DNA of 64,000 nucleotides from positions 1,178,001-1,242,000 of the forward strand of contig QYRS01000010.1 of the NCBI GenBank assembly GCA_006503535.1, given 5' to 3'. Numbering within the stretch: the first letter of the stretch is position 1; each line of letters begins with the position of its first letter. Shown here piece after piece: positions 1 through 64,000 of the stretch. Below the pieces are notes generated by a model that ran no database searches, was not told the DNA's origin, and saw only the letters and a list, made by a program, of their open reading frames with translations. Position numbers and translations under genes: made by a program. The DNA is from Arthrinium phaeospermum (lineage: Eukaryota > Ascomycota > Sordariomycetes > Amphisphaeriales > Apiosporaceae).

Positions 1-1605
1 GGTCGTCATCTCCGCCGACTTCGAGTCGGCTTCCGAGAACTTGAAGAGGCTCTCCCTGCCAGCATCCTTGTTGCCGTTCATGGGGTTACCCAGGTTCGGC
101 GAGTTGTTGTAATGGTACACGTCTGCGTCCGTGGTGACATAATTGTGTAGTAGAGAGCGAATCTCGTTCTGATAGAGGTTCCAGAGCTCCTTGAAACTGC
201 CAAGCAAAGCGTTGTTATTTCCTGAACCCTCTCGTCGAATGAGAGCCTTGATGGATTCATGGAAGACCCGGTGGCCTTCGGCAATGGCTTCAAACTTGCC
301 GTACAGCGTCCACAGCAAGTCATAGATGACATCAGCCCGCATCTGCGTCTCACGGCTGCCGTACATATGTAGGCCTTCCTGGCTCAACGAGCCGCCGCGC
401 AATGAGCTCGGATGCCTCTGGTCCACCTCGTTGATTGTCTCGTTGACAATGGAGAACAGCTCGACTGGTAACCGCTGCTTGAGGTTGTCTACTGCACCTT
501 CCAGCCTCCCAAGTTTATTCAGAGCCTCAACCAGCAGACTCACGTACCAGAAAGTATCGGCTTCGGGGTTCTTTGCCGGATCCTCAACAACCGCGTGCCG
601 AAGATCCAGGGTATCAAGTACAACATGGAAAGGCGTAATGGCAGCTTGATCGCCATAGCTCTCATTGTAGCCATCCTGCTTCTTTGCGAGATTCTGCCAT
701 CTTTCTTGGCAGTAGGGCGATTTCAGATATAGGTGCTCGTGTAGTTCCTCGACCAAGATGTCCATCAAGGCCGTCTCTTGGTTTGCTAGGTAGCCCCTTA
801 GATCGGTCAGCGCCCCGATGTCGTCAAGCTCGGGCTTCCTCAGCTTGCGTAAAGCGTTCTGCAGAACCTCGACGGCCGTCAGAAACCTCTTCTCAGATAT
901 GCGTGCTTCGAGCTGGTCAGGGACCGTTCTAAGGTCCTCTAACTCGTTCAGCGTCTGCAGCACCTCGTCGTACATCTGTGAAGCCTTGTACATCTTCTTG
1001 AGCTCTGGGTCGGTGGAACAGAGGTTGGCTCGGGAGGTGTTGAGGGATTCCTTGAGGGTGCGGACGCGTTTCTGTGAGGACTGTATGCTGCCCTGGATCT
1101 TGTGGAAGGTACCGATCGAACTGTTGAAGCCCTGATGGTGTTCGTGCACGATTCCCTTGAGGGAGTCTTGGAGGTATTGATGTGTTTTTTGGAAGTTCCT
1201 GTACTCGTGGGCCCTGCCAACCGAGCTGGTGTCGAGCAGCTGCAATGCCAGCGACGCCGGAATGCAGTTGTCCTCGCATAGTGCGGGCCATTCTGCCTTG
1301 ACTTGTTCGAGGACCTGGGAGATCTGTCGTTCAGCGCTCGACTGCTGGGCGCGCTGCAGCCTCGAGGACGCGGTCGAGCCACTATAGCCGCCAGCGCCGT
1401 TCCGAGGCGAGTCAAGGGGCGGTGGTCGTCGTGGGTTCATCTGTTGCGGAGGGGTGGCGTAGCGTTCGCTCCCGTAGCCGTCACCAAACTGGTCGTATTC
1501 GTCGCCGCCTCCTCCATTCTGCGGTAAGTCCTTCCTCCCGAATGAGCCGTATCCATTAGCGCCGCCATTACGATACGATGCGCCGCCGCCATATCGGTTT
1601 GCCAT
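1..1605 (-). CDS. sec8: Exocyst complex component SEC8 (EXOC4), 5' part
   Basis: The frame is open without introns from ATG at 1605 to the left edge (535 codons), so the C-terminal half lies outside the window. SEC8 is a subunit of the octameric exocyst, which tethers secretory vesicles to the plasma membrane at growing hyphal tips and septa. Residues 1-65 are Gly/Tyr/Arg-rich and low complexity, as in other fungal SEC8 proteins. A helical, coiled-coil-like region follows, starting near the stretch SSAERQISQVLEQVKAEWPAL and carrying the SEC8 exocyst family signature around residues 100-250 (for example HHQGFNSSIGTFHKIQGSI). The start is the first ATG of the open frame. The gene lies head to tail with the downstream-numbered phosphatase gene, 812 bp away. 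Identity is from overall similarity to fungal SEC8; no other family fits. Confidence 0.88.
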   Translation of the reverse strand, partial: MANRYGGGASYRNGGANGYGSFGRKDLPQNGGGGDEYDQFGDGYGSERYATPPQQMNPRRPPPLDSPRNGAGGYSGSTASSRLQRAQQSSAERQISQVLEQVKAEWPALCEDNCIPASLALQLLDTSSVGRAHEYRNFQKTHQYLQDSLKGIVHEHHQGFNSSIGTFHKIQGSIQSSQKRVRTLKESLNTSRANLCSTDPELKKMYKASQMYDEVLQTLNELEDLRTVPDQLEARISEKRFLTAVEVLQNALRKLRKPELDDIGALTDLRGYLANQETALMDILVEELHEHLYLKSPYCQERWQNLAKKQDGYNESYGDQAAITPFHVVLDTLDLRHAVVEDPAKNPEADTFWYVSLLVEALNKLGRLEGAVDNLKQRLPVELFSIVNETINEVDQRHPSSLRGGSLSQEGLHMYGSRETQMRADVIYDLLWTLYGKFEAIAEGHRVFHESIKALIRREGSGNNNALLGSFKELWNLYQNEIRSLLHNYVTTDADVYHYNNSPNLGNPMNGNKDAGRESLFKFSEADSKSAEMTT

Positions 1606-2417
1606 GTTGATGATGCATATGCACCGGCAAGGTTATCGTCGACGTGAGGCGCTATAGCGGCGGATGACGTGGCATCGCGGGTCGGATCCCAGTCGCAGTG
1701 TAGTCGTTAGTTCGATCAAGCAGTCGATATAAACCCCGGGTAGGCTGAACGAGGATCTAGTCGTCTGATTGTAATCCGTCGTCGACGTTTCGATGTAGGT
1801 TGGGGGGTTGATAATCGTTTCACCGGAGATTATCTGTAGGGTACCTAAGCTTGGGCATTAGGCCACCTGCAGTGTTCTGTGCAGTGCACCCGCTGCAGGG
1901 ATACGCTAATTGTCCCCGAGCTCAGCTCCTTAGCATTAGGTACAAGCCTCCAATCGCAACCTCATCCAAAGTCCAAACACAACCACCTCCAATGCACCCG
2001 CGACTTATTACACATTCTGAGCGAGCCAGGCCTGCATTCTGGCTGCTGCTGTTTATATGCGCTGGAATGACCGTGGCCCCTCGCTCGGTGAATCACAACT
2101 GTCGCTTTACGAACCACTACAACTCAAGGGCTGTCTGTACCCGCTCTCAATATCCCTACCAGACAGGGGAATGGTCAATACTGATTGTCATATGCAACAC
2201 CAACTGCCAAAACATACTCAGGCTTTCGACTTGCCCATGGATAAATTGGCAGCGCCATTATTTCTGGATGCTTCCTCGATAGTATAATGGACTTCCACTC
2301 GTCATCATAACTTGGACGGGCTGCATGTGGTGAGAAGGAAGTATTAGGCACTTTACACATTACTATCTAGAAGTCATATCGTATCGTATCATCTCGTACT
2401 ATAGCCGCCATATCTCC
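1606..2417. other. Intergenic, SEC8 promoter side
   Basis: No convincing gene. It holds the upstream region of SEC8 and the 3' side of the phosphatase gene. A 61-codon minus frame at 2175-2360 and plus frames at 1851-2287 look like chance. A short TATCG/TATCA repetition is present at about 2378-2398. Confidence 0.6.
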
Positions 2418-4139
2418 TCAAGGCTTTATGGCCTTTAGCCAGGGGCTGCTCAAGTCCGTGTAGAACGACGCGCCCTTGACCTTGGTCGGGGCCCCGGCCG
2501 CCGTGACCGCGCAGTTCTCGAGCCAGTCGCCCTCGGCCTCGTACTTGTCGGCGACGTACTTGACGTAGTCGCTGAGCAGGCACGAGCGGCCGGGCCCGCT
2601 CTGGCACGAGGGAACGGGGTAGACGGCGTCGTTCAGGCGGATGCGGATGTAGGTGGCGTTCTTCTGGGCAGCTGGTGGTGTCCCGGTGATGGTGGGAACT
2701 GCGATAGCACTGCTGCTGCTAGGTGATGTGGTGGTGACATTGCGCACCATCGATGAAAGTGTAGTGTTGTGGCGGCAACCCCGGCGCGTGGTAGTGACGG
2801 TCCCGTTGCTTCCTCCTGGGCTGCTGGGCATGGCCCGGCAGTTCAGGCGCTCGAAGGCAATGGTGCCTCGCATGGTGACGTAGCGGGACCCGATCCACAG
2901 CCGGTTGTCGTCCTTCTCCGTAGGCGACAGCAGAGGCTGGGCGTCAAAGACACCACTGGATGTAACCAGTTCGGTCAGTTGCCCGTCGTTGAGGAACGAC
3001 ACAAGCAACTTGGGTACATCGAAGCTGGAACCGTCAGCCTTCTTGCCGGTGATGCTGGGGCCTTTCGCGAAGAGCCCCATGAGGGCGTCGAGGTACGGGG
3101 TCATCATCTTCTTGTTGAGGTCAGTCCCGGGGCCGATGCCGTAAAAGTACCGCATGTCGTTCGAGTATTGGTAAGCCTTGAGCTCCTCGTCCGTGAAGAC
3201 GTCGCACCAAGGTGACAGGCGACCGGTGATCTGGCTTTCGTAGCCGCACAGGTAGGGAATCGAGGTGATGTCTCCGGCGTTCAAGGTCAGGTTACCGGTA
3301 ATGAGAGCATTGAGACGGGCCTGGACCGGAGGAATCCAGATCTTGTCCCAGACACTTTGCTGTTCGCTTCCCTCGTCATCTGCGAAGTTGGGACACATAT
3401 CAGAAGGCGCCAGAGAATCCCCAATGCCCCCAGGAAACCCCTTTGAAGTGACAGCAACCACGCTGCCGAGAGATTCCGACTCCCAGCCCAGGAATCCACG
3501 GACGAACATCTGGGCAGTCTGGAGGACTCGGGTGTAGTTGTTGGCCCACACCATGAAATCGTCTCCATCCTTGTACAGGTTGGGGTATCTGGTCCGCAGC
3601 TGGTATCCCATATCTTGAGCCTCCTTTACTCCCGTGGGGCTTTCCATGGCAATTTGCTTTGAGGGGTTCGTCAAAACTGTCTTCCAGGTCGGCATGAAGG
3701 AGAGAGCCCCGGAGGCTGTGTACCCTCCGGCGGAAAGCTACTGTACTGTCAGCGAGACCTCAACACCCGGCGAGGAATGCAATAGCTACCTTCTGCTGAA
3801 GGCTGACCCAGCCATTGTATGCACCCTGGTCGGGAAACCGAGATCCATGGCGTGAGACGTAGGCAGCCTGATCCACGTAGCAGTTTTCGGGGATATCAGA
3901 TGAGATGCCATTCACATTGTCGCCTAGACACTCGAATCAGAACCGTTGGATCTCTACACCAAAACAGCGTCTGCATACATACCAGCAAACCACGGGCCAT
4001 TGGCACCCAACCACTTCAAGGGCTCTGCAGCGTTGGCACCGGCAGGCAAGTTGATGTCTTGAGCCGGAGCAAGCGGCTGACCGGCGGCGGAAACACCCAC
4101 GGCTGCGAGCGACGCGCCGATCACGAAGGAGCTGACCAT
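2418..4139 (-). CDS. Secreted histidine acid phosphatase (phytase-like)
   Basis: Three exons: 4139-3983, 3923-3790 and 3737-2418, giving 536 residues; donors GTATGT and GTAGCT. Histidine acid phosphatases hydrolyse phosphomonoesters, including phytate, outside the cell at acid pH through a phosphohistidine. The N-terminus (MVSSFVIGASLAAVGVSAAG) is a signal peptide. The nucleophile motif RHGSRFP at residues 77-83 is intact and is built across the first splice junction. The usual second motif HD reads ND (FLND, N347-D348), so the proton donor arrangement differs from canonical phytases. A Ser/Thr-rich stretch of about 60 residues near residues 390-450 probably forms an O-glycosylated insertion. 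The C-terminal block with VYPVPSCQSGPG resembles other fungal acid phosphatases. I am sure of the family; substrate and activity are unknown. Confidence 0.88.
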
Positions 4140-5209
4140 GGTCACAGATGAACGATGGCAGCAGACGACCGAGTGTAGACGTATCGAAAGAGTGGACGCC
4201 TTCAACAAAACAGGCACGGCAAGAGAGAGAGTGCGTGATTCACTTCGTCTGGTACACCTACCTAGTACACGGGAACCACGCGCATCTTTAAGCTCTCGCG
4301 GAGAGCAACAGTAACATGGCTCGGCCCCACTCATATATCCTTGAGGATGCTTCCCGGGAGCCGAACAGGCTACATCGTTGAATCCCCAGTGACCCCAAAA
4401 GTTTCTGCACGTGTACATGTTCTATAGGCAGATGGAGGACATTAATACACCCTGTCATGGTTAAACGACAAGGCATTCTCGCTACCAGACTGTACGACCG
4501 ATAGTCTGCATAAAATCGAATTGGCGCCAAATCTCCCAGCCGGGGAGGAGGAGATGCCATACTCGTCATTGTCTTATTATCTTCACACGTGAATAGTATT
4601 CTATCGAGCACGTGGGAGGCCAATCGGTTCTGGTTTGTGGTGGTGTATCGAGAGATAAGATGCACATCGGAAATTGAGTCCAAGGAGGGTGGTATCGTGC
4701 GGGGGCTAATCTAAGGGGGTCAAGCGTTCGCAGCGACCCCTGCCGGGATGGCCCTCGGCGAAGCATAGCCTGGATAGCGTATCCAGCATACCGGTTCTCG
4801 AATGGGGTTCCTGATTCGGAAACGCATCCGAACTCTCAGGCTGTAGGTAGCTTATGTATCGGGCGTGATCTCCATCAATATCGATAAATATGTATTGACA
4901 TACATGTAGGTGATTGGGTCAGTGCGTTTCCCTTTACATAATTGAAGCAGGCGAGACTGTTGGAACGCTGGCAGAGTTAGGGTGGGTTAGCATGTATGTA
5001 CTCCTCCGGAGGCGGGGGACCCCCACCGCACCGGCTTTTCACCGCACAGAACTCGCCCGCCCGCAACCTCCATCGCAACATCGGCACCGCAACAATACGT
5101 CATTGGCCGTAAACCCTCCCCAAAAGTTGCGTCAAGTTACTAGGCATTTGAGTCCGAGAATTTCACCACTCCCCTTCTGCCGCACTCATCGAAACTCTCC
5201 AACAACAAC
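4140..5209. other. Divergent intergenic region
   Basis: Between the divergently transcribed phosphatase (minus) and thioesterase-like gene (plus). No gene is supported; frames here are short and uneven. Presumably it holds both promoters and 5' leaders. Confidence 0.6.
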
Positions 5210-5989
5210 ATGCCCACCAGAATCCCCCAACCAGAAGACTTTGCGTCGCTGGCGCCAGCCATCACCGTCGGCCTCGCTTATCCCGAAGTCCCAGAGACCA
5301 CGACAGCCATCCTGATCCTGTTCCACGGCCTGGGCGACTTCGAAGAAGCCTACACCGGCCTCGCCAAGACTCTCGCCTTGCCGGGCGTGATGGGCATTTC
5401 CGTCCGGGGCGTGACGCCGTTGCCGCCGGCGCTGCTGGGCTTGTCGGACGACGACGAGATGCCCACCCGGCACTTCCACTGGGGCGACGACCTGACCATC
5501 TCATCCACGACGGGCGAGCTGGAACTCGACCCCGGCTTCACCAAGTCGACGGACGCGGTGCTGCAGAAGCTCATCCGCGGCGTGCTGATTGAGAAGTGCG
5601 GGTGGGACACGCGCGACATGCTGATGTTCGGCTACGGCCAAGGCGGGTCCGTGGCACTCGGCCTAGCGTCGCGCCTACGGGATAGCCAACAGGTTCCGGA
5701 TGCGGCAGAACGTGCTTTCAAGGGCATCGTGTCGGTTGGAGGACCGTTGCCGGCGAGTATGGTTCCATCGATAAGCACACGGGAGAAGTGCCGCACACCA
5801 GCCTTGGTTTGCCATGGTAGATCCAGCGAGGCAGTCGACGAGGAGGCCATGGAGGCGCTGAGAAGCGAGTTTGCAGACGTGCGCGAGGTGAAGTGGACGA
5901 AGGGCAACGATGGAATGCCAGACAGCAGGGAGGAGATGCTGCCAATCATGCAATTCTTTGCCGAAAGATTGCAAGATGTTTCGCAGTGA
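5210..5989 (+). CDS. Acyl-protein thioesterase-like pseudohydrolase
   Basis: Single exon, 259 residues; the ATG follows a CA/CT-rich leader. The protein has the alpha/beta-hydrolase layout of the phospholipase/carboxylesterase (APT1/Lypla1) family: LILFHGLGD at residues 35-43, a trailing Trp motif FHWGDD at 89-94, and a nucleophile-elbow strand at 138-150. In active members the elbow is GFSQGG; here it is GYGQGG, so Gly143 replaces Ser. The C-terminal GMxH of APT1 aligns with GMPDS, putting Asp238 where the catalytic His should be, and the CHGRSSE block lacks the usual catalytic Asp. The full triad therefore seems lost while the fold is kept, and the frame is intact. A binding or regulatory role is possible. 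Similar Ser-less relatives appear to exist in other fungi, from memory. Confidence 0.75.
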   Translation: MPTRIPQPEDFASLAPAITVGLAYPEVPETTTAILILFHGLGDFEEAYTGLAKTLALPGVMGISVRGVTPLPPALLGLSDDDEMPTRHFHWGDDLTISSTTGELELDPGFTKSTDAVLQKLIRGVLIEKCGWDTRDMLMFGYGQGGSVALGLASRLRDSQQVPDAAERAFKGIVSVGGPLPASMVPSISTREKCRTPALVCHGRSSEAVDEEAMEALRSEFADVREVKWTKGNDGMPDSREEMLPIMQFFAERLQDVSQ

Positions 5990-7109
5990 TCAATATCTAG
6001 TGACACCATAACGTTTATGACAATAGAACAGAAGTGAAGAAGAAAAAAAGAAATTGTCTTCCAAGGAATCTGATCTGGCTGGGGTAGGAGATTGTTGACT
6101 TACTCTTTGGTGGTGTAGGGGGTTTTGTATGTGATACGCTTTCTTCTTGTGTGTTTCTGTCGTCTTCAGCAAGCATATTGGGGTCTTCCTTGAAGTCGAA
6201 GATGGACTTGTGAAGGTTTGCAATGCAATCCTCGCCCTGCACGAACTAGTTGTTCTGCAGATACTCGTCCTCTGGATAGCGGGGATTCAGCTCCAAGGAC
6301 ACGGCCAAACCGTGTGTCCAGACGACGTTTCCGTTCAATGTTACATGAATGCAGGATGCATCTTAGGTACATGTTGTGGACAGCCAAACTGTTGTTTCGG
6401 CGATCTGTGCGAATAAGTCAGCATTTAATTCAAGACTCGCACATTAGCCAACTGAGCCAAACCAGATTCCTTGGTCGACGGGAAGGAGCTTGTTATTCGG
6501 CGATTTGTAGGTACCTACTTGAGGGTGTAGGACCGCCTGGGAGGTGGGCAGGTGGGTGGGCGTCTTGAGAGCTCGGGGTGGCCTTTCCTCTTTCACAGGC
6601 TGTGCTTGGCCGCCACCGTCATGAAGGACGAGAATAATGGCCCTTGTAATAACCTCCCATCGTCTAGCTGCTACTATTGATGTTGTTGTTGATCTCATGC
6701 GAGTAATGGACGTAGATGTGAGTAACCACTCCAAAGTAGTGTCTTGTTTCTGAGGGCGAGTTAAGAATTGGACGGAGCTCTGCTTCATTCAACGAGAGTC
6801 CTAACCCTGGTAAATATTACTACTTTATGTATTAAATTCGATCATGATGTTCACGCAAGCGATGTGGAAGTCCCTGTGAAGGGTGACTGGCGGTAGATTA
6901 GTCTGGGGGCTCTGGGTCCCGAGAGTTAACCCGTGGATTCTCTTCAACTAATATACCTTTTCGTAAGCCAATTCATTGTGATTAGCATTGCCGAGTTTGA
7001 TAACTCGAATGCAACATTGGCTAGTCCCCTAAGTCATATTATCTCTATATGTAGGTAAATGGTAGCATATATGTGTAGATGCTACTCTTGGGCCTTGTGA
7101 GCTTTCCAG
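5990..7109. other. Intergenic with a decayed-looking minus-strand frame
   Basis: No intact gene. On the minus strand, about 6366-6015, one frame stays coding-like across a single TAG (see findings). The rest (6400-7109) shows nothing I can support. Confidence 0.5.
6015..6366 (-). pseudogene. Possible gene remnant, one in-frame stop
   Basis: Reading the minus strand gives a protein-like segment ending in NPRYPEDEYLQNN, then TAG at about 6248-6250, then FVQGEDCIANLHKSIFDFK and further charged residues in the same frame, fading into low complexity. There is no convincing start, and a TAA closes the frame upstream. It may be a relic, a terminal exon of an unrecognised gene, or chance. I do not recognise the family. 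Confidence 0.25.
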
Positions 7110-8670
7110 TCAACCGTGCGATGACTGTACTCTGGTCAGATGTTGCCCCTTATCCTGGCCACAAGTGCACCTCTTCTCTCTATCTTCATGTTCCTCATTT
7201 TGATCAAGGACGACTACGTACTCTTCTGGGACCCGGCTATTCAATGCAGTTTCCATGCCGTCTAGTGCAAAAAAGACAGCATTAAGTACTCATGTGCATA
7301 ACAAACAACACAGGAAATGATACTCACACATCGCAAGGTACCCAGCCTCAACAAGAACAGGTATCCATGTCATGGTAGATAGAATCTGACTGAATGTCCA
7401 TTCGTTCATCGGCAGGCTGTCTGACCCAGGCGGCAGATCAATGGCCCAGCGCATGAACAGCAACATCCAAAGCGCCGCCCACATGTTGATCAAGGCACAC
7501 ACCATGATGACTTGCCTCAAAACCTTATCCAGTATGTATGTCAACCTGGTAAGTCCTGATCGAGGAGCAAAGTAGTCGAGGCTCCAGCCCAAAGCGAATA
7601 AGAACAGCTAGACAACTGGACCGACCGCCATGGGAAATGCAGTACCCGAAGCAACAAAGATTGCGACGCTTCCCCCATCTAGCCACTTCTGACAGTGTTG
7701 CGCCTGAAAGGTCGTATAGTGCTCCCTGACCAGGTTGCTCAGAGTATGCTTCGCGAACCACCTGCTACCAAGCGACTCACCCGAGGCCAAGCTCAAGCCC
7801 GAGTCGGGCCCCGCGTTCACCATAGAGACGATGTCCGTACCGACCACGGCAGACCAGAGCCCATACTGCACCCACGTGGCGAAACATATCAGCCAGCGTC
7901 GTCTGCGGCGCGGCTGTCCGCCCAGTGCTAGAAAGAGGACCAGTACGGGACAGAAGGCAAAAGTGGAAACGACTGCCGTGATAACGACAAAGCTTCGCGG
8001 CTTATCCATTGCGTTCCCAAAGTCATCGCGGGAGTCCCGAATCGCAGCGAACTGAATGGCTTGACATATGATACAAGCTCCCAGAAGTAGCTCGGATACC
8101 GAACCACGGGCTACGTTCGTTACGTGGTTGAGTAGCGACGCCGATCTTGCGGCTCGGAATTGCGGCAGGCTGAGGACCACGACGTATGTAGTTACAAGGC
8201 TGGCACCAATAATATACGATGCTATGCTCTGGCTCTTTGTCAGTAGTGTTCGATGGATTTAGTATGTCAATGTCAATGGAGGACAGTACCCCTATGCCAG
8301 CCAGGTCGGAATCCAATTCTATGTTGCGGAGTAGCTTGTGGCATGCCTCTGGAATGCACACTGGGTTTGAAGCGTTGACCTGCTTCAAAAACGTCTCATT
8401 AAAGGCTCTAGATGCCGAATCGACTCCTTCCACAAGGTGAAGATCCTCAAACCAACACAATAAATCCGCAGCAGTCGGTATATGTGATTCTGCAGTCGGT
8501 AGAATGGCTCGCAAGTACTGTATGATTGGAAAGGTATCACCTCCACTGGGCCAGTCAATTGTTAAAGCTGCCACGGCGAAATCCGCAAACAAGTCGCAGT
8601 CTGTGCCGACGTTCAGCTGCCGAAAGGCGGTGCTTCCAAGGGGTTGGCCGTTCCAGCGGAAAGTGGCCAT
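7110..8670 (-). pseudogene. Polytopic membrane protein interrupted by one TAG
   Basis: Model: exons 8670-8290, 8228-7328 and 7261-7110, 478 codons in total. Donors GTACTG and GTGAGT, with CTGAC branch points, keep phase throughout. Exon 1 encodes a soluble segment (MATFRWNGQPLGS...). Exon 2 carries about seven hydrophobic helices, including SYIIGASLVTTYVVVLSLP, FVVITAVVSTFAFCPVLVLF and VIMVCALINMWAALWMLLF. Exon 3 is a charged tail. A TAG at 7610-7608 splits a helix, between ...FPMAVGPVV and LFLFALGW..., without changing frame. Excluding it by splicing would need a 48-nt intron with a poor GTTGCT donor inside a hydrophobic helix. I therefore favour a nonsense change, CAG to TAG. The family is an unnamed fungal membrane protein; I do not know its function. 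Confidence 0.5.
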
Positions 8671-8979
8671 GTTATACTATACGTACAAGAAGGGTGAATG
8701 ATTTTATTCCTTTCCAATAATGCTTCCCTGATTCTGTCTTAACTAAATTATCTAGATACTACCAGCCTTTTGGGGAAGACGGCTGACGGTAGGCCGCGTT
8801 CCAATGTGCCACAATGCTGTCATCAGGGGCAGCCAATCATAACAGTGTACACAGACGGGTCTATTTTTAAACTAGATCTCATAGCCTGCCCACGGAGATC
8901 CCTTATAGAGTTTTATAACAGTAGGTAATACTAGCAAGTGAGTACTAGGGATTTATATGTCGGCCGTGACACCTAGATC
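8671..8979. other. Short intergenic stretch
   Basis: Separates two minus-strand genes. It is AT-richer than its surroundings and should hold the promoter of the 7.1-8.7 kb locus and the terminator of the next gene. No gene seen. Confidence 0.6.
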
Positions 8980-9736
8980 TCAAGCCTTCACCTTACCCAA
9001 ACCGCTTTGCACCAGGATCCTGACATACCAACGGTGCAGGAAGGCGATCTTGGGCGGGATCGGATGGCCTGCGCCCTTCTCATAAGAGCCCGCGCTGTCG
9101 AACAATGACGACTTGAGGCTGAAGACCGCCTCCTGCTTCTCGCGGTCGATGCGGGCGCTGATGAGGACGAGCCCGTCCGAGTTCCTCAGGCCGGGCTGCA
9201 GCGGCGACCCTCCGCAGCGGACCGTGATCTCGTTGCCCTGGTTCTGGACGACCTCGAAGTGGTTCACGAACTTGAGGCCGGGCTCGTACTTGGCGACGGC
9301 CAGCTCCGAGGTCTTCCACGTGTAATCTTCCGAGCCCGGAGGCGCATCGTAGCGCTCATGGAGCTTGCTCTGGGTCCAGAACCCTGATAAGTCACGTTAG
9401 TACGAGTGTCCATGTCTAGTGAAAGCGATAGTGAATGATCGTACCCCATCGGCTCCAGATGCCGCGGCAGAAGTCGAGGGTCAAGGCGGCCTCGTCATTT
9501 CGGAGCTCCGGCCGGATCTTGCTGAGTGGCACACGCTTGATGCAGTCGTCCTGAAGAGCCGGATTGCCCTTTGGGTTATATCTTGCGTATGTCTGGGAGC
9601 TGAACCATGCATCGTCATTCTTCAGGTCGATGATTGAGGTTGTGGCATTGAGATAAGCCATGCCAGCCCCCACACTGGCCAGGCCGCCCGTGACGCCATA
9701 GACGCCCGTCATGAAGGTTTTCCGCAAGATGCCCAT
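8980..9736 (-). CDS. Unrecognised membrane-anchored fungal protein
   Basis: Two exons, 9736-9445 and 9383-8980, 231 residues. The intron has donor GTACGA, a TACTAACG branch point and acceptor TCAG, and it restores phase as RWG|FWTQSK. Residues 6-32 (KTFMTGVYGVTGGLASVGAGM) form an apolar, Gly-rich segment likely to be a membrane helix or a mitochondrial-type signal anchor. The remainder is soluble and contains the block LKFVNHFEVVQNQGNEITVRC, followed by a beta-rich part and a basic C-terminus. I do not recognise the family. Splicing, codon use and an intact frame argue for a real conserved gene. Function unknown. Confidence 0.7.
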
Positions 9737-12705
9737 TTTGAGCTATTCCTTTTACGAAATCCGTTGCACCTGAAATCGGCCAAGTCGCGATGATGCGGTC
9801 AAATCGAAGTTGAGCGAATAATGCAGTGTGCTGCAACCGATTGCTCGGTCCGTTAACCGCGCCATCATCTAAACGCCGACGGGGCTGGTTAGACAGTCAA
9901 CCCCACTGCAGCACGGACGGGTTCGTCCAACCGCCCTGTTTTGCGGCTCAAGTCGACGAAGCTCCGAACAGTCTGAGTCGCCGTGCTAGCAAAACGACAC
10001 CACGATAATTCATAAGAGCTGTTGAATTGCGAACGAGAAAGTTAGAAGATACAGCATAAATAACATCAAGCTTGTTTTGAAGCTTATTGGTTCGGCCGCT
10101 GATAACGACTCTGGTCAGGTATTGAGTTCATCGTCCGTGACCATTACAGACACGCAACCGAATCGACTGTGTCTGTTGCGCTTAGGGTGAAGAAACACAG
10201 ATGGAGCAGCGTGATGCAAGCCATCTGGTATACGATATGCACGTTGTAGGCGCGGCGGTTGTCAGAAAGTCGCTTAAATACGTACGTGAAGTTAGATGTG
10301 TAAGTGGTAAGAGCTCATTCCATGCGTCTTGCCTAGAGGTAGGTGACAGTGCTCTTCATACCTGTGGAGAGGTAAAAGTCGCAAAGGCAAATATGTATCA
10401 TCCAGGCGCCACGGTTCTTGCTTATTCATTTGGTTCGAAGCCTCAAATGAGGCGTCAACGGCCAGAGAAACTATCCTCTCCAGGCATCTGATCGACAGGG
10501 ACAAACTCAACGTGCGCCGCAAGCTAAGAGCAGGGACCAAAGGTTCATACCGCAAGTCATGTGTGGAAAACCCCAGACAATACCGTACTCTGTCTGATGC
10601 TGGCTACGATCACTGTGCAGTAAACGAATGGAGGGGCATGTATGTGACAAGCATTCCTCTTGGAGACGCAACGATTCCCGCTGCCAGTAAACGCAAGATA
10701 CAGGTCATACCCTGAGCCAGCCCGTTTGCCTGCCTGGAGTAGCCGTCAGCAGCAAAGGAGGCAAACCCGAGGTGTTGGGAGTGCGGCTCGCCTCAGCAGA
10801 CACGAAGAATGGTTCGCCGAGCCTCATAATTGCAAACTGTCAACATTGAAGAGAGAGGGCCTAGACTGTTGCCCGGTCTCGGCACCGCGGAGCTTAGCGA
10901 TTGTCCATTACGTCACACAGCCTGGCCCAAAGTCCATGTATCCATACTGTAGCATGTGTCGGCAACGTAGGACGCGGCGTTGTTGTTTACCCGCGTGACC
11001 GGTTGCTTCTTGCCAAACGAATGGACTTTGGGCGTTGTGTGGCCGGATCGTGATGCAATGCATGAAGCTGTGGTTGTTTGGTGGTTTGACGGATCAAAAG
11101 CTCCGTGGGGTATGTATCCAGAATGGCTTTCCTTGGTTGTGGCGTTTCCTCCTTGCAGATTTATGTGGCCTTCTGACCGAGTTGCCCAAGCTTGGAAATG
11201 ATGCAAGATGGAAAGTACGATGAAAGCACTGGGGAATGATCGACGGGTAGAACAGGCAAAGAAAGAACCCATCTGCTACGACTTCATAGGTTAGACGCTC
11301 CATACAGCGATCTCGATCAGAAAGCGATTGGCCGCTCGCTGGCGCGTTCATTTCGAGCCGCGATGATGGCCCATCACGTCTTGGTACTATTGATACACGA
11401 GACCTACTATTATGGCTGAAAACAGTCCGGCTGCGGGGTATGTGTGGCTTTGACGTACTCAGGAGCCACAGCTCCGAGGGGGCTAGACCACTCTTGTTGG
11501 TACTTGGTGCAAGGCGAAAAGTCTATGATGTCAGACCTGTAACGACTAACAGTCGGAGCTTTGTGACCTGCTGCACATCATCCAAGCGGACGGGAATCGT
11601 GATTGGTTGCTGATCAAGCTTCCTGCCAGAAACGGGCGGATCTGGCAGGTGGGGAATCTTGACAGCTCTAGCTGCAACAAGCCAGGAACAGCTTGCGGAA
11701 AGGAGCATGGGCTTCTTGCAGTCTGGATGGGAAATGCGAGCTTTCGCCTATCAATGATTCGCCTGGTGCTCGTCTGCAAGTCCGCTGTCCGCGGTCCTAC
11801 CTTAGGTACGTTTCACGTAACTGCTACACCGGGAAATGAAGCAAAAGACATGACGCAATCGGTTCTTGCAGTACCTCACAGTACTACTACCTCATACTAG
11901 GCAGGGAGACAGGCTCTTGGAGGAAAGGTGCTCAGTCGCTCTGCAGCAATAGCTGACAGCCCGTCGGTTTGCTGGCTTGATATTATCGCAACCATGACGT
12001 ACATTTCCAGCATCCACCATGGCAACTTCCATACAAAGGTGAGCATTGTAAGGGCTGTATCTCCCCTAGGCAAATACATTTGTAGATACCTGTAAGCTGG
12101 TATGGAACATGGCCGATTCGATACTTACATGACGGGCTGGACAAAGAGAGAGCCCACGTACCTCTGGGTCCACATGTTTGTAGAAAGAGGCTGACTGGAG
12201 AGCGATCCAAGGCTAGATACTTGATGCGCACCCCAATGTTAACGAGGGGACGCCCGATCAAGTTTGTCCCCCTTTGCGGAGTGATTCACTGCCCCTTCCT
12301 TTTTTGCGGGCAGTCATCGATGTACGTACTGGGGGTGGATGACAGACATCTGCACATGCCACATGCATTGATGGAGGGGTAGACAGACAATGGCTCTTTC
12401 TCTACAATGACGTACATCCATGCTCTTTCCATTCTCCATGTGATTGCCCATGCGTGGGGCGTGAATTCGATCTGTGATTCATACCAGTGAATTCTAAGGC
12501 AGGCAAGGACAGGAAGGTTAAGGTTAGTAGCAAACTGCTGTTTGTCAGACCCAAGCCAGCTTGCAGCAATCCCTCTATATAAACCTTCCCATCTCCCACC
12601 CATCAACAACTTCATTCCTCCATCATCAACCATCACAACTCTCAACCACACTACAATCTTCACACTCAACCAAACAAACAAACAACCCCCCAAACAACCT
12701 TCACA
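9737..12705. other. Gene-free stretch upstream of grg-1
   Basis: About 3 kb in which no frame looks coding. The longer frames (for example 10913-11272 minus and 11607-11900 plus) lack family features or consistent splicing. The last few hundred bases are the grg-1 promoter, with a CT-rich leader. A minus frame at 12286-12990 is mostly antisense to grg-1. Confidence 0.55.
12576..12583 (+). promoter_or_regulatory. TATA box of grg-1
   Basis: TATATAAA lies 123 nt before the grg-1 start codon. A long C/T- and CAA-rich leader with CATCAACAAC-like segments follows, as is typical for very highly expressed fungal genes. Confidence 0.6.
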
Positions 12706-12993
12706 ATGGATACCATCAACAACGCCGCGTCCTACGTTGCCGACACCGTCAAGGGTATGCTTCTCCCTTCTGCTCCTCGCTGAGCTCCTCTCTTCACCAG
12801 CATTGATTCTAACAATCTTCACCCAGGTGCTACTGCCACTGCTTCCAAGGAGGGCAACAAGGAGGTTGCCAAGGACAGCAACGCCTCCACCACCACCCGC
12901 TTGACGGCTGGCAAGGACGCCATCGGTGACAAGGTTGACGAGAAGAAGAACAACACTTCTGCCGATGTCAACAAGGAGGCTGCCAAGCACTAA
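12706..12993 (+). CDS. grg-1: Glucose-repressible protein GRG-1/CCG-1
   Basis: Two exons, 12706-12754 and 12827-12993, 71 residues; donor GTATGC, acceptor CCCAG, phase 1. The protein starts MDTINNAASYVADTVKGATA and contains the family block EGNKEVAKDSNAS, then KDAIGDKVDEKK, ending in AAKH. This matches the small, hydrophilic, KDSNAS-containing GRG-1/CCG-1 proteins described in Neurospora, which are among the most abundant transcripts in starved or conidiating mycelium, repressed by glucose and clock controlled there. The molecular role is not established. The TATA box and pyrimidine-rich leader fit high expression. The gene is too short to stand out by length, but the sequence match is clear. 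Confidence 0.93.
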
Positions 12994-15285
12994 ATGCTTC
13001 TATTACCAACACCAATAATGATTCCGACTTGATCACGACCAAGGCGTTTGGCATTCCTTCACGGATGGGAGGAAAGGGTTTTCAGATTTGACCATCCCTA
13101 GAGCAAGCTTCAATACCCCTAAGATGACTTAGAATAAAGCTGCCATTACATCCTACCAACTTATCTTCGTGTTCCTGTGATGTCGTGACCGTTGCTCATT
13201 TGTGCCTTGACATGTTTTGCCTTCGATTCATCATTAACTTGAGTGTGGTTTATGTGTTCATTCAATGGCCCACACTGCTTCCGACTTCCATATCAAATCT
13301 CGGGCAATATTGAGATCATGTTGCTCGCAATTGTGGCGAGTCAAGTCGTTTCACAACGTGAGGTGGTTGGTATACAGCATTAAACATGGTGGTTAGGTTG
13401 TGACCTCTAATATGTTTGGCGTTTTTTGTCATGATCGATAAATTCCCATGGTCCCTAACCCAATCAACCAACCATTTCCCAAAGTCAGGCGTGGCACTTG
13501 GGGATTTGACCTGGACGATTCTCGCCCCATTACCCTGTTATAATATAAACCCGCATAAACAGGTGCCAGGTTTGCGAGAAGCGAAGTACAGGCCAGGTAT
13601 TCTTTCCGATCCACGGATTTTTCTGATACGTGATCTGAAATAGTCAATGTGGTGCTTCGAGAACAGTCCGTACTGTCTCGGCCTTGCCACGCTTCCACAG
13701 CCCAAGTTTGTATTCACCTGAAGCCTGTCAGTCTTGCTAACGACGAGAAACTCCGTGTTGATTTAATGTTCACTACCTCGCAGTCAAAGGGAAGATTCAT
13801 GCGCCGCGCGCAACAGGAGCATAGGTCGCCGCCGCGTTCAGACATGTGAGCCACTGTCGCAGCGCCTCATCCCGAGAAGCTTGATGCCAAGGTCCACAGC
13901 GGTTCTATGCCTTGAGGCGAGAATGGAGAAAATGAGGAGTTAGGCGAGGCCATCAATTTTCCTCGCCATGGAGGTAGGACACGCGCATCTCCAAGGGTCC
14001 CTACCCGTCCCCAGCAGTTTACGCCCCGTTGGGTCCTACAACACCATCTCTCGCCGAATCAGTACGCGTTATTGCGTGCCTCACGTTGTCAGCGACGGTG
14101 CTTGCGGAGCGAAGGAATTGGCTGTCTCTACTCATCCACTTATCAGAAGTAAACTGTGTTGGACCCGTGGATGTTCCAGTAGAATGGGTTCAATGCAGTT
14201 ATTGCGCATTTTCTATAGCGGATCAGTTCCGTCCGCGATCGGTCTACCGGATCACCCAAGGCGCTTATGCCCAGACAGGGGACTCGTTACGACGATGCCT
14301 CAATGAACACACCATGGTGCCACAGGCCCGGAGGAGCTGGAAGAGTTGCCAACCCAACGAGCCAAACAAGCCCAGGTCCAAGACAAGAAACAGCAAGTTC
14401 GCAAACACCTCCCATTCCAACCACCCTGATCTTTGTCCGGTCGGTTAAGAGTCAGAAGGACATATTACGGTGCCTTGTCTTCGTAGGCCGCACATTGGAA
14501 GGGGATATGAGCATGGCACGTTGCGGCAACTCAGAGTCTTTACCCTGGGGGGTAGAGTATTGGCATGAGTGGTATGAAGGACGATGACTCTGGATGAGAT
14601 TCAGCTTTTCCCATGGGCAAGATAGGCAGGCGGCAAAGCGAGCCATTATGCATACCAAGACACCCTGGACAGGGCTCGAAAAGCCCTCTTGGACCAAGCT
14701 TGGGAGTATATACGTGTGATAGTCACTACTATCGCTATCAGTGGTGACTAAACTAGGGAATTTGATACGTGTTCCTCCAATTCGCATGAATTGAAATATC
14801 TGAAGCTGGAGCGGTGAAGAGAGCTTTAGTGGAGGCCCATGCAGTGTTGAAGTTCGCCAGGTGTCAGATGGGCTGATGGGCGAACAGCATCTTGAAGTTG
14901 GAAACTATTCTTTTTGGCCTTTGAAGGTCTGTGTCTCCTTTCTCGCTCAAGTGCTTCGTACAGAAAACAATGATAATTATGCTATTGTATTCAGCACATA
15001 TATCGCGGTGAGGATGTAGTATAAAAAAGAAATAAGCAGGGCCAATGCCATGGATGCTAGCTAGGTAGGCATTGATTGTGAAGATTGACAGGTGGGCGAT
15101 CCTTGGCATGAATTTGATGTTGACCCCACCGAGCGAGCTTGAGACATGCATGGACCCTTGGAAAAAACAGCCCGAGACAAATCCAGCTCGAAGACGAGGA
15201 AGACCGACCACCACCACTCCAACAACTTCCCAATTGAACTGACCTGTGTTGCCCAGCTGCCTGGGCACGTATTACGCACAAGATC
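12994..15285. other. Intergenic between grg-1 and the EBP gene
   Basis: About 2.3 kb. It includes the grg-1 3' region (AATAAA at about 13132-13137 as a candidate poly(A) signal). Frames at 13968-14587 plus and 14864-15446 minus are overlapping chance frames. No gene supported. Confidence 0.55.
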
Positions 15286-16165
15286 ATGGCCTCACAACCC
15301 TTCCGGGGCTCGCTCCCGGCCGACATCTTCGACAAGACCACGCTCATTTCGCTGGCGTCCACTCTCGCCATCTTGGCCGTCGCATACGGCGCATCGCGGA
15401 AGGTGCTGTCGCGCTCGACGTCTATGGTCTGGCGCGGGCTCTTCATATGGCACGCATTCGATGCGCTGATTCATTTCATCCTCGAGGGGAGCTTCCTCTA
15501 CCACTGCTTCTTCAGCTACCTGCCCATGTCGCAAGTCAGGAACAAGCTGGCGCTGGCACCCACGGCGCACAACTTCCTCGGCTACACTGATCGCGCCTAC
15601 GGCCCCCAGGCGGGCGGCGACAGCCCCTTTGCCCAGCTCTGGATGGTATACGCCAAGGCCGACCGACGATGGGCTGGCGCGGATCTGGTATGGCCCTTCC
15701 CCCACGCCCTTTGCCCCTCCAGAAACGAAGGCAAAAAGAAGAATACGCCTAGCTAACTTTTACTCCTTCTTTGTTTCGTAGTCCGTAATCAGCCTCGAGC
15801 TCCTGACCGTCTTGGTCGCCGGCCCGCTGGCTTGCCTCATCTGCTACGGCATCGCCAAGAAGGACCCCCGAACCAACATTCTCGTCATCATCGTCGCTAC
15901 CATGGAGCTCTACGGCGGCTTCATTACCTTCTGCCCGGAGTGGCTGACAAGGAACCACAACCTTGACGCGAGCAACTTCATGTACCTATGGGTCTACCTG
16001 GTCTTCTTCAACATGCTCTGGGTTGTCATCCCCATTTACGCCATCTGGGTTGCCGCGAACGAGATCAACGATGCGTTCTTGGGCAAGAGCAAGCCGTTCA
16101 AGCCCGAGTCGTCCAGGAGCAAATCGTCGTCGTCGTCGTCAACCAGCTCGAGGAAGACGAGATAA
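15286..16165 (+). CDS. EBP/EXPERA-family sterol isomerase
   Basis: Two exons, 15286-15687 and 15782-16165, 261 residues; donor GTATGG, acceptor GTAG, phase 0. Emopamil-binding proteins are ER membrane enzymes that shift the sterol delta-8 double bond to delta-7; fungi normally use ERG2 for this, so fungal EBP homologues are of unclear role. Four or five hydrophobic helices are visible. The residues needed for catalysis in mammalian EBP all have counterparts: His63 and Glu67 (IHFILEG), Glu140 and Thr143 (LELLT), and Asn211 with Trp214 (NMLW). The C-terminus is a Ser/Lys-rich tail of about 25 residues. The enzyme is probably active on a sterol or related substrate; the exact reaction is inferred. 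Confidence 0.87.
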
Positions 16166-17236
16166 GAAGATACCTATTTCGGTACGGCTGAGAGGTATGT
16201 AAGTGGTGGAAAACATATAACTAGCAGCATTCTTGTGGTCTACACAAGGTTGCTGTCCAACTACCGAAATATCGCCAGTCTGCCAGTTGATGCAACACGG
16301 ACTTGGGGCTGATATAGGAGCCTAAAAGGGTCTGGACCGGCAACCAGCAACCGTTCGATTGCGTATCCACACCCTTTTCGGGGGAGTATCAACTATCTCG
16401 TGGGGTCATTCTGACCAGGACGGACAGGCCACCACTGCCTTCCATCACGAAGATAATGAGCACGTTGATGTTGGCTTTACATAGACAGGATTAGGTCTAA
16501 GAACACAGCAGCCATGTTCTATTTTGACATACCCGTTTTTTTTTTCATAAGCGACATGCATAGCCAAGAGCTATACCATGCGATGATATTGCCCAATTCG
16601 TCCCCACAACACCCCTAACACAGAATTGGGGCCGGTCGTCCGGACGAACTCGTTGCTTTTTCGTTCACATGACCGTTGTAACGTTTTGTTTTTGGCCCCT
16701 CACTTGCTTTTACATATATATCAAGTTCGTGTCTGCTCGAAGAGAGTCAGAAACGCCCGTAACGTGGTGTTTTCTCCGCAGTTATTCCCTGATGCCATTT
16801 ATCCGGGGACCACCGCGATGTTGCATTGCATGCAAGGCCCAAGCAAACCACGACGGTGAGCTGCAAGTCAACACCTCATCTTCTCCTGCGTGGACGGAAA
16901 AAATAGATTAGACGGTGCATTGACGGCGCGGCCTGCATGCTCTCGACCTTTGAAAAGGAATATACTGCCGTAAATGGGGTATATTCGCCTGAACGAATGC
17001 AGGTCAAGGGCGTAGTGCAGGGCAGCGCATGCGTCCAGCACGACCTGCATCACACGTTTCCTCGATACGAGTTTATCAGTTTCCTCGATACGAGATGTCA
17101 GTTAGTTTTCTAGGATTGAAAAGCTAGAGATATAATGTCGTCGTCCCGCCTGCTACAGGACGTCTTTCTCACATATTCCGCCTACCCACCACACACCACC
17201 ATTTACTGACATCACCCCTTTAGACAGCACATCAAT
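16166..17236. other. Intergenic with a 15-bp direct repeat
   Basis: 3' region of the EBP gene and promoter of the AA1-like gene. No gene supported. A direct repeat is listed separately. Confidence 0.6.
17057..17094. repeat. Direct repeat TTTCCTCGATACGAG
   Basis: Two perfect 15-nt copies at 17057-17071 and 17080-17094, 23 bp apart, 143 nt before the start of the secreted-protein gene. This may be a small duplication or a paired regulator site. Confidence 0.6.
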
Positions 17237-17756
17237 ATGAAGTTCACCACAGGAGCACTCGTCGCGCTCGCGGCCGCCGGGATCACGGCTTCCCCTGTGC
17301 CCGCCACCAACGAAGGGCCTATCGAGCAGATCATTGTGAATGATTTCGTGCGGACCAACGTAGCCGGCGCGCCAACGACTGTGCACTTCTCGCTCTTGAA
17401 CCACTCGATGATCTGCGACAGCGACGCGCTGTCCGAGTACCCTTCGGAGCGCTTTTACTGCACCAACCCTGGGTATACCTTCGTGGTGCTGGAGAGTGAA
17501 AATTCCAACTCGTGGACGCTGGAGATTCAGCACAGGCTCGATGATGGGTGAGTTATGCTTATCATAGATTACCCCCTCGGTGTTGGCTGCCGTCAAAGGC
17601 CAAGTATAACGACCAAGCCCGCTAACCCAGACCTACCACAGAACCGAACTTGCCGGCAGTTTCCACACAGCCTGCAACGGGCCTATTCTGACCATCTGCT
17701 ATCAAATCGGGACCGCGAACATTGCTCTGGTGAAAAGGAATCAGGAAACTATGTGA
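17237..17756 (+). CDS. Small secreted AA1-like (Alt a 1-type) protein
   Basis: Two exons, 17237-17547 and 17642-17756, 141 residues; donor GTGAGT, acceptor CACAG, phase 2. The signal peptide MKFTTGALVALAAAGITAS is followed by a beta-rich domain. The mature part has four cysteines (contexts MICD, FYCT, TACN, TICY), which suits two disulfides as in the Alt a 1 / AA1-like beta-barrel family of secreted fungal allergens and plant-defence elicitors. A typical central strand is SWTLEIQHRLDDG. Such proteins are often host-interaction effectors, but that role is an inference here. The assignment rests on size, secretion, cysteine pattern and strand pattern rather than on a diagnostic motif. Confidence 0.72.
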
Positions 17757-19244
17757 GCCTCCTGAGGATGGCATGGTCACATCTGGGGGAACCAATTGGG
17801 AAAAGACTTCTGGTCTGGTTTGGACGGAAACGAGTACTGCCTCTGCTTGGGTTTGATAATCAAAGGGAATAATAGTATGCCTGTATCGATGCCGTTACGT
17901 TCTATCAGGGGCAATCTATCCGCTAACTCAGAGGCATCCGTTGCTTGCCGTGCCACTGTTGAAATGTATGTCGTACTACCTGTAGGACGAGCCCTCAACA
18001 TGTTCCTATCATGCAACCTCGGGCTCGGATTTGTGGTGACCTGACGTCGATTACTTCGAGCAGATATTGGCCCTAGATAGATAGCCGAAAACGGGGCAAC
18101 GGTGATGGGGATGTATGGGTGGTACACAACCAAGGTGATGGAGTAACCAACGCTGACGCTGTTGAGTAAAAACCCTCACTTCAGGTTCGTGTCAGGCTGT
18201 TATGTAGCACACCCGGCCCGAGACCTTGTCTGCTGTTTGACGGTCGATGTGAAATGCAACAGTAACTCGGCACTTCCGGGTACGCTATTCGGGCTCATAT
18301 CTTGTCCTCCCCAACATCGTTTGCCGAGACATCGCTTGTTCCGACATGGTGCGCGATACGAGCACGGCTCCAATTCAGTTCCCCTGACGGCCCACTCAGC
18401 ACTGAGAGAAGAAGAACTGGCGAGCCGTTCGTCTAATACACAGAAGCGGGGCGGGTCTATCAACGATCGGAAGTGCTGTCAGGCTGCTTGATCGGACTTG
18501 TCTGCAAGGCTCCCTAGGGGTCCAATGATCTGGAGGCGAGCTGCTATGCAATTCGCCAACAACCCTGTTCCTCGCAAACACGCACACTGCGGCCCCTTTG
18601 ATCCAGATAGCAAATAGTCTATCTAAACCATGGCAGTGGGTAGGACTATCGACATCCGATTGGGCCCAGCGCTATGGGACAGTGGTTGTACTGGGCCCCA
18701 GGCTATCTGCAGCCAACACTAAGTTGGGCTAGATGTGTCGAGACAGGGGTGCTTGTATGGTCAAAGTCAGCTACACCACGATATCAAAGCCATATCGATA
18801 TGCACGTTGGCCGGGACACCCGATGCCACATACCCGATGACTAGGAGAAGGCTACGTGAAATGCGTTTGTAAATGATTTCGAAGAGGCGAGAAGTCCGAG
18901 GATCAACACTCAATCAATAGCCACCCCCGTCTCTATACTGGACCCCTGGGAGATGACCGAGTCCCAAGTTACCGTCGGGTGCTACTATCTTGAAGAACTC
19001 GATGCCCGCGGGGGTCGGAACAGCACACTCTTACCAGACCTCATGTGTATCGTGACCACCTGGACCCCTCTTTCAGGAGAGATCGGAGAAGCTGCCGCTC
19101 ATCATTTCTAGTCGTAGTGTTACCGTCGATAAGAAAAAAGCCACTTGTGTCTTCCAGAAGAACGCATATTTAGCGTTGCCCATCGCTGACTGCCCTCTCT
19201 TTTCCAATACACCCTCTCTACAAGCCAAGCCAACTCAACTCACG
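17757..19244. other. Intergenic before the terpene cyclase
   Basis: About 1.5 kb without a supported gene. An in-frame upstream ATG at 19176 would add 23 residues to the cyclase; the ATG at 19245, after a CA-rich leader, looks better. Confidence 0.55.
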
Positions 19245-20870
19245 ATGGAGGCGCCACCTACCTACCGACTTCACACCCCAGTCAAAGCCTTTGCCAAGGC
19301 GCCTCCGGTATCCGAGGTGGGACGAACGGAGCGCCCCAGCTTCGACGAAGTGAAGAAGACACTGGCCGGCCAGACACTGACCGTTCCCAACTTGCGCCCC
19401 CTCTTCCAACACTGGCCCCAGGACGTGAACCCGGCGCTAGGCAGGCTCCAACAGGCAGTCCTGAGCGGCCTCGAGAAGTAAGTCCAGCCTGGCCATTCTA
19501 TACGTGCAGCGCTTACTTGTCCCTGCAACGCAAAGGTTTGCTCTGAAGCCCCAGCATCGCGAGTCGCTGATCGACGCCAATGTGGCCCATTTCACCGCGC
19601 AGTGAGTGTACAACCGCATAAGCCATACTCGCTCGCAGAGACTCGCTAACAAGCACACAGCTGTTGGCCGGACGCCGACTTCGATACCTTGAACTTCCTG
19701 GCCCATTTGGTGCTCTGGGCATGGGTTATCGAAGGGTACACCGACAAGCTGGTCGCCGACGCGGCAGCTGCCCACAGCTTCCGTGCCGAAGCCAAGGATG
19801 TGTGGAGCAGCATGCTCGGGCTAACTGATCATCACGGGTCTCGCGATGTCTCCCAAGAGTCCTTGCAGTACCCATTGGTCGCTTCGTTCAAGCCGATTGC
19901 GGCGCGTCTGTGCCAGATGTTCGACCACGGTAAGTGCTTGACGACGATGGTGGCATTGTAAAGAGTTGTTCTCGTGCTGCGTGGCTGACCCATATTCCTA
20001 GAGTCCCGGCAGCTGCTCCTGGATGAGCTGTTCATCTACCTCGGAGGCACAGAGCTCGAGGCAAAGATGCGAGGCACCGGCAAGATGCCGACTTTTGATC
20101 GGTATATGTCCATGCGCGCGTCGGTCAATGGAAGCGGCTTCTTCTTGGTCGTGTCTGGGTAAGTGCACACGTCTGCTCTCCGACAAGCTGTCACGTAATC
20201 ATCAGCAACTGATGAACGTTTACACAGGCTTCACAAGTTGGCTTCTGTTGGGAATGGTGACTTAGGCAAGTGCCCTCGATGGGCGGAGCTGAAAAAGACA
20301 GCGGTGGCTATTAACTTCCTGTAAGTCTGCTCGGGACTGGGATTACACCCCCTGGGATAGGGGCTTGGCTGACACAATCGACCAGAGTCAACGACCTCGT
20401 TTCGGCTAAGAGAGAATTTGTAAGTTTCAGTTGCCATTACTGTCCGCGACTGAGAAAACGGGCAGAGGGAAGCTAATGGGCAAGCAGGAGACTGGCGAAT
20501 ACCTGAACTCCGTCATCCTGCGCGCGCATGATCTGGACAGTGTCGACGCCAGCGTCGCCGAGTGTGTTGCCCGCGTCAAGGGCCTCGTCCAGGATTTCGA
20601 TCACCAGGCCAAAGTGATCCTGGCGGATACGCCCGCAACCGGCAATGCGCGCTCTGCGGCGGCGGGGGCCATTGAGGCGATGCGTTCCTTCAACGTTGGC
20701 AGCCTGGAGTGGAGGTAAGATTCTCATCCCGAAGACAGACAGTCTCGTCTTGATTTATGGGCTGCGGGATAACTAACTTTAAGCGATCCGCCAGCCTGCA
20801 TGTCAAACGATACGGTCTCGAAGACCACATGCTGCCAGACGGAAGCATCAGCCTCAAGCTGGGACAGTGA
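19245..20870 (+). CDS. Class I terpene cyclase with degenerate Asp-rich motif
   Basis: Eight exons: 19245-19477, 19536-19601, 19661-19929, 20002-20158, 20228-20320, 20386-20419, 20488-20714 and 20795-20870. All phases close, giving 384 residues, the usual length for fungal sesquiterpene cyclases. These enzymes ionise prenyl diphosphates with Mg2+ held by a DDxxD/E motif and an NSE triad. The NSE triad is present: N275, S279 and E283 in VNDLVSAKREF. The C-terminal W-x5-RY motif (EWSLHVKRY), formed across the last junction, is also present. The Asp-rich motif is not: the expected position reads LWAWVIEGYTD at residues 118-128, with only the Glu kept. It may have altered chemistry or be inactive. 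The gene converges on a glycosyltransferase gene 208 bp away. Confidence 0.85.
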
Positions 20871-21077
20871 AGAAGGCTCGGGGAGTGGACCTTGATCTGA
20901 AAAAGGGCACTGCAGGACAGGATACCGTCCAGAGCCCCGAGACCAGTGTTTCTTCTCGTGTTATCTTTCACTTTTTTGCCGGAGACGAGAAGTATTGCCT
21001 TGTAAAAAGTGGTCACATCGCTCTAGTCTATCGTCTATCATATCTCGTTTCATAGATGCCCTCAATGAAAGCGTATC

Positions 21078-22352
21078 TTATGCCTCCCGTAGTAGCGGAC
21101 CCCGCTTGAAAGGCTCGTCGAGATTGAACCCGCATCTCTCGGGAAGGCTCTGCTGCTTCCAGTGCAGCATGCCGTACCTCAGCCAGTGCGCATACGTCCC
21201 CGGCACATCGTCGGAGCCCTCGTTCGCCCTCCACAGCGACCCCAGCGTAGGCCCCAGTACGCGGATGATGATTCCGTGCGCCAGCTTGAACGCGAAACTC
21301 CGCTGCAGGCACCCCTCGACGATCTCCCGCGCCTGCTGCTGCTCGGGGCTCTCCGCCTCGCCCTCGCGGGGCACCGGCAGCGACATGAGCTCAAAGGCCT
21401 TGGTGCCGCTCCACGCCGTGAGCTCGTTGACCAGCTGCGACGACTCCATGTACTCGCTCGCCCAGACGTGCTCGCGGACGTAGCGCGGGCCGTCCCAGCC
21501 GTCCTCGTCGTCCACCAGGCCCATGACCAGCAGCGCGGCCTGGCCCTGGATGATGTAGTCGGCCAGCATGTCGCTGACCTCGGCCGGGCTGTAGGTGCGC
21601 CCGCCCTCCTCGAACCCCATCGTCGTGCGCACCTGGGGGATCCCCCGCAGCAGCGGGCTGTCGCGCATGCCGTCCGTCGTCGTCTTGCCCCCGTCGGCGG
21701 CCCACAGCTCCAGCAGCAGCCGGTGGCACCGCAGGAAGAGCGGGTTGTCGCGCCCCGACGCCAGGAAGTAGTTGGTGAGGTGGCGCCCGTCCATGGCGAA
21801 CGTCAGGACCTCGAGCGGGGAGGCAGGGTCGCCCACCGTCTCGCCCCACAGCCGGTCCAGGTCGCCGATGGGCATCAGCCCCACGTCGACGTAGACGCCG
21901 CCGTGCCGCAGCAGCAACGGCCAGCGCACGAGATCCGACGTGTGCTGGGCACCGTAGGCGCCGGCGAGGGTGCCGTCGCGAAAGGCGCGGGGGAACACGG
22001 TTGGGTCAGTCACGTCCAGGAAGTTCTCGACATTCAGAGGGGAGCCCGGCACGCGGTCGAGCACCCGCACGACCCAGCCCTGCCGCGAGAAGCGCCGGTG
22101 CCAGGTCCGCACGTTGCGCTGCGCGTAGCCGTGCATCTGGGCGAAGCCCGTGTCCCAGAACAGCCAGACATTCTTCTCGTCCGACACTGGCCTCGGGTGC
22201 AGCAGGTCGTGGTCGACTTCGGCGTCAGGCCGAAGATCGAGCTGCTCCTCTGGTATAGGGGAGAGCCCCGCCGGCATGGGGTAAGGGGAGGATAGGGTCA
22301 TTGCGTGCAGTGGCTGAGCTGGAGACGAGGTGCCGCTTGTGCAGTCTAGCAT
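21078..22352 (-). CDS. Capsule-type glycosyltransferase (GT32-like)
   Basis: Single exon, 424 residues. It matches fungal proteins of the capsular polysaccharide synthesis family, which have a GT-A fold related to GT32. VWLFWDTGF at residues 62-70 and TWHRRFSRQGWVVRVLD at 83-99 form the nucleotide-binding half. DLVRWPLLLRHGGVYVDVG around 140-158 holds the sugar-nucleotide motif; the DxD is DVG (156-158), as in several members of this fungal group. No signal peptide or membrane helix is evident. The gene faces the terpene cyclase tail to tail, which suggests but does not prove a glycosylated terpenoid. A second ATG at codon 18 is an alternative start. The donor and acceptor sugars are unknown. 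Confidence 0.78.
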   Translation of the reverse strand: MLDCTSGTSSPAQPLHAMTLSSPYPMPAGLSPIPEEQLDLRPDAEVDHDLLHPRPVSDEKNVWLFWDTGFAQMHGYAQRNVRTWHRRFSRQGWVVRVLDRVPGSPLNVENFLDVTDPTVFPRAFRDGTLAGAYGAQHTSDLVRWPLLLRHGGVYVDVGLMPIGDLDRLWGETVGDPASPLEVLTFAMDGRHLTNYFLASGRDNPLFLRCHRLLLELWAADGGKTTTDGMRDSPLLRGIPQVRTTMGFEEGGRTYSPAEVSDMLADYIIQGQAALLVMGLVDDEDGWDGPRYVREHVWASEYMESSQLVNELTAWSGTKAFELMSLPVPREGEAESPEQQQAREIVEGCLQRSFAFKLAHGIIIRVLGPTLGSLWRANEGSDDVPGTYAHWLRYGMLHWKQQSLPERCGFNLDEPFKRGPLLREA

Positions 22353-22848
22353 ATGTGTAGTTGTTAGGTTGAGGTGGGAGACGGTCAGCCTGGCCTTTGC
22401 AATGCGAGTTGAGGATGTTTTGATCGGGTCATTACTGGCGGGCGAGCCAGAATATTTATCTCATCCATGGCAGAAAGCCCTCCCTATACTGTATCATATC
22501 AAATCAGAGGTATCTTGGGCAGATCTGGGTGCATGATGAATAGCAGATGAATCATACTGACCATTATCGCGTTAAGCTACTTCCAGTTAGTCGGCCGTTC
22601 CTTCTGCAGGGGTTAGTCCCCGCTACTAGTAAGCAGCCTAGTTTCTCCTTCACTTGGGCAATTCCGGGGCAGCTACTGTGGTGACTGGATTGAATTGAAG
22701 GTGCGACTACCAATATCGAACTGCATCTTCTGCAACCATCGTCTGCTACCAAGTACACTCTTCCGATTCTCTTTCCGTGTAACGAGCGTAATCTCGACGT
22801 CTCGGGGCCACCGGCCGATCCAACACCCCTTCTTGCTCCTCCACCCGC
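22353..22848. other. Intergenic, glycosyltransferase promoter and Argonaute 3' side
   Basis: 496 bp between two minus-strand genes. No gene seen. Confidence 0.6.
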
Positions 22849-25800
22849 TCAGATGTAGTACATGCTGTCTTTGAGCTTATCATGCACACTACGCCCAAGC
22901 ACCTCGTCTTGGTCAAACTGTGCCTCAAAATCACCCTCGTAAAGCTCCCACATATGCTTTCGCGCCCGCGTGCACGCCATGTCGGCATATTTGGCCGGCG
23001 TACACAGGCTGACAGCCTTGGTGGCCCGCCCGAACGCGTAGCTGATGCAGTGCGTCACCTGCTCGAGCTGGTCGACCGCTTCGTTCTTGTACCGAGCCCG
23101 GAAGATCTCGTCGTGTAGGACGGTGTAGTGGGCGGGACGGGCGGTACCTGTGCGATCCCGCATCATTTCATTAGCTGAGGCTTCGTTGGTTTGACCGCAA
23201 CACAATTGTACTCACCCTTGATTGCCGCGTGGGATTGCAGGTAGAAATCCCAGTGGCTCTTGACGGTCACGGTGTTGTCCACAATAGTCCCGGGCTTAGG
23301 ATTGCCCTTATCGTCGGCGATTCTTCTGTCTTTGGGATAAAATCGTGTTTGGTGGCGCTTGACTGCGACGACGAGAGTGATTGCAATGGAACCCTTCCCG
23401 TATTTCTTACAGACGTCCTCGCATGCCTTCTTAATCCGGGGCAGCTCAATTCCGGTCACCTGCTCATACTGTCCTTCAGAAACCCCATCTCGATAAATGA
23501 CAACGCTGTCTGGGAGCGTCTGCTTGTTCTGCTTATAGTAAAGCTCCAGCCGGCCCTGAAAATGGTGGTGCAGCTCCGCGCCAAGCAATTCCTTCTTCCC
23601 CGGATTTGTCCAAGTCACGGCGGGCCACTGACCCAGGTGCTTATCCTTGCTCGCCACGAGAGCAATCTGCGAGGGAGGCAGACGCCTATCATGAGCACCC
23701 TGAGATTCGAGCTTCAGGCTACCCATCTTGCTGTTCACAGACTTTTCCTCGCCTGTGGAGTCCTGAGGATTCGCTGTTTCCTCGTCGTCCGAATCGAAGT
23801 TGGTAGGATGCGTAACATCGTAGCCGACGAACATGGTCTTGCCGTGTTGAATGAGCAGAGGCACATTTTCACCAGTAAGACGATGGTTAATGCCGCCAGC
23901 CTTGAGATTAAGTTTGAACCCCAACCCATCCCAGATAGAAAGCTCTCGATCTCGTTCCTTCTTATCGTCGGTGAGCGGTCTGAAGAGCTTCTCCTTTACG
24001 ATGCACACCGTGTGAAACCCGTATCGAATATCTCCCATGAGCTTGATTTCCCGATAGAGAGTGGCGCTGTCTGTAGGAAGAACAACTAAGACATACTCCG
24101 GCAAAGACCTCCCCGGTGGTGGATTGTCGAACATTTGCCTTAGCATCTTGATTTGCTCTTGCTCGTTGTGCCCGTAAGTTGCAATGCCACCGTCGGGCGA
24201 AGCACTCATGTTGAGTCCCATCTCTTTCGTCAGATGAGTTCCAAATTCAGCCAGGGCATTCCTAAGCGGTTCGACATCGTTTTTGTTAGGCTGCGACTTG
24301 TAGAAATGAATGTACATCCATCTGATAAGTTCGTCGCTGGACTTGACGACCTTTCCGACGCCACACTTCTTACTTGATCGATACCATCCGCCGCCGCCAA
24401 CTTGCTCAAGGGACCCGCGGTCAGACTGATAGCTCACAGTAGGAGGGCGTAAAAGCCGACCCTGAACCTGTTGAAGGTTCTTTGCAACTTCGAGACCGAA
24501 GTGTTCCTGTGCCGTGGAAATCGTTGAGTCGGGTTTTGCGTAAGACATTCGGATGGGGCCTGACTTACCAGCGTCCTGTTATTATCCAACTGCAGTACTT
24601 GACGGCCCATGTTTTTGATATAACCCTGGTTTTCACCAGGCCCCTTGCATGCAAAGTCAATCATGGCTTGTGAGCCAGCGCGGTCCAATTTCGTCGCAAC
24701 TAGCTGGCCTGGCTTGATCTTGCACAACTCCGCAGGCACGAAGATGGGTTTCTTCGGCGTGCCGATATCGATAAGTGGCAAGTTTATGTTAAGACGTTTC
24801 CCGAATTCTACGGAAATTGTTAGTTATCAAAGTCGATAGTCCGCGGTACAGTAGTCGTTTAGAAGGACCTACGCTTGTGGAAGTAGTCGTACACGCTGAT
24901 GTAATGATCGCTCGTGTTGCCGTACCACGCCTGAAGACTACTGCTCATGTTACCACTGCCATCGAGGAAGAAAGTGACATGCTTGGGACCGCCGAATCGG
25001 GCGCCCCCGGCAAATCGTGGAGGACGGGCACTAGGTGTGCCTCCAGTACTTCGGTTCTGGTCCGCAAGCCCCAACGTGACTTTGTTGCGCTTCTTGATGG
25101 CACTAGAGCCCAGTGACGGGGCGGAATAGACGATTTTGGCCTTTGCTAGCTGGCGGTTGATGTCGGCAAGATACTCGAAGTACCTGGCCTGGCTTTGGAA
25201 CTGGTTCCGGGTCTTTATGACTCGACCCAGCTCCTCAGGCTGTCTGAATACGCCGTAAGCTACGTTGGCATTGAGAAGGAAAGGGGAAGAAGATCCCGAA
25301 GCTGGACGGACGCTCTGGAAATACCCTCGAATCAGCATCATCAATGTATCGGATATTCCCGCCATATCAAAGCGATTGTTGGGGGGTTCAAAACGGAAGA
25401 AACGCCCACTTCTCAAAGAGTTGATGCCAACATCGCTACGAGCCTTGTGGCCGAGAACGATGCCGCAGGCGTCGAGAACGTCTGCGAAGCGAGTATAGGG
25501 GTTGAAAACGTCCGTGGCAGTCAGTGCCTGCTTCGCGGTAAAGTCCTTCAGACCATCGAAGACCATATCGGTCTCGCCTACAATCTGGAAGCGATACGGT
25601 TTGGCATGGCCCTGGTCGTTGGTGAAGTGCTCAATGACTTCGCGCTTCTTGAGAGGGGTACCTTCCAAGATGATGAGCTGACTCTTGAAGTCGGAAGCAT
25701 ACTTGTCATCTCCGATTCCGATACTACGGACAGCCTGCTTGATGATCTGCTGTAGCTTAAAGCCCTTAGGCACATCGTTCTTGTCATCTGTATGATGGAC

Positions 25801-25986
25801 CTTGAAGTTGTACCGCTTCCACGTCTTCTTGTAGCCCTCCAAGAAATTGATCGCAAAGTAATTTGCCAGCAGGCTATGAGGGCCAGTGGAGAACGCATTT
25901 CTACCATACGCAGGTCTCGAGGGAAACTTATGAACGGCTTGGGCTTTACCAAGCTCATCCTGGGAAGGCTTGGCCTTTGACCCCAT
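22849..25986 (-). CDS. Argonaute (QDE-2-type)
   Basis: Four exons: 25986-24873, 24807-24569, 24506-23216 and 23147-22849, 980 residues, all phases closing (donors GTAGGT, GTAAGT, GTGAGT). Argonautes bind small RNAs and cut or silence matching transcripts; in filamentous fungi they mediate quelling-type RNAi against transposons and viruses. The order is N domain, linker, PAZ (around 260-400), MID and PIWI. The PIWI slicer tetrad looks complete: D681 (GYDVTHP), E757 (KKELL), D791 (YRDGVSEGQY) and H888 (ARPAHYTVL, made across the last intron). An acidic insertion of about 40 residues follows the first Asp (see findings). A gap of Gly/Arg-rich sequence lies near residue 320. Start chosen as the first ATG of the open frame; an extra 5' exon cannot be excluded. 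Confidence 0.92.
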
Positions 25987-26948
25987 TGCAGCAATGCTGG
26001 CGACTGAAAGACGCCTATCTTAGTAGGAAGCGACGTGTTCGGATCTGTACCCAGAGAGTGTCTAATGGGAAAGAGAACCACGAGGCGGCGATGATGAAGT
26101 GAATGAGTACAGAGTCCCCGCAGCGATCATAGAGGAATAATATATGTAGACAATTGCGAGGAGAGCGATACGGCTTGGTGCTGGCTCTGTTGGATTGGCA
26201 ATCCGACTCAGCCATATGGCTTGGCGTTTGCCCAACTATTCTGACTCATGAAGAATATGACTGCCTTCAGGCATTTGCGAAGAGTATCTTTTGGCAGTAA
26301 CCACATCCCAAACTGATTGCTGTAATCGATATGGAAAGAGCTGGCATCCTGAACCTTTTGTTATGCTCACATGGGCAGCGCAAGTTGCATGGAAGTGCAC
26401 GATGAATCATCGTAGAGCTCAAATGGTTCGTGTTTTGGAAAGTGTATAACTAGTAGTGTACAGAGTAAAATATCCTTCTCGAAAGGGTCGTGGTGACTTC
26501 TCTACGCCAGAGTCTGACCGTTCCATGCATGAAAAGCATAAAGAAGCCCCTAGAGAAAATAAACAAGAGCACCTTTATCCATGGCTCTCTATTTAGTTCA
26601 TGCGTCCGACGACGACTGGGACCTCTCGACGCCGTGGGTGGTAACATGAACAGGATTTGCTTCGAAGGAGCGCTTTTCTGGTACATATAATGATGGTACA
26701 TGTAAACTTTTTCAAATACACCAAGAGATAAGAGAGAGAGAGAGAGAGAGAAAGACAGACAAACGATATGCAAGGTTGTACCATCGACTGTGTGTAAGAG
26801 AATGGATCTAGAGAGACCTGGAGCTGCGATGTTCATGCGGGCCCTTCTCGGTCTGCGAAGAACTGGTTGGGGATGGAGGTGTGCTGTAGACGAAATGCAA
26901 TGGTAAGCAGGTAGTTTGCATAAGTAGCTGTGGTTTCGGAGGTGGTAC
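25987..26948. other. Intergenic with (AG)n microsatellite
   Basis: Promoter side of Argonaute and 3' region of the phosphate transporter. No gene supported; the 26450-27310 minus frame is a shifted shadow of the transporter. Confidence 0.6.
26731..26750. repeat. (AG)10 microsatellite
   Basis: Ten AG dinucleotides flanked by impure purine repeats, about 200 bp beyond the transporter stop, probably in its 3' UTR as CT repeats. Confidence 0.9.
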
Positions 26949-28956
26949 TTACGGCTGCTCGTCATCCGAACCGAGCTCCTCGAGCGTCTTCCTGGCCGAC
27001 TCGGGGAGGAGCAGGGTGGTGAAGAAGCCGGCGAGCATGAAGAGGGCGAAGATCTGGATAATGTGCGGCAGCCAGGGGGTGCTCCAGCGGGGGTCGGTCT
27101 TGGCCTTCTCCTCGTCGGCGCCGATGACGCGCAGGGGGCCGAAGACGCACTGGGCCAGGATGGCGCCCACCTTGCCCGTAGCCGCCGAGATGCCGTGGCT
27201 GGTGGCCCGGTAACGGGTGGGGAAGACCTCGGCCGGGATGATGAAGGTGGTCGAGTTGGGCCCCGCGTTGAAGAAGAACTGCGTGATGGTGTAGAGCACC
27301 ATGAGCGCACTGCCCGACAGGTTCCAGAAGCTGAAGCCCATGATGCAGAAGGTCAGGGTCAGCATCAAGAAACCGAACAGCTGCACCGGCTTGCGCCCGA
27401 CAGTGTCGATGATGGCGGCCGACACCCAGTAGCCTGGCACGGCGCCGGCCAGGACCAGAATGATGTTGCCGACGGCGGTGTCGTAGAAGTGCTGGTACAT
27501 GTTGGAGTTGCCGCTCCAGCCAATGGAATTGAGGATGATGGGATTGTTCAGCCAGACACCATAGGAGCCAACATTCTTTCCCAGAGGGGGTTAGCCAACG
27601 CGCGAGATTGCAAGATAGGGGGGAGAGGGCGTGCGACGGGATGCATGTAGACTTACAATACAGAACCACGATAGAGCAGTACCGAGGATGACCTTTAGGT
27701 TCTTCCACTTGCTGTAGTGATGGCCAAAGTCTGCCCAGCTGGCCTTGGGCGGTTCGGGCTCAGCGACAGACACAGGCAGCAGGTTGGGGACGCGGCCGGC
27801 TTCGTTGGCCTCGGCCTGTGGCCATTTGCCCCTCTGGAACGCCTCGGGGTCTTCGACCATGTTGGGGGCGTTCCGGGCGGCGACGACGAACGTGTACCGC
27901 GGGGTCTCGGGCATGGTGAGCCGGAAGTAGAGCGCAACGCAGCCGGGTACGGCGCCCATGCCAATCATGATGCGCCACATCTTGTCGACGGCCGAGGTAC
28001 AGCCATATGAACTGGAGCAGATGGTGTGGGTCGTTGCCCCCACGAGGGAGCTCTTGAAACCGATCGTGACCACCAGGAGCAACAGAGCGGCTGAAAGCTG
28101 GCCAATTCCCTGCATGGCGAAGACCGCATTCATCATGAACCCTATCTTTAGGTGAGCATCTGGTACTCTTCGAAGTGACAGACGCGCGACTTACCTCTCC
28201 ACTTCGTTGTGGCAAATTCCGAGGTGATGGTCGCGGATAGGGGATAGTCCCCTCCAATACCGATGCCCTTTATGCGATGTAAATAAGACTGCCTTGGAAG
28301 AAGAGTCTGAGACGGGGTGGCTCACCATGATGACTCTCCAGAAGATCATCAGGCCAACAATGCTCATGGCAGGCGAATTGGAAGACAAGGCCTGCGCGAG
28401 TGTGACGACAATGATGATTATGAGCTCGAGGCCGTACATGGACTTGCGTCCGACCACGTCGGAGAGGATGCCGAAACTGACTTGGCCGATGATTACACCG
28501 GCGAAAGTAGCAGCTTTGATGGCCGTATCAGACTCAGCAGGCAAGGTCCCGCCAAAGTAAACTATCCCCAACATGGAAGTCACCAAGCCGATGGTGAAGA
28601 TGTCGTACTGTGGCACAGAGAAGAGTGAATCATTGTCAGCTAGAGGGATGGTCTCCTAAGACACACGCCGTATGGGTATGGGTATCCTGAGCACGCACCG
28701 AATCCGTGTAGAAGCCGATCCCGGCGATGGCGCAAGCGCGGACATGGTACCAGCCAAAGGGAGCCTTGTCAATCTCGGCCAGGGCGAGCCGGCGTCTCTC
28801 GGCCGGGTCGCTGACATGAGCGAAGTCGTTGTTGAAGTTGTGGAAGGCAGAGTTGCCGCCCACAGTGGTGTTGGCCTTGAGGACGGCGGCGTGGAGCTCT
28901 GCATCCGACATGAGACCGGGCGGTGCCACTTGAATCTGGTCTGGAGGAACGGTCAT
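26949..28956 (-). CDS. PHO84-type inorganic phosphate:H+ symporter (MFS)
   Basis: Five exons: 28956-28699, 28607-28326, 28267-28195, 28141-27660 and 27575-26949, 573 residues, all phases closing. It belongs to the phosphate:H+ symporter family of the major facilitator superfamily, which imports phosphate at the plasma membrane. Diagnostic pieces are [14 protein letters not shown] (TM1), the loop [11 protein letters not shown], the family signature [11 protein letters not shown] at the exon 3 start, PETPRYT before the central loop, and [21 protein letters not shown] in TM10-11. Twelve helices can be traced. The central cytoplasmic loop is about 70 residues. Members of this family are usually induced by phosphate starvation; no regulatory site was identified here. 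Start is the first ATG, with a soluble N-terminus of about 70 residues. Confidence 0.92.
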
Positions 28957-31900
28957 GTTGGAGAGTTTCTTCGAAGTTTACACTTTGTCTTCCTTAGGCT
29001 CATCCAGTTGGGTCTTCTCGAGTCCGTGGCGCCTGTGCCTCGGAGTAAAAAGAGAGAAAGCTTAGGAGAAATGAGGGGGAAAAAGTCTTGGATGGCAACA
29101 GTTCAACATATATACCAAGTAAGAAGACCGAGCTGCTTATAACGAACAGTCTAGGCTCATCTGGCCCCCCATCTTCATTGCAGTCGGGGTGGTATGGCAT
29201 GATGTACGAGATATCAACTTACACGACCAAGTCGGAGGATCTAAGTCGCAAGCTTCATATCAAGTTCGATACTTTGTTGAACTATGAAAAGTCATGCTGG
29301 GTTCCCTAAGAGGCATAGTTTCAGGATGTAATGTATTCTTGATCCGTCTGATCAAGAGACAGCCTGGGAAGAACGGACCGTCTCATGAATCGGCGGAGCC
29401 CACGCACCACGTACCGTTGTTTTGCTGCTGAAAAGTCCGGACGAACCAAATTGATAAGCTTGTTATTGTTTGGCCTCAGTCGACATCATCGCGCACTGAA
29501 TATCCCCCAATTCAAGCTGGCACGGGCCGAAGGGGCTGTCTGATCCTATTCTCCGAGAGCAAAGAAACATGTTTGTGTGGTTTCGGAACCCAAAGAACCT
29601 CTTGGGTGAAGAGCCTGATATAAACTATCATACCTACGTCTCAGCCGCACGGCGATCAAGGCATGGTAAATACGCTCTTGTGACTTCGCTCATCTTGAAA
29701 CCCGTGACTTCTTGGAACGTTTTGCTAGATGAGATGTAAGTACCCCCAGAGAGGACGCGAAAGAGAAAGAAGACGACATTGCTGTGCAATGAGAATCTCC
29801 ATGGGCTGAGAAGAGGCATGCGACCTTTGACCTCTACTGCGAGCGAAGCCCGCGAAAGCTTGCCTAACATATGAATGGACGTACATGACTGGAGAAAGTG
29901 GCCCCTGACTGCTTGGCATGGTCTTGGGGGTCGAGGCAGGATCTGAACACTTTCTCCTCGGCCGTTCTGCATGCCTTCGTCTAGCACCGAAATAGGATAT
30001 TGGTAGTTAGCCAAGACAGAGGTGACCCGAAAGAGGAATCGAGGTGACAGGCGCCACGCCCACAAAAAATAAGAAAATGGTAGATATCATCACACCTTCG
30101 GGAGCTAGAGGCCATGTGCGTCGTCCACACCCGAGTCAAGATACAGGAGCAGGACGATGAGAACACTGTGAGGATCTGCACCGTGCTGCCAAGATGGACT
30201 ACCGGAGCTTTGATGATGGAAAAAACCCCAAGAGTGTACCTTGGCAGCCCAGGGAATCGAACTGAGGGCCTGCGAAAGGATACTGTGAGATTCGAGATCC
30301 AAATGGCCGTCATCGGCCCTTCGTCGACTCTTCCAGATAGCCATGAGACTTGTGTATCCGGTCCAATGGGATATGAAGCAGGGTTTCTTGTTTGCATCAA
30401 AATAGCCCAGCTGGTTCGATCTGGAGCCTATAATTCAGTTCGGGCTACTGTGAAATGAATGCATATGCACCTGACTGACACAATTGACAGCCCGGCGCTG
30501 CTTCCGGAACGAGGGCTGTCAAGCGGTGCCGATTTCTCCGGGTGTGGCTGTCGACTTGGCGGTCCGGAAAAGAATCAATCGTCCTGTCAGGGCGTACATC
30601 GGTGGCAAGCTTCATATCGGACAGAGAGCCTGCTGCAGTGCTGCCCCTGATTCTTTTCTGCCCGAGACTGACACCGAACGCCCAGGTCGCGGTAAAGCCC
30701 CCCTTGGCATCGCTCAGATATATGCTCGAATCAATTCGGGAGGGAGTCAAAGTTACCCGACAGCGAGAGGCAGCAAACAGAGTTGGCAAGGTTCGAGTTT
30801 TTGCGCGAAAAAGTTTCGCCATGACCAGCCAAGTGTGACTAACCTAGCGACAGCACTGTAGCCCACATCGGTTTTGGACCTCGAGCTGCAGAGGATCTGC
30901 TCGCTGTTGTGATTTCCGCCTTCAATGCCGACCAGCGCAAGTTGCGCGATACACGAGGCGCGAGCCATGTGGGAGGCGTATCGGATCGATCGGCCTTGCA
31001 TCGGGGGTCTGGCTGCAGGTTCTGGCACGACCAATTAGCTCTTGGATGTCTTGGCTGAAGCATGGCAAACTTATGGTCGCCATGACACTCTCTTCTTTCG
31101 GGCCAGAATAGCGAGGTGTCTCTTTTGTTCGTCTTTTCATTTGGTATGCACTATTTTTAGGATGAAATACTTCTTGGCGGTAAGTAGGTAGCTGAGGATG
31201 AGTCTTGAGAAATCATCCATAGAATCGGAAGAACCAAAGATTCTTGTAGGTCGCGCCTGCCATAACTCTAACACGGAAAAAAGCGTCATCCTATTCCCTT
31301 CCAGTAAGGCACCGCTCTGCAACCCAGTCTGGATGAAATCATCGGCGTAGCTTTTTATCAGTCGTCTACATGCATGGGCCATTTGACCAAACTGGCAATT
31401 TGCTCGTCTACTTCTCCGCAGTTCAAGGGCATCTTTGACAACAGATGCTTGATCCACAGCCAGCATAAGTCGAATTTTGCTGAATCCCTCCGTTTCATCC
31501 TCCGGTTCCAGATACTCCAGTTTATAAAATGCCCTCAGTGGGTTCTCACATGGCAGCACTTGGAGATCTCTTGTGATCGGTAATCGATAATGACGCGGTA
31601 AGATCAATGAATGAAGAGGCATGGTTGGGTCTCCGGACGAACTTAATAATCATGCAGCAAAACAGACCTACCATACGAAAGCATCACAAGGCCAAGATTG
31701 AGTCGCATGGATGGGTATGTGCAAAAGTGACAATTTGTAATTGGTGATGGGTATATATAAGGTATGTAGTATGTTCGTAAGTAGATTTTACACAGTTAGA
31801 TCGGCGTGAGCACGACTTAGGTGTCGTGCCCCGGGGTATATGGGTGGTATGGTACATGCATTTTTCATCATGCTATATATGGGTACGGGGATATCTGCCC

Positions 31901-32085
31901 TTCTTCGTCAAGACTTCATAAGCCTGCGGGCTTATTGAGTATATTCTCGCAACTCCTGCCTCGGCAAGCGACCCCTCCGACGGCGAGGGCTCTTCATTAA
32001 ATAGCGTCTCCTTTCCACAACGTACAGGTAGGCAGGCAGTGTTTTAGGCGAACGAGCACATGGATGATCGATCGACCTTCTACTA
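28957..32085. other. Long intergenic with one doubtful frame
   Basis: About 3.1 kb. Apart from the 161-codon frame listed below, nothing coding is supported. Overlapping minus frames at 30445-31140 contain protein-like fragments in different frames, as a decayed gene might, but I could not join them. The 31690-31900 part is AT-rich with TATATA-like runs. Confidence 0.5.
31137..31622 (-). CDS. Hypothetical protein, weak support
   Basis: An uninterrupted 161-codon frame with ordinary amino-acid composition (for example YKLEYLEPEDETEGFSKI and MAHACRRLIKSYADDF). Predicted mainly helical, with no signal peptide. I recognise no family. It could be an exon of a larger or decayed gene, because fragmented minus frames continue down to about 30450. 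It is the only frame in this 3-kb gap that looks protein-like. Confidence 0.3.
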   Translation of the reverse strand: MPLHSLILPRHYRLPITRDLQVLPCENPLRAFYKLEYLEPEDETEGFSKIRLMLAVDQASVVKDALELRRSRRANCQFGQMAHACRRLIKSYADDFIQTGLQSGALLEGNRMTLFSVLELWQARPTRIFGSSDSMDDFSRLILSYLLTAKKYFILKIVHTK

Positions 32086-33036
32086 CTAACGGTATGCGTT
32101 CGTAGTAGTGCCGGCGGTAGTGAAGTTGTCAGTGGCGCCGCCGTTGTGGTACTGCTCGAGGCCGCGCTGCCACCTCTCCTTCTCGTTCGGCATCGACTCG
32201 AAGCCGGTCGGCTTGCCCTGCTCGTACATGTTGTCGAGCTGCTTGAGCTGCTCGTTGTCGCCCTCGCGGCGGCGGCGCCAGTGACGGCGGAGCAGCACAA
32301 TGGACGTGACGACGAGGGCGAGCGCGCCCACGCCACCCGCCACGGCGATGCCGATGGTGGCCCCCATGGGGAAGCCGCCGCTCTGGGGCGGCGCGCCCCC
32401 GTTCTGAGCCTGGGCGAGGCCGTTGGTGGGGGGAGGAGTGATGGCGCCAGAGCTCGAAGGAGCGGCGACCAAGCTGGTGGTCTCTGGCAGGGCAGTATTG
32501 ATGATGCTGGACACAGGGTCCTGGGGTGGGGGTGAGGTAGTAGTAGGCAGAACGCTGGTTTGAAGAGTGGTCGGGGCGCTCGTCTGGGGCTTGGTGGTTG
32601 GTTCTGGCTCCTTCTCCGTGGGCTTCGCGGGCTCCTTCGCGGGCTCCTTTGGCTCCTTGGGCTCCGTGGGTTCCGTGGGCTTGGGAGCGGCATCAGCCTT
32701 GGTGGTGGACGGTGCCGGCGGTGCGGGTTTCTCGTCGTCTTCGCCTGGCTTTGCTGGGTTGACAATGGCACCCGGGGTATCAGTACCGCCGGGTAGCTTT
32801 GCGGTCGTCTTCTGCGGTTCCGCCGTCGCAGCGGGAGAGGAGGTAGTCTTGTCTGCCGGTGGGGGGCTCGCCGGCTTCGTCTCCTTGGAGGGTGCTGCTG
32901 TCTCTGAAGCTGTCGCCGCAGGCGCAGCGGAGGTGCCTGCACCTCCACCGCCGCCTAGCAAGTTGCCCACATCCTGACCAATACCCCCGAGCGCTCCGCC
33001 CAAGCTATCACCAACTCCAGTTAAAAGGCCAGCCAT
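32086..33036 (-). CDS. Pro/Thr-rich single-pass membrane protein
   Basis: Single exon, 316 residues. The N-terminus (residues 1-35) is Gly-rich with no classic signal peptide. Residues 36-220 are Pro/Thr/Ser/Lys-rich with KEP/TEP repeats around 118-145, which suggests a heavily O-glycosylated or cell-wall-spanning stalk. One membrane helix follows at 226-249 (TIGIAVAGGVGALALVVTSI), then RRHWRRRR, fixing the C-terminal 65 residues in the cytoplasm by the positive-inside rule. The architecture resembles fungal wall-stress sensor-like proteins, but the cysteine-rich WSC domain is missing. I do not recognise a named family. Composition-biased antisense frames overlap it and are shadows. Confidence 0.7.
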   Translation of the reverse strand: MAGLLTGVGDSLGGALGGIGQDVGNLLGGGGGAGTSAAPAATASETAAPSKETKPASPPPADKTTSSPAATAEPQKTTAKLPGGTDTPGAIVNPAKPGEDDEKPAPPAPSTTKADAAPKPTEPTEPKEPKEPAKEPAKPTEKEPEPTTKPQTSAPTTLQTSVLPTTTSPPPQDPVSSIINTALPETTSLVAAPSSSGAITPPPTNGLAQAQNGGAPPQSGGFPMGATIGIAVAGGVGALALVVTSIVLLRRHWRRRREGDNEQLKQLDNMYEQGKPTGFESMPNEKERWQRGLEQYHNGGATDNFTTAGTTTNAYR

Positions 33037-34871
33037 GTTGAAAGTAGTACAGCGTGATCAAACGCTGGACACTCCAAGAAGAAGAGAATTAAGAATATGG
33101 GAAAAAGAAAAAGAGAACGAACGACTATCGAGTTCGGTGTGGTATCATCTGAAGGTTGGTTGATGGACAAAACAACAGAACGAACGGTTCTTGTTGGATA
33201 AAGAGGGAAGGGGAGATATAATGTTACATGTCACAGTCACACAGCAGCAGCAGTCACGGACCCTTTGTGGATATGCATGCAGAAAGCGCCCTCTCCCCAT
33301 GGCATTTCCATGTGCCATGCCATCCATCCGATACCCGATGGAGCATCGGTGATTGGGTGGCAAACTATTTCAAGTGCAGCGCTCGTCCTCCATCCACACG
33401 CCAACTACCCTTGCCGGCCCCAAAAAGCAGAGTTGGGATGACGTCCAATTCCGAGCGGTTGGACACAGTCGACGTTTCGGAGGCCTGCGGTGGATTCCAG
33501 CGACAGCCAGACACAGCCCGCCGTTCGCGATGCCGCATGGAGTTGGGGGCCGAGAATGGGAAGGATTGTCGGTGGATCGGCTGTGTATCAAACCCCAGCA
33601 CACTTTGGAAGCCCCGCCATCCGTGACCACCCCTGAAGATCACGACGACCCTGGATTCGCACGCTCGTCGCACACGACAGGAAGCCTTGTGAAGAAAAAA
33701 AAGTAGGCAAAGGCCCCCAGTTCTTTCTCCCTGGCACGTTTCAAGCGCCTCTGCAGAAGACTAATTGACTGCCCATCATCACATCGTGCCATGAAAGCAG
33801 GCGTTCGACACGCAGCTCAGGCAGGCACGCATTAAGAGGGGCATTCTGGTAGTTCGGCGGCTGTCGGCAAACGGCATCTCCCTTCTCTCCCTCCTCCCTC
33901 CGAGTTTCCCATTCTCTGGTGCTGGGCAGCCACGCATCTCCCTCTTTTTCTCCAGGCCGTGCGTTCCCTCGTGATCTGCCTCGTGGAGTCCTTCGGCAAG
34001 TTCGCAGTAACCTTGGGTTGCAAGATGGAGTATGGTTAATTTCTGGGCTCATATCGCAGCCCGGAAATTGGATATTGATGAGATGAACAATTGACGTCAA
34101 GATGCGACCTTCAAGATTGTCAGCCACATGTCTCCAGAGGGCAGTGAAGTTCTGGTTTGTTTTAGCCCCGACCTGTCAACCTGATTTGGGAGTTTTTCGT
34201 TTTTCTTCCAAGGCTTAAAAAGGTAGCGAGGGTCCGTCGCAAACTCGCCAGGTAGACCTTGGCTTGAGACTTGACGGCTTTCTGTTTCGTTTTGCTTCAC
34301 CCCTCAAAAAGTTCTCGGAACCCGGGAACGACGAGTTGCATGCCCGAATTCTGTTGGTCAAAACGCGGGTTGAGACACTCGGTATCTTGATCATGGAGAA
34401 GAAAAAAGAAAAGGAAGAAACCAAGAATACCATCAGTTCCCGCCCTAAACAGCTTTGCATACCATTTCAAGTTGGGGGAAAATTGACTTTTTTTTTTCTT
34501 TTCCAGTCGGACATACGAATACATTATATGAAACTGCGGAGACTCGAATCTGGTAATACTATCGCGGCTGTTGCTTCGATATTGGGGTATGTGGTGCAAT
34601 CCCGCTCCAGGACTTAGCAAACACGGAAACGGATAGCACGGTCTCCCAAACATATAATCACAGTGAATAACCAATCAATAAACAATATTTCTAAGACGCC
34701 ACTAACTCGCTCCAAGTCACGCCACTATGCCATGTCCCGTAAGTCCGTAAGCCCGTAAGCCATAATCTACACAGGCAGTCCAGTCCACCAAGTCGGTATA
34801 GTCCAATATATACGATAGACAACTCCTTTACCTTGCTCCCAACTGCTCCCTACACGTCAACAGAATCCCGG
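33037..34871. other. Intergenic
   Basis: About 1.8 kb between two minus-strand genes: promoter and leader of the Pro/Thr-rich protein, then the 3' side of SWI1. No gene supported; frames at 33228-33706 and 34264-34674 look random. Confidence 0.55.
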
Positions 34872-37800
34872 CTAACCTTCCAACCCCGCGTATGAGCTTA
34901 ATTGATTTAGCAAAGCAGTCCACTTGGGGCTCTTGAGGCTCTGGAGAGCACCAAAAAGACTCTCCTTGGTCGGCAACGCATTCGGTGGTATGCTACGGGG
35001 ATCGTTGGGATCTCGTGCTTTCTCGCTCAGCCTTCTCAGGGTCGACACACCCCATGTGATGATGTGTAATACATCCGTGTCCTCACGGGGTTGGGCCGCC
35101 CGGGCCCCCCGCGTAGTCGGTGGCGGTATCGGCTCGGCTTGCGTGCAGAGAGTTCGCACGAGCCTGAACAGATTCTGCGCAAATCCTTCTCCTGACGATA
35201 GCCAGGCTCGCGTGACCCCACTTTCGTACCCAGGAGCCAGAGAAGCAATGATGTCTGCTGCGAGCAACCCTTGCATGATGACAGGTTTTCGGGCTTCGAT
35301 AAACGAGGGAAGATTGGCTGGCCGGCTTTCCTTGTTCTGGTCTGGAATGGAACAGATCGCCAGCGCAAATGTCCGCGTGAGCAGTTCGCATGACGGAGAC
35401 GAAGACGCATCGGCGGCAAAAATGATCTTGTAGTGACTCCGGTTCGGCTCGTCGCGTGCCAGTAATTTGGCAAGTGAGTCCACGGCATGAGGCAAGTAGG
35501 GGTGCACTGCCGGCTCAAAGGGCGCAAAGACGATATTGTCGCCAGTCATGGAAGGGGCTGGACTGGGCGCGAAAGCTAACAAAAGCTGTAGAAGGCAAAA
35601 TGCTTGCTCCTTGCCTGGCAACTCCAGAGCACCCGCGATATTGGACAGCAAGACGATGACATCTTTCATGAAATCCAAAGTATTCTTTGGCGACCGCAAT
35701 AAGTTGTCCAGTGTGCCCAAGGAGCGGATGGTACTGCAAAGAAACTTGACCACGGTCTCGTCTGCCAGAATAGGTTGATTTGGTTCGTGGAATGAGAGGT
35801 TACGAAGTATTGTGGTGATGGCTATTAGGCGGTCGGCAGCGTGTTCCAGTTCACTTTCGGCATCCCCAAACATAGAGATCTTCTTCACGCTATACTGGTC
35901 CATCCGACACAGCCGCAAAACGTCTTCGTATGAAGGGAGGTCAATTTCGTCGGATATCGGTTTTGACGCATCGGCAAGTTCGTCTGCTTGCTCTTCGGCG
36001 CAGTCAATTAGTGACTCAACCAGGTCATCACACCCACGAAGGTCCAGCATTAGATTGGGGTGGCGCCACGATTCGTGTGTGACAGTGCCGAGAGTGTCCA
36101 GAGCCAAGCGCACCTCGCCGCGAATGCCACATTGAAGGCTTTTGATCAGGGCATGCACGTCGATCTGGCCCAGTTCCAACGGCGGGGGCACATCTGGCCT
36201 CCATTGCTCCAATTCAGCGCCGACTTGTGCGATGATGCCAAGTTCGAAGCCACCAAAAGCATTGTTCATTCGCTCCATTTTATTTGGCATATACTCATCG
36301 GACTGAGATGCCAGTGGGGCTGGAAAGGACAAGGTCGGACCGGTAGCAACCTGGGCATGGTCGTGTTGAACGTGAGGTGTGGGCATAGATACGCTTCCTG
36401 CTTTGCCGGTAGATGATGGCGACGGCATCGGGAAGTCTCCTGCAACTGGCGTTGTATCAACACTCCTGGAAAGACTGTTGCGCAAGTGCCCTGGCGCAGC
36501 GACGGGGGGCTGCTGCGACATTTGACCTTGCTGGGGTGTAGGGAAGCCATTTACGTTGGCTTGCTGCATCGAAGGCGTCTTCACTGGCGTCTGGTGGGAG
36601 GGCGGCATCTGCGGCGGCTGCCCAGGCGGTTGCACTGGTTGGTGTTGCTGACCTTGTGGCATTTGCCCTTGCGCGCCCATCCTCTGTGGCGTACCTGGAC
36701 CTGGCGCAGTTGGCATACCAGCTGGGGTTGCCATTTGCTGGTTGCGACCTTTCTGTTTGTTCCATGCCTCCTCAAACTTCAGTAGGTTCTTTTCGTATAT
36801 CGCCTTGATCTGCGAAGGCGCGGATGGGAACTGGGCAGGAAAGCCCACGGCAGCAGCAACCTGACCCCATGCGTTGCGTGCCATGACTGTTCTGTAGGAT
36901 CCAAACTTGCCCATGACTAGGAAGAGTTGAAGTAGGTTGACCGGGCGGCCATCAATCTGCGGGTTCGTCTCCAGGGGAAGCCTTTGCATGTTCATGAAGC
37001 TGACCAAATTCTTCATGAAGCTGTCCGGATTCTGCCTGGCCATCTGGGACTGCTGCGACTGACCGGCACCAGGAGGCATTTGCCCGTTGGCCATGGGCAT
37101 GGGCGGTTTGTTACTGCTGTTGCTATGGTTGGGCATCATACCGCGACCTTGACCCATATTTTGCGCCTGCATCTGAGCAGCCATGTGCATGTTGCCTTGC
37201 TGAAGCTGTTGCTGAAGACGCATCTGGTACATCATCTTCTGTTGTTGCGCCGGGTCCATGGCTCCCCGTCCGGCGTGCTGGGCCGCCATTTGCTGCTGCA
37301 TTTGCTGCATTTGTTGCATTTGGGCCATCTGGCTAGGATGCATTTGAGGCATTGGCTGGCCCATCTGGCCCATTTGCGGCATCTGAGGCATCTGGCCCAT
37401 ATGCCCCATCTGCCCCATGTGTCCGACTTGGCCCATCTGCTGTGGCATCATCTGCTGGCCCATGGGATTCTGACCCGATGGCGGCCTAGCCGGCGATGGC
37501 GATGGCGTGTAGCTTTGGCTGAAGCCTTGTGGGAAGTTCTGGTTTTGCATATAGGGATTAGGTTGGGGGGTCCCGCCATGTTCTGATGGAACCGGAGATG
37601 CTTGGGGGCCGAACTGCCCCGAGGCGGGCGAAAACGGATGCGGCGAAGCGGTGTTGACGCGTTGAGGCACGCTGCCGGGCCGTATTTGGTTACCGGCCAT
37701 GACAGGGGACGGCGACGCGGTTCCCGATCCATTAGGCTGCAAGTGAGGATATTGTTGGGGCTGGCCGACGGCGTGCTGTTGCTGTGCCTGCTGTTGCTGC

Positions 37801-38096
37801 ATCGCGTTAGGCTGAAAACCCGGATAAGGTGATTGTTGAGGCGTGTCGGCGCGTGAGGTCGGTAACATGCCGGGGTTCTGTCGAGGCGACGCGCCCATGC
37901 TGTCTTCTCTGGGCCGGGGTCGCTTGGAAGGCACGACGGAGTTGGTTTGATAGACGGGATTCTGGAAGGATGGCGACGCATTGCGCATCGGGCCGTTCTG
38001 CATCGCCGAGGCCATCTGTTGGGGGTTCGCGAATTGGCCAGCAGCTGCCGGGTTGAACTGGGCTGGATTGGCCATGAAGGCCGCTGGATCCATCAT
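34872..38096 (-). CDS. swi1: SWI/SNF subunit SWI1 (ARID protein)
   Basis: Single open frame, 1,074 residues from ATG at 38096. SWI1 is the ARID-containing subunit of the SWI/SNF (BAF-type) nucleosome remodeller and binds DNA and activators in the nucleus. Residues 1-350 are Gln/Met/Pro/Asn-rich and disordered, with an unusual Met-Gly-Gln repeat at 212-270. The ARID domain lies at about 357-450 (SFMNMQRLPLE, LLQLFLVMGKFGSYRTV, WGQVAAAVGF). After a further disordered linker, the C-terminal half (about 600-1070) is helical and armadillo-like, as in fungal SWI1/Sol1 and BAF250. A 34-codon frame immediately upstream may be the true N-terminus, out of register by one base (see findings). Identity is firm. 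Confidence 0.9.
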   Translation of the reverse strand: MMDPAAFMANPAQFNPAAAGQFANPQQMASAMQNGPMRNASPSFQNPVYQTNSVVPSKRPRPREDSMGASPRQNPGMLPTSRADTPQQSPYPGFQPNAMQQQQAQQQHAVGQPQQYPHLQPNGSGTASPSPVMAGNQIRPGSVPQRVNTASPHPFSPASGQFGPQASPVPSEHGGTPQPNPYMQNQNFPQGFSQSYTPSPSPARPPSGQNPMGQQMMPQQMGQVGHMGQMGHMGQMPQMPQMGQMGQPMPQMHPSQMAQMQQMQQMQQQMAAQHAGRGAMDPAQQQKMMYQMRLQQQLQQGNMHMAAQMQAQNMGQGRGMMPNHSNSSNKPPMPMANGQMPPGAGQSQQSQMARQNPDSFMKNLVSFMNMQRLPLETNPQIDGRPVNLLQLFLVMGKFGSYRTVMARNAWGQVAAAVGFPAQFPSAPSQIKAIYEKNLLKFEEAWNKQKGRNQQMATPAGMPTAPGPGTPQRMGAQGQMPQGQQHQPVQPPGQPPQMPPSHQTPVKTPSMQQANVNGFPTPQQGQMSQQPPVAAPGHLRNSLSRSVDTTPVAGDFPMPSPSSTGKAGSVSMPTPHVQHDHAQVATGPTLSFPAPLASQSDEYMPNKMERMNNAFGGFELGIIAQVGAELEQWRPDVPPPLELGQIDVHALIKSLQCGIRGEVRLALDTLGTVTHESWRHPNLMLDLRGCDDLVESLIDCAEEQADELADASKPISDEIDLPSYEDVLRLCRMDQYSVKKISMFGDAESELEHAADRLIAITTILRNLSFHEPNQPILADETVVKFLCSTIRSLGTLDNLLRSPKNTLDFMKDVIVLLSNIAGALELPGKEQAFCLLQLLLAFAPSPAPSMTGDNIVFAPFEPAVHPYLPHAVDSLAKLLARDEPNRSHYKIIFAADASSSPSCELLTRTFALAICSIPDQNKESRPANLPSFIEARKPVIMQGLLAADIIASLAPGYESGVTRAWLSSGEGFAQNLFRLVRTLCTQAEPIPPPTTRGARAAQPREDTDVLHIITWGVSTLRRLSEKARDPNDPRSIPPNALPTKESLFGALQSLKSPKWTALLNQLSSYAGLEG

Positions 38097-41000
38097 GTTC
38101 GCGCCTCCCCGAGGTTATTCGGATCGTTCATGTGTGGGAAGCCGTTGTTGCCATTGTGGTTCGGTACGGCTGCTGCCTCATTCATCCAAGAGGTCATGAC
38201 TGATGGAGTTGCCAATGGGAACCCATCAGACTGCGAATGGAAGCGACGTCAGTAATTACAAAAAACAACTAGAATTAGATAGCGACACGACCATTCAGAT
38301 GGAAACCCAACAAAAAATGGATGAGCAGTGACACGTCGCGATGCAAGAGTCGCGTCTGTCGCGGGTCTATGGGTGACTACTGACCGATGCAAGAGATTGA
38401 ATTGAAGGAGGTAGCAGGTTTGGGGCTGGGGGGTTTGGGTCGGCCAACGGCACTTGGGGAAAAGGTGGAAGAGGAAGAGAGAGGGAACGTGCTGCTTTCG
38501 CAGTGGGCTGGTGCTGGTGTGTCGGCCGCACGCGCTGCGTCTGCTGCTGTTGCTGCTGCTACGTCCGCCGCGGGAAGATTTTCTCAGGGCGCCGCCTCCG
38601 AAGCAGACTTCAATGGCAGGGACAGAAGGACAACGATTGATGGAAGGAAACACCGACAACGGCAGCACCGCGTATGCCGACTCCGAAAAAAACTGGGCAA
38701 TCAACGGGTGGTGGCACGAGACAAGCCTCTCGATTCGATATATCTCCAAAGTATATCAGCCGGGCCAGGGTAACAGGAGATGGGAATTGAGCGAGGACAA
38801 CGAAAAGGTCTCACCTAAACGTTTAGGCGCGCTCCAGCATTGGTTTGCTTTGGGGGGAGGTGATTTGGCAGCTTTCTCTCTCTCTCTTCTCGGAAATCAG
38901 AGCAACTGTCTGACGCCAAGGTACCCTAAGCCATAAGGGGCTTAGCGTATTATAAGTGGAAACACCAAGCGAGATTTGAGGCCCGTTGGCCGCAACTGAA
39001 ATGATAGTGCTCTAAGTAGCTACTGCACTACTTCTGGTAGAAAACCAGCGAAAGGAGACTTCTGCCATAACCGAAAAGTTGACAACAAGTTCGCTGGGAC
39101 AAGAAAAAAAAAGAGGAAATATGGCTCGGACCAAGCTCTTGTCCGACTTCTAAGCCCACCTTTGTCCACTTTTACCTTTCAATGCAATGCGTCGACGGAA
39201 GGCCCAGCAAAAGAGCTGGTGTCAACAACAGAACAAGTCAGTTCATTAATGGTGGTTTGAGAATGGCTTCAACCACTGGAAAGACGAGAGAAAAATGACC
39301 TCAATCATAATGAGAAGGAAAAGGCGCCATGCACGCTTGCGATGGGCTACTTAACTGATTGTTCCAAGTCGGCTGAAAATGCCAGCTTGCGCTTGCAGGC
39401 TAGGACCTGCCTAGGTAAATTTCCACTCTAAGTGGGCAGATTCCAGTATGTAGGGTCAATGGTGCGAGATTGATTCAGATCCCCAAACAAGCCATCAATC
39501 AGGATGTGTCGAGGCTGTCAGTCAGTCCATGGATTTGTGAATGGTACGGTAATCCAATCCCTGGGCGACCTCAAAATGTCCATAATTAACAGGGGATCGT
39601 GATGTCCGAGAGATGCGGTCCATCCTGTAAGTGGCATGCCGTGTCGAAATCTGCTTGTGTCGGTCGCACTTGCATAGGAACGAGGCTTCCGGTTTGCAGT
39701 GTATGGAAGTCGTCCCCCTCAAGTAGGAATTGGCGTCGAACTCTTTTGCCCAGCTGGTAGCACATCTTTGGCCCAATACGCTTGGGTCTCCATAGCATCT
39801 CTAGAGACTGCATGGGCCGCCCTTCTCAGTTACCACGTTTGTGCATGGGGCTATGCTTGAATCGTCGTATCTGTGAAGGTTCGATTTGGGATCCGACATT
39901 GCCAGGCACATAAAAGCCCAACGAGGCGATCAACACTCTCTCCAGGTAAAAAAGCTTGAGCCAATCCATGTAAAACTCGCAGATGATTTGGTCCCCGAAG
40001 CCATGTGGACGCTGCAGGGCTGGCTGGAAGATGCTGACAGCAACAACAAGCTGTGCATCCCTTAATGCGGTCGATCCGGGTGTGTATGTCGCCGCCAAAA
40101 AACAAAGTGACCAATGATGAAGGCGGATGGAGGTGATCTGATCCATGGGGCTAGTGCCCAAGTAGTTGGTTCCAGCAGAATAACGTCGTCTTATCACCCT
40201 GGCCGGCTCCCACGTCTGACTCGACCTCGCTGGGAGGACATTCTGACGGAAATGATGGCTGGATGGGAGGCAGTTCTCTTTAGACGTGAGAAATAGAAGC
40301 TGCCAGGAAGGTGAACCCATAATACACTGATAGATGCCGAGTTGGCTGGGTTGAGTTGAGCCGTGTTGCGTGAATCGAATTTGCGGGGCGACTGGTCGAA
40401 CCCAATCCGTCCGTCCACATTCCCATTTTGGTGTCATTCTTTCGAAACAAGTGCCGTCTGTGTCTGCGGCAAACTTCGAGTGCCAGCCAGCCAACAGTCT
40501 CTTTCATTCATTCTCTCCGGAGAAGGGCGATGATCCGTACCTGGGAGACATTTCCTGCTGCGATTTCTCCTATTTCTCTCTTTCCCTTTCGCTGCTTGAA
40601 GGTGCTGTTGTAAACCCTATCATTGGCAATCCCAATACTGGGATCGAGCCCGTAAAGTACTGTAGTTCGCGCTAAACTCCGTTGGAAGGTTCAGTCGAAG
40701 AACAACGGAAGCCAGCGCACCACAGAACGCAGGAACATATAACAGACAGAAACCATGAAGGAAACGAGTGGGAGGGGAAGGGAAGAGAAGAGAGGAAAGG
40801 ACAGGAACAGCCAGGGGAGAAAAAACGAAGAGAAGAAAAGACGGTCACAAGGAAAAGGGAACGGGGTTGCCAGTTTAGGTACGAAAGCTTTAACATCCCA
40901 TCCCATTCACTCACTGACTGACAGGTACAGTGCTGGAGGTACATGCCGATGGCTGGCTCGAGGTACATCTGATGTATCCCCAATCCAGCCATAGGACGGC

Positions 41001-43856
41001 CCGTCAACTGCGAAATTGACGCTAGCAGCAACATCCAGGCAGGGATCCATTTCGAGGCTATTTCACCCTGCACAGAAGCAGAGAAGGACGAAGGTCAGGT
41101 CGACAGACACATGAGATAAAACCCGTTTGACTTGGGGGCAATGCTACGACTCGTTTTTGTTTTGTTTGTTTGCCTACCTGACCTCCCTCTCCAGTTGGAT
41201 CTCATTTCCCTTCAGTCCATCGTCACCCATTGGATCATGTGGGAGAAGAAGAAAGCGGATAAGCTTCTAATTGCAGACACTCTATCATGTTTCGTGTACC
41301 AGCGAGGCCGGCAGTGCGTGATTGGAAGTAGCCGTTTGCGAACAGACGATGCATATTGTGTGTTGGATCTTTGGGACACGCAGATCTATCATCTTGCCGG
41401 CCCCCTCCCGTCACCAGTCTTTCGTCAATACAAGCGGAGGACTGGCTCACTTCTGCGCGGCCGGCAAACCAGCTCATCCCCCACTAACACAGTAGTAGGT
41501 ATTGCCTTACACATTCCGCCCACCATTAGGTCGGGACATGGGCTGCAGGAATTCTCTTGTGATTTGACTCACTACTGACAAAAGGTGCCGGGTGGGCAAC
41601 TGATAGGCCCCAGAGGAGAGGAGGTGGTGGGATCCGTCCGTCGCTGTCACGTTCCCATCCCTGCTCCATGTGTCCCCTCGTGTCTCCATTTTGCCTTTGG
41701 TGTTTCCCGATACCAATGTAATGACAAACCACTGCCCAGATACCACGGATTGCCGCAAGCCCATTACGCACCCTTTTCTCCTTATTGTGCGTGAGCTGGC
41801 CCGACAACAACCATTCTGTCCGGCTTGGGGTTTGGGCCATGAGATCAACGAGTCTTTGAATCTCACCAGCACGATACGCTAACTGTTGCCGTTTTCGTTG
41901 AACCCTCCAATCCCCTCCCTACCTACGATTTCGAGAGGGGAGAGGGGCTTTGTTAGAGGAGTTGGTTACCTAAGTTGGCTGGGCGAGTTGGATCCACCCT
42001 ATAGGCAGCCCACTGAATGTCAGGGTCTAATACCCGCAATGGGTTGGTTGTACCGATCACGAATATCGCGCTTTAACAGCAGCAATACGTATCATATCAA
42101 CAGCAGCCAAACCGCCCGGAAGAACGAGCAATGTCGCGCCCATCTCCTCAGTGTATTGCGACCTCTCTGGAACACACGCGATACGAGTTCTTTTCGCTCT
42201 AGTCGGGGCGGTCGCTAAGCCATCGCTTACAGTACCTCTCCACGGGTTCCTGATGATCATAACGCTTAGGTCTGTGCCACTTAACGCTATTTTACCCCGT
42301 CGTCCTCTCTCCACCACCAGCACGTAAGTACACACATGCCACACGCCCTTGCGCTCCCTCTTGCTTCTGCCGGCTGTACACGTACATGCAGTTGACGTAA
42401 GTTGGACCGTATGTAGGTATGTTTGCAACCTTGCCGCCTGGCCCATTACCTTGTTCGAGCCCTTTTCCATCGTTGAGCGAGTATGTTCTAGTGTCATGGT
42501 GTAATCGCCCGAGGATGGAGAGGATGGTAGAAACCACGCAGCGGCTAGGTCGACTAGTAAGAAGACGTCGGTGCCGGCGATGCTGTCTCGCCCAGATTGG
42601 GCTTTTTATGCAAGATTGTATCGTGATGGTTGGAAATCAAGGAGCATTCCAAGAACCTGGTACGGTGGCAAAATGGTACCCAACTCATACTCGGAAGGAA
42701 GCCTTACCATCGAAAAGATGAACTCGTCGGGGTGGGCTGCGGATGAAGCGGGCAACGGGATATGTCTCTGAGTCCTGTCCAGAACCTGTCCATGAACATG
42801 TACATAAGCGCACGTCTCGTCTCCTGCATGGTTTTAGTGCCTCAGTATCTGATGTTCTTATTGGCGCCTTGGGTGGTTTCCCGAATATTGGGACTTAACA
42901 ATGACACTGCTAGGCTTGTACGTTCATTTTTCATTGCACCAAGTGCGCATATATAGGTAGGTACATAGGTCATATATTCTGTCCACGCATTATACGTGTA
43001 TGCAAGTAATCTATGCCGCTGCGGACCGTAGATAAATTGTCTGTAAGAAAGATTGACAGATTAGAAGGATAACTAACAATTCTTTGCCATGTCATCCTAC
43101 GAGTTTGGGCTCCATCTGTTCTTCCAACAGAAATAGCTGGAATTCCGGGCGTGATATAACCTCAGCCGCTTCAACTGATCTCGTAAGTGGGCGACATTAT
43201 TGAGACGGGTAAAACGGTCTACCCCACCTTCCAACGACAGCATAATCGATCGGTATACGGAGCAGATCACGGCTGCGAGTGATCTCGCAGTCGATGCGTT
43301 CATTGAAGACAGAAATGGCACCCATACTCATTTTCACACAGCTGTACGCAGCGCAATACAAATTGTTCGTCAAAAGATATATCAAAATCCACCCTACAGC
43401 AATAGTACATTGCCTTTGTGGCATATTAGCAAACAATCAACCAGTGCTGCACTGGCTGCATAGCAGAGCCTACCTTGAACACATGGTCCTGCATGTTGCA
43501 TAGTAGTAGAAAATGCCATCACATCAAATCGAGGTGTCTACTCCGTACTCTACAATAGATTTTTGCTTAGGCATTGCTTTTTCACGGCGTCTGACACACA
43601 GCCCAACAAACCTGCAAACCTGCACGCCCAAGACTCAATTGAAAGCATTGCCTGTTCGGGGCTGGCCTAGCCAATTTTATCCCACCGTGCGCAAGCACGC
43701 CTCAGTCCAGACTCGACAGGGAATACTCACACGGGTAGCAACACTCTACCAAATTACACGCATGTAGCCTCCCATCCCAGGACAAGTCGCACAATAATTA
43801 GAAGGTCAACTGTAGCTGCTACGAAGCAGTAGAAGATTCGTTCCCAAATTTGCGCC
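38097..43856. other. 5.8-kb stretch without a convincing gene
   Basis: Divergent region between SWI1 (minus) and the EVE gene (plus). The longest frames (39826-40494 minus, 222 codons; 41132-41578 plus; 42057-42497 minus) show no family features, no coherent splicing and overlap equally long frames on other strands. It contains a purine tract at about 40743-40862. Long leaders, a noncoding RNA or a decayed element are possible. Confidence 0.5.
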
Positions 43857-44993
43857 ATGCCGCCGAAGCGAAAAGTGCCGCCGGCCGTTGAGGATGAAGC
43901 GAATCTGCGCAGGTCGACGCGTCGCAAACCGTCGACCCCCGTCGACGCGCCGCCGGCAAAGGCGACAGCAACAACAACAACAACAAGACCAGCCAAAAGC
44001 AAGGCTTCCACAGCTGTCCCAGTTGAGAACAAGTCTCCGAGCAGCGGCCGCCGCAGCAGTGTGAAGACGGATGACGAATCGAAGGAGGAAGCTGGCAAAA
44101 CGGTACTGTGCTCTCATCTCACCTGTCAACTATTATATACGTTCTTTACTTACACCTGATTTCACAGGGCACACAGGCTAAACCCAAGTCAAAGGCGGCA
44201 ACGAAGGCTGCCAAGGGCACACCAAAGAAATCAGCATCGGAGACGAAGTCTGATGAAGGGTTGAGTGGTCCCTCGTCGGAAAAGTCATACTGGCTCTTGA
44301 AAGCAGAACCGGAGACGCGTTTGGAGAATGGTGTAGACGTTAGGTTCTCTATAGACGACCTGGCTTCACGAACAGAGCCAGAGCCATGGGATGGTATGTT
44401 TCATACCCCCTTCACATGTTCGGGGATGGAGTCGCTTGTTGTGATTATATATTGACAGAAATTTAGGTATTCGCAATTACGCTGCTCGTAATAATCTGCG
44501 GGCGATGAAGAAAGGCGACCTCGCCTTCTTCTACCACTCCAACTGCAAGGAACCCGGAATCGTTGGCACGATGGAGATTGTGCAAGAACATTCCCCTGAC
44601 CGTAAGGGCCATCTTGTTCCTTTCTTCCCACTGTCTCGTTCTTTTCCCACTGTCTCGTTCTTTTCCCACTTTTCTTCCCTACAGGTTTTATCTCGAGCAC
44701 AGCATGCTGACACCATCACAGTATCGGCCCACGATCCTAAAGCGCCTTACTACGACGCTTCATCAAAACCATCTGAACCCAAGTGGAGTGTGGTGCATGT
44801 TGAGTTTCGCAGCAAGTTTGCTCAGCAGATAGGCTTGAAGGAGTTGCGAGAGATGGGCAAACCTGGTCAGCCCTTGGAAAACATGCAGCTGCTCAAGCAG
44901 AGTCGGTTGAGTGTAAGCCGCGTAGGCTCAGCAGAGTTCGAGTATCTGATAGGAGTCGCAGAGGCAAGAGGTGGCATGTCCAAGGAGGTATGA
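43857..44993 (+). CDS. EVE-domain protein (THYN1-like)
   Basis: Four exons: 43857-44102, 44168-44393, 44467-44601 and 44722-44993, 292 residues, all phases closing. The EVE domain, a PUA-related fold, is thought to bind modified cytosine in nucleic acid; human THYN1 is the best-known member. The N-terminal ~110 residues are Lys/Ser/Thr/Ala-rich and basic (MPPKRK, RRSTRRK), suggesting nuclear localisation. The EVE domain covers about 113-290: SYWLLKAEPETR, then IRNYAARNNLRAMKKGDLAF at the exon 3 start, EPGIVGTMEIV, and a C-terminal LSVSRVGSAEFEYL. The last intron has a GTAAGG donor and a GCTGAC branch point before CACAG. It is tail to tail with UTP6, with 56 bp between stop codons. Confidence 0.9.
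44627..44670. repeat. 19-nt tandem repeat in the EVE gene intron 3
   Basis: About 2.3 copies of CCCACTGTCTCGTTCTTTT inside the third intron. The pyrimidine-rich unit lengthens the tract before the branch point. Confidence 0.85.
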
Positions 44994-45049
44994 TGCCTCT
45001 TTTGAAAGTGCGATGTATAAATAGTAGAATGTGCGCTGAACATAAGTGT

Positions 45050-46252
45050 TTATGGCTTCGGCAGAGTCTGGACAGTGTATTCCAAGACCGCACGAAGACC
45101 GGGGTCGAGGTTTTCGCAACCCAACACGGGGTTCATCCAGGCCAGTGTCTTGCGCGCCAGTTGGATCTTGTCGCTGGTCGATGTCAAAGACGACTTGAGG
45201 CGAGAAAGAGCTTCCCGTAAGGCCTTAGGATAGGCGGCCGAGTCAATTTCAATGCCAAGAATAGGCTGTCGGATGAAACAGCTGCATGCCGCTGGGCTGT
45301 GAGCGTAGAGCTCCGACATAGTATCCAGAACATGCTGAACAATCTTCGGTTGAGAAGGGACCTGTGGGAATTCGCCGAAAACGTCGAAGAATTGTTCCGC
45401 TGTAGCAGCGTTGAAGAAAGGTTGTTTCTTGGCGATGTCAAAGATAGCCATCGGTATCGCTCCGTCCAGGGCCGGATTCTTCTCTTCCAGTTTTTCAGTG
45501 GTGTTGTTATCGAAGACCTTCTTCGTTTGGCCATCGGGGTTGGGTATGATCAGGCGTCCGTTCTCGTCCACGTCGTCTTCGCTATCTTCTTCGTCGAAGA
45601 GCATCTGATCGTCGTCATTCTCAGCTTGCTCTGCAATAGCTCTGGCCACGCCACCCTTCTTCTTATTCCGCGCCTCCATCTTGTCGAGCCACTCCATCTC
45701 GCAGCGGGCATATTCGATCCACACCATCGAATCTTTGGTGCAGAACCTCGCTCCTCGCATGAAAAAGTTTCTCGCAGCGCTCATGTCGTTATTGTCGGCG
45801 GCCCTCTTTCCGGCAAGCACCCATAGCTCGCTCTTCGCCGGGTGCATTCTCAGGGCTCTGGTTATGACTCTGCGCCACCTCTTGGTGGCCTTGACATCCT
45901 TCGCAAACGTCAGGTATTCCTTCCATAGCTCGAGACTGCCGGGGTGCCGCGCGATAGAGCGTTCGAGGATGCCGAAGACGCGGCCTTCGCCGGCGTGTGA
46001 AGTGCTTTGACTGATCCGTAGACGAGCGCAGCGCTTCGCGCGCAGCTTCTCAAGAGACCGCTCCCATGCCACGTATGCCAGATAGTCGACGGGCTTGCAG
46101 CCTGGCGAAAGGACCCTATGCTCGAAATCCTCCCGTTTTCGTACTAGATTGCGGATCTCGGCCTGGGAAAAGATGTTCTTCGCCTCGAAGTCGCGGAGCT
46201 GGGGGACGGACTGTTCGAGATAGTAACGGGCTTTGTCGGCAACGGCGGCCAT
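45050..46252 (-). CDS. utp6: U3 snoRNA-associated protein UTP6
   Basis: Single exon, 400 residues. UTP6 is a subunit of the UTP-B module of the small-subunit processome and acts in the nucleolus in early 18S rRNA processing. The N-terminus (DKARYYLEQSVPQLRDFEAKNIFSQ, split here at residues 6-30) is the typical UTP6 start, followed by IRNLVRKREDFEHRV. HAT (half-a-TPR) repeats run through about 60-200: WERSLEKLRAKR, LELWKEYLTFAK, SELWVLAGKRAAD, SMVWIEYARCEMEW. An acidic stretch at about 217-232 (NDDDQMLFDEEDSEDD) precedes the C-terminal helical half. Length is that of fungal UTP6. The start is the first ATG and the frame is intact. Confidence 0.92.
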   Translation of the reverse strand: MAAVADKARYYLEQSVPQLRDFEAKNIFSQAEIRNLVRKREDFEHRVLSPGCKPVDYLAYVAWERSLEKLRAKRCARLRISQSTSHAGEGRVFGILERSIARHPGSLELWKEYLTFAKDVKATKRWRRVITRALRMHPAKSELWVLAGKRAADNNDMSAARNFFMRGARFCTKDSMVWIEYARCEMEWLDKMEARNKKKGGVARAIAEQAENDDDQMLFDEEDSEDDVDENGRLIIPNPDGQTKKVFDNNTTEKLEEKNPALDGAIPMAIFDIAKKQPFFNAATAEQFFDVFGEFPQVPSQPKIVQHVLDTMSELYAHSPAACSCFIRQPILGIEIDSAAYPKALREALSRLKSSLTSTSDKIQLARKTLAWMNPVLGCENLDPGLRAVLEYTVQTLPKP

Positions 46253-47231
46253 CTTGACGGGTTAACGAGGCTGCTTTACAGCCTGTCTAGAGAAGTTTGA
46301 GGTTTTGTAGTCCGATGCAGATGCCTGAAGGTGTTGCCATCAAAAAGCTCGATTAGCAGGAAACGCAGAATTGAACTTTTTAGTGGAGCCCCCTGCCGTC
46401 CGCTGCGTAGTGCGGTGTGGCATCAGGCACAGGCCTGTGGCTTAACCGATAAGACCTGGGGATCAAAAAGATACAGCATTCAAGTACCTCGATACCTGAT
46501 GAGGCTCGGCGTGGGGATTTGCTGTCATTGTGGACATGACGCTACCTGGGGTCATTGAAACATTGACCAACTGTGTACCTAACATATGGAGTCTTCGGTC
46601 AACTTTAGGTACTAATCTTTACCCCAGCTTTCGAATGCGTGAGACACTTGTAGAGAGCCGTGTAGGTAGGGAAGTTGCCGACTTATGCGATGTAAGGCCT
46701 ATGGCCATGTCGCTATGTACGATGATGCCGATAAACAGGACAGGGAAATCTTGGGCCCCTCTTTAAAGCAAACCATGTTACCCTTATTGGACAGGACAAA
46801 CAAATACAGATACACGTCCCCGCGGCTAGATGCAGAAAGCAGGACTGGCCTGACGCCTTCCCACGCGACACAAGAGACCGAAGCTGCCGAAACTAGCTTG
46901 ATCACCGAGCAAAACACAAAAAAGTAACCCTCTGCTTCCTGCCCAGGACCCCAAGCCAGGACCCGAGCGCAATTGCCAAATCAGATGCTCGTCGGCTGGG
47001 TACACGGCACGGTGACAAGCAAATAAATGGAAGCAGTTGGCACTTCATATTGATCAACTTCCCCGCCTCGTTTACCCTCACATTCCTCCCCCCAAGCTCA
47101 TCTTCTCTCGTTCTCGTCTTCCTCTAGCCTGCCAGACAGTAAATGATCCATTCTTTCTTGCCATCATCTGATGTGCGCCCATCCAATTGCTTTAGTTGCG
47201 AGAGGGAGTCGGGTCCCATTCATTGATCACG
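46253..47231. other. Divergent intergenic region UTP6/CWH43
   Basis: 979 bp holding both promoters. The CWH43 side has a CT-rich stretch at about 47060-47130, a typical pyrimidine-rich leader. No gene seen. Confidence 0.6.
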
Positions 47232-50200
47232 ATGGTGTCTTCCACCTACAAGGACAAGCCGAGCGGGGCGCTCTTTGCCTTTAGCGCCAAATGGGTCGCC
47301 TACGCGCATACGATCATCGGATACAGTCAGTGAAGCCTTGCTCTTGTTATTGGGGTTGTATGTTTCGTCTTGGGGTCTAGTCATACTGAAAATGCACCAG
47401 CCGCTTTCGTAAGCGCACTTGTTGTCGGCATATCGCTGCATTATCACAACATTGTCAAGAACGAGTTCTACGGTTACCCGCAAGAATGGTTTCCTTCCGT
47501 TTCGGCCACGATCGGCGACCGATACCCCGAGCGAGCCTTCTTCCAACTCTTCATAGCTTTAACCTCCGGTAAGTAGGCTGTTGTGCACTCGGTGGAGCAG
47601 GACAAGAAGGCTGGTATCATATACACTCTGTCAAGCAACTGGTCCAATCCAGGTGGTCAAGATCTAATATCAATGGTTGCGCAGGCCCTCGGTTCGCTCT
47701 CATTGGACTCTGGTATTTGTTGACAGCAAAGTCCGGAACGGTGCTTCCTAAGTTTGTTGCCGGTGTGGGATTGTTCCGGACCTTTACTTGCGGAGGCTGG
47801 ACCTACGTTACCTCGACAGATGATCATGATTGGCACGACATCTTCATGATATCCTACCTCGTCGCAACCCTGCCTTGGACTCTCGGCTGCATTGCGTTAA
47901 GTCCAGCGAATCCCACAGCGATCAAGTATCGGAAGCGTATTGCTGGCTCTTTTTTCGGCACCCTGGTGCCTTTGGTGTACTTCTTCATCCAGCACAAGGT
48001 CCATCGAGTTGCCGGAGGTAAGTCGCAGCATGCACGATGGCCTAGCTGGGCTGCTAACATGGTATGCATAGCTTATACTACGTATGCCTTCTTCGAGTGG
48101 GCTTTGATCCTGTTTGATGTCGCCTTTGACGCCGTCACCGTCCTTGACTTTGCCACCTTTGAGATTGTCGTCAGAGACGTCGGCGGACTTAGCCAGGGGT
48201 ACGTGCAACGGCTCCCCCAGTAACTGCTTCTAGTGTTTTGCAACTGCACACTCGCTTGAGCTGGTCATCCCGCCATGGGGAAGTCTGTTAAATTGGTCTG
48301 TACAATATCTGCCCATCCAGCTGCCGGTGCCACCTTCAGCCGTCACTTCTCGATAATGGATGAGACGAAATACTTACAGCGTTGCCGCTGGTGCTTCATC
48401 GGTTTTGGCCCCTTTAGCATCCGGCGCCGATGTTATCGTCGGCCGCAAAGACTTCTTCCAGGCGAGATGACTTCCTTGGCGGATGTGAACACGAGTCGGA
48501 AAGTGTGAATGTTGGTTGACTTTTGCTCGAGCGATTGGAATACCCAGCCTGAGCAGCCTACTTCATGCTTGGCTTGGAGCAGTACTGGGGCCTTGGCGAG
48601 TCGGGAGATGGTGAACCAGCTCGAGCGAGTGTGGCAGTGCTTCGTTAGGATCCACGCTTCGCAATTGTATGCTAATGTATGGCTAGAGTGAATAAGTCTA
48701 GTATGTCTGGCACCGCGCTCGAAAGGCAGAAGACGAAGGCTACTGGCGGGATCTTCGACGTCAATTTCACATGGAGAGAGACCTTGGATACGATCGCCGA
48801 AGTGTATCATGGCTATGTTTTCTGGTCCATTCTCACAGGCTTGGGACTTGTGATATGGTACTTCCCACTATGGTTCATGGGTATATCGGGCTATGAGGCT
48901 CTGGTCATGTCCACGATCTCGCCTCTGCTCTTAGGTGTCAAGCCTGTGAGATCGTTGGTCACCAATCACCTGAGAATATGCCATTTCCTCTCACTTGCCG
49001 GCTTACTTGCTTACCTGGTCGAGGACCCAATCTATCGGCTTTTCACCGTCGGCTTTGGCGTATCGATGTCCTGCCTCTCATGGGCGGCCCAACTGTACTC
49101 GGAAAATGCCCACGAAACCCGTCTCGAGTCGAAGGTGCTTGCCTGGTTGGTAGGGTTGGTTCTTTCTTCCACAGCCAAGTTTACCTGGTGGACAAACAAT
49201 CCCATTTGGCCTATCATGCATGCGGAGAACGGGGGCCATAACGGGATTGGGATTATCTTGGCAGTATTGGCTGTGTGGCGGTTCACTCGAAGAGCACCAT
49301 TGAATACCGGGGCCGCAAAGAACGAGAATGTCGGGGGCTCGGCCTTCCTGTCAGCTCTGGGTATAGCAGGCCTTTTCTTTGGCCTTCACTCACTCCTGTC
49401 CGACTCGAGCACCATGATCTCCTGGGTCTGGGAAGGCTACCCTGTGCGTGGTCCTCTCGCCGCACCCCATGGCTGGTTTACGGTTGCAGCCATGACTCTG
49501 GGGCTTTTGATAGGCCTTGCGCACCCGAGCCTGGTTAGCACATGGTCTGCCTACGGCATCGGATGCGTTGGGGCAGCCGTTCTCACATCGTATGGCAACT
49601 GGTATGGATTCTTGGGTGGGCTTGTACTTGCGTTCTACCTGATGGCCATCGCAGGCCCTTTTCTCAAAAACGCTGCCAAGAAGAGCCCCGCGATGAACTT
49701 TGGTCTTGGATTCTTTCTCTACAACATCATGGTTTTATTCCATGTCTGGGTGGTCGCTTATGCCTTCGTTCCAGGTGGTCCTTATGTCCGAGAACACACC
49801 GACTGGGTCATGATTACGATGATGCTGCTGATTGGCGCTGGCGTATTCAACCTGGCCTTTACCAGCCCCCATGAACCTCGGACACCGCAGCGATCTGGCT
49901 CATCACAACATAGGAAATATCATACATCGGCATTGGCGTTGATCAACATGTTCTTTCTCGCAATGGCGTACCTCCGCTTTCCTACGAACGACTATGCACC
50001 ATATCATGCCGAGTCCCAGATCATCACCGCTGGCATCTGGACCATCCATTTCTCCCTTGACAACGACATGTGGTCTTCCGAGAAACGCATCCGCAATTTG
50101 CTCAAGGAGCTTGAAGTCGACGTTGTTGGGCTTCTAGAGTCAGATCTTCAGCGCATCATCATGGGTAACCGTGATACAACACAATTCCTCGCCCACGACC

Positions 50201-50868
50201 TGGGCATGTATGTGGACTATGGCCCAGGTCCTAACAAGCACACCTGGGGCGCAGCCCTGCTCAGCAAGTTCCCCATTGTCAATTCGACACACCATCTACT
50301 GCCTTCTCCGGTTGGCGAGCTTGCCCCTGTGATCCATGCGACTCTGGATTGCTATGGCGAGCTGGTTGACGTATTTGTATTTCATTCGGGTCAGGACGAA
50401 GACGTCGAGGATCGCCGACTCCAGACTGCGTACGCCTCCAAGTTGATGGGCAGTTCTCCGCGGCCCAGCATCCTCTTATCCTATCTTGTCACCCAGCCGC
50501 AACAGGGTAACTACAACACCTACGTTTCGGATCTCTCGGGGATGCACGACGTTGAGCCGAGTGATTGGGATCGCTGGTGCGAGTACATCTTGTACAAGAA
50601 GTTGCAGCGGGTAGCGTATGCCCGCGTAAGTCGATCAACCATCACAGATACCGAGTTGCAAGTCGCAAAGTTTGTTGTCCCCCGGAGAGCAGAGGAAAAG
50701 GCCCTTGTATCCGTTCTGGAGAAGGATGAGCGGGCGAGGGATTGGAAGGTACAAGAAGATGAAGTGCCTGTAGGATGGAGATTCCCGGCTCTGTTCCGTG
50801 GGAAAGGCGTGAGGGGCCATCGCTACCATGTCTTTGACGAGCCTTATTACTACCTGCCAACGAATTAG
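47232..50868 (+). CDS. cwh43: CWH43-type GPI lipid-remodelling protein (junction uncertain)
   Basis: CWH43 exchanges diacylglycerol for ceramide in GPI anchors at the ER/Golgi. Exons 47232-47325, 47401-47568, 47685-48017, 48072-48198 and 48380-~48468 encode the Frag1/PGAP2-like membrane half (for example [37 protein letters not shown]). The large last exon, from about 48687 or 48702 to 50868, carries about ten more helices and a C-terminal endonuclease/exonuclease/phosphatase-like domain ([40 protein letters not shown]). The two halves are one protein in other fungi. Here the exon at 48380 reads [20 protein letters not shown] then hits TGA at 48468-48470, and no GT donor in the right phase joins it to the last exon. 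It may be a frameshift, a nonstandard splice, or a misread. Confidence 0.78.
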
Positions 50869-51189
50869 GTCGGTACTGGCTGGGAGCTAATCATGTATAG
50901 CATGATATGTATACTTATAATGATTGATACCCTTTCGTGGTCTGTATAGAGCATCGAGAGATGGATGGAGTATGGGAGACGGCCGAGAGCCGGTAATGAG
51001 TGCATGCGTCACGTTTGATGATTACATTCTTCACTTGTCTATAACTAGGTCCTACGAATTCGCTTGACTTCACGCATGCTGCTGCCGATTTGCTGACTGA
51101 ATGGCCAACCGTGACTTGGATCTCAGCTAAGCCCTTCTTCTCCAGACCATCACCCCAAGTTGACATATCTCCCCAAACACCATCATCAA
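50869..51189. other. Short convergent intergenic
   Basis: 321 bp between the CWH43 stop and the M13 peptidase stop; both 3' ends. No gene seen. Confidence 0.65.
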
Positions 51190-53906
51190 TTACCACAGTT
51201 CACAAGAGGTCTCCTGCTTCTTGCATTGGAATGCGTCACGGAATGCCTTCGTGTTTGCTGCGGTTCCGAGGATGCGAGGAAAAGGCGGGGAGTGTGCATT
51301 CGCCAGGATGCTGTCCGAAAGCAGGATCTCGCGCGGTATCTTCTGGCACCAAGTCTGCCCGAACGCGAGGAAGAACAACTGGTCGTTGGTGAAATCTTCC
51401 AAGCCCGGCAGCCGCGGGGAGGGGCTCGCGTCCTCGAGCTTCCGCCAGGCCTCGTACGCGAGGCCCAGGCCGCCCGAGTCGGCGACGTTCTCGGCCAGCG
51501 TCACGGTGCCGTTGACGTAGACGGCGTCGCCGTCGTCGTCGCGGAGCGGGGTCCCGTCGTCCTGCAGCACGGGCAGGCGGGAGAACTCGTCGACGAAGCA
51601 CTGGGCGCGCTCCTCGAAGGCGGCCGTGCTGGCGTTGTCCCACCAGCGGCGGTACCGAGCGTCGGGGTCCCAGTCCGGGCCCGAGTTGGTGTCGAGGCCG
51701 TGCGTCAGCTCGTGGGCCTGGATGTAGCCGGCGCTGCCGTACGACAGGTAGCGCGGCGCGCCCGGCCAGGCCAGTGGGGGCTGGGACATGGCCGCGGGGA
51801 CGACGATCTGGTTCGACTCCTTGACGTACTGCGCGTTGCTGATCCAGCTATGGGCCTGGTACTCGGGCCAGCGCTCCCGGTCGGCGGGGCGCTGCTTCAG
51901 GCTTTGCCACACGCGGGCCGAGGACCACTGGCGCAGGGACGCGACGTTGGCGAAGTGGGAGGTGGTGATGTTGACGCCGGCGTAGAACTGCTTCAGGGAG
52001 GATGGGTCCATGACGTTGGGGTCCTGCACCCGCGCAAAGAAGAAGCAAACCACGTTAGCAGCTTGAAAAGTAGCACGGCTTTTGGAGTGGAAGATGAAAT
52101 TCTCACCTTATCTGGGTACCCGACTTCCAGGATCATGTTCTTGACCTTTTCCTGGACCAGAGCCTTGGTCTCGTCCTGGAGCCAGTCGAGCCTGCCGATA
52201 CGCTCAACAAAGGCATCGCGTATGTGATTGGTCTGCTCCGTGGACGATTTATGGATCTCTTCGTTGTAGGTCGCATCCAGGAAGAACTTGCTCATGATCC
52301 ACGAGAGGCTGCTGTCGAGGTAGCTAAAGCAGGCCGGGAACCGGTCTTCTTTGGGGCTCTACAAATACGAGGGGAATATTCAGCCTGGGGACGTCAAACA
52401 TCGATGTTTGTTGATGTACTTACGATGGCCTGGCTAGTGTAGGGCAAGTAGTTCGCGTAAGCCAACGCGAGCATTACGATTTGGAGGGTCGATCGAGGGG
52501 TCTTGCTGATCATCGTGGACAGATCGCTAAAGCTCTTGGGGAGCTGGAACTGCATCCGGTCCAGCTCGCAGCCTTCTGGAGCCAAGGCCTTGATGACCTT
52601 GTCCAATCCGAGGGCGGGCGCTGCCTCAGCTGCGGCCTTGATTGTCGTCGTGTAGACTAGAGAGTCCTAGGAATGAGATAACTGCGTCAGAGCCCAGAGC
52701 CAGTACTCATAGTAAGAGGGACCTCCACAGATGTTTCATTGTCATTGTTTACGTACCGGATCGGCTGTGTATTCAACCAGTGCTGTGTCCGAGAAATTGG
52801 CGAGTTGGGCCGAGAACGCTACCAACTGCTCGGCCAGCTGTGGCGCTGCCTCTCGCGCAGCTTTGGACGGCAAAGTGGCGTTTAGTATCTCTGCAATAGC
52901 GGCGGGTTCAATAGCGGCGAGTGCGTCTATGGTTACTTGAGCGGGCAGGGTCTTCAGTGTGACATTGTTCGCGACATAGAGGCCAAAGTAGGGGATATAG
53001 ACATCCTATCATGTTGGGTCAGTAATAGGCACAGGGGTAAAGAGACATGCTTGGGGGGGGGGGGGGGGGGGGGTGCTGACGGGGTTCTGGTTGTCCAGAC
53101 CGGTTGAGAACTCCCCGAAGACGGGGATCCCGATGGAAGACAGGTAAGCAATCGTTTCAGCGAAGCTGTCATAGTCCTGCTCGGTGATGGTGCTGTTGGA
53201 GAGGTAGTCTGCATCGCCGACAGGGAAGAGTTGAGTGATTTTGGCAGTGATGGCAGAAAGACCGGCGAGCCCTGAGGTATTGCTATCGACTCTCGGTGTC
53301 AGCATCTACTGTTGGGTTGAATACAAATGTCTCGAGAGGGAATAGTGGAAATTTCTGGAATAAGCAGTTATTCCATCCCTCGTGAGACACTGGGCTAACG
53401 TGGAATAACCACTAGAACAGGAAGGAATAAACACCGAAAGTCGCTTACTTGTCTGGCTTGATGTCCATACAAGCCTCGTAGCTGAGGACGAGCTTGTCGA
53501 AATTGTCCTGGTCGTCCGGCGTAGACTTGGCAGGCTGGTGGTCAGTTGAGTGTCCTACAATGGTTCTGGTGGATATAAAGGCCCTCCCTTACCGCATTGG
53601 CTTGAGGGTATGGACCCTCAACAATGGACCGCAGTGTCTCGCGATTCGTATGGGCAATCTCAACCAGTGTTTCCATATACTTTTGATCTGGGAACCTGGT
53701 TGGAAACCCGCCGCAAGAGTCTAGATAATTATGTCGTTAGCCCGGCCGTGAGCCTGTAGAACGAGATGGAAACACATACACTGGGCAAAGTCGTTACACG
53801 GATCCATCGACTTGTAGTCGGGGTGTAGGTTATCCAGAACGTGGGCGGCGGCTTTGACGCACGTCGGCGTCAAGCACACGCTGGGACTCGAGTTTGACTG
53901 ACCCAT
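51190..53906 (-). CDS. M13-family zinc metallopeptidase (neprilysin-like)
   Basis: Eight exons: 53906-53780, 53720-53593, 53534-53449, 53291-53081, 53005-52757, 52666-52424, 52358-52107 and 52023-51190, 709 residues, all phases closing. M13 peptidases cut short peptides on the amino side of hydrophobic residues. The zinc site is intact: HELTH at 536-540 and the third ligand in ENVADSGG (Glu610). The substrate motif NAxY is NAQY, PAAMSQPP precedes it as usual, and the family C-terminus CxxW is present (CELW). The N-terminal domain begins DPCNDFAQYSCGGF across the first intron. No signal peptide or membrane anchor is seen before it, unlike most members, so an upstream exon may be missing. Its position beside a peptide-precursor cluster makes a processing role worth testing. 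Confidence 0.87.
53053..53073. repeat. G21 homopolymer in M13 intron 4
   Basis: Twenty-one consecutive G on the plus strand (C21 in the transcript), starting seven bases after the donor GTCAGC of a 75-nt intron. An unusually long G/C homopolymer. Confidence 0.95.
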
Positions 53907-55559
53907 GGCTACTAATTACAACCAAGGACTGGAAGAATGCAGAATGCGGTGTAACGATCAGGGAAATGTAGGCAGGAAAGACACTATCCTAAATAGTCCA
54001 ATCTGTACACCGTTCATCCGCAACAATGAGGCAAAGGTCTGTACAGCCTTCGTGGCACATACCAAACTAAAGCGGTGAGATTGCAAACACTGCCCGCATA
54101 CGGATGCTGTTCATGGGCTTCGGAGGACTTTCCGTACGAGCCTCAACCAACGTATACGCCGTACCTGAGATTCAGCCAAAAGCGCTGGCACGCTAGATAT
54201 CCTATCTCTATCCAAGTTGACGTAGATGGCAGTACTTAGGACTGCCAGAACAAGATAGAACATGATTTAGCGTGCAGAAGCGATCTAGCAGCCAGCATGG
54301 CAGGGACGACTAGTGCTTACTTGAGAAGCGATCGTCCTATACGCCAAGGGAGCTGAAAAGGATTCGACCTATCACGTACAGACATCTGCGCCTCGCTGGT
54401 CATGCAACGCCAGCATCTATATGCGTCGTCAAATCACCCCGAAGCTCGGAAAAAAAAGAGGCTGGAACCAACCAGGTCGTTTATGGGGAAAACGTTTTGC
54501 AGGCCACAAAACCTGTCACCCCACCTGTGCCTTTCAGATGCCGTGCCAAGACGTTCGATTTAGAAGCTCAGCCAAGAAAGTAGGTAGTCAGCCTTTGAGC
54601 AGGAGAGTGGATACCAGACAATCTCACAAAAAGTAATTAACATCTAGCTGCAGGTTTGCAGCTCAACGGTATCATATCATGGGCGTATGCATCGATGAGA
54701 TCGAGAAACTCGAGCAGTGACCGATTCCCACTAATATACCCAACCGCGCCAGTATAGGTAATGAGAAGTGAATCCTGGAGAGCTGGCTCAGGAATGCATG
54801 TATATCTTGGCATACGTGAGTCGTATTGTGACACTTGAGCTTGGCATATAGTAGACTTGGGAAGTCCGGAGTGTTTGCAATGATAAGTTTTAGATGCGAA
54901 TTTGTCTACACTGGTGCTATTTCCCGCCCATTTCATGTATATGGAATCAACAGGCCATGTTGTACAAAGTTTAAGAGTCGGACCAATTCTAAGAAGGGGC
55001 GATAGGGGAAGTGATCACGGAAAATGCTCAATACCACAGCACCGATTTACCATAAATCACAGCTTGGTTAACATTATAGCATACATATACGGTGATAAGA
55101 GGTCTGTGCCTATTTGAGGACCTACATAACGATTTGAACACTGGAATGGATGCGTCAAGAGACCGATTGAATAAGGAAACATTAGTTTGGTGCGACCCTC
55201 GAAACCTGGCGAACACCATCTTCTGGATACTGCCTGGCCCGTTTCATTGGTTGCATACCAGAGAGTGTTTTAACCGCCTCCAATGACGGACAGAAACTCC
55301 AGAATTTGCATGATCTGCATGCTTATACCCCAAATGGGTCGCATCGAGCTGAGCTGATAAAGTTTTGGCCAACCAACGACGAGTAGACCCACGATACCGT
55401 ATTGCCGCCCTCGGGCGGGGAACCGGCTATCTCCCATTTCGTGGTCTTTCGTAAAAAGTCACTACCCGAGATGCCCATAGTCAAACCTGGCACAGACTTT
55501 GTGTCGTATGTACTTTTACCATACTGCCACGTTGAGAAGATAACAAAAATAACACCGCA
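53907..55559. other. Divergent intergenic region M13/P450
   Basis: About 1.65 kb between the peptidase (minus) and P450 (plus). No gene supported; frames such as 54637-54936 minus look random. Presumably it holds both promoters, and a signal-encoding exon of the peptidase could hide near 53910-54050. Confidence 0.55.
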
Positions 55560-57139
55560 ATGGAACTTAAAGGGGGGCTTGGACTAGCGACCTTCGGGAT
55601 TGCCGCTGCGATCGCCTACTTCGTACTCACGAGCATCCGAGGATACCTTCGACTTCGCCATATCCCCGGCCCCTTTTGGGCGCGGTGGAGCAACCTCTGG
55701 CTCAGCCATCAGATGTTCCGCGGCGAATACGTCGAGGTCATGGACCGGCTGCACAGACAGCACGGCCCCATCGTCTGCCTCGCCCCGGATTTCGTCTCCA
55801 TCAGCGACCCCGTCGAGATCGCGCGGACCAAGCGGAAATGGAACCGAGGGCCGGCCTACGACGGGATGCGGTTGCGGCCCGGCCAAGAGTCCCTCTTCGT
55901 CGAGCAGGACCCCAAGACGCACGACCGGCTCCGCGCGAAGTTCACGCCGGCGTTCATCGGCAGGGATGTCGTGGAGGGCGTCGAGGGCATTATCGATGAC
56001 CACATGGTCAGGCTCTTGGAGCTCATCGAACACAAGTACATATCCACCCCGGACAACTACCGCCCGCTGGATCTGACCAAAATCCTCACCTATTTCACGA
56101 CGGACATCACTTCTTGCATGGCCCTCGGACAGGATTTCGAGTGCCTAAAGAGAGAAGACGATTTCCACGGGTACATTCACTCGGTAGAGTCCTACCTGCA
56201 TGTACTGTCCTCACTGATCGTGCTACCGGTATTCCAAAAGTTTATGAAAACGCCGTGGCTGAAATATGTCGACCTAATGCGACCTCCCCTACGGCCAATC
56301 TTGGAGATAGCCGAGGCTTCTGTCGCCAAGCGGTTCGGCGAGAAGAGGGTCGAGCAGAAGGATATGCTGGGCGCACTCGTCGCGCACGGGGTATCCCAGG
56401 GCGCCCTCGAATACGAAACAGTCTACGTCCTGGCCGCTGGCTCGGACACGAGCTCGACAGCCATGAAAGCGACCATACTCCATACTATATCGACGCCCTC
56501 GGTGTACCGCAGGCTGCAGCGGGAGATTGACGAGTCCCTTGCGTCGGGGAAAGTCACAACGTCGCCCATCAGCTCCTCGCAGGCAAGAGAGCTACCTTAC
56601 CTGCAGGCCGTGATCAGAGAAGGCCTCCGGGTCTTCCCGCCCGCGGCGATATTACCGGTGGCGTCGGATCAGGAAGAGGTGGTTTGCGGCAAGCGGGTTC
56701 CGGCGGGTGTCAACGTCGAGCCGTCCCTCAAGACCGCCGCCAGGGACAAGAGCATCTACGGGGACGACGCCGATACCTTCCGACCCGAGCGATGGCTGGA
56801 GGCGGATGCAGATAAGCTGAAAGGGATGGAGGAGACCTCCAGGGTCATCTGGGGAGGACCCGGCCGCTGGGAGTGCCTGGGCAAGAATATAGCCCGCATC
56901 GAGCTTGACAAGGTGTTTTTTGAAGTAAGTCCTGCTCTGGTGGCATTTCACTGCTTGTCTAAGATTCTGACTAACCATGATCTGCATCTAAGCTGTTCCG
57001 GCGATTCGAAATGGTTCTAGCCGATCCTACTAGTCCATGGAAAACCCTTAGCTGTCGTCTCTGGGTCACGACGGATTTGTATGTGAAAGTGGAGCGCAGG
57101 GACGCAGGATGTGACTCGAATGCAGGGCATCCAGCCTAG
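55560..57139 (+). CDS. Cytochrome P450 monooxygenase
   Basis: Two exons, 55560-56924 and 56993-57139, 503 residues; donor GTAAGT, branch CTAAC, acceptor TAAG. An ER-anchored haem enzyme: membrane helix at 8-26, then the Pro hinge HIPGPFW at 34-40. The I-helix oxygen motif AGSDTS is at 293-298, ExxR at 354-357 (EGLR) and FRPERW at 407-412. The haem loop reads WGGPGRWECLG with Cys439 as ligand; Trp431 replaces the usual Phe. The overall look is of the pisatin-demethylase/trichothecene-hydroxylase-like class common in fungal secondary metabolism. It lies 376 bp from the precursor peptide gene, tail to tail, and near a UstYa gene; in dikaritin pathways a P450 (UstC in ustiloxin) works with UstYa proteins. 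Substrate is an inference. Confidence 0.93.
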
Positions 57140-57515
57140 CCGAGATGCGCGACCTTACAGGAAAAACGCTGTCAGCTGTTTAGTGATGCATGTTGGTTGT
57201 CACTTCTTATACCTGCATGATCTGGCGAGTCTCAACAAGGAGACTGAAAGCCTACCCCGCTTGCCATTGCAACGAGCCCCTCTGTTCAGGGAAGGACGAT
57301 GACCTGTCTGAAGGAGTAAACGAGAGCGGCATCAGAATGTCGACAACCGATTGGTCACATGATTTGCTCGGTCAATCTCCACCTAAGTGCGTAGTCAGGG
57401 GTCAGGGATCAGGGGTAGATCATTTACTTGAATCTCATTGGTACCGGATTTCCGGATTCCTAATTAACTGCATATGATCGACTGGCATGCTGTGACCATG
57501 ACCAACATCAGCCCC
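57140..57515. other. Convergent intergenic P450/precursor
   Basis: 376 bp holding two 3' ends. No gene seen. Confidence 0.6.
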
Positions 57516-57851
57516 TTACTTCACATTCGGCGTCAGACTGTCATGTCCGTACGCTGCCTCCCCTCGTTTCTCGGCCATGTTGAGGCTGTTTACGGCGTAT
57601 GGCAGAGTTGCCGTCTTCGGGTCCCCGTAAATCCCTTCCACCTCGCGCTTCTCCACCACGTTCAAACTGTTGACGTTGTACGGCAGCGTGGCCGTCTCGG
57701 GGTTGCCGTAGATGCCTTCTGCCGGCTTCGCCTTTTCCTCGTTAGCAGCTTGAATCACAGAATAAGCACCATGAATTGGACTTACAACTGGTGCGCACGT
57801 CGCAAGCGAGGCCAGGAGGCCGGTAAGAACAGTAATGGTCTGGGAACGCAT
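57516..57851 (-). CDS. Kex2-processed repeat precursor peptide (dikaritin/UstA-like)
   Basis: An open frame of 111 codons. The signal peptide MRSQTITVLTGLLASLATCA is followed by a pro-region, two copies of a 25-residue block on a 27-residue period (DNA 57719-57645 and 57638-57564), and a shorter third piece (GEAAYGHDSLTPNVK). Each block starts EGIYG, contains TATLPY and VNSLN, and ends in EKR, a Lys-Arg site for the Golgi protease Kex2. This is the plan of fungal UstA-type RiPP precursors and Kex2-processed repeat proteins. Two Tyr in each unit are candidates for cyclisation. The copies share 20 of 25 residues, 12 of them in different codons. A possible 54-nt in-frame intron lies at 57785-57732. 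It diverges from the UstYa gene. Confidence 0.82.
   Translation of the reverse strand: MRSQTITVLTGLLASLATCAPVVSPIHGAYSVIQAANEEKAKPAEGIYGNPETATLPYNVNSLNVVEKREVEGIYGDPKTATLPYAVNSLNMAEKRGEAAYGHDSLTPNVK
57564..57719 (-). repeat. Two 75-nt coding repeats, 81-nt period
   Basis: Copies at 57719-57645 and 57638-57564 encode the Kex2-bounded units of the precursor peptide. Conserved at protein level but diverged at silent sites. Confidence 0.9.
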
Positions 57852-58510
57852 ATTGTGTTGCGTTTTGGATGTGAGAAACTGATGATACGATGGCTCTTGC
57901 TCTTTGAAAAACTCAACAAGAAGAACGTGGGTGAGATGTCTCGACGTACTTTATACTTAGTCTTACTTGTGAGCTCATAGAATCATCCCGATACGGATGG
58001 ATCGGAGAGAGCTTACAATGCAGCACTTTTCAGGGGTATTTCAAGTGCAGTCACATCGCATGGGGCATTCTCATCACATCACCCCCTGACAGGGAGGCTA
58101 ATCCTGAAGGATCATGTAACGGGCCAATCGGATTCAAATCAGATGCTATATTTGCTTACTAAACCATCTTGGCGTACCTCATCACATCATCTTTCCCTCT
58201 CCCCACCTCAACGGCATTCTTGATAGGTAGGTTGTTCACAGTCCAGACGAGACTTTGATCTGCATTATGGCCTCCGAGATAGCCTTTGGAAATGGACCAC
58301 CTTCCAACACAGGTATAGGTAAATGTACGCCCTTTTCCACTAGATTGTCTTGGATTCGTAGACTGGTTGGTGTTTACTCAACTTTCTTCAACCACATACC
58401 TTGTACTTGAAGCTCGGCCCAAGTCACCCTAGCAAAAACACAAGAGTCAAAAAGAACAGACTGACTCTAAAAATATAAACACTTGAAGCTCCAAAGAACT
58501 TCCAACCACA
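57852..58510. promoter_or_regulatory. Shared divergent promoter, precursor/UstYa
   Basis: 659 bp separate the start codons of the precursor (minus) and UstYa (plus) genes, the usual layout for co-regulated cluster genes. A TATA-like element for the precursor is listed separately. No palindromic operator was identified by eye. Confidence 0.5.
57949..57955 (-). promoter_or_regulatory. TATA-like box of the precursor gene
   Basis: TATAAAG on the minus strand, 98 nt upstream of the precursor ATG at 57851. Confidence 0.45.
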
Positions 58511-59571
58511 ATGTCGACAGAAATCAACCAGTCCCAGTACGAACCGTTGGACCCATCGGAGCTTGACCTCGACGAAGACGCATGCTTTCTCGGCGATAAG
58601 CAGCATGTCTCGCGCCACCCTTACAAATACCCAGCAAGATCATATCTTTTTGCCACTGTAATCAACATATCGTTCTTCGTTGTTTCGTGTGTACTGTGTG
58701 GCACATGGTACTACAATGTGCATATGAGGAAGAATGGCGCACTGAGACAGGCATCCTCTTATAGTAAGTTAGGTACCTAGTTTGCAACTGTACAAGCCCT
58801 ATCAGTGACTCTCCCATACTGAACATACTTGGAGGCCCGATACTGGACATGCTGGATCTTGATCTGAGCGTCCAGACCATGAACGGGACCCTGTTTCAGC
58901 CAAAAGACGGCGGGTCCATTGCCCGTCAGATGCCCAATCCAGAGGCGGATGCCGTCTGGTCTGAGTATGAGCTCACCCGCTATTTCCCCGTCACTGCTGC
59001 ACAAATCCGTGCCATGGGAAAGGATCCGGCCACCGTAGCGAAGCTCGAGGACGAGGATTGGGGCATGGGGGACGACAGCTACGTGACGATCCTCGACGTG
59101 TACCATCAGCTCCACTGCCTGAACACGCTGAGACAGTTGGCCTACCCCGAGTATTATTCCAACACGACTCATCCACACCCCAAGACTACGCGTTCAGAGA
59201 AGAGGAGGGGCAAGAAGCAGAAAAGCGAGATCCTCGCCATCCACGTCAACCACTGCGTCGACATGCTGATGCAAGCGATCCAGTGCAGCGGCAACGTCAA
59301 CCTGATTACCATGCACTGGGTCGAGGAGCAGCCGTATCCGTTCCCGGACATGTCGGTGAACCGACAGTGCATCGACTTCGACAAGCTGAGCCAATGGAGG
59401 AAGGACAACACGTTGGATATGGAAAGGTACGTCGAGACGATGCGGAAGAAGGAGGGACGTCACTATAACCAGCTGAAGGCCCCTGATGCGTACTACGAGT
59501 ACTACATGCCGGACGCGGTCAACCCAAATCACCTGAATGGTGCCAATCCGGGAGAGGACTTCAATCTATAA
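58511..59571 (+). CDS. UstYa-family oxidase (DUF3328)
   Basis: Two exons, 58511-58763 and 58835-59571, 329 residues; donor GTAAGT, phase 1. UstYa proteins are membrane-bound oxidases that build the macrocycle of fungal dikaritin RiPPs. A cytosolic N-terminus (1-42) precedes one membrane helix at about 45-69. Both family motifs HxxHC are intact: H175-H178-C179 (YHQLHC) and H221-H224-C225 (HVNHC). The sequence before them is also typical (DLDLSVQTMNGTLF, DDSYVTILDVYHQLHC). A basic Lys/Arg-rich insertion of about 15 residues lies between the motifs around 203-216. Paired divergently with the precursor peptide gene, which strongly suggests that the peptide is its substrate. The acceptor before GGCCCG is GAG-type, so the junction has some uncertainty. 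Confidence 0.9.
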
Positions 59572-60732
59572 CCTTTAGAAGCATTCAGCCAAACGAAGTC
59601 CCACAAGATCTTGCCCGGGTGTTTACCAAGAGCGCACCTCTAGATGAAGAATATTGAAAGATGTCCCTCATCCATTAACGTAGGACTCATAGGCCATAAA
59701 TAAACACATGCTTTTGGTCCTGGAGATGGAACGCCAGAGGACAGGGGCATTGCAGCAAACTGAAGGCGCCAACTCCTGCCTCTACACAAGTGTAATTACA
59801 AGGATCATAAGCCTCCAATCGGCATTGTGCAGCCAACAGATGTGTGGAACTGGAATTTCTGCAGTGTTTTCTCTTTTTGGCGTCAGCCTGAAAAAAAAAA
59901 AAAAAAAAAAAAAACACTAGATATGCAGATGATCGAGCTGCATTGGGGGCCAGACTAGACCCTTTCGGGTGATAATACACATGCCGTGTCCTGGCTGGTG
60001 AGAGCCTGATAGAAGATGAGCCGTCCCGCCTGGTTCATGAGGCCGATCAGTGCGACCTTGCAATCACCCGATCTCCATGCGGGATGGCTATGCCGTTGAG
60101 GAGCGTTGCAAGGAGACATTGGTAAACCGCACGTACGTGGTTTTCGGTGAAGGCAACAGTGATACAATGTGCAAGACCGGAATTTAGGCCTGGAGCCTGT
60201 TGGCCTGTGAGCCTAGGGGCGCCGAGGCTTTATATCACTAAGAGCCGTCTCTCGAATCTGCCTTACCTGAATGTCATGCTCCCACCCACCGGAGCTCAGT
60301 CAACCTTGGTGCTACCCCCATACCCGACACATGCTTGCTTCATTTGGAGAAGTGTAATGTGTGGAATTGGCATTGTGTCCTGGGCATCCATGTATATAGA
60401 AGCCGAGTCTCACCATGGCGCACTCGAGAAGCAGGCTAGGCGTGCCCGACTTTTTTCCATTCGGGCAGTATGCAGCGACTCCACAGAAAAGGAAACCAAG
60501 CCAAGGAGAAGTATCCAGGGAAAGAGGGAGGAAGAAAGTCATGGCGGTAAGTGGGCTGCATCCTTTCGAGCAGCAACGTCACAGACACTGATACCAAAGA
60601 ATATCCAGAGACTGGATCCCCAGAGCCTCACGTCCATTCAGACGAAGAAGTAATGGCCTGAAATCAATAGAGGAGCCGTCGACGAAACAAACCGTGAACG
60701 AAAACGCTGCTGTTAAGCAGCCCCCATCAACG
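59572..60732. other. Intergenic with a poly(A) tract
   Basis: About 1.2 kb. No gene supported. The frame of the next gene is open upstream of its first ATG back to a TGA near 60588, so a short upstream exon is possible; an ATGGCG followed by GTAAGT at about 60541 is one candidate. Confidence 0.5.
59891..59914. repeat. A24 homopolymer
   Basis: Twenty-four consecutive A on the plus strand, 320 bp downstream of the UstYa stop. No target-site duplication was recognised around it. Confidence 0.95.
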
Positions 60733-62424
60733 ATGATCGGATCCGACGAAGCCATCAGCGATTCCTCGGCTCAAAGCTCAGGTGCAAGGGGTACCCCGGT
60801 ACCCAGCGAGTCCACGCAGTCTTCAACAACGTCCATATCGAATGGCAAAAAGCCACAGAATACTGAACATGAAGAAGGACCGAGCAGACCCGTAACTCCC
60901 AGACCGGCTTCTACATGGCCAATGGCGTCCAAGGAAAGCAGCGATAAACAGACGCTCGATGTTCGGCTCCAGAAATATCAGATCCCCATCAACACATCGC
61001 TGTCTAGGGCGTACCATGAAGCTAGGTTTACCGAGTGTTGGGAGCAGAAGCTGCTGCCCGAGATTGTCAAGATCTTGAACAACAATATCCAAGGCGCCTA
61101 CAGTATAAACGTTCGCAAAGGCGATGAGCCTGATCAGCGGGTCATAGACCTCATGACCAAGGACAACTGTGCCAAGATGTACAGTGAGCTCCTTGAGGCT
61201 GCAAAGAAGGAGCATCTACCGGAGGAGTTCCGGTCCAAGACCCATTTCGACTTCCGCAGTGGCAAACGAGTTTACTGTGCCGACGATTCCAGCAGCGAGA
61301 CATCATTGCAAGCACGGGGCTCTGCTCATTTCAGACCCCGAAACCCACATCGCTTTGACGAGCCTGTTATGGGTGACTCTGTTGGTACGACCTCGACCGA
61401 CAACACTGCAACACTGGGACCTCTGATCGAAGTGAACAAGAGGTTATACCGTCTCGTCAACTGGCACTTGTTTGACGACGAAGTAGGTAACAAGAATCAT
61501 AACTGGGACAAAAGAGAGCCGCCTGCAAAGCTCGAGCTTGTGCATCCCTCACCATCCGACTTGGCACAGTACTCTGCCGGGGACTTGCTCGTGCGAATAG
61601 GTAAAGTGGTAGCTTACTCGGGACCCATGTACAAGACAACTCGTGCCATCGCATCTTCGGGTCCACTAGGCAACCCCGCCAAAGAAACTTGGCAAACCAC
61701 GACGGACTGGGCGTTATGCGAAACCCATGAGGATGGACATCCAAACAAGGTACGATACATCATCGATGAGGAGGAGACGGGAGAGACGTCCTGTTTCTTC
61801 CAGGACATCATTGAGACCACCTCGACCATGACAAAGGGAGACAGAGTGTATGCAACTGGGCGGTCCAGCGGGTACACCGAGGGAGAGATCTGCATGTTGA
61901 GCTACCTGAAGAACGACGATGGGACAGTTCAAAGGGATTGGGCAGTCTCCTCGTATGCCCGCGAGGATGTCGCTTGGGAAGAAGGCATGGGGATCTTCGG
62001 AGATTCTGGCGCGGGCATCATGGACCGCTCCAACAGGCTCATCGGCCAGCTTTGGGGAAGAAACCACTACGACGACGAGCCCAAGGTACCTGCCATCACC
62101 TACTTCACCCGCATCACGGACATCTTTGATGACATCCAGGAGCGTTGGCCTGGTAGTATTCGGTGCTCACGGCCTAAGCTACCTGGCGAAGTACTTCAGA
62201 CGGACGGAACGGACGGTGCTGCTCTCGCCATAACTGAGATCCTGAACAGTGTGTCATCGACAGAAGGAAGTACGGAATCGTTGTCGGACGAGAAGCACCT
62301 GGACGTGATAACAGAGGTTCGCCGATCAAGTGCCAGGTCGGCTTTGATGGTCACGGGCAACGGCAACAAGGCGAAGCACTTTTGGGTTCAGCATGCAGCT
62401 ACGTGGCCCAAACTCCAGGCTTGA
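60733..62424 (+). CDS. Chymotrypsin-fold-like hypothetical protein (GDSGAG)
   Basis: Open frame of 563 residues from the first ATG at 60733; the frame extends further upstream without ATG, so the N-terminus may be longer through an upstream exon. Residues 1-70 are Ser/Thr-rich and disordered. The middle is helical. The C-terminal half has the pattern of trypsin-like domains: strand DLLVRIGKVVAYSG, GRSSGYTEGEICML, then GIFGDSGAGIMDRSNRLIG (codons 61990-62046), where GDSGAG matches the active-site Ser motif of chymotrypsin-fold enzymes. I cannot place the His and Asp partners with confidence, so activity is uncertain. No signal peptide is visible. The family resembles uncharacterised fungal proteins of this fold. 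A role in the neighbouring peptide cluster is only a possibility. Confidence 0.65.
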   Translation: MIGSDEAISDSSAQSSGARGTPVPSESTQSSTTSISNGKKPQNTEHEEGPSRPVTPRPASTWPMASKESSDKQTLDVRLQKYQIPINTSLSRAYHEARFTECWEQKLLPEIVKILNNNIQGAYSINVRKGDEPDQRVIDLMTKDNCAKMYSELLEAAKKEHLPEEFRSKTHFDFRSGKRVYCADDSSSETSLQARGSAHFRPRNPHRFDEPVMGDSVGTTSTDNTATLGPLIEVNKRLYRLVNWHLFDDEVGNKNHNWDKREPPAKLELVHPSPSDLAQYSAGDLLVRIGKVVAYSGPMYKTTRAIASSGPLGNPAKETWQTTTDWALCETHEDGHPNKVRYIIDEEETGETSCFFQDIIETTSTMTKGDRVYATGRSSGYTEGEICMLSYLKNDDGTVQRDWAVSSYAREDVAWEEGMGIFGDSGAGIMDRSNRLIGQLWGRNHYDDEPKVPAITYFTRITDIFDDIQERWPGSIRCSRPKLPGEVLQTDGTDGAALAITEILNSVSSTEGSTESLSDEKHLDVITEVRRSSARSALMVTGNGNKAKHFWVQHAATWPKLQA

Positions 62425-63079
62425 GGGTTGTTTCTCACACGTTCCTGCTTTCATCTCCTACATTTTCCATTTATGCATGTCTGTTATGTTGAACATGTGT
62501 CGTTGGTATTTGCTGCCTAGCCGAGATTCCCTTATTGTACGGTGGTGTTTGCATTCGTCAACACATGTAGTGGGAATCAGCTTGCTCAAGTAACAGGCGT
62601 GTGCTGATCTGATTGCTTTTATTTGAATTGATATTATTATCTTTTCCTTTGCGCGATGATCGTTTGCGAGACTGACCATGGTATCTTCTTTCTTGTTTGG
62701 ATTGGGCGGACTACCAGCGGTTTTTGAGTTTACCCCTGAACCCAAATTGTAACTAGTGGCACCCTTGGGGTGTGCATAAAACAGATACGAGCTACCCCTA
62801 TTTGACTCTGAATGTGGACTTCTCTTTGACTGTCAGAACTCAGCACTTGATTTTGTCTGGACAGCGACTTTGGATGTCGCTGGATCCCACCGACAGCTTC
62901 CGGAAAGCAAACCGGCGATGTCTCAACCCAGCAGATACCAATCATTGCTTTCTCCCACCTGTCCTTGAATCATATCCCTGCACTTAACACGTGACTTTCC
63001 GCTGTATTGGTATGCTACATTCTTCTTTGGACTTGCATCCCGAGGCTTCCCCTCATTTTTCTGCGTAATTGTTGTCATC
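62425..63079. other. Intergenic
   Basis: 655 bp between two plus-strand genes: 3' region, then promoter of the kinase gene. No gene seen. Confidence 0.6.
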
Positions 63080-64000
63080 ATGCAAGCCAGTCAGGACTGG
63101 GACGGAACTCCAAACTGGGAGAAGGAGCCGGAAGTGCCCGAGAAGCACATTCATTACATTGACGACAATGTGCAATCTAGTATGTTTGAAGTTTCAGTGA
63201 GTCTGTAGTCTGATGGCTGACGGGACGTAGACCTACCGGGTGGGGTAACGGCCTACGAAATTGTACCTCATGGGGCTTCCTTCTGGACTCGAACTGCACG
63301 ACTCGAAGAGAATGGGCAACCTCACAAGTTTTTCCTCAAGGTATTTTCTGCTCTTTGTCAGGCTATTCAAGTGAGAGACCTTTAATTCAACTGTAATTCT
63401 ATGTCTAGGTTTCGATAGGGGATGATGGAAAAGGCATGATGCATGGCGAATTCGAGTCGATGAAAGTCTTGCATGAAACCGTACCAGAGCTGGTCCCTCG
63501 TCCCATTGCATGGGGCACGTACGACACGGCAGAAGACATCCATTTCCTGCTGTGCGAGTTTCACGACATGGACGAGGGGCTTTGTTCGCTGGACACGTTC
63601 CCCAAGCTCGTGGCCGATCTTCACAAAAAGGGGGTCTCGCCAACCGGCCAGTTCGGCTTCCCCGTCGCGACCTACCAGGGGCGGCTACCGCAGGACCCCA
63701 GATGGTGCGACACCTGGGAAGAGTGCTTCTCGCGTAACCTCGACATCATGTTCGAGCACGAGCTCAGGGCCCAGGGACCCCATGACGCGGAGCTGGCTGA
63801 GCTTCGACGGACGGTCTTGACGAGGATCGTCCCGCGGCTGTTGAGACCGATGGAGTCCGGAGGAAGACGAGTGGTCCCTCAATTGATCCACGGGGATCTA
63901 TGGGAGGGCAATGCGGGAACGGACAGAGTTACGGCAATCCCCAAGATATTTGATGCATGCAGTTGGTATGCACATAATGAATGTAAGACCTTTCTATAAA
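63080..64000 (+). CDS. Fructosamine/ribulosamine-3-kinase family protein, 5' part
   Basis: Exons 63080-63179, 63231-63340 and 63409-63982, with a GTAAGA donor at 63983; the rest lies beyond the window. Fructosamine-3-kinases have an aminoglycoside-phosphotransferase fold and phosphorylate sugar adducts on proteins, which then detach (deglycation). After the first intron the reading is NLPGGVTAYEIVPHGASFW, then FFLKVSIGDDGKGMMHGEFE, with the ATP-site Lys and the early Glu. MKVLHETVPELVPRPIAWG is typical. The catalytic loop LIHGDLWEGNAG and the metal-binding segment IFDACSWYAHNE are intact. The fungal group is related to bacterial YniA-like kinases. All phases close up to the edge. No signal peptide. 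Confidence 0.85.

What the first reader, a model, noticed from the sequence alone, without database searches (positions are those of the whole stretch)
55560..59571. Compact candidate RiPP (dikaritin-type) gene cluster
Seen: within 4 kb lie a P450 with all core motifs, a secreted precursor with Lys-Arg-bounded repeats, and a UstYa-family protein with two HxxHC motifs; precursor and UstYa genes are divergent with a shared 659-bp promoter. Known: UstA-type precursor, UstYa proteins and often a P450 are the core genes of ustiloxin, phomopsin and asperipin pathways. Inferred: this locus makes a cyclic peptide from a Tyr-containing core not matching the products I know.
Basis: partly seen in the sequence, partly recalled or inferred. 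Interest (0 to 1): 0.92.

Follow-up and report, generated by a model that had tools for sequence, protein, structure and literature searches.

The report
Small fungal cyclic-peptide (RiPP) gene cluster
A fungus carries, side by side, a gene for a small secreted protein built from repeated peptide units and genes for two oxidising enzymes that may turn those units into a ring-shaped peptide; the kind of cluster is well known, but I found no description of this particular peptide.

Summary
A P450 gene (55560-57139), a secreted Kex2-repeat precursor (57851-57516, minus) and a UstYa/DUF3328 gene (58511-59571) lie within 4 kb. Precursor and UstYa share a 659-bp divergent promoter. The precursor's two 25-residue repeats differ at 74% of synonymous but 12% of nonsynonymous sites, so the repeated peptide has been kept by selection. 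Corrections: (1) the precursor probably has a 54- or 60-nt in-frame intron right after the signal peptide; (2) it has two full repeats and two Lys-Arg sites, below the published survey's three-repeat rule; (3) an ustiloxin/phomopsin-type dikaritin is not supported: no tyrosinase or S41 match lies on this contig. The layout is closer to asperipin-2a (one UstYa). I infer the core around Leu-Pro-Tyr-Asn/Ala-Val-Asn, a Tyr-x-Val where ustiloxins have Tyr-x-Ile. The only M13 metallopeptidase match in the genome is the next gene upstream, a candidate trimming enzyme. The P450 belongs by proximity only. No homologue search was possible. It is a new member of a widespread known kind.

The parts
57516..57851 (-). 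RiPP precursor gene (Kex2-processed repeat protein): signal peptide, two 25-residue repeats, C-terminal tail; 111 aa unspliced, 93 or 91 aa if the predicted intron is removed
   Evidence: one match in the genome, itself
57726..57785 (-). probable in-frame intron (60 nt to 57726, or 54 nt to 57732) directly after the signal peptide
   Evidence: GTAAGT...CTAAC...AAG, GC3 6/20 against 66/91 elsewhere in the ORF; no transcript evidence
57645..57719 (-). repeat 1, EGIYGNPETATLPYNVNSLNVVEKR, ending in Kex2 site KR
57564..57638 (-). repeat 2, EGIYGDPKTATLPYAVNSLNMAEKR, ending in Kex2 site KR; 20 of 25 residues and 55 of 75 bases identical to repeat 1
57519..57563 (-). C-terminal tail GEAAYGHDSLTPNVK; resembles the start of a third repeat (xYG) but not beyond chance
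   Evidence: shuffle p=0.49
57852..58510 (.). 659-bp divergent promoter region between the precursor and UstYa genes; TATAAA at 58474 (+) and at 57950 (as TTTATA on +)
58511..59571 (+). UstYa/DUF3328 gene, exons 58511-58763 and 58835-59571, 329 aa; one hydrophobic segment near aa 46-64
   Evidence: PF11807 E=1.3e-51; gene model; motifs
59104..59118 (+). first HxxHC motif (HQLHC)
59242..59256 (+). second HxxHC motif (HVNHC)
55560..57139 (+). cytochrome P450 gene, exons 55560-56924 and 56993-57139, 503 aa, N-terminal hydrophobic segment; tail to tail with the precursor (376-bp gap)
   Evidence: PF00067 E=1.6e-45; gene model. Link to the pathway by proximity only
56850..56882 (+). P450 heme-Cys loop WGGPGRWECLG
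51190..53906 (-). M13 (neprilysin-type) metallopeptidase gene with HELTH and ENVAD motifs; 5' end not resolved; only PF01431 match found in the genome; possible trimming peptidase
   Evidence: link to the pathway is inferred

Best explanation
This is a compact fungal RiPP locus. The precursor enters the secretory pathway and its signal peptide is cut off. Kex2 cuts after each Lys-Arg, freeing two units of about 25-30 residues that carry two tyrosines each (IYG and LPYxV). The UstYa protein, a lumenal binuclear-copper oxidase by family precedent, cross-links a tyrosine in each unit to a nearby side chain. The likeliest link is from the Tyr of Leu-Pro-Tyr-Asn/Ala-Val-Asn to the beta carbon of the Val two residues on, the geometry of Tyr-x-Ile in ustiloxins and phomopsins. 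Peptidases then trim the flanks, possibly the neighbouring M13 enzyme, and the P450 may hydroxylate the product. Shown: the three genes, the conserved repeat, the Kex2-type sites and the intact HxxHC motifs. Inferred: Kex2 cleavage, cyclisation, which residues are joined, trimming, the P450's role, and secretion of the product.
For: PF11807 match and both HxxHC motifs, residues whose change to Ala abolished activity in the relative CctR (PMC12435403 passages). Repeat kept at protein level while synonymous sites are near saturation. Signal-like hydrophobic N-terminus and KR sites. Adjacent divergent arrangement: DUF3328 genes peak at the position next to Kex2-repeat genes in a survey of 1461 strains, and 65.6% of repeated sequences in such precursors contain Tyr against 38.2% in others (PMC7329392 section 7). 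Chance adjacency is about 0.0035. A second UstYa place of the same genome also has a Kex2-repeat ORF about 3 kb away. One UstYa and no tyrosinase is enough for asperipin-2a (PMC6514808 passages).
Against: Only two full repeats, against 16, 8 and 4 in UstA, PhomA and GigA. No expression or mass data. No promoter words shared between the P450 and the divergent promoter beyond chance. No tyrosinase or S41 match on the contig, and no regulator among the 16 ORF pieces given to Pfam (not every ORF was given). In the repeat scan the reversed control scored as high as the real sequence at other places. P450 catalytic domains normally face the cytosol while UstYa and Kex2 act in the lumen (recalled), so the P450 link is the weakest.
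Confidence: 0.78

Rival explanations
1. The precursor yields linear signalling peptides (a pheromone-like Kex2-repeat protein) and the UstYa gene beside it modifies something else.
For: Most Kex2-repeat proteins (6120 of 7878) have no DUF3328 gene nearby (PMC7329392); the whole 25-residue repeat is conserved, not only a short Tyr core.
Against: Head-to-head adjacency to UstYa; pheromone precursors are almost never beside DUF3328 genes (3 of 216 putative fungal pheromones, 0 of 227 alpha-factor types; PMC7329392); each repeat has two Tyr.
Confidence: 0.13
2. Only the precursor and UstYa form the functional unit; the P450 and the M13 peptidase are chance neighbours with other roles.
For: The four-gene asperipin-2a cluster holds no P450 (PMC6514808 passages); the genome search with this P450 gave 93 matching stretches, its own included, so a P450 neighbour is not rare; no shared promoter words; M13 gave a single match and could be a housekeeping gene.
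Against: The P450 lies 376 bp from the precursor; a P450 takes part in the ustiloxin B pathway (PMC12048977 passages).
Confidence: 0.4
3. A larger cluster that also takes in the MFS transporter and O-methyltransferase lying about 5-8 kb beyond UstYa, outside the window.
For: MFS PF07690 E=1.8e-40 and Methyltransf_2 E=1.4e-20 in the adjacent 10 kb; transporters and methyltransferases occur in known clusters.
Against: Two unrelated-looking genes intervene (a protein with a sub-threshold trypsin-like match and a fructosamine kinase).
Confidence: 0.2
4. A decayed cluster: the repeats are the remnant of a longer precursor and no product is made.
For: Two full repeats plus an odd tail.
Against: All three reading frames are open with plausible splice sites and the repeat shows strong protein-level constraint.
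Confidence: 0.06

Closest known systems
Asperipin-2a cluster (aprA, aprY, aprR, aprT; Aspergillus flavus)
   Same: Repeat precursor with several Tyr per unit and a single UstYa-type oxidase; no tyrosinase among its four genes and no peptidase (PMC6514808 and PMC12048977 passages)
   Different: Core here is not FYYTGY; no reductase seen among the ORFs given to Pfam; a P450 is present; nearest transporter found lies about 5 kb beyond UstYa
Ustiloxin B and phomopsin clusters (dikaritins in the narrow sense)
   Same: Signal peptide, KR-bounded repeats, DUF3328 oxidase, a P450 in the ustiloxin B pathway; Tyr-x-Val here against Tyr-x-Ile there
   Different: No tyrosinase or S41 match on the contig, one DUF3328 gene instead of two or five, two repeats instead of 16 or 8, no EDYxI motif
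Epichloecyclins (gigA)
   Same: Few-repeat precursor (four), Tyr/Ile-type cross-link, KR sites (PMC6514808 and PMC9233826 passages)
   Different: Two repeats here; the repeat sequences were not compared (GigA was not fetched)
KEP/DUF3328 loci surveyed by Umemura 2020 (PMC7329392)
   Same: The same class: Kex2-repeat gene directly beside a DUF3328 gene
   Different: The survey asked for at least three repeats, so by my count this precursor falls below its cut; the survey's table was not seen

Membership tests
UstYa/DUF3328 oxidase (PF11807) | Family profile and two HxxHC motifs | tested here: met
   E=1.3e-51, HQLHC and HVNHC
UstYa/DUF3328 oxidase (PF11807) | N-terminal membrane segment | tested here: met
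   hydrophobic 19-mer, mean 2.23, from aa 46; simple scale only
UstYa/DUF3328 oxidase (PF11807) | Copper-binding fold and activity | not testable with these tools
   single-sequence AlphaFold model useless (pLDDT 35.7); no PDB relative up to E=1
Kex2-processed repeat protein (KEP), survey definition | Signal peptide | tested here: met
   hydrophobic N-terminus by a simple scale only, no SignalP
Kex2-processed repeat protein (KEP), survey definition | At least three repeats of 8 or more residues between Kex2 sites | tested here: not met
   two full repeats; the tail's likeness to a third is at chance (p=0.49); criterion from PMC7329392 section 13
Dikaritin, broad sense (class-defining DUF3328 plus ribosomal precursor) | Double-HxxHC DUF3328 gene clustered with a secreted multi-core precursor | tested here: met
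   definition from PMC12048977 passages
Dikaritin, narrow sense (Ding: ustiloxin/phomopsin type) | Tyrosinase in the cluster | tested here: not met
   0 of 56 PF00264 matches found in the genome lie on contig C10 (exon-wise search, counts are lower bounds)
Dikaritin, narrow sense (Ding: ustiloxin/phomopsin type) | S41 peptidase in the cluster | tested here: not met
   0 of 4 PF03572 matches found lie on contig C10 (same limits)
Dikaritin, narrow sense (Ding: ustiloxin/phomopsin type) | EDYxI core | tested here: not met
   repeats read TLPYNVN and TLPYAVN; motif from PMC6339444 passages
Asperipin-type | One UstYa, no tyrosinase | tested here: met
   next UstYa match on the contig is about 74 kb away (coordinates)
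Asperipin-type | Reductase (aprR) and transporter (aprT) genes | tested here: inconclusive
   an MFS gene about 5 kb beyond UstYa; no reductase among the 16 ORF pieces given to Pfam, but not every ORF was given
Any RiPP | Modified peptide made from the precursor | not testable with these tools
   needs mass spectrometry

The most novel reading that the evidence does not exclude
A two-repeat precursor next to one UstYa oxidase defines a minimal subclass of fungal RiPPs that repeat-count surveys miss. Each Kex2 unit would be cross-linked at Tyr-x-Val (and perhaps also at the Ile-Tyr-Gly tyrosine) and trimmed by a cluster-encoded M13 neprilysin-type peptidase in place of the S41 peptidases of dikaritins.
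Probability: 0.2. Interest if true: 0.6.

Novelty: new member of a known kind. Interest (0 to 1): 0.38.

Why it matters
It adds a well-defined, very small candidate cluster (two to four genes) with a testable core prediction and a Tyr-x-Val variant of the known Tyr-x-Ile cross-link. It also suggests that precursors with only two repeats can lie beside UstYa genes, so surveys that require three or more repeats would under-count fungal RiPPs. If the neighbouring M13 peptidase takes part, it would show how some of these peptides are trimmed, a step a 2019 review still called unknown for ustiloxin (PMC6514808 passage).

Tried and rejected
Single-sequence AlphaFold of the UstYa part encoded by exon 2: pLDDT 35.7, not used for fold searches. 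PDB sequence search with UstYa: no match up to E=1; with the P450: 232 sequences, of which the 60 shown are various P450s, best E=2.2e-18. Shared promoter words between the P450 upstream region and the divergent promoter: 14 shared 8-mers against 17.8 expected, 1 shared 10-mer against 1.2, no signal. A degenerate first repeat upstream (GAYSVIQAANEEK): not beyond chance (p=0.81) and more likely intron. Third repeat in the tail: not beyond chance (p=0.49). Repeat scan of the window and 20 further stretches of the genome (the window's right flank; 9 of the other 15 UstYa places in full, one in half, 5 not fetched): 5 hits at 2 places, the window precursor and overlapping frames of one ORF on contig C8. 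Reversed sequence gave 5 hits at 4 places with scores up to 16.1, two of them the mirror of the C8 repeat, so the scan by itself proves nothing. The looser scan gave 19 hits against 18 reversed. Literature search with six repeat fragments: one irrelevant paper. rDNA search to place the fungus: one partial match above the gathering score and two below, not pursued.
Full report
What is there. The window lies on contig C10 (1178001-1242000) of a 48.4-Mb genome in 19 contigs. I take it to be a fungus from its gene content and introns. Between a gene with PGAP2IP domains (48676-50868; Cwh43-type, recalled name) and a fructosamine-kinase gene (from 63409) I could model, in order: an M13 metallopeptidase (minus strand), a P450 (plus), a small repeat precursor (minus), a UstYa gene (plus) and a protein with only a sub-threshold trypsin-like match (Trypsin_2 E=0.03, 15.5 bits against a cut-off of 27.6). 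The P450 is 503 aa with PF00067 at E=1.6e-45. The UstYa protein is 329 aa with PF11807 at E=1.3e-51, one hydrophobic segment near residue 46 and HQLHC/HVNHC at 175 and 221.

The precursor is real. Its two 25-residue repeats share 20 of 25 residues but only 55 of 75 bases; 17 of 25 codons differ and 12 of those differences are silent. By Nei-Gojobori counting, 13 of 17.5 synonymous sites differ against 7 of 57.5 nonsynonymous sites. The duplication is therefore old and the peptide has been kept. The simple test treats sites as independent. The precursor search found only itself in the genome, and no Pfam or NCBIfam family. The repeat scan alone would not have shown this: reversed sequence gave equally high scores at other places.

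A corrected gene model. Directly after the signal peptide the ORF holds GTAAGT...CTAAC...AAG (57785-57732, or to 57726). This stretch has GC3 6/20 against 66/91 in the rest of the ORF (p=0.0006). The strict pattern was found in none of 9785 nt that I took as coding (seven stretches of the window), and 4 times on both strands of the whole window: in the P450's own intron, which also ends in AAG, in this precursor, and at 48018 and 27656, which I take to be introns of neighbouring genes but did not model. Removing 54 or 60 nt keeps the frame and puts the first repeat within a few residues of the signal peptide; the CAG at the 67-nt position would break the frame. No transcript evidence was available.

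What it most likely does. The DUF3328 protein CctR is copper- and oxygen-dependent and lost activity when its HxxHC residues were changed (PMC12435403, abstract and passages seen). DUF3328 proteins are described as indispensable for cyclising ustiloxin, phomopsin and asperipin cores, and their genes peak at the position next to Kex2-repeat genes (PMC7329392; abstract, passages and sections 7 and 13 seen). Here Kex2 would free EVEGIYGDPKTATLPYAVNSLNMAE and its sister unit. The Tyr-Ala/Asn-Val-Asn stretch has the Tyr-x-(beta-branched residue) spacing of YAIG, YVIG and YVIP (PMC7329392, PMC4740483 passages), so I place the ether link there; the second tyrosine (IYG) could carry another, as in asperipin-2a. 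This is inference by analogy: both tyrosines are invariant between the two repeats, and two repeats cannot tell core from spacer.

Which known kind. In the broad sense (a double-HxxHC DUF3328 gene with a secreted repeated precursor) the locus fits the dikaritins. In the narrow sense it does not: none of the 56 tyrosinase-domain matches and none of the 4 S41 matches found in the genome lie on this contig (the search is exon by exon and its counts are lower bounds), there is no EDYxI motif, and there is one UstYa gene. The next UstYa match on the contig is about 74 kb away. One oxidase without tyrosinase is the asperipin-2a pattern (PMC6514808 passages). The precursor has two repeats and would fail the three-repeat rule of the survey of 1461 strains.

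Surroundings. The M13 gene carries HELTH and ENVAD and gave the only PF01431 match found in the genome. That makes it an attractive trimming peptidase for 25-residue units, but a gene with a single match may also stand beside a cluster by chance, and its 5' end is not resolved. Beyond the window's right edge, at C10:1242534-1245912, lie an MFS transporter and an O-methyltransferase; two other genes separate them from UstYa. The k-mer test gave no sign of a common promoter element. The P450 belongs by proximity only. Elsewhere in the genome a second UstYa place, on C8, has a repetitive Kex2-type ORF about 3 kb away.

Limits. No homologue database, no fungal relatives and no transcripts could be consulted. 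Papers were seen as abstracts, passages or single sections, none whole. Absence of this core in print rests on one search with six fragments, which does not cover supplementary tables, where such survey lists usually sit, nor subscription papers such as the 2016 survey of Aspergillus genomes cited in PMC6514808.

Verdict. A genuine, compact, probably working RiPP locus of a widespread kind, with a peptide for which I found no description: good genome mining, not a surprise. Interest 0.38.

Noticed in passing
L016:3328-4014 (C8:1172228-1172914): A strongly repetitive Kex2-type ORF with units like REPHHKGVKGGKKNNKR and no Tyr in the repeat, about 3 kb from another UstYa match (C8:1168727-1169107). 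It resembles the di-histidine type of DUF3328-linked precursors mentioned in PMC7329392.
   Followed up: partly
window 51190-53906: The only M13 (neprilysin-type) catalytic-domain match found in the genome stands directly beside the RiPP genes.
   Followed up: partly
L010:534-3912 (C10:1242534-1245912): MFS transporter and O-methyltransferase genes just outside the window, possible further cluster members.
   Followed up: partly
window 60592-62424: Large ORF with a GDSGAG stretch and a sub-threshold Trypsin_2 match; function unclear.
   Followed up: no
own genome, 16 places: The 24 UstYa (PF11807) matches fall into 16 places, two of which are wide enough to hold more than one gene (C1:5149100-5151316, C12:247888-249692): a large repertoire.
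   Followed up: partly
L010:5522-6928: ORF for a probably secreted 468-aa protein with EKR and DKR sites, a Cys/Trp-rich stretch and GYGQNP-type repeats.
   Followed up: no
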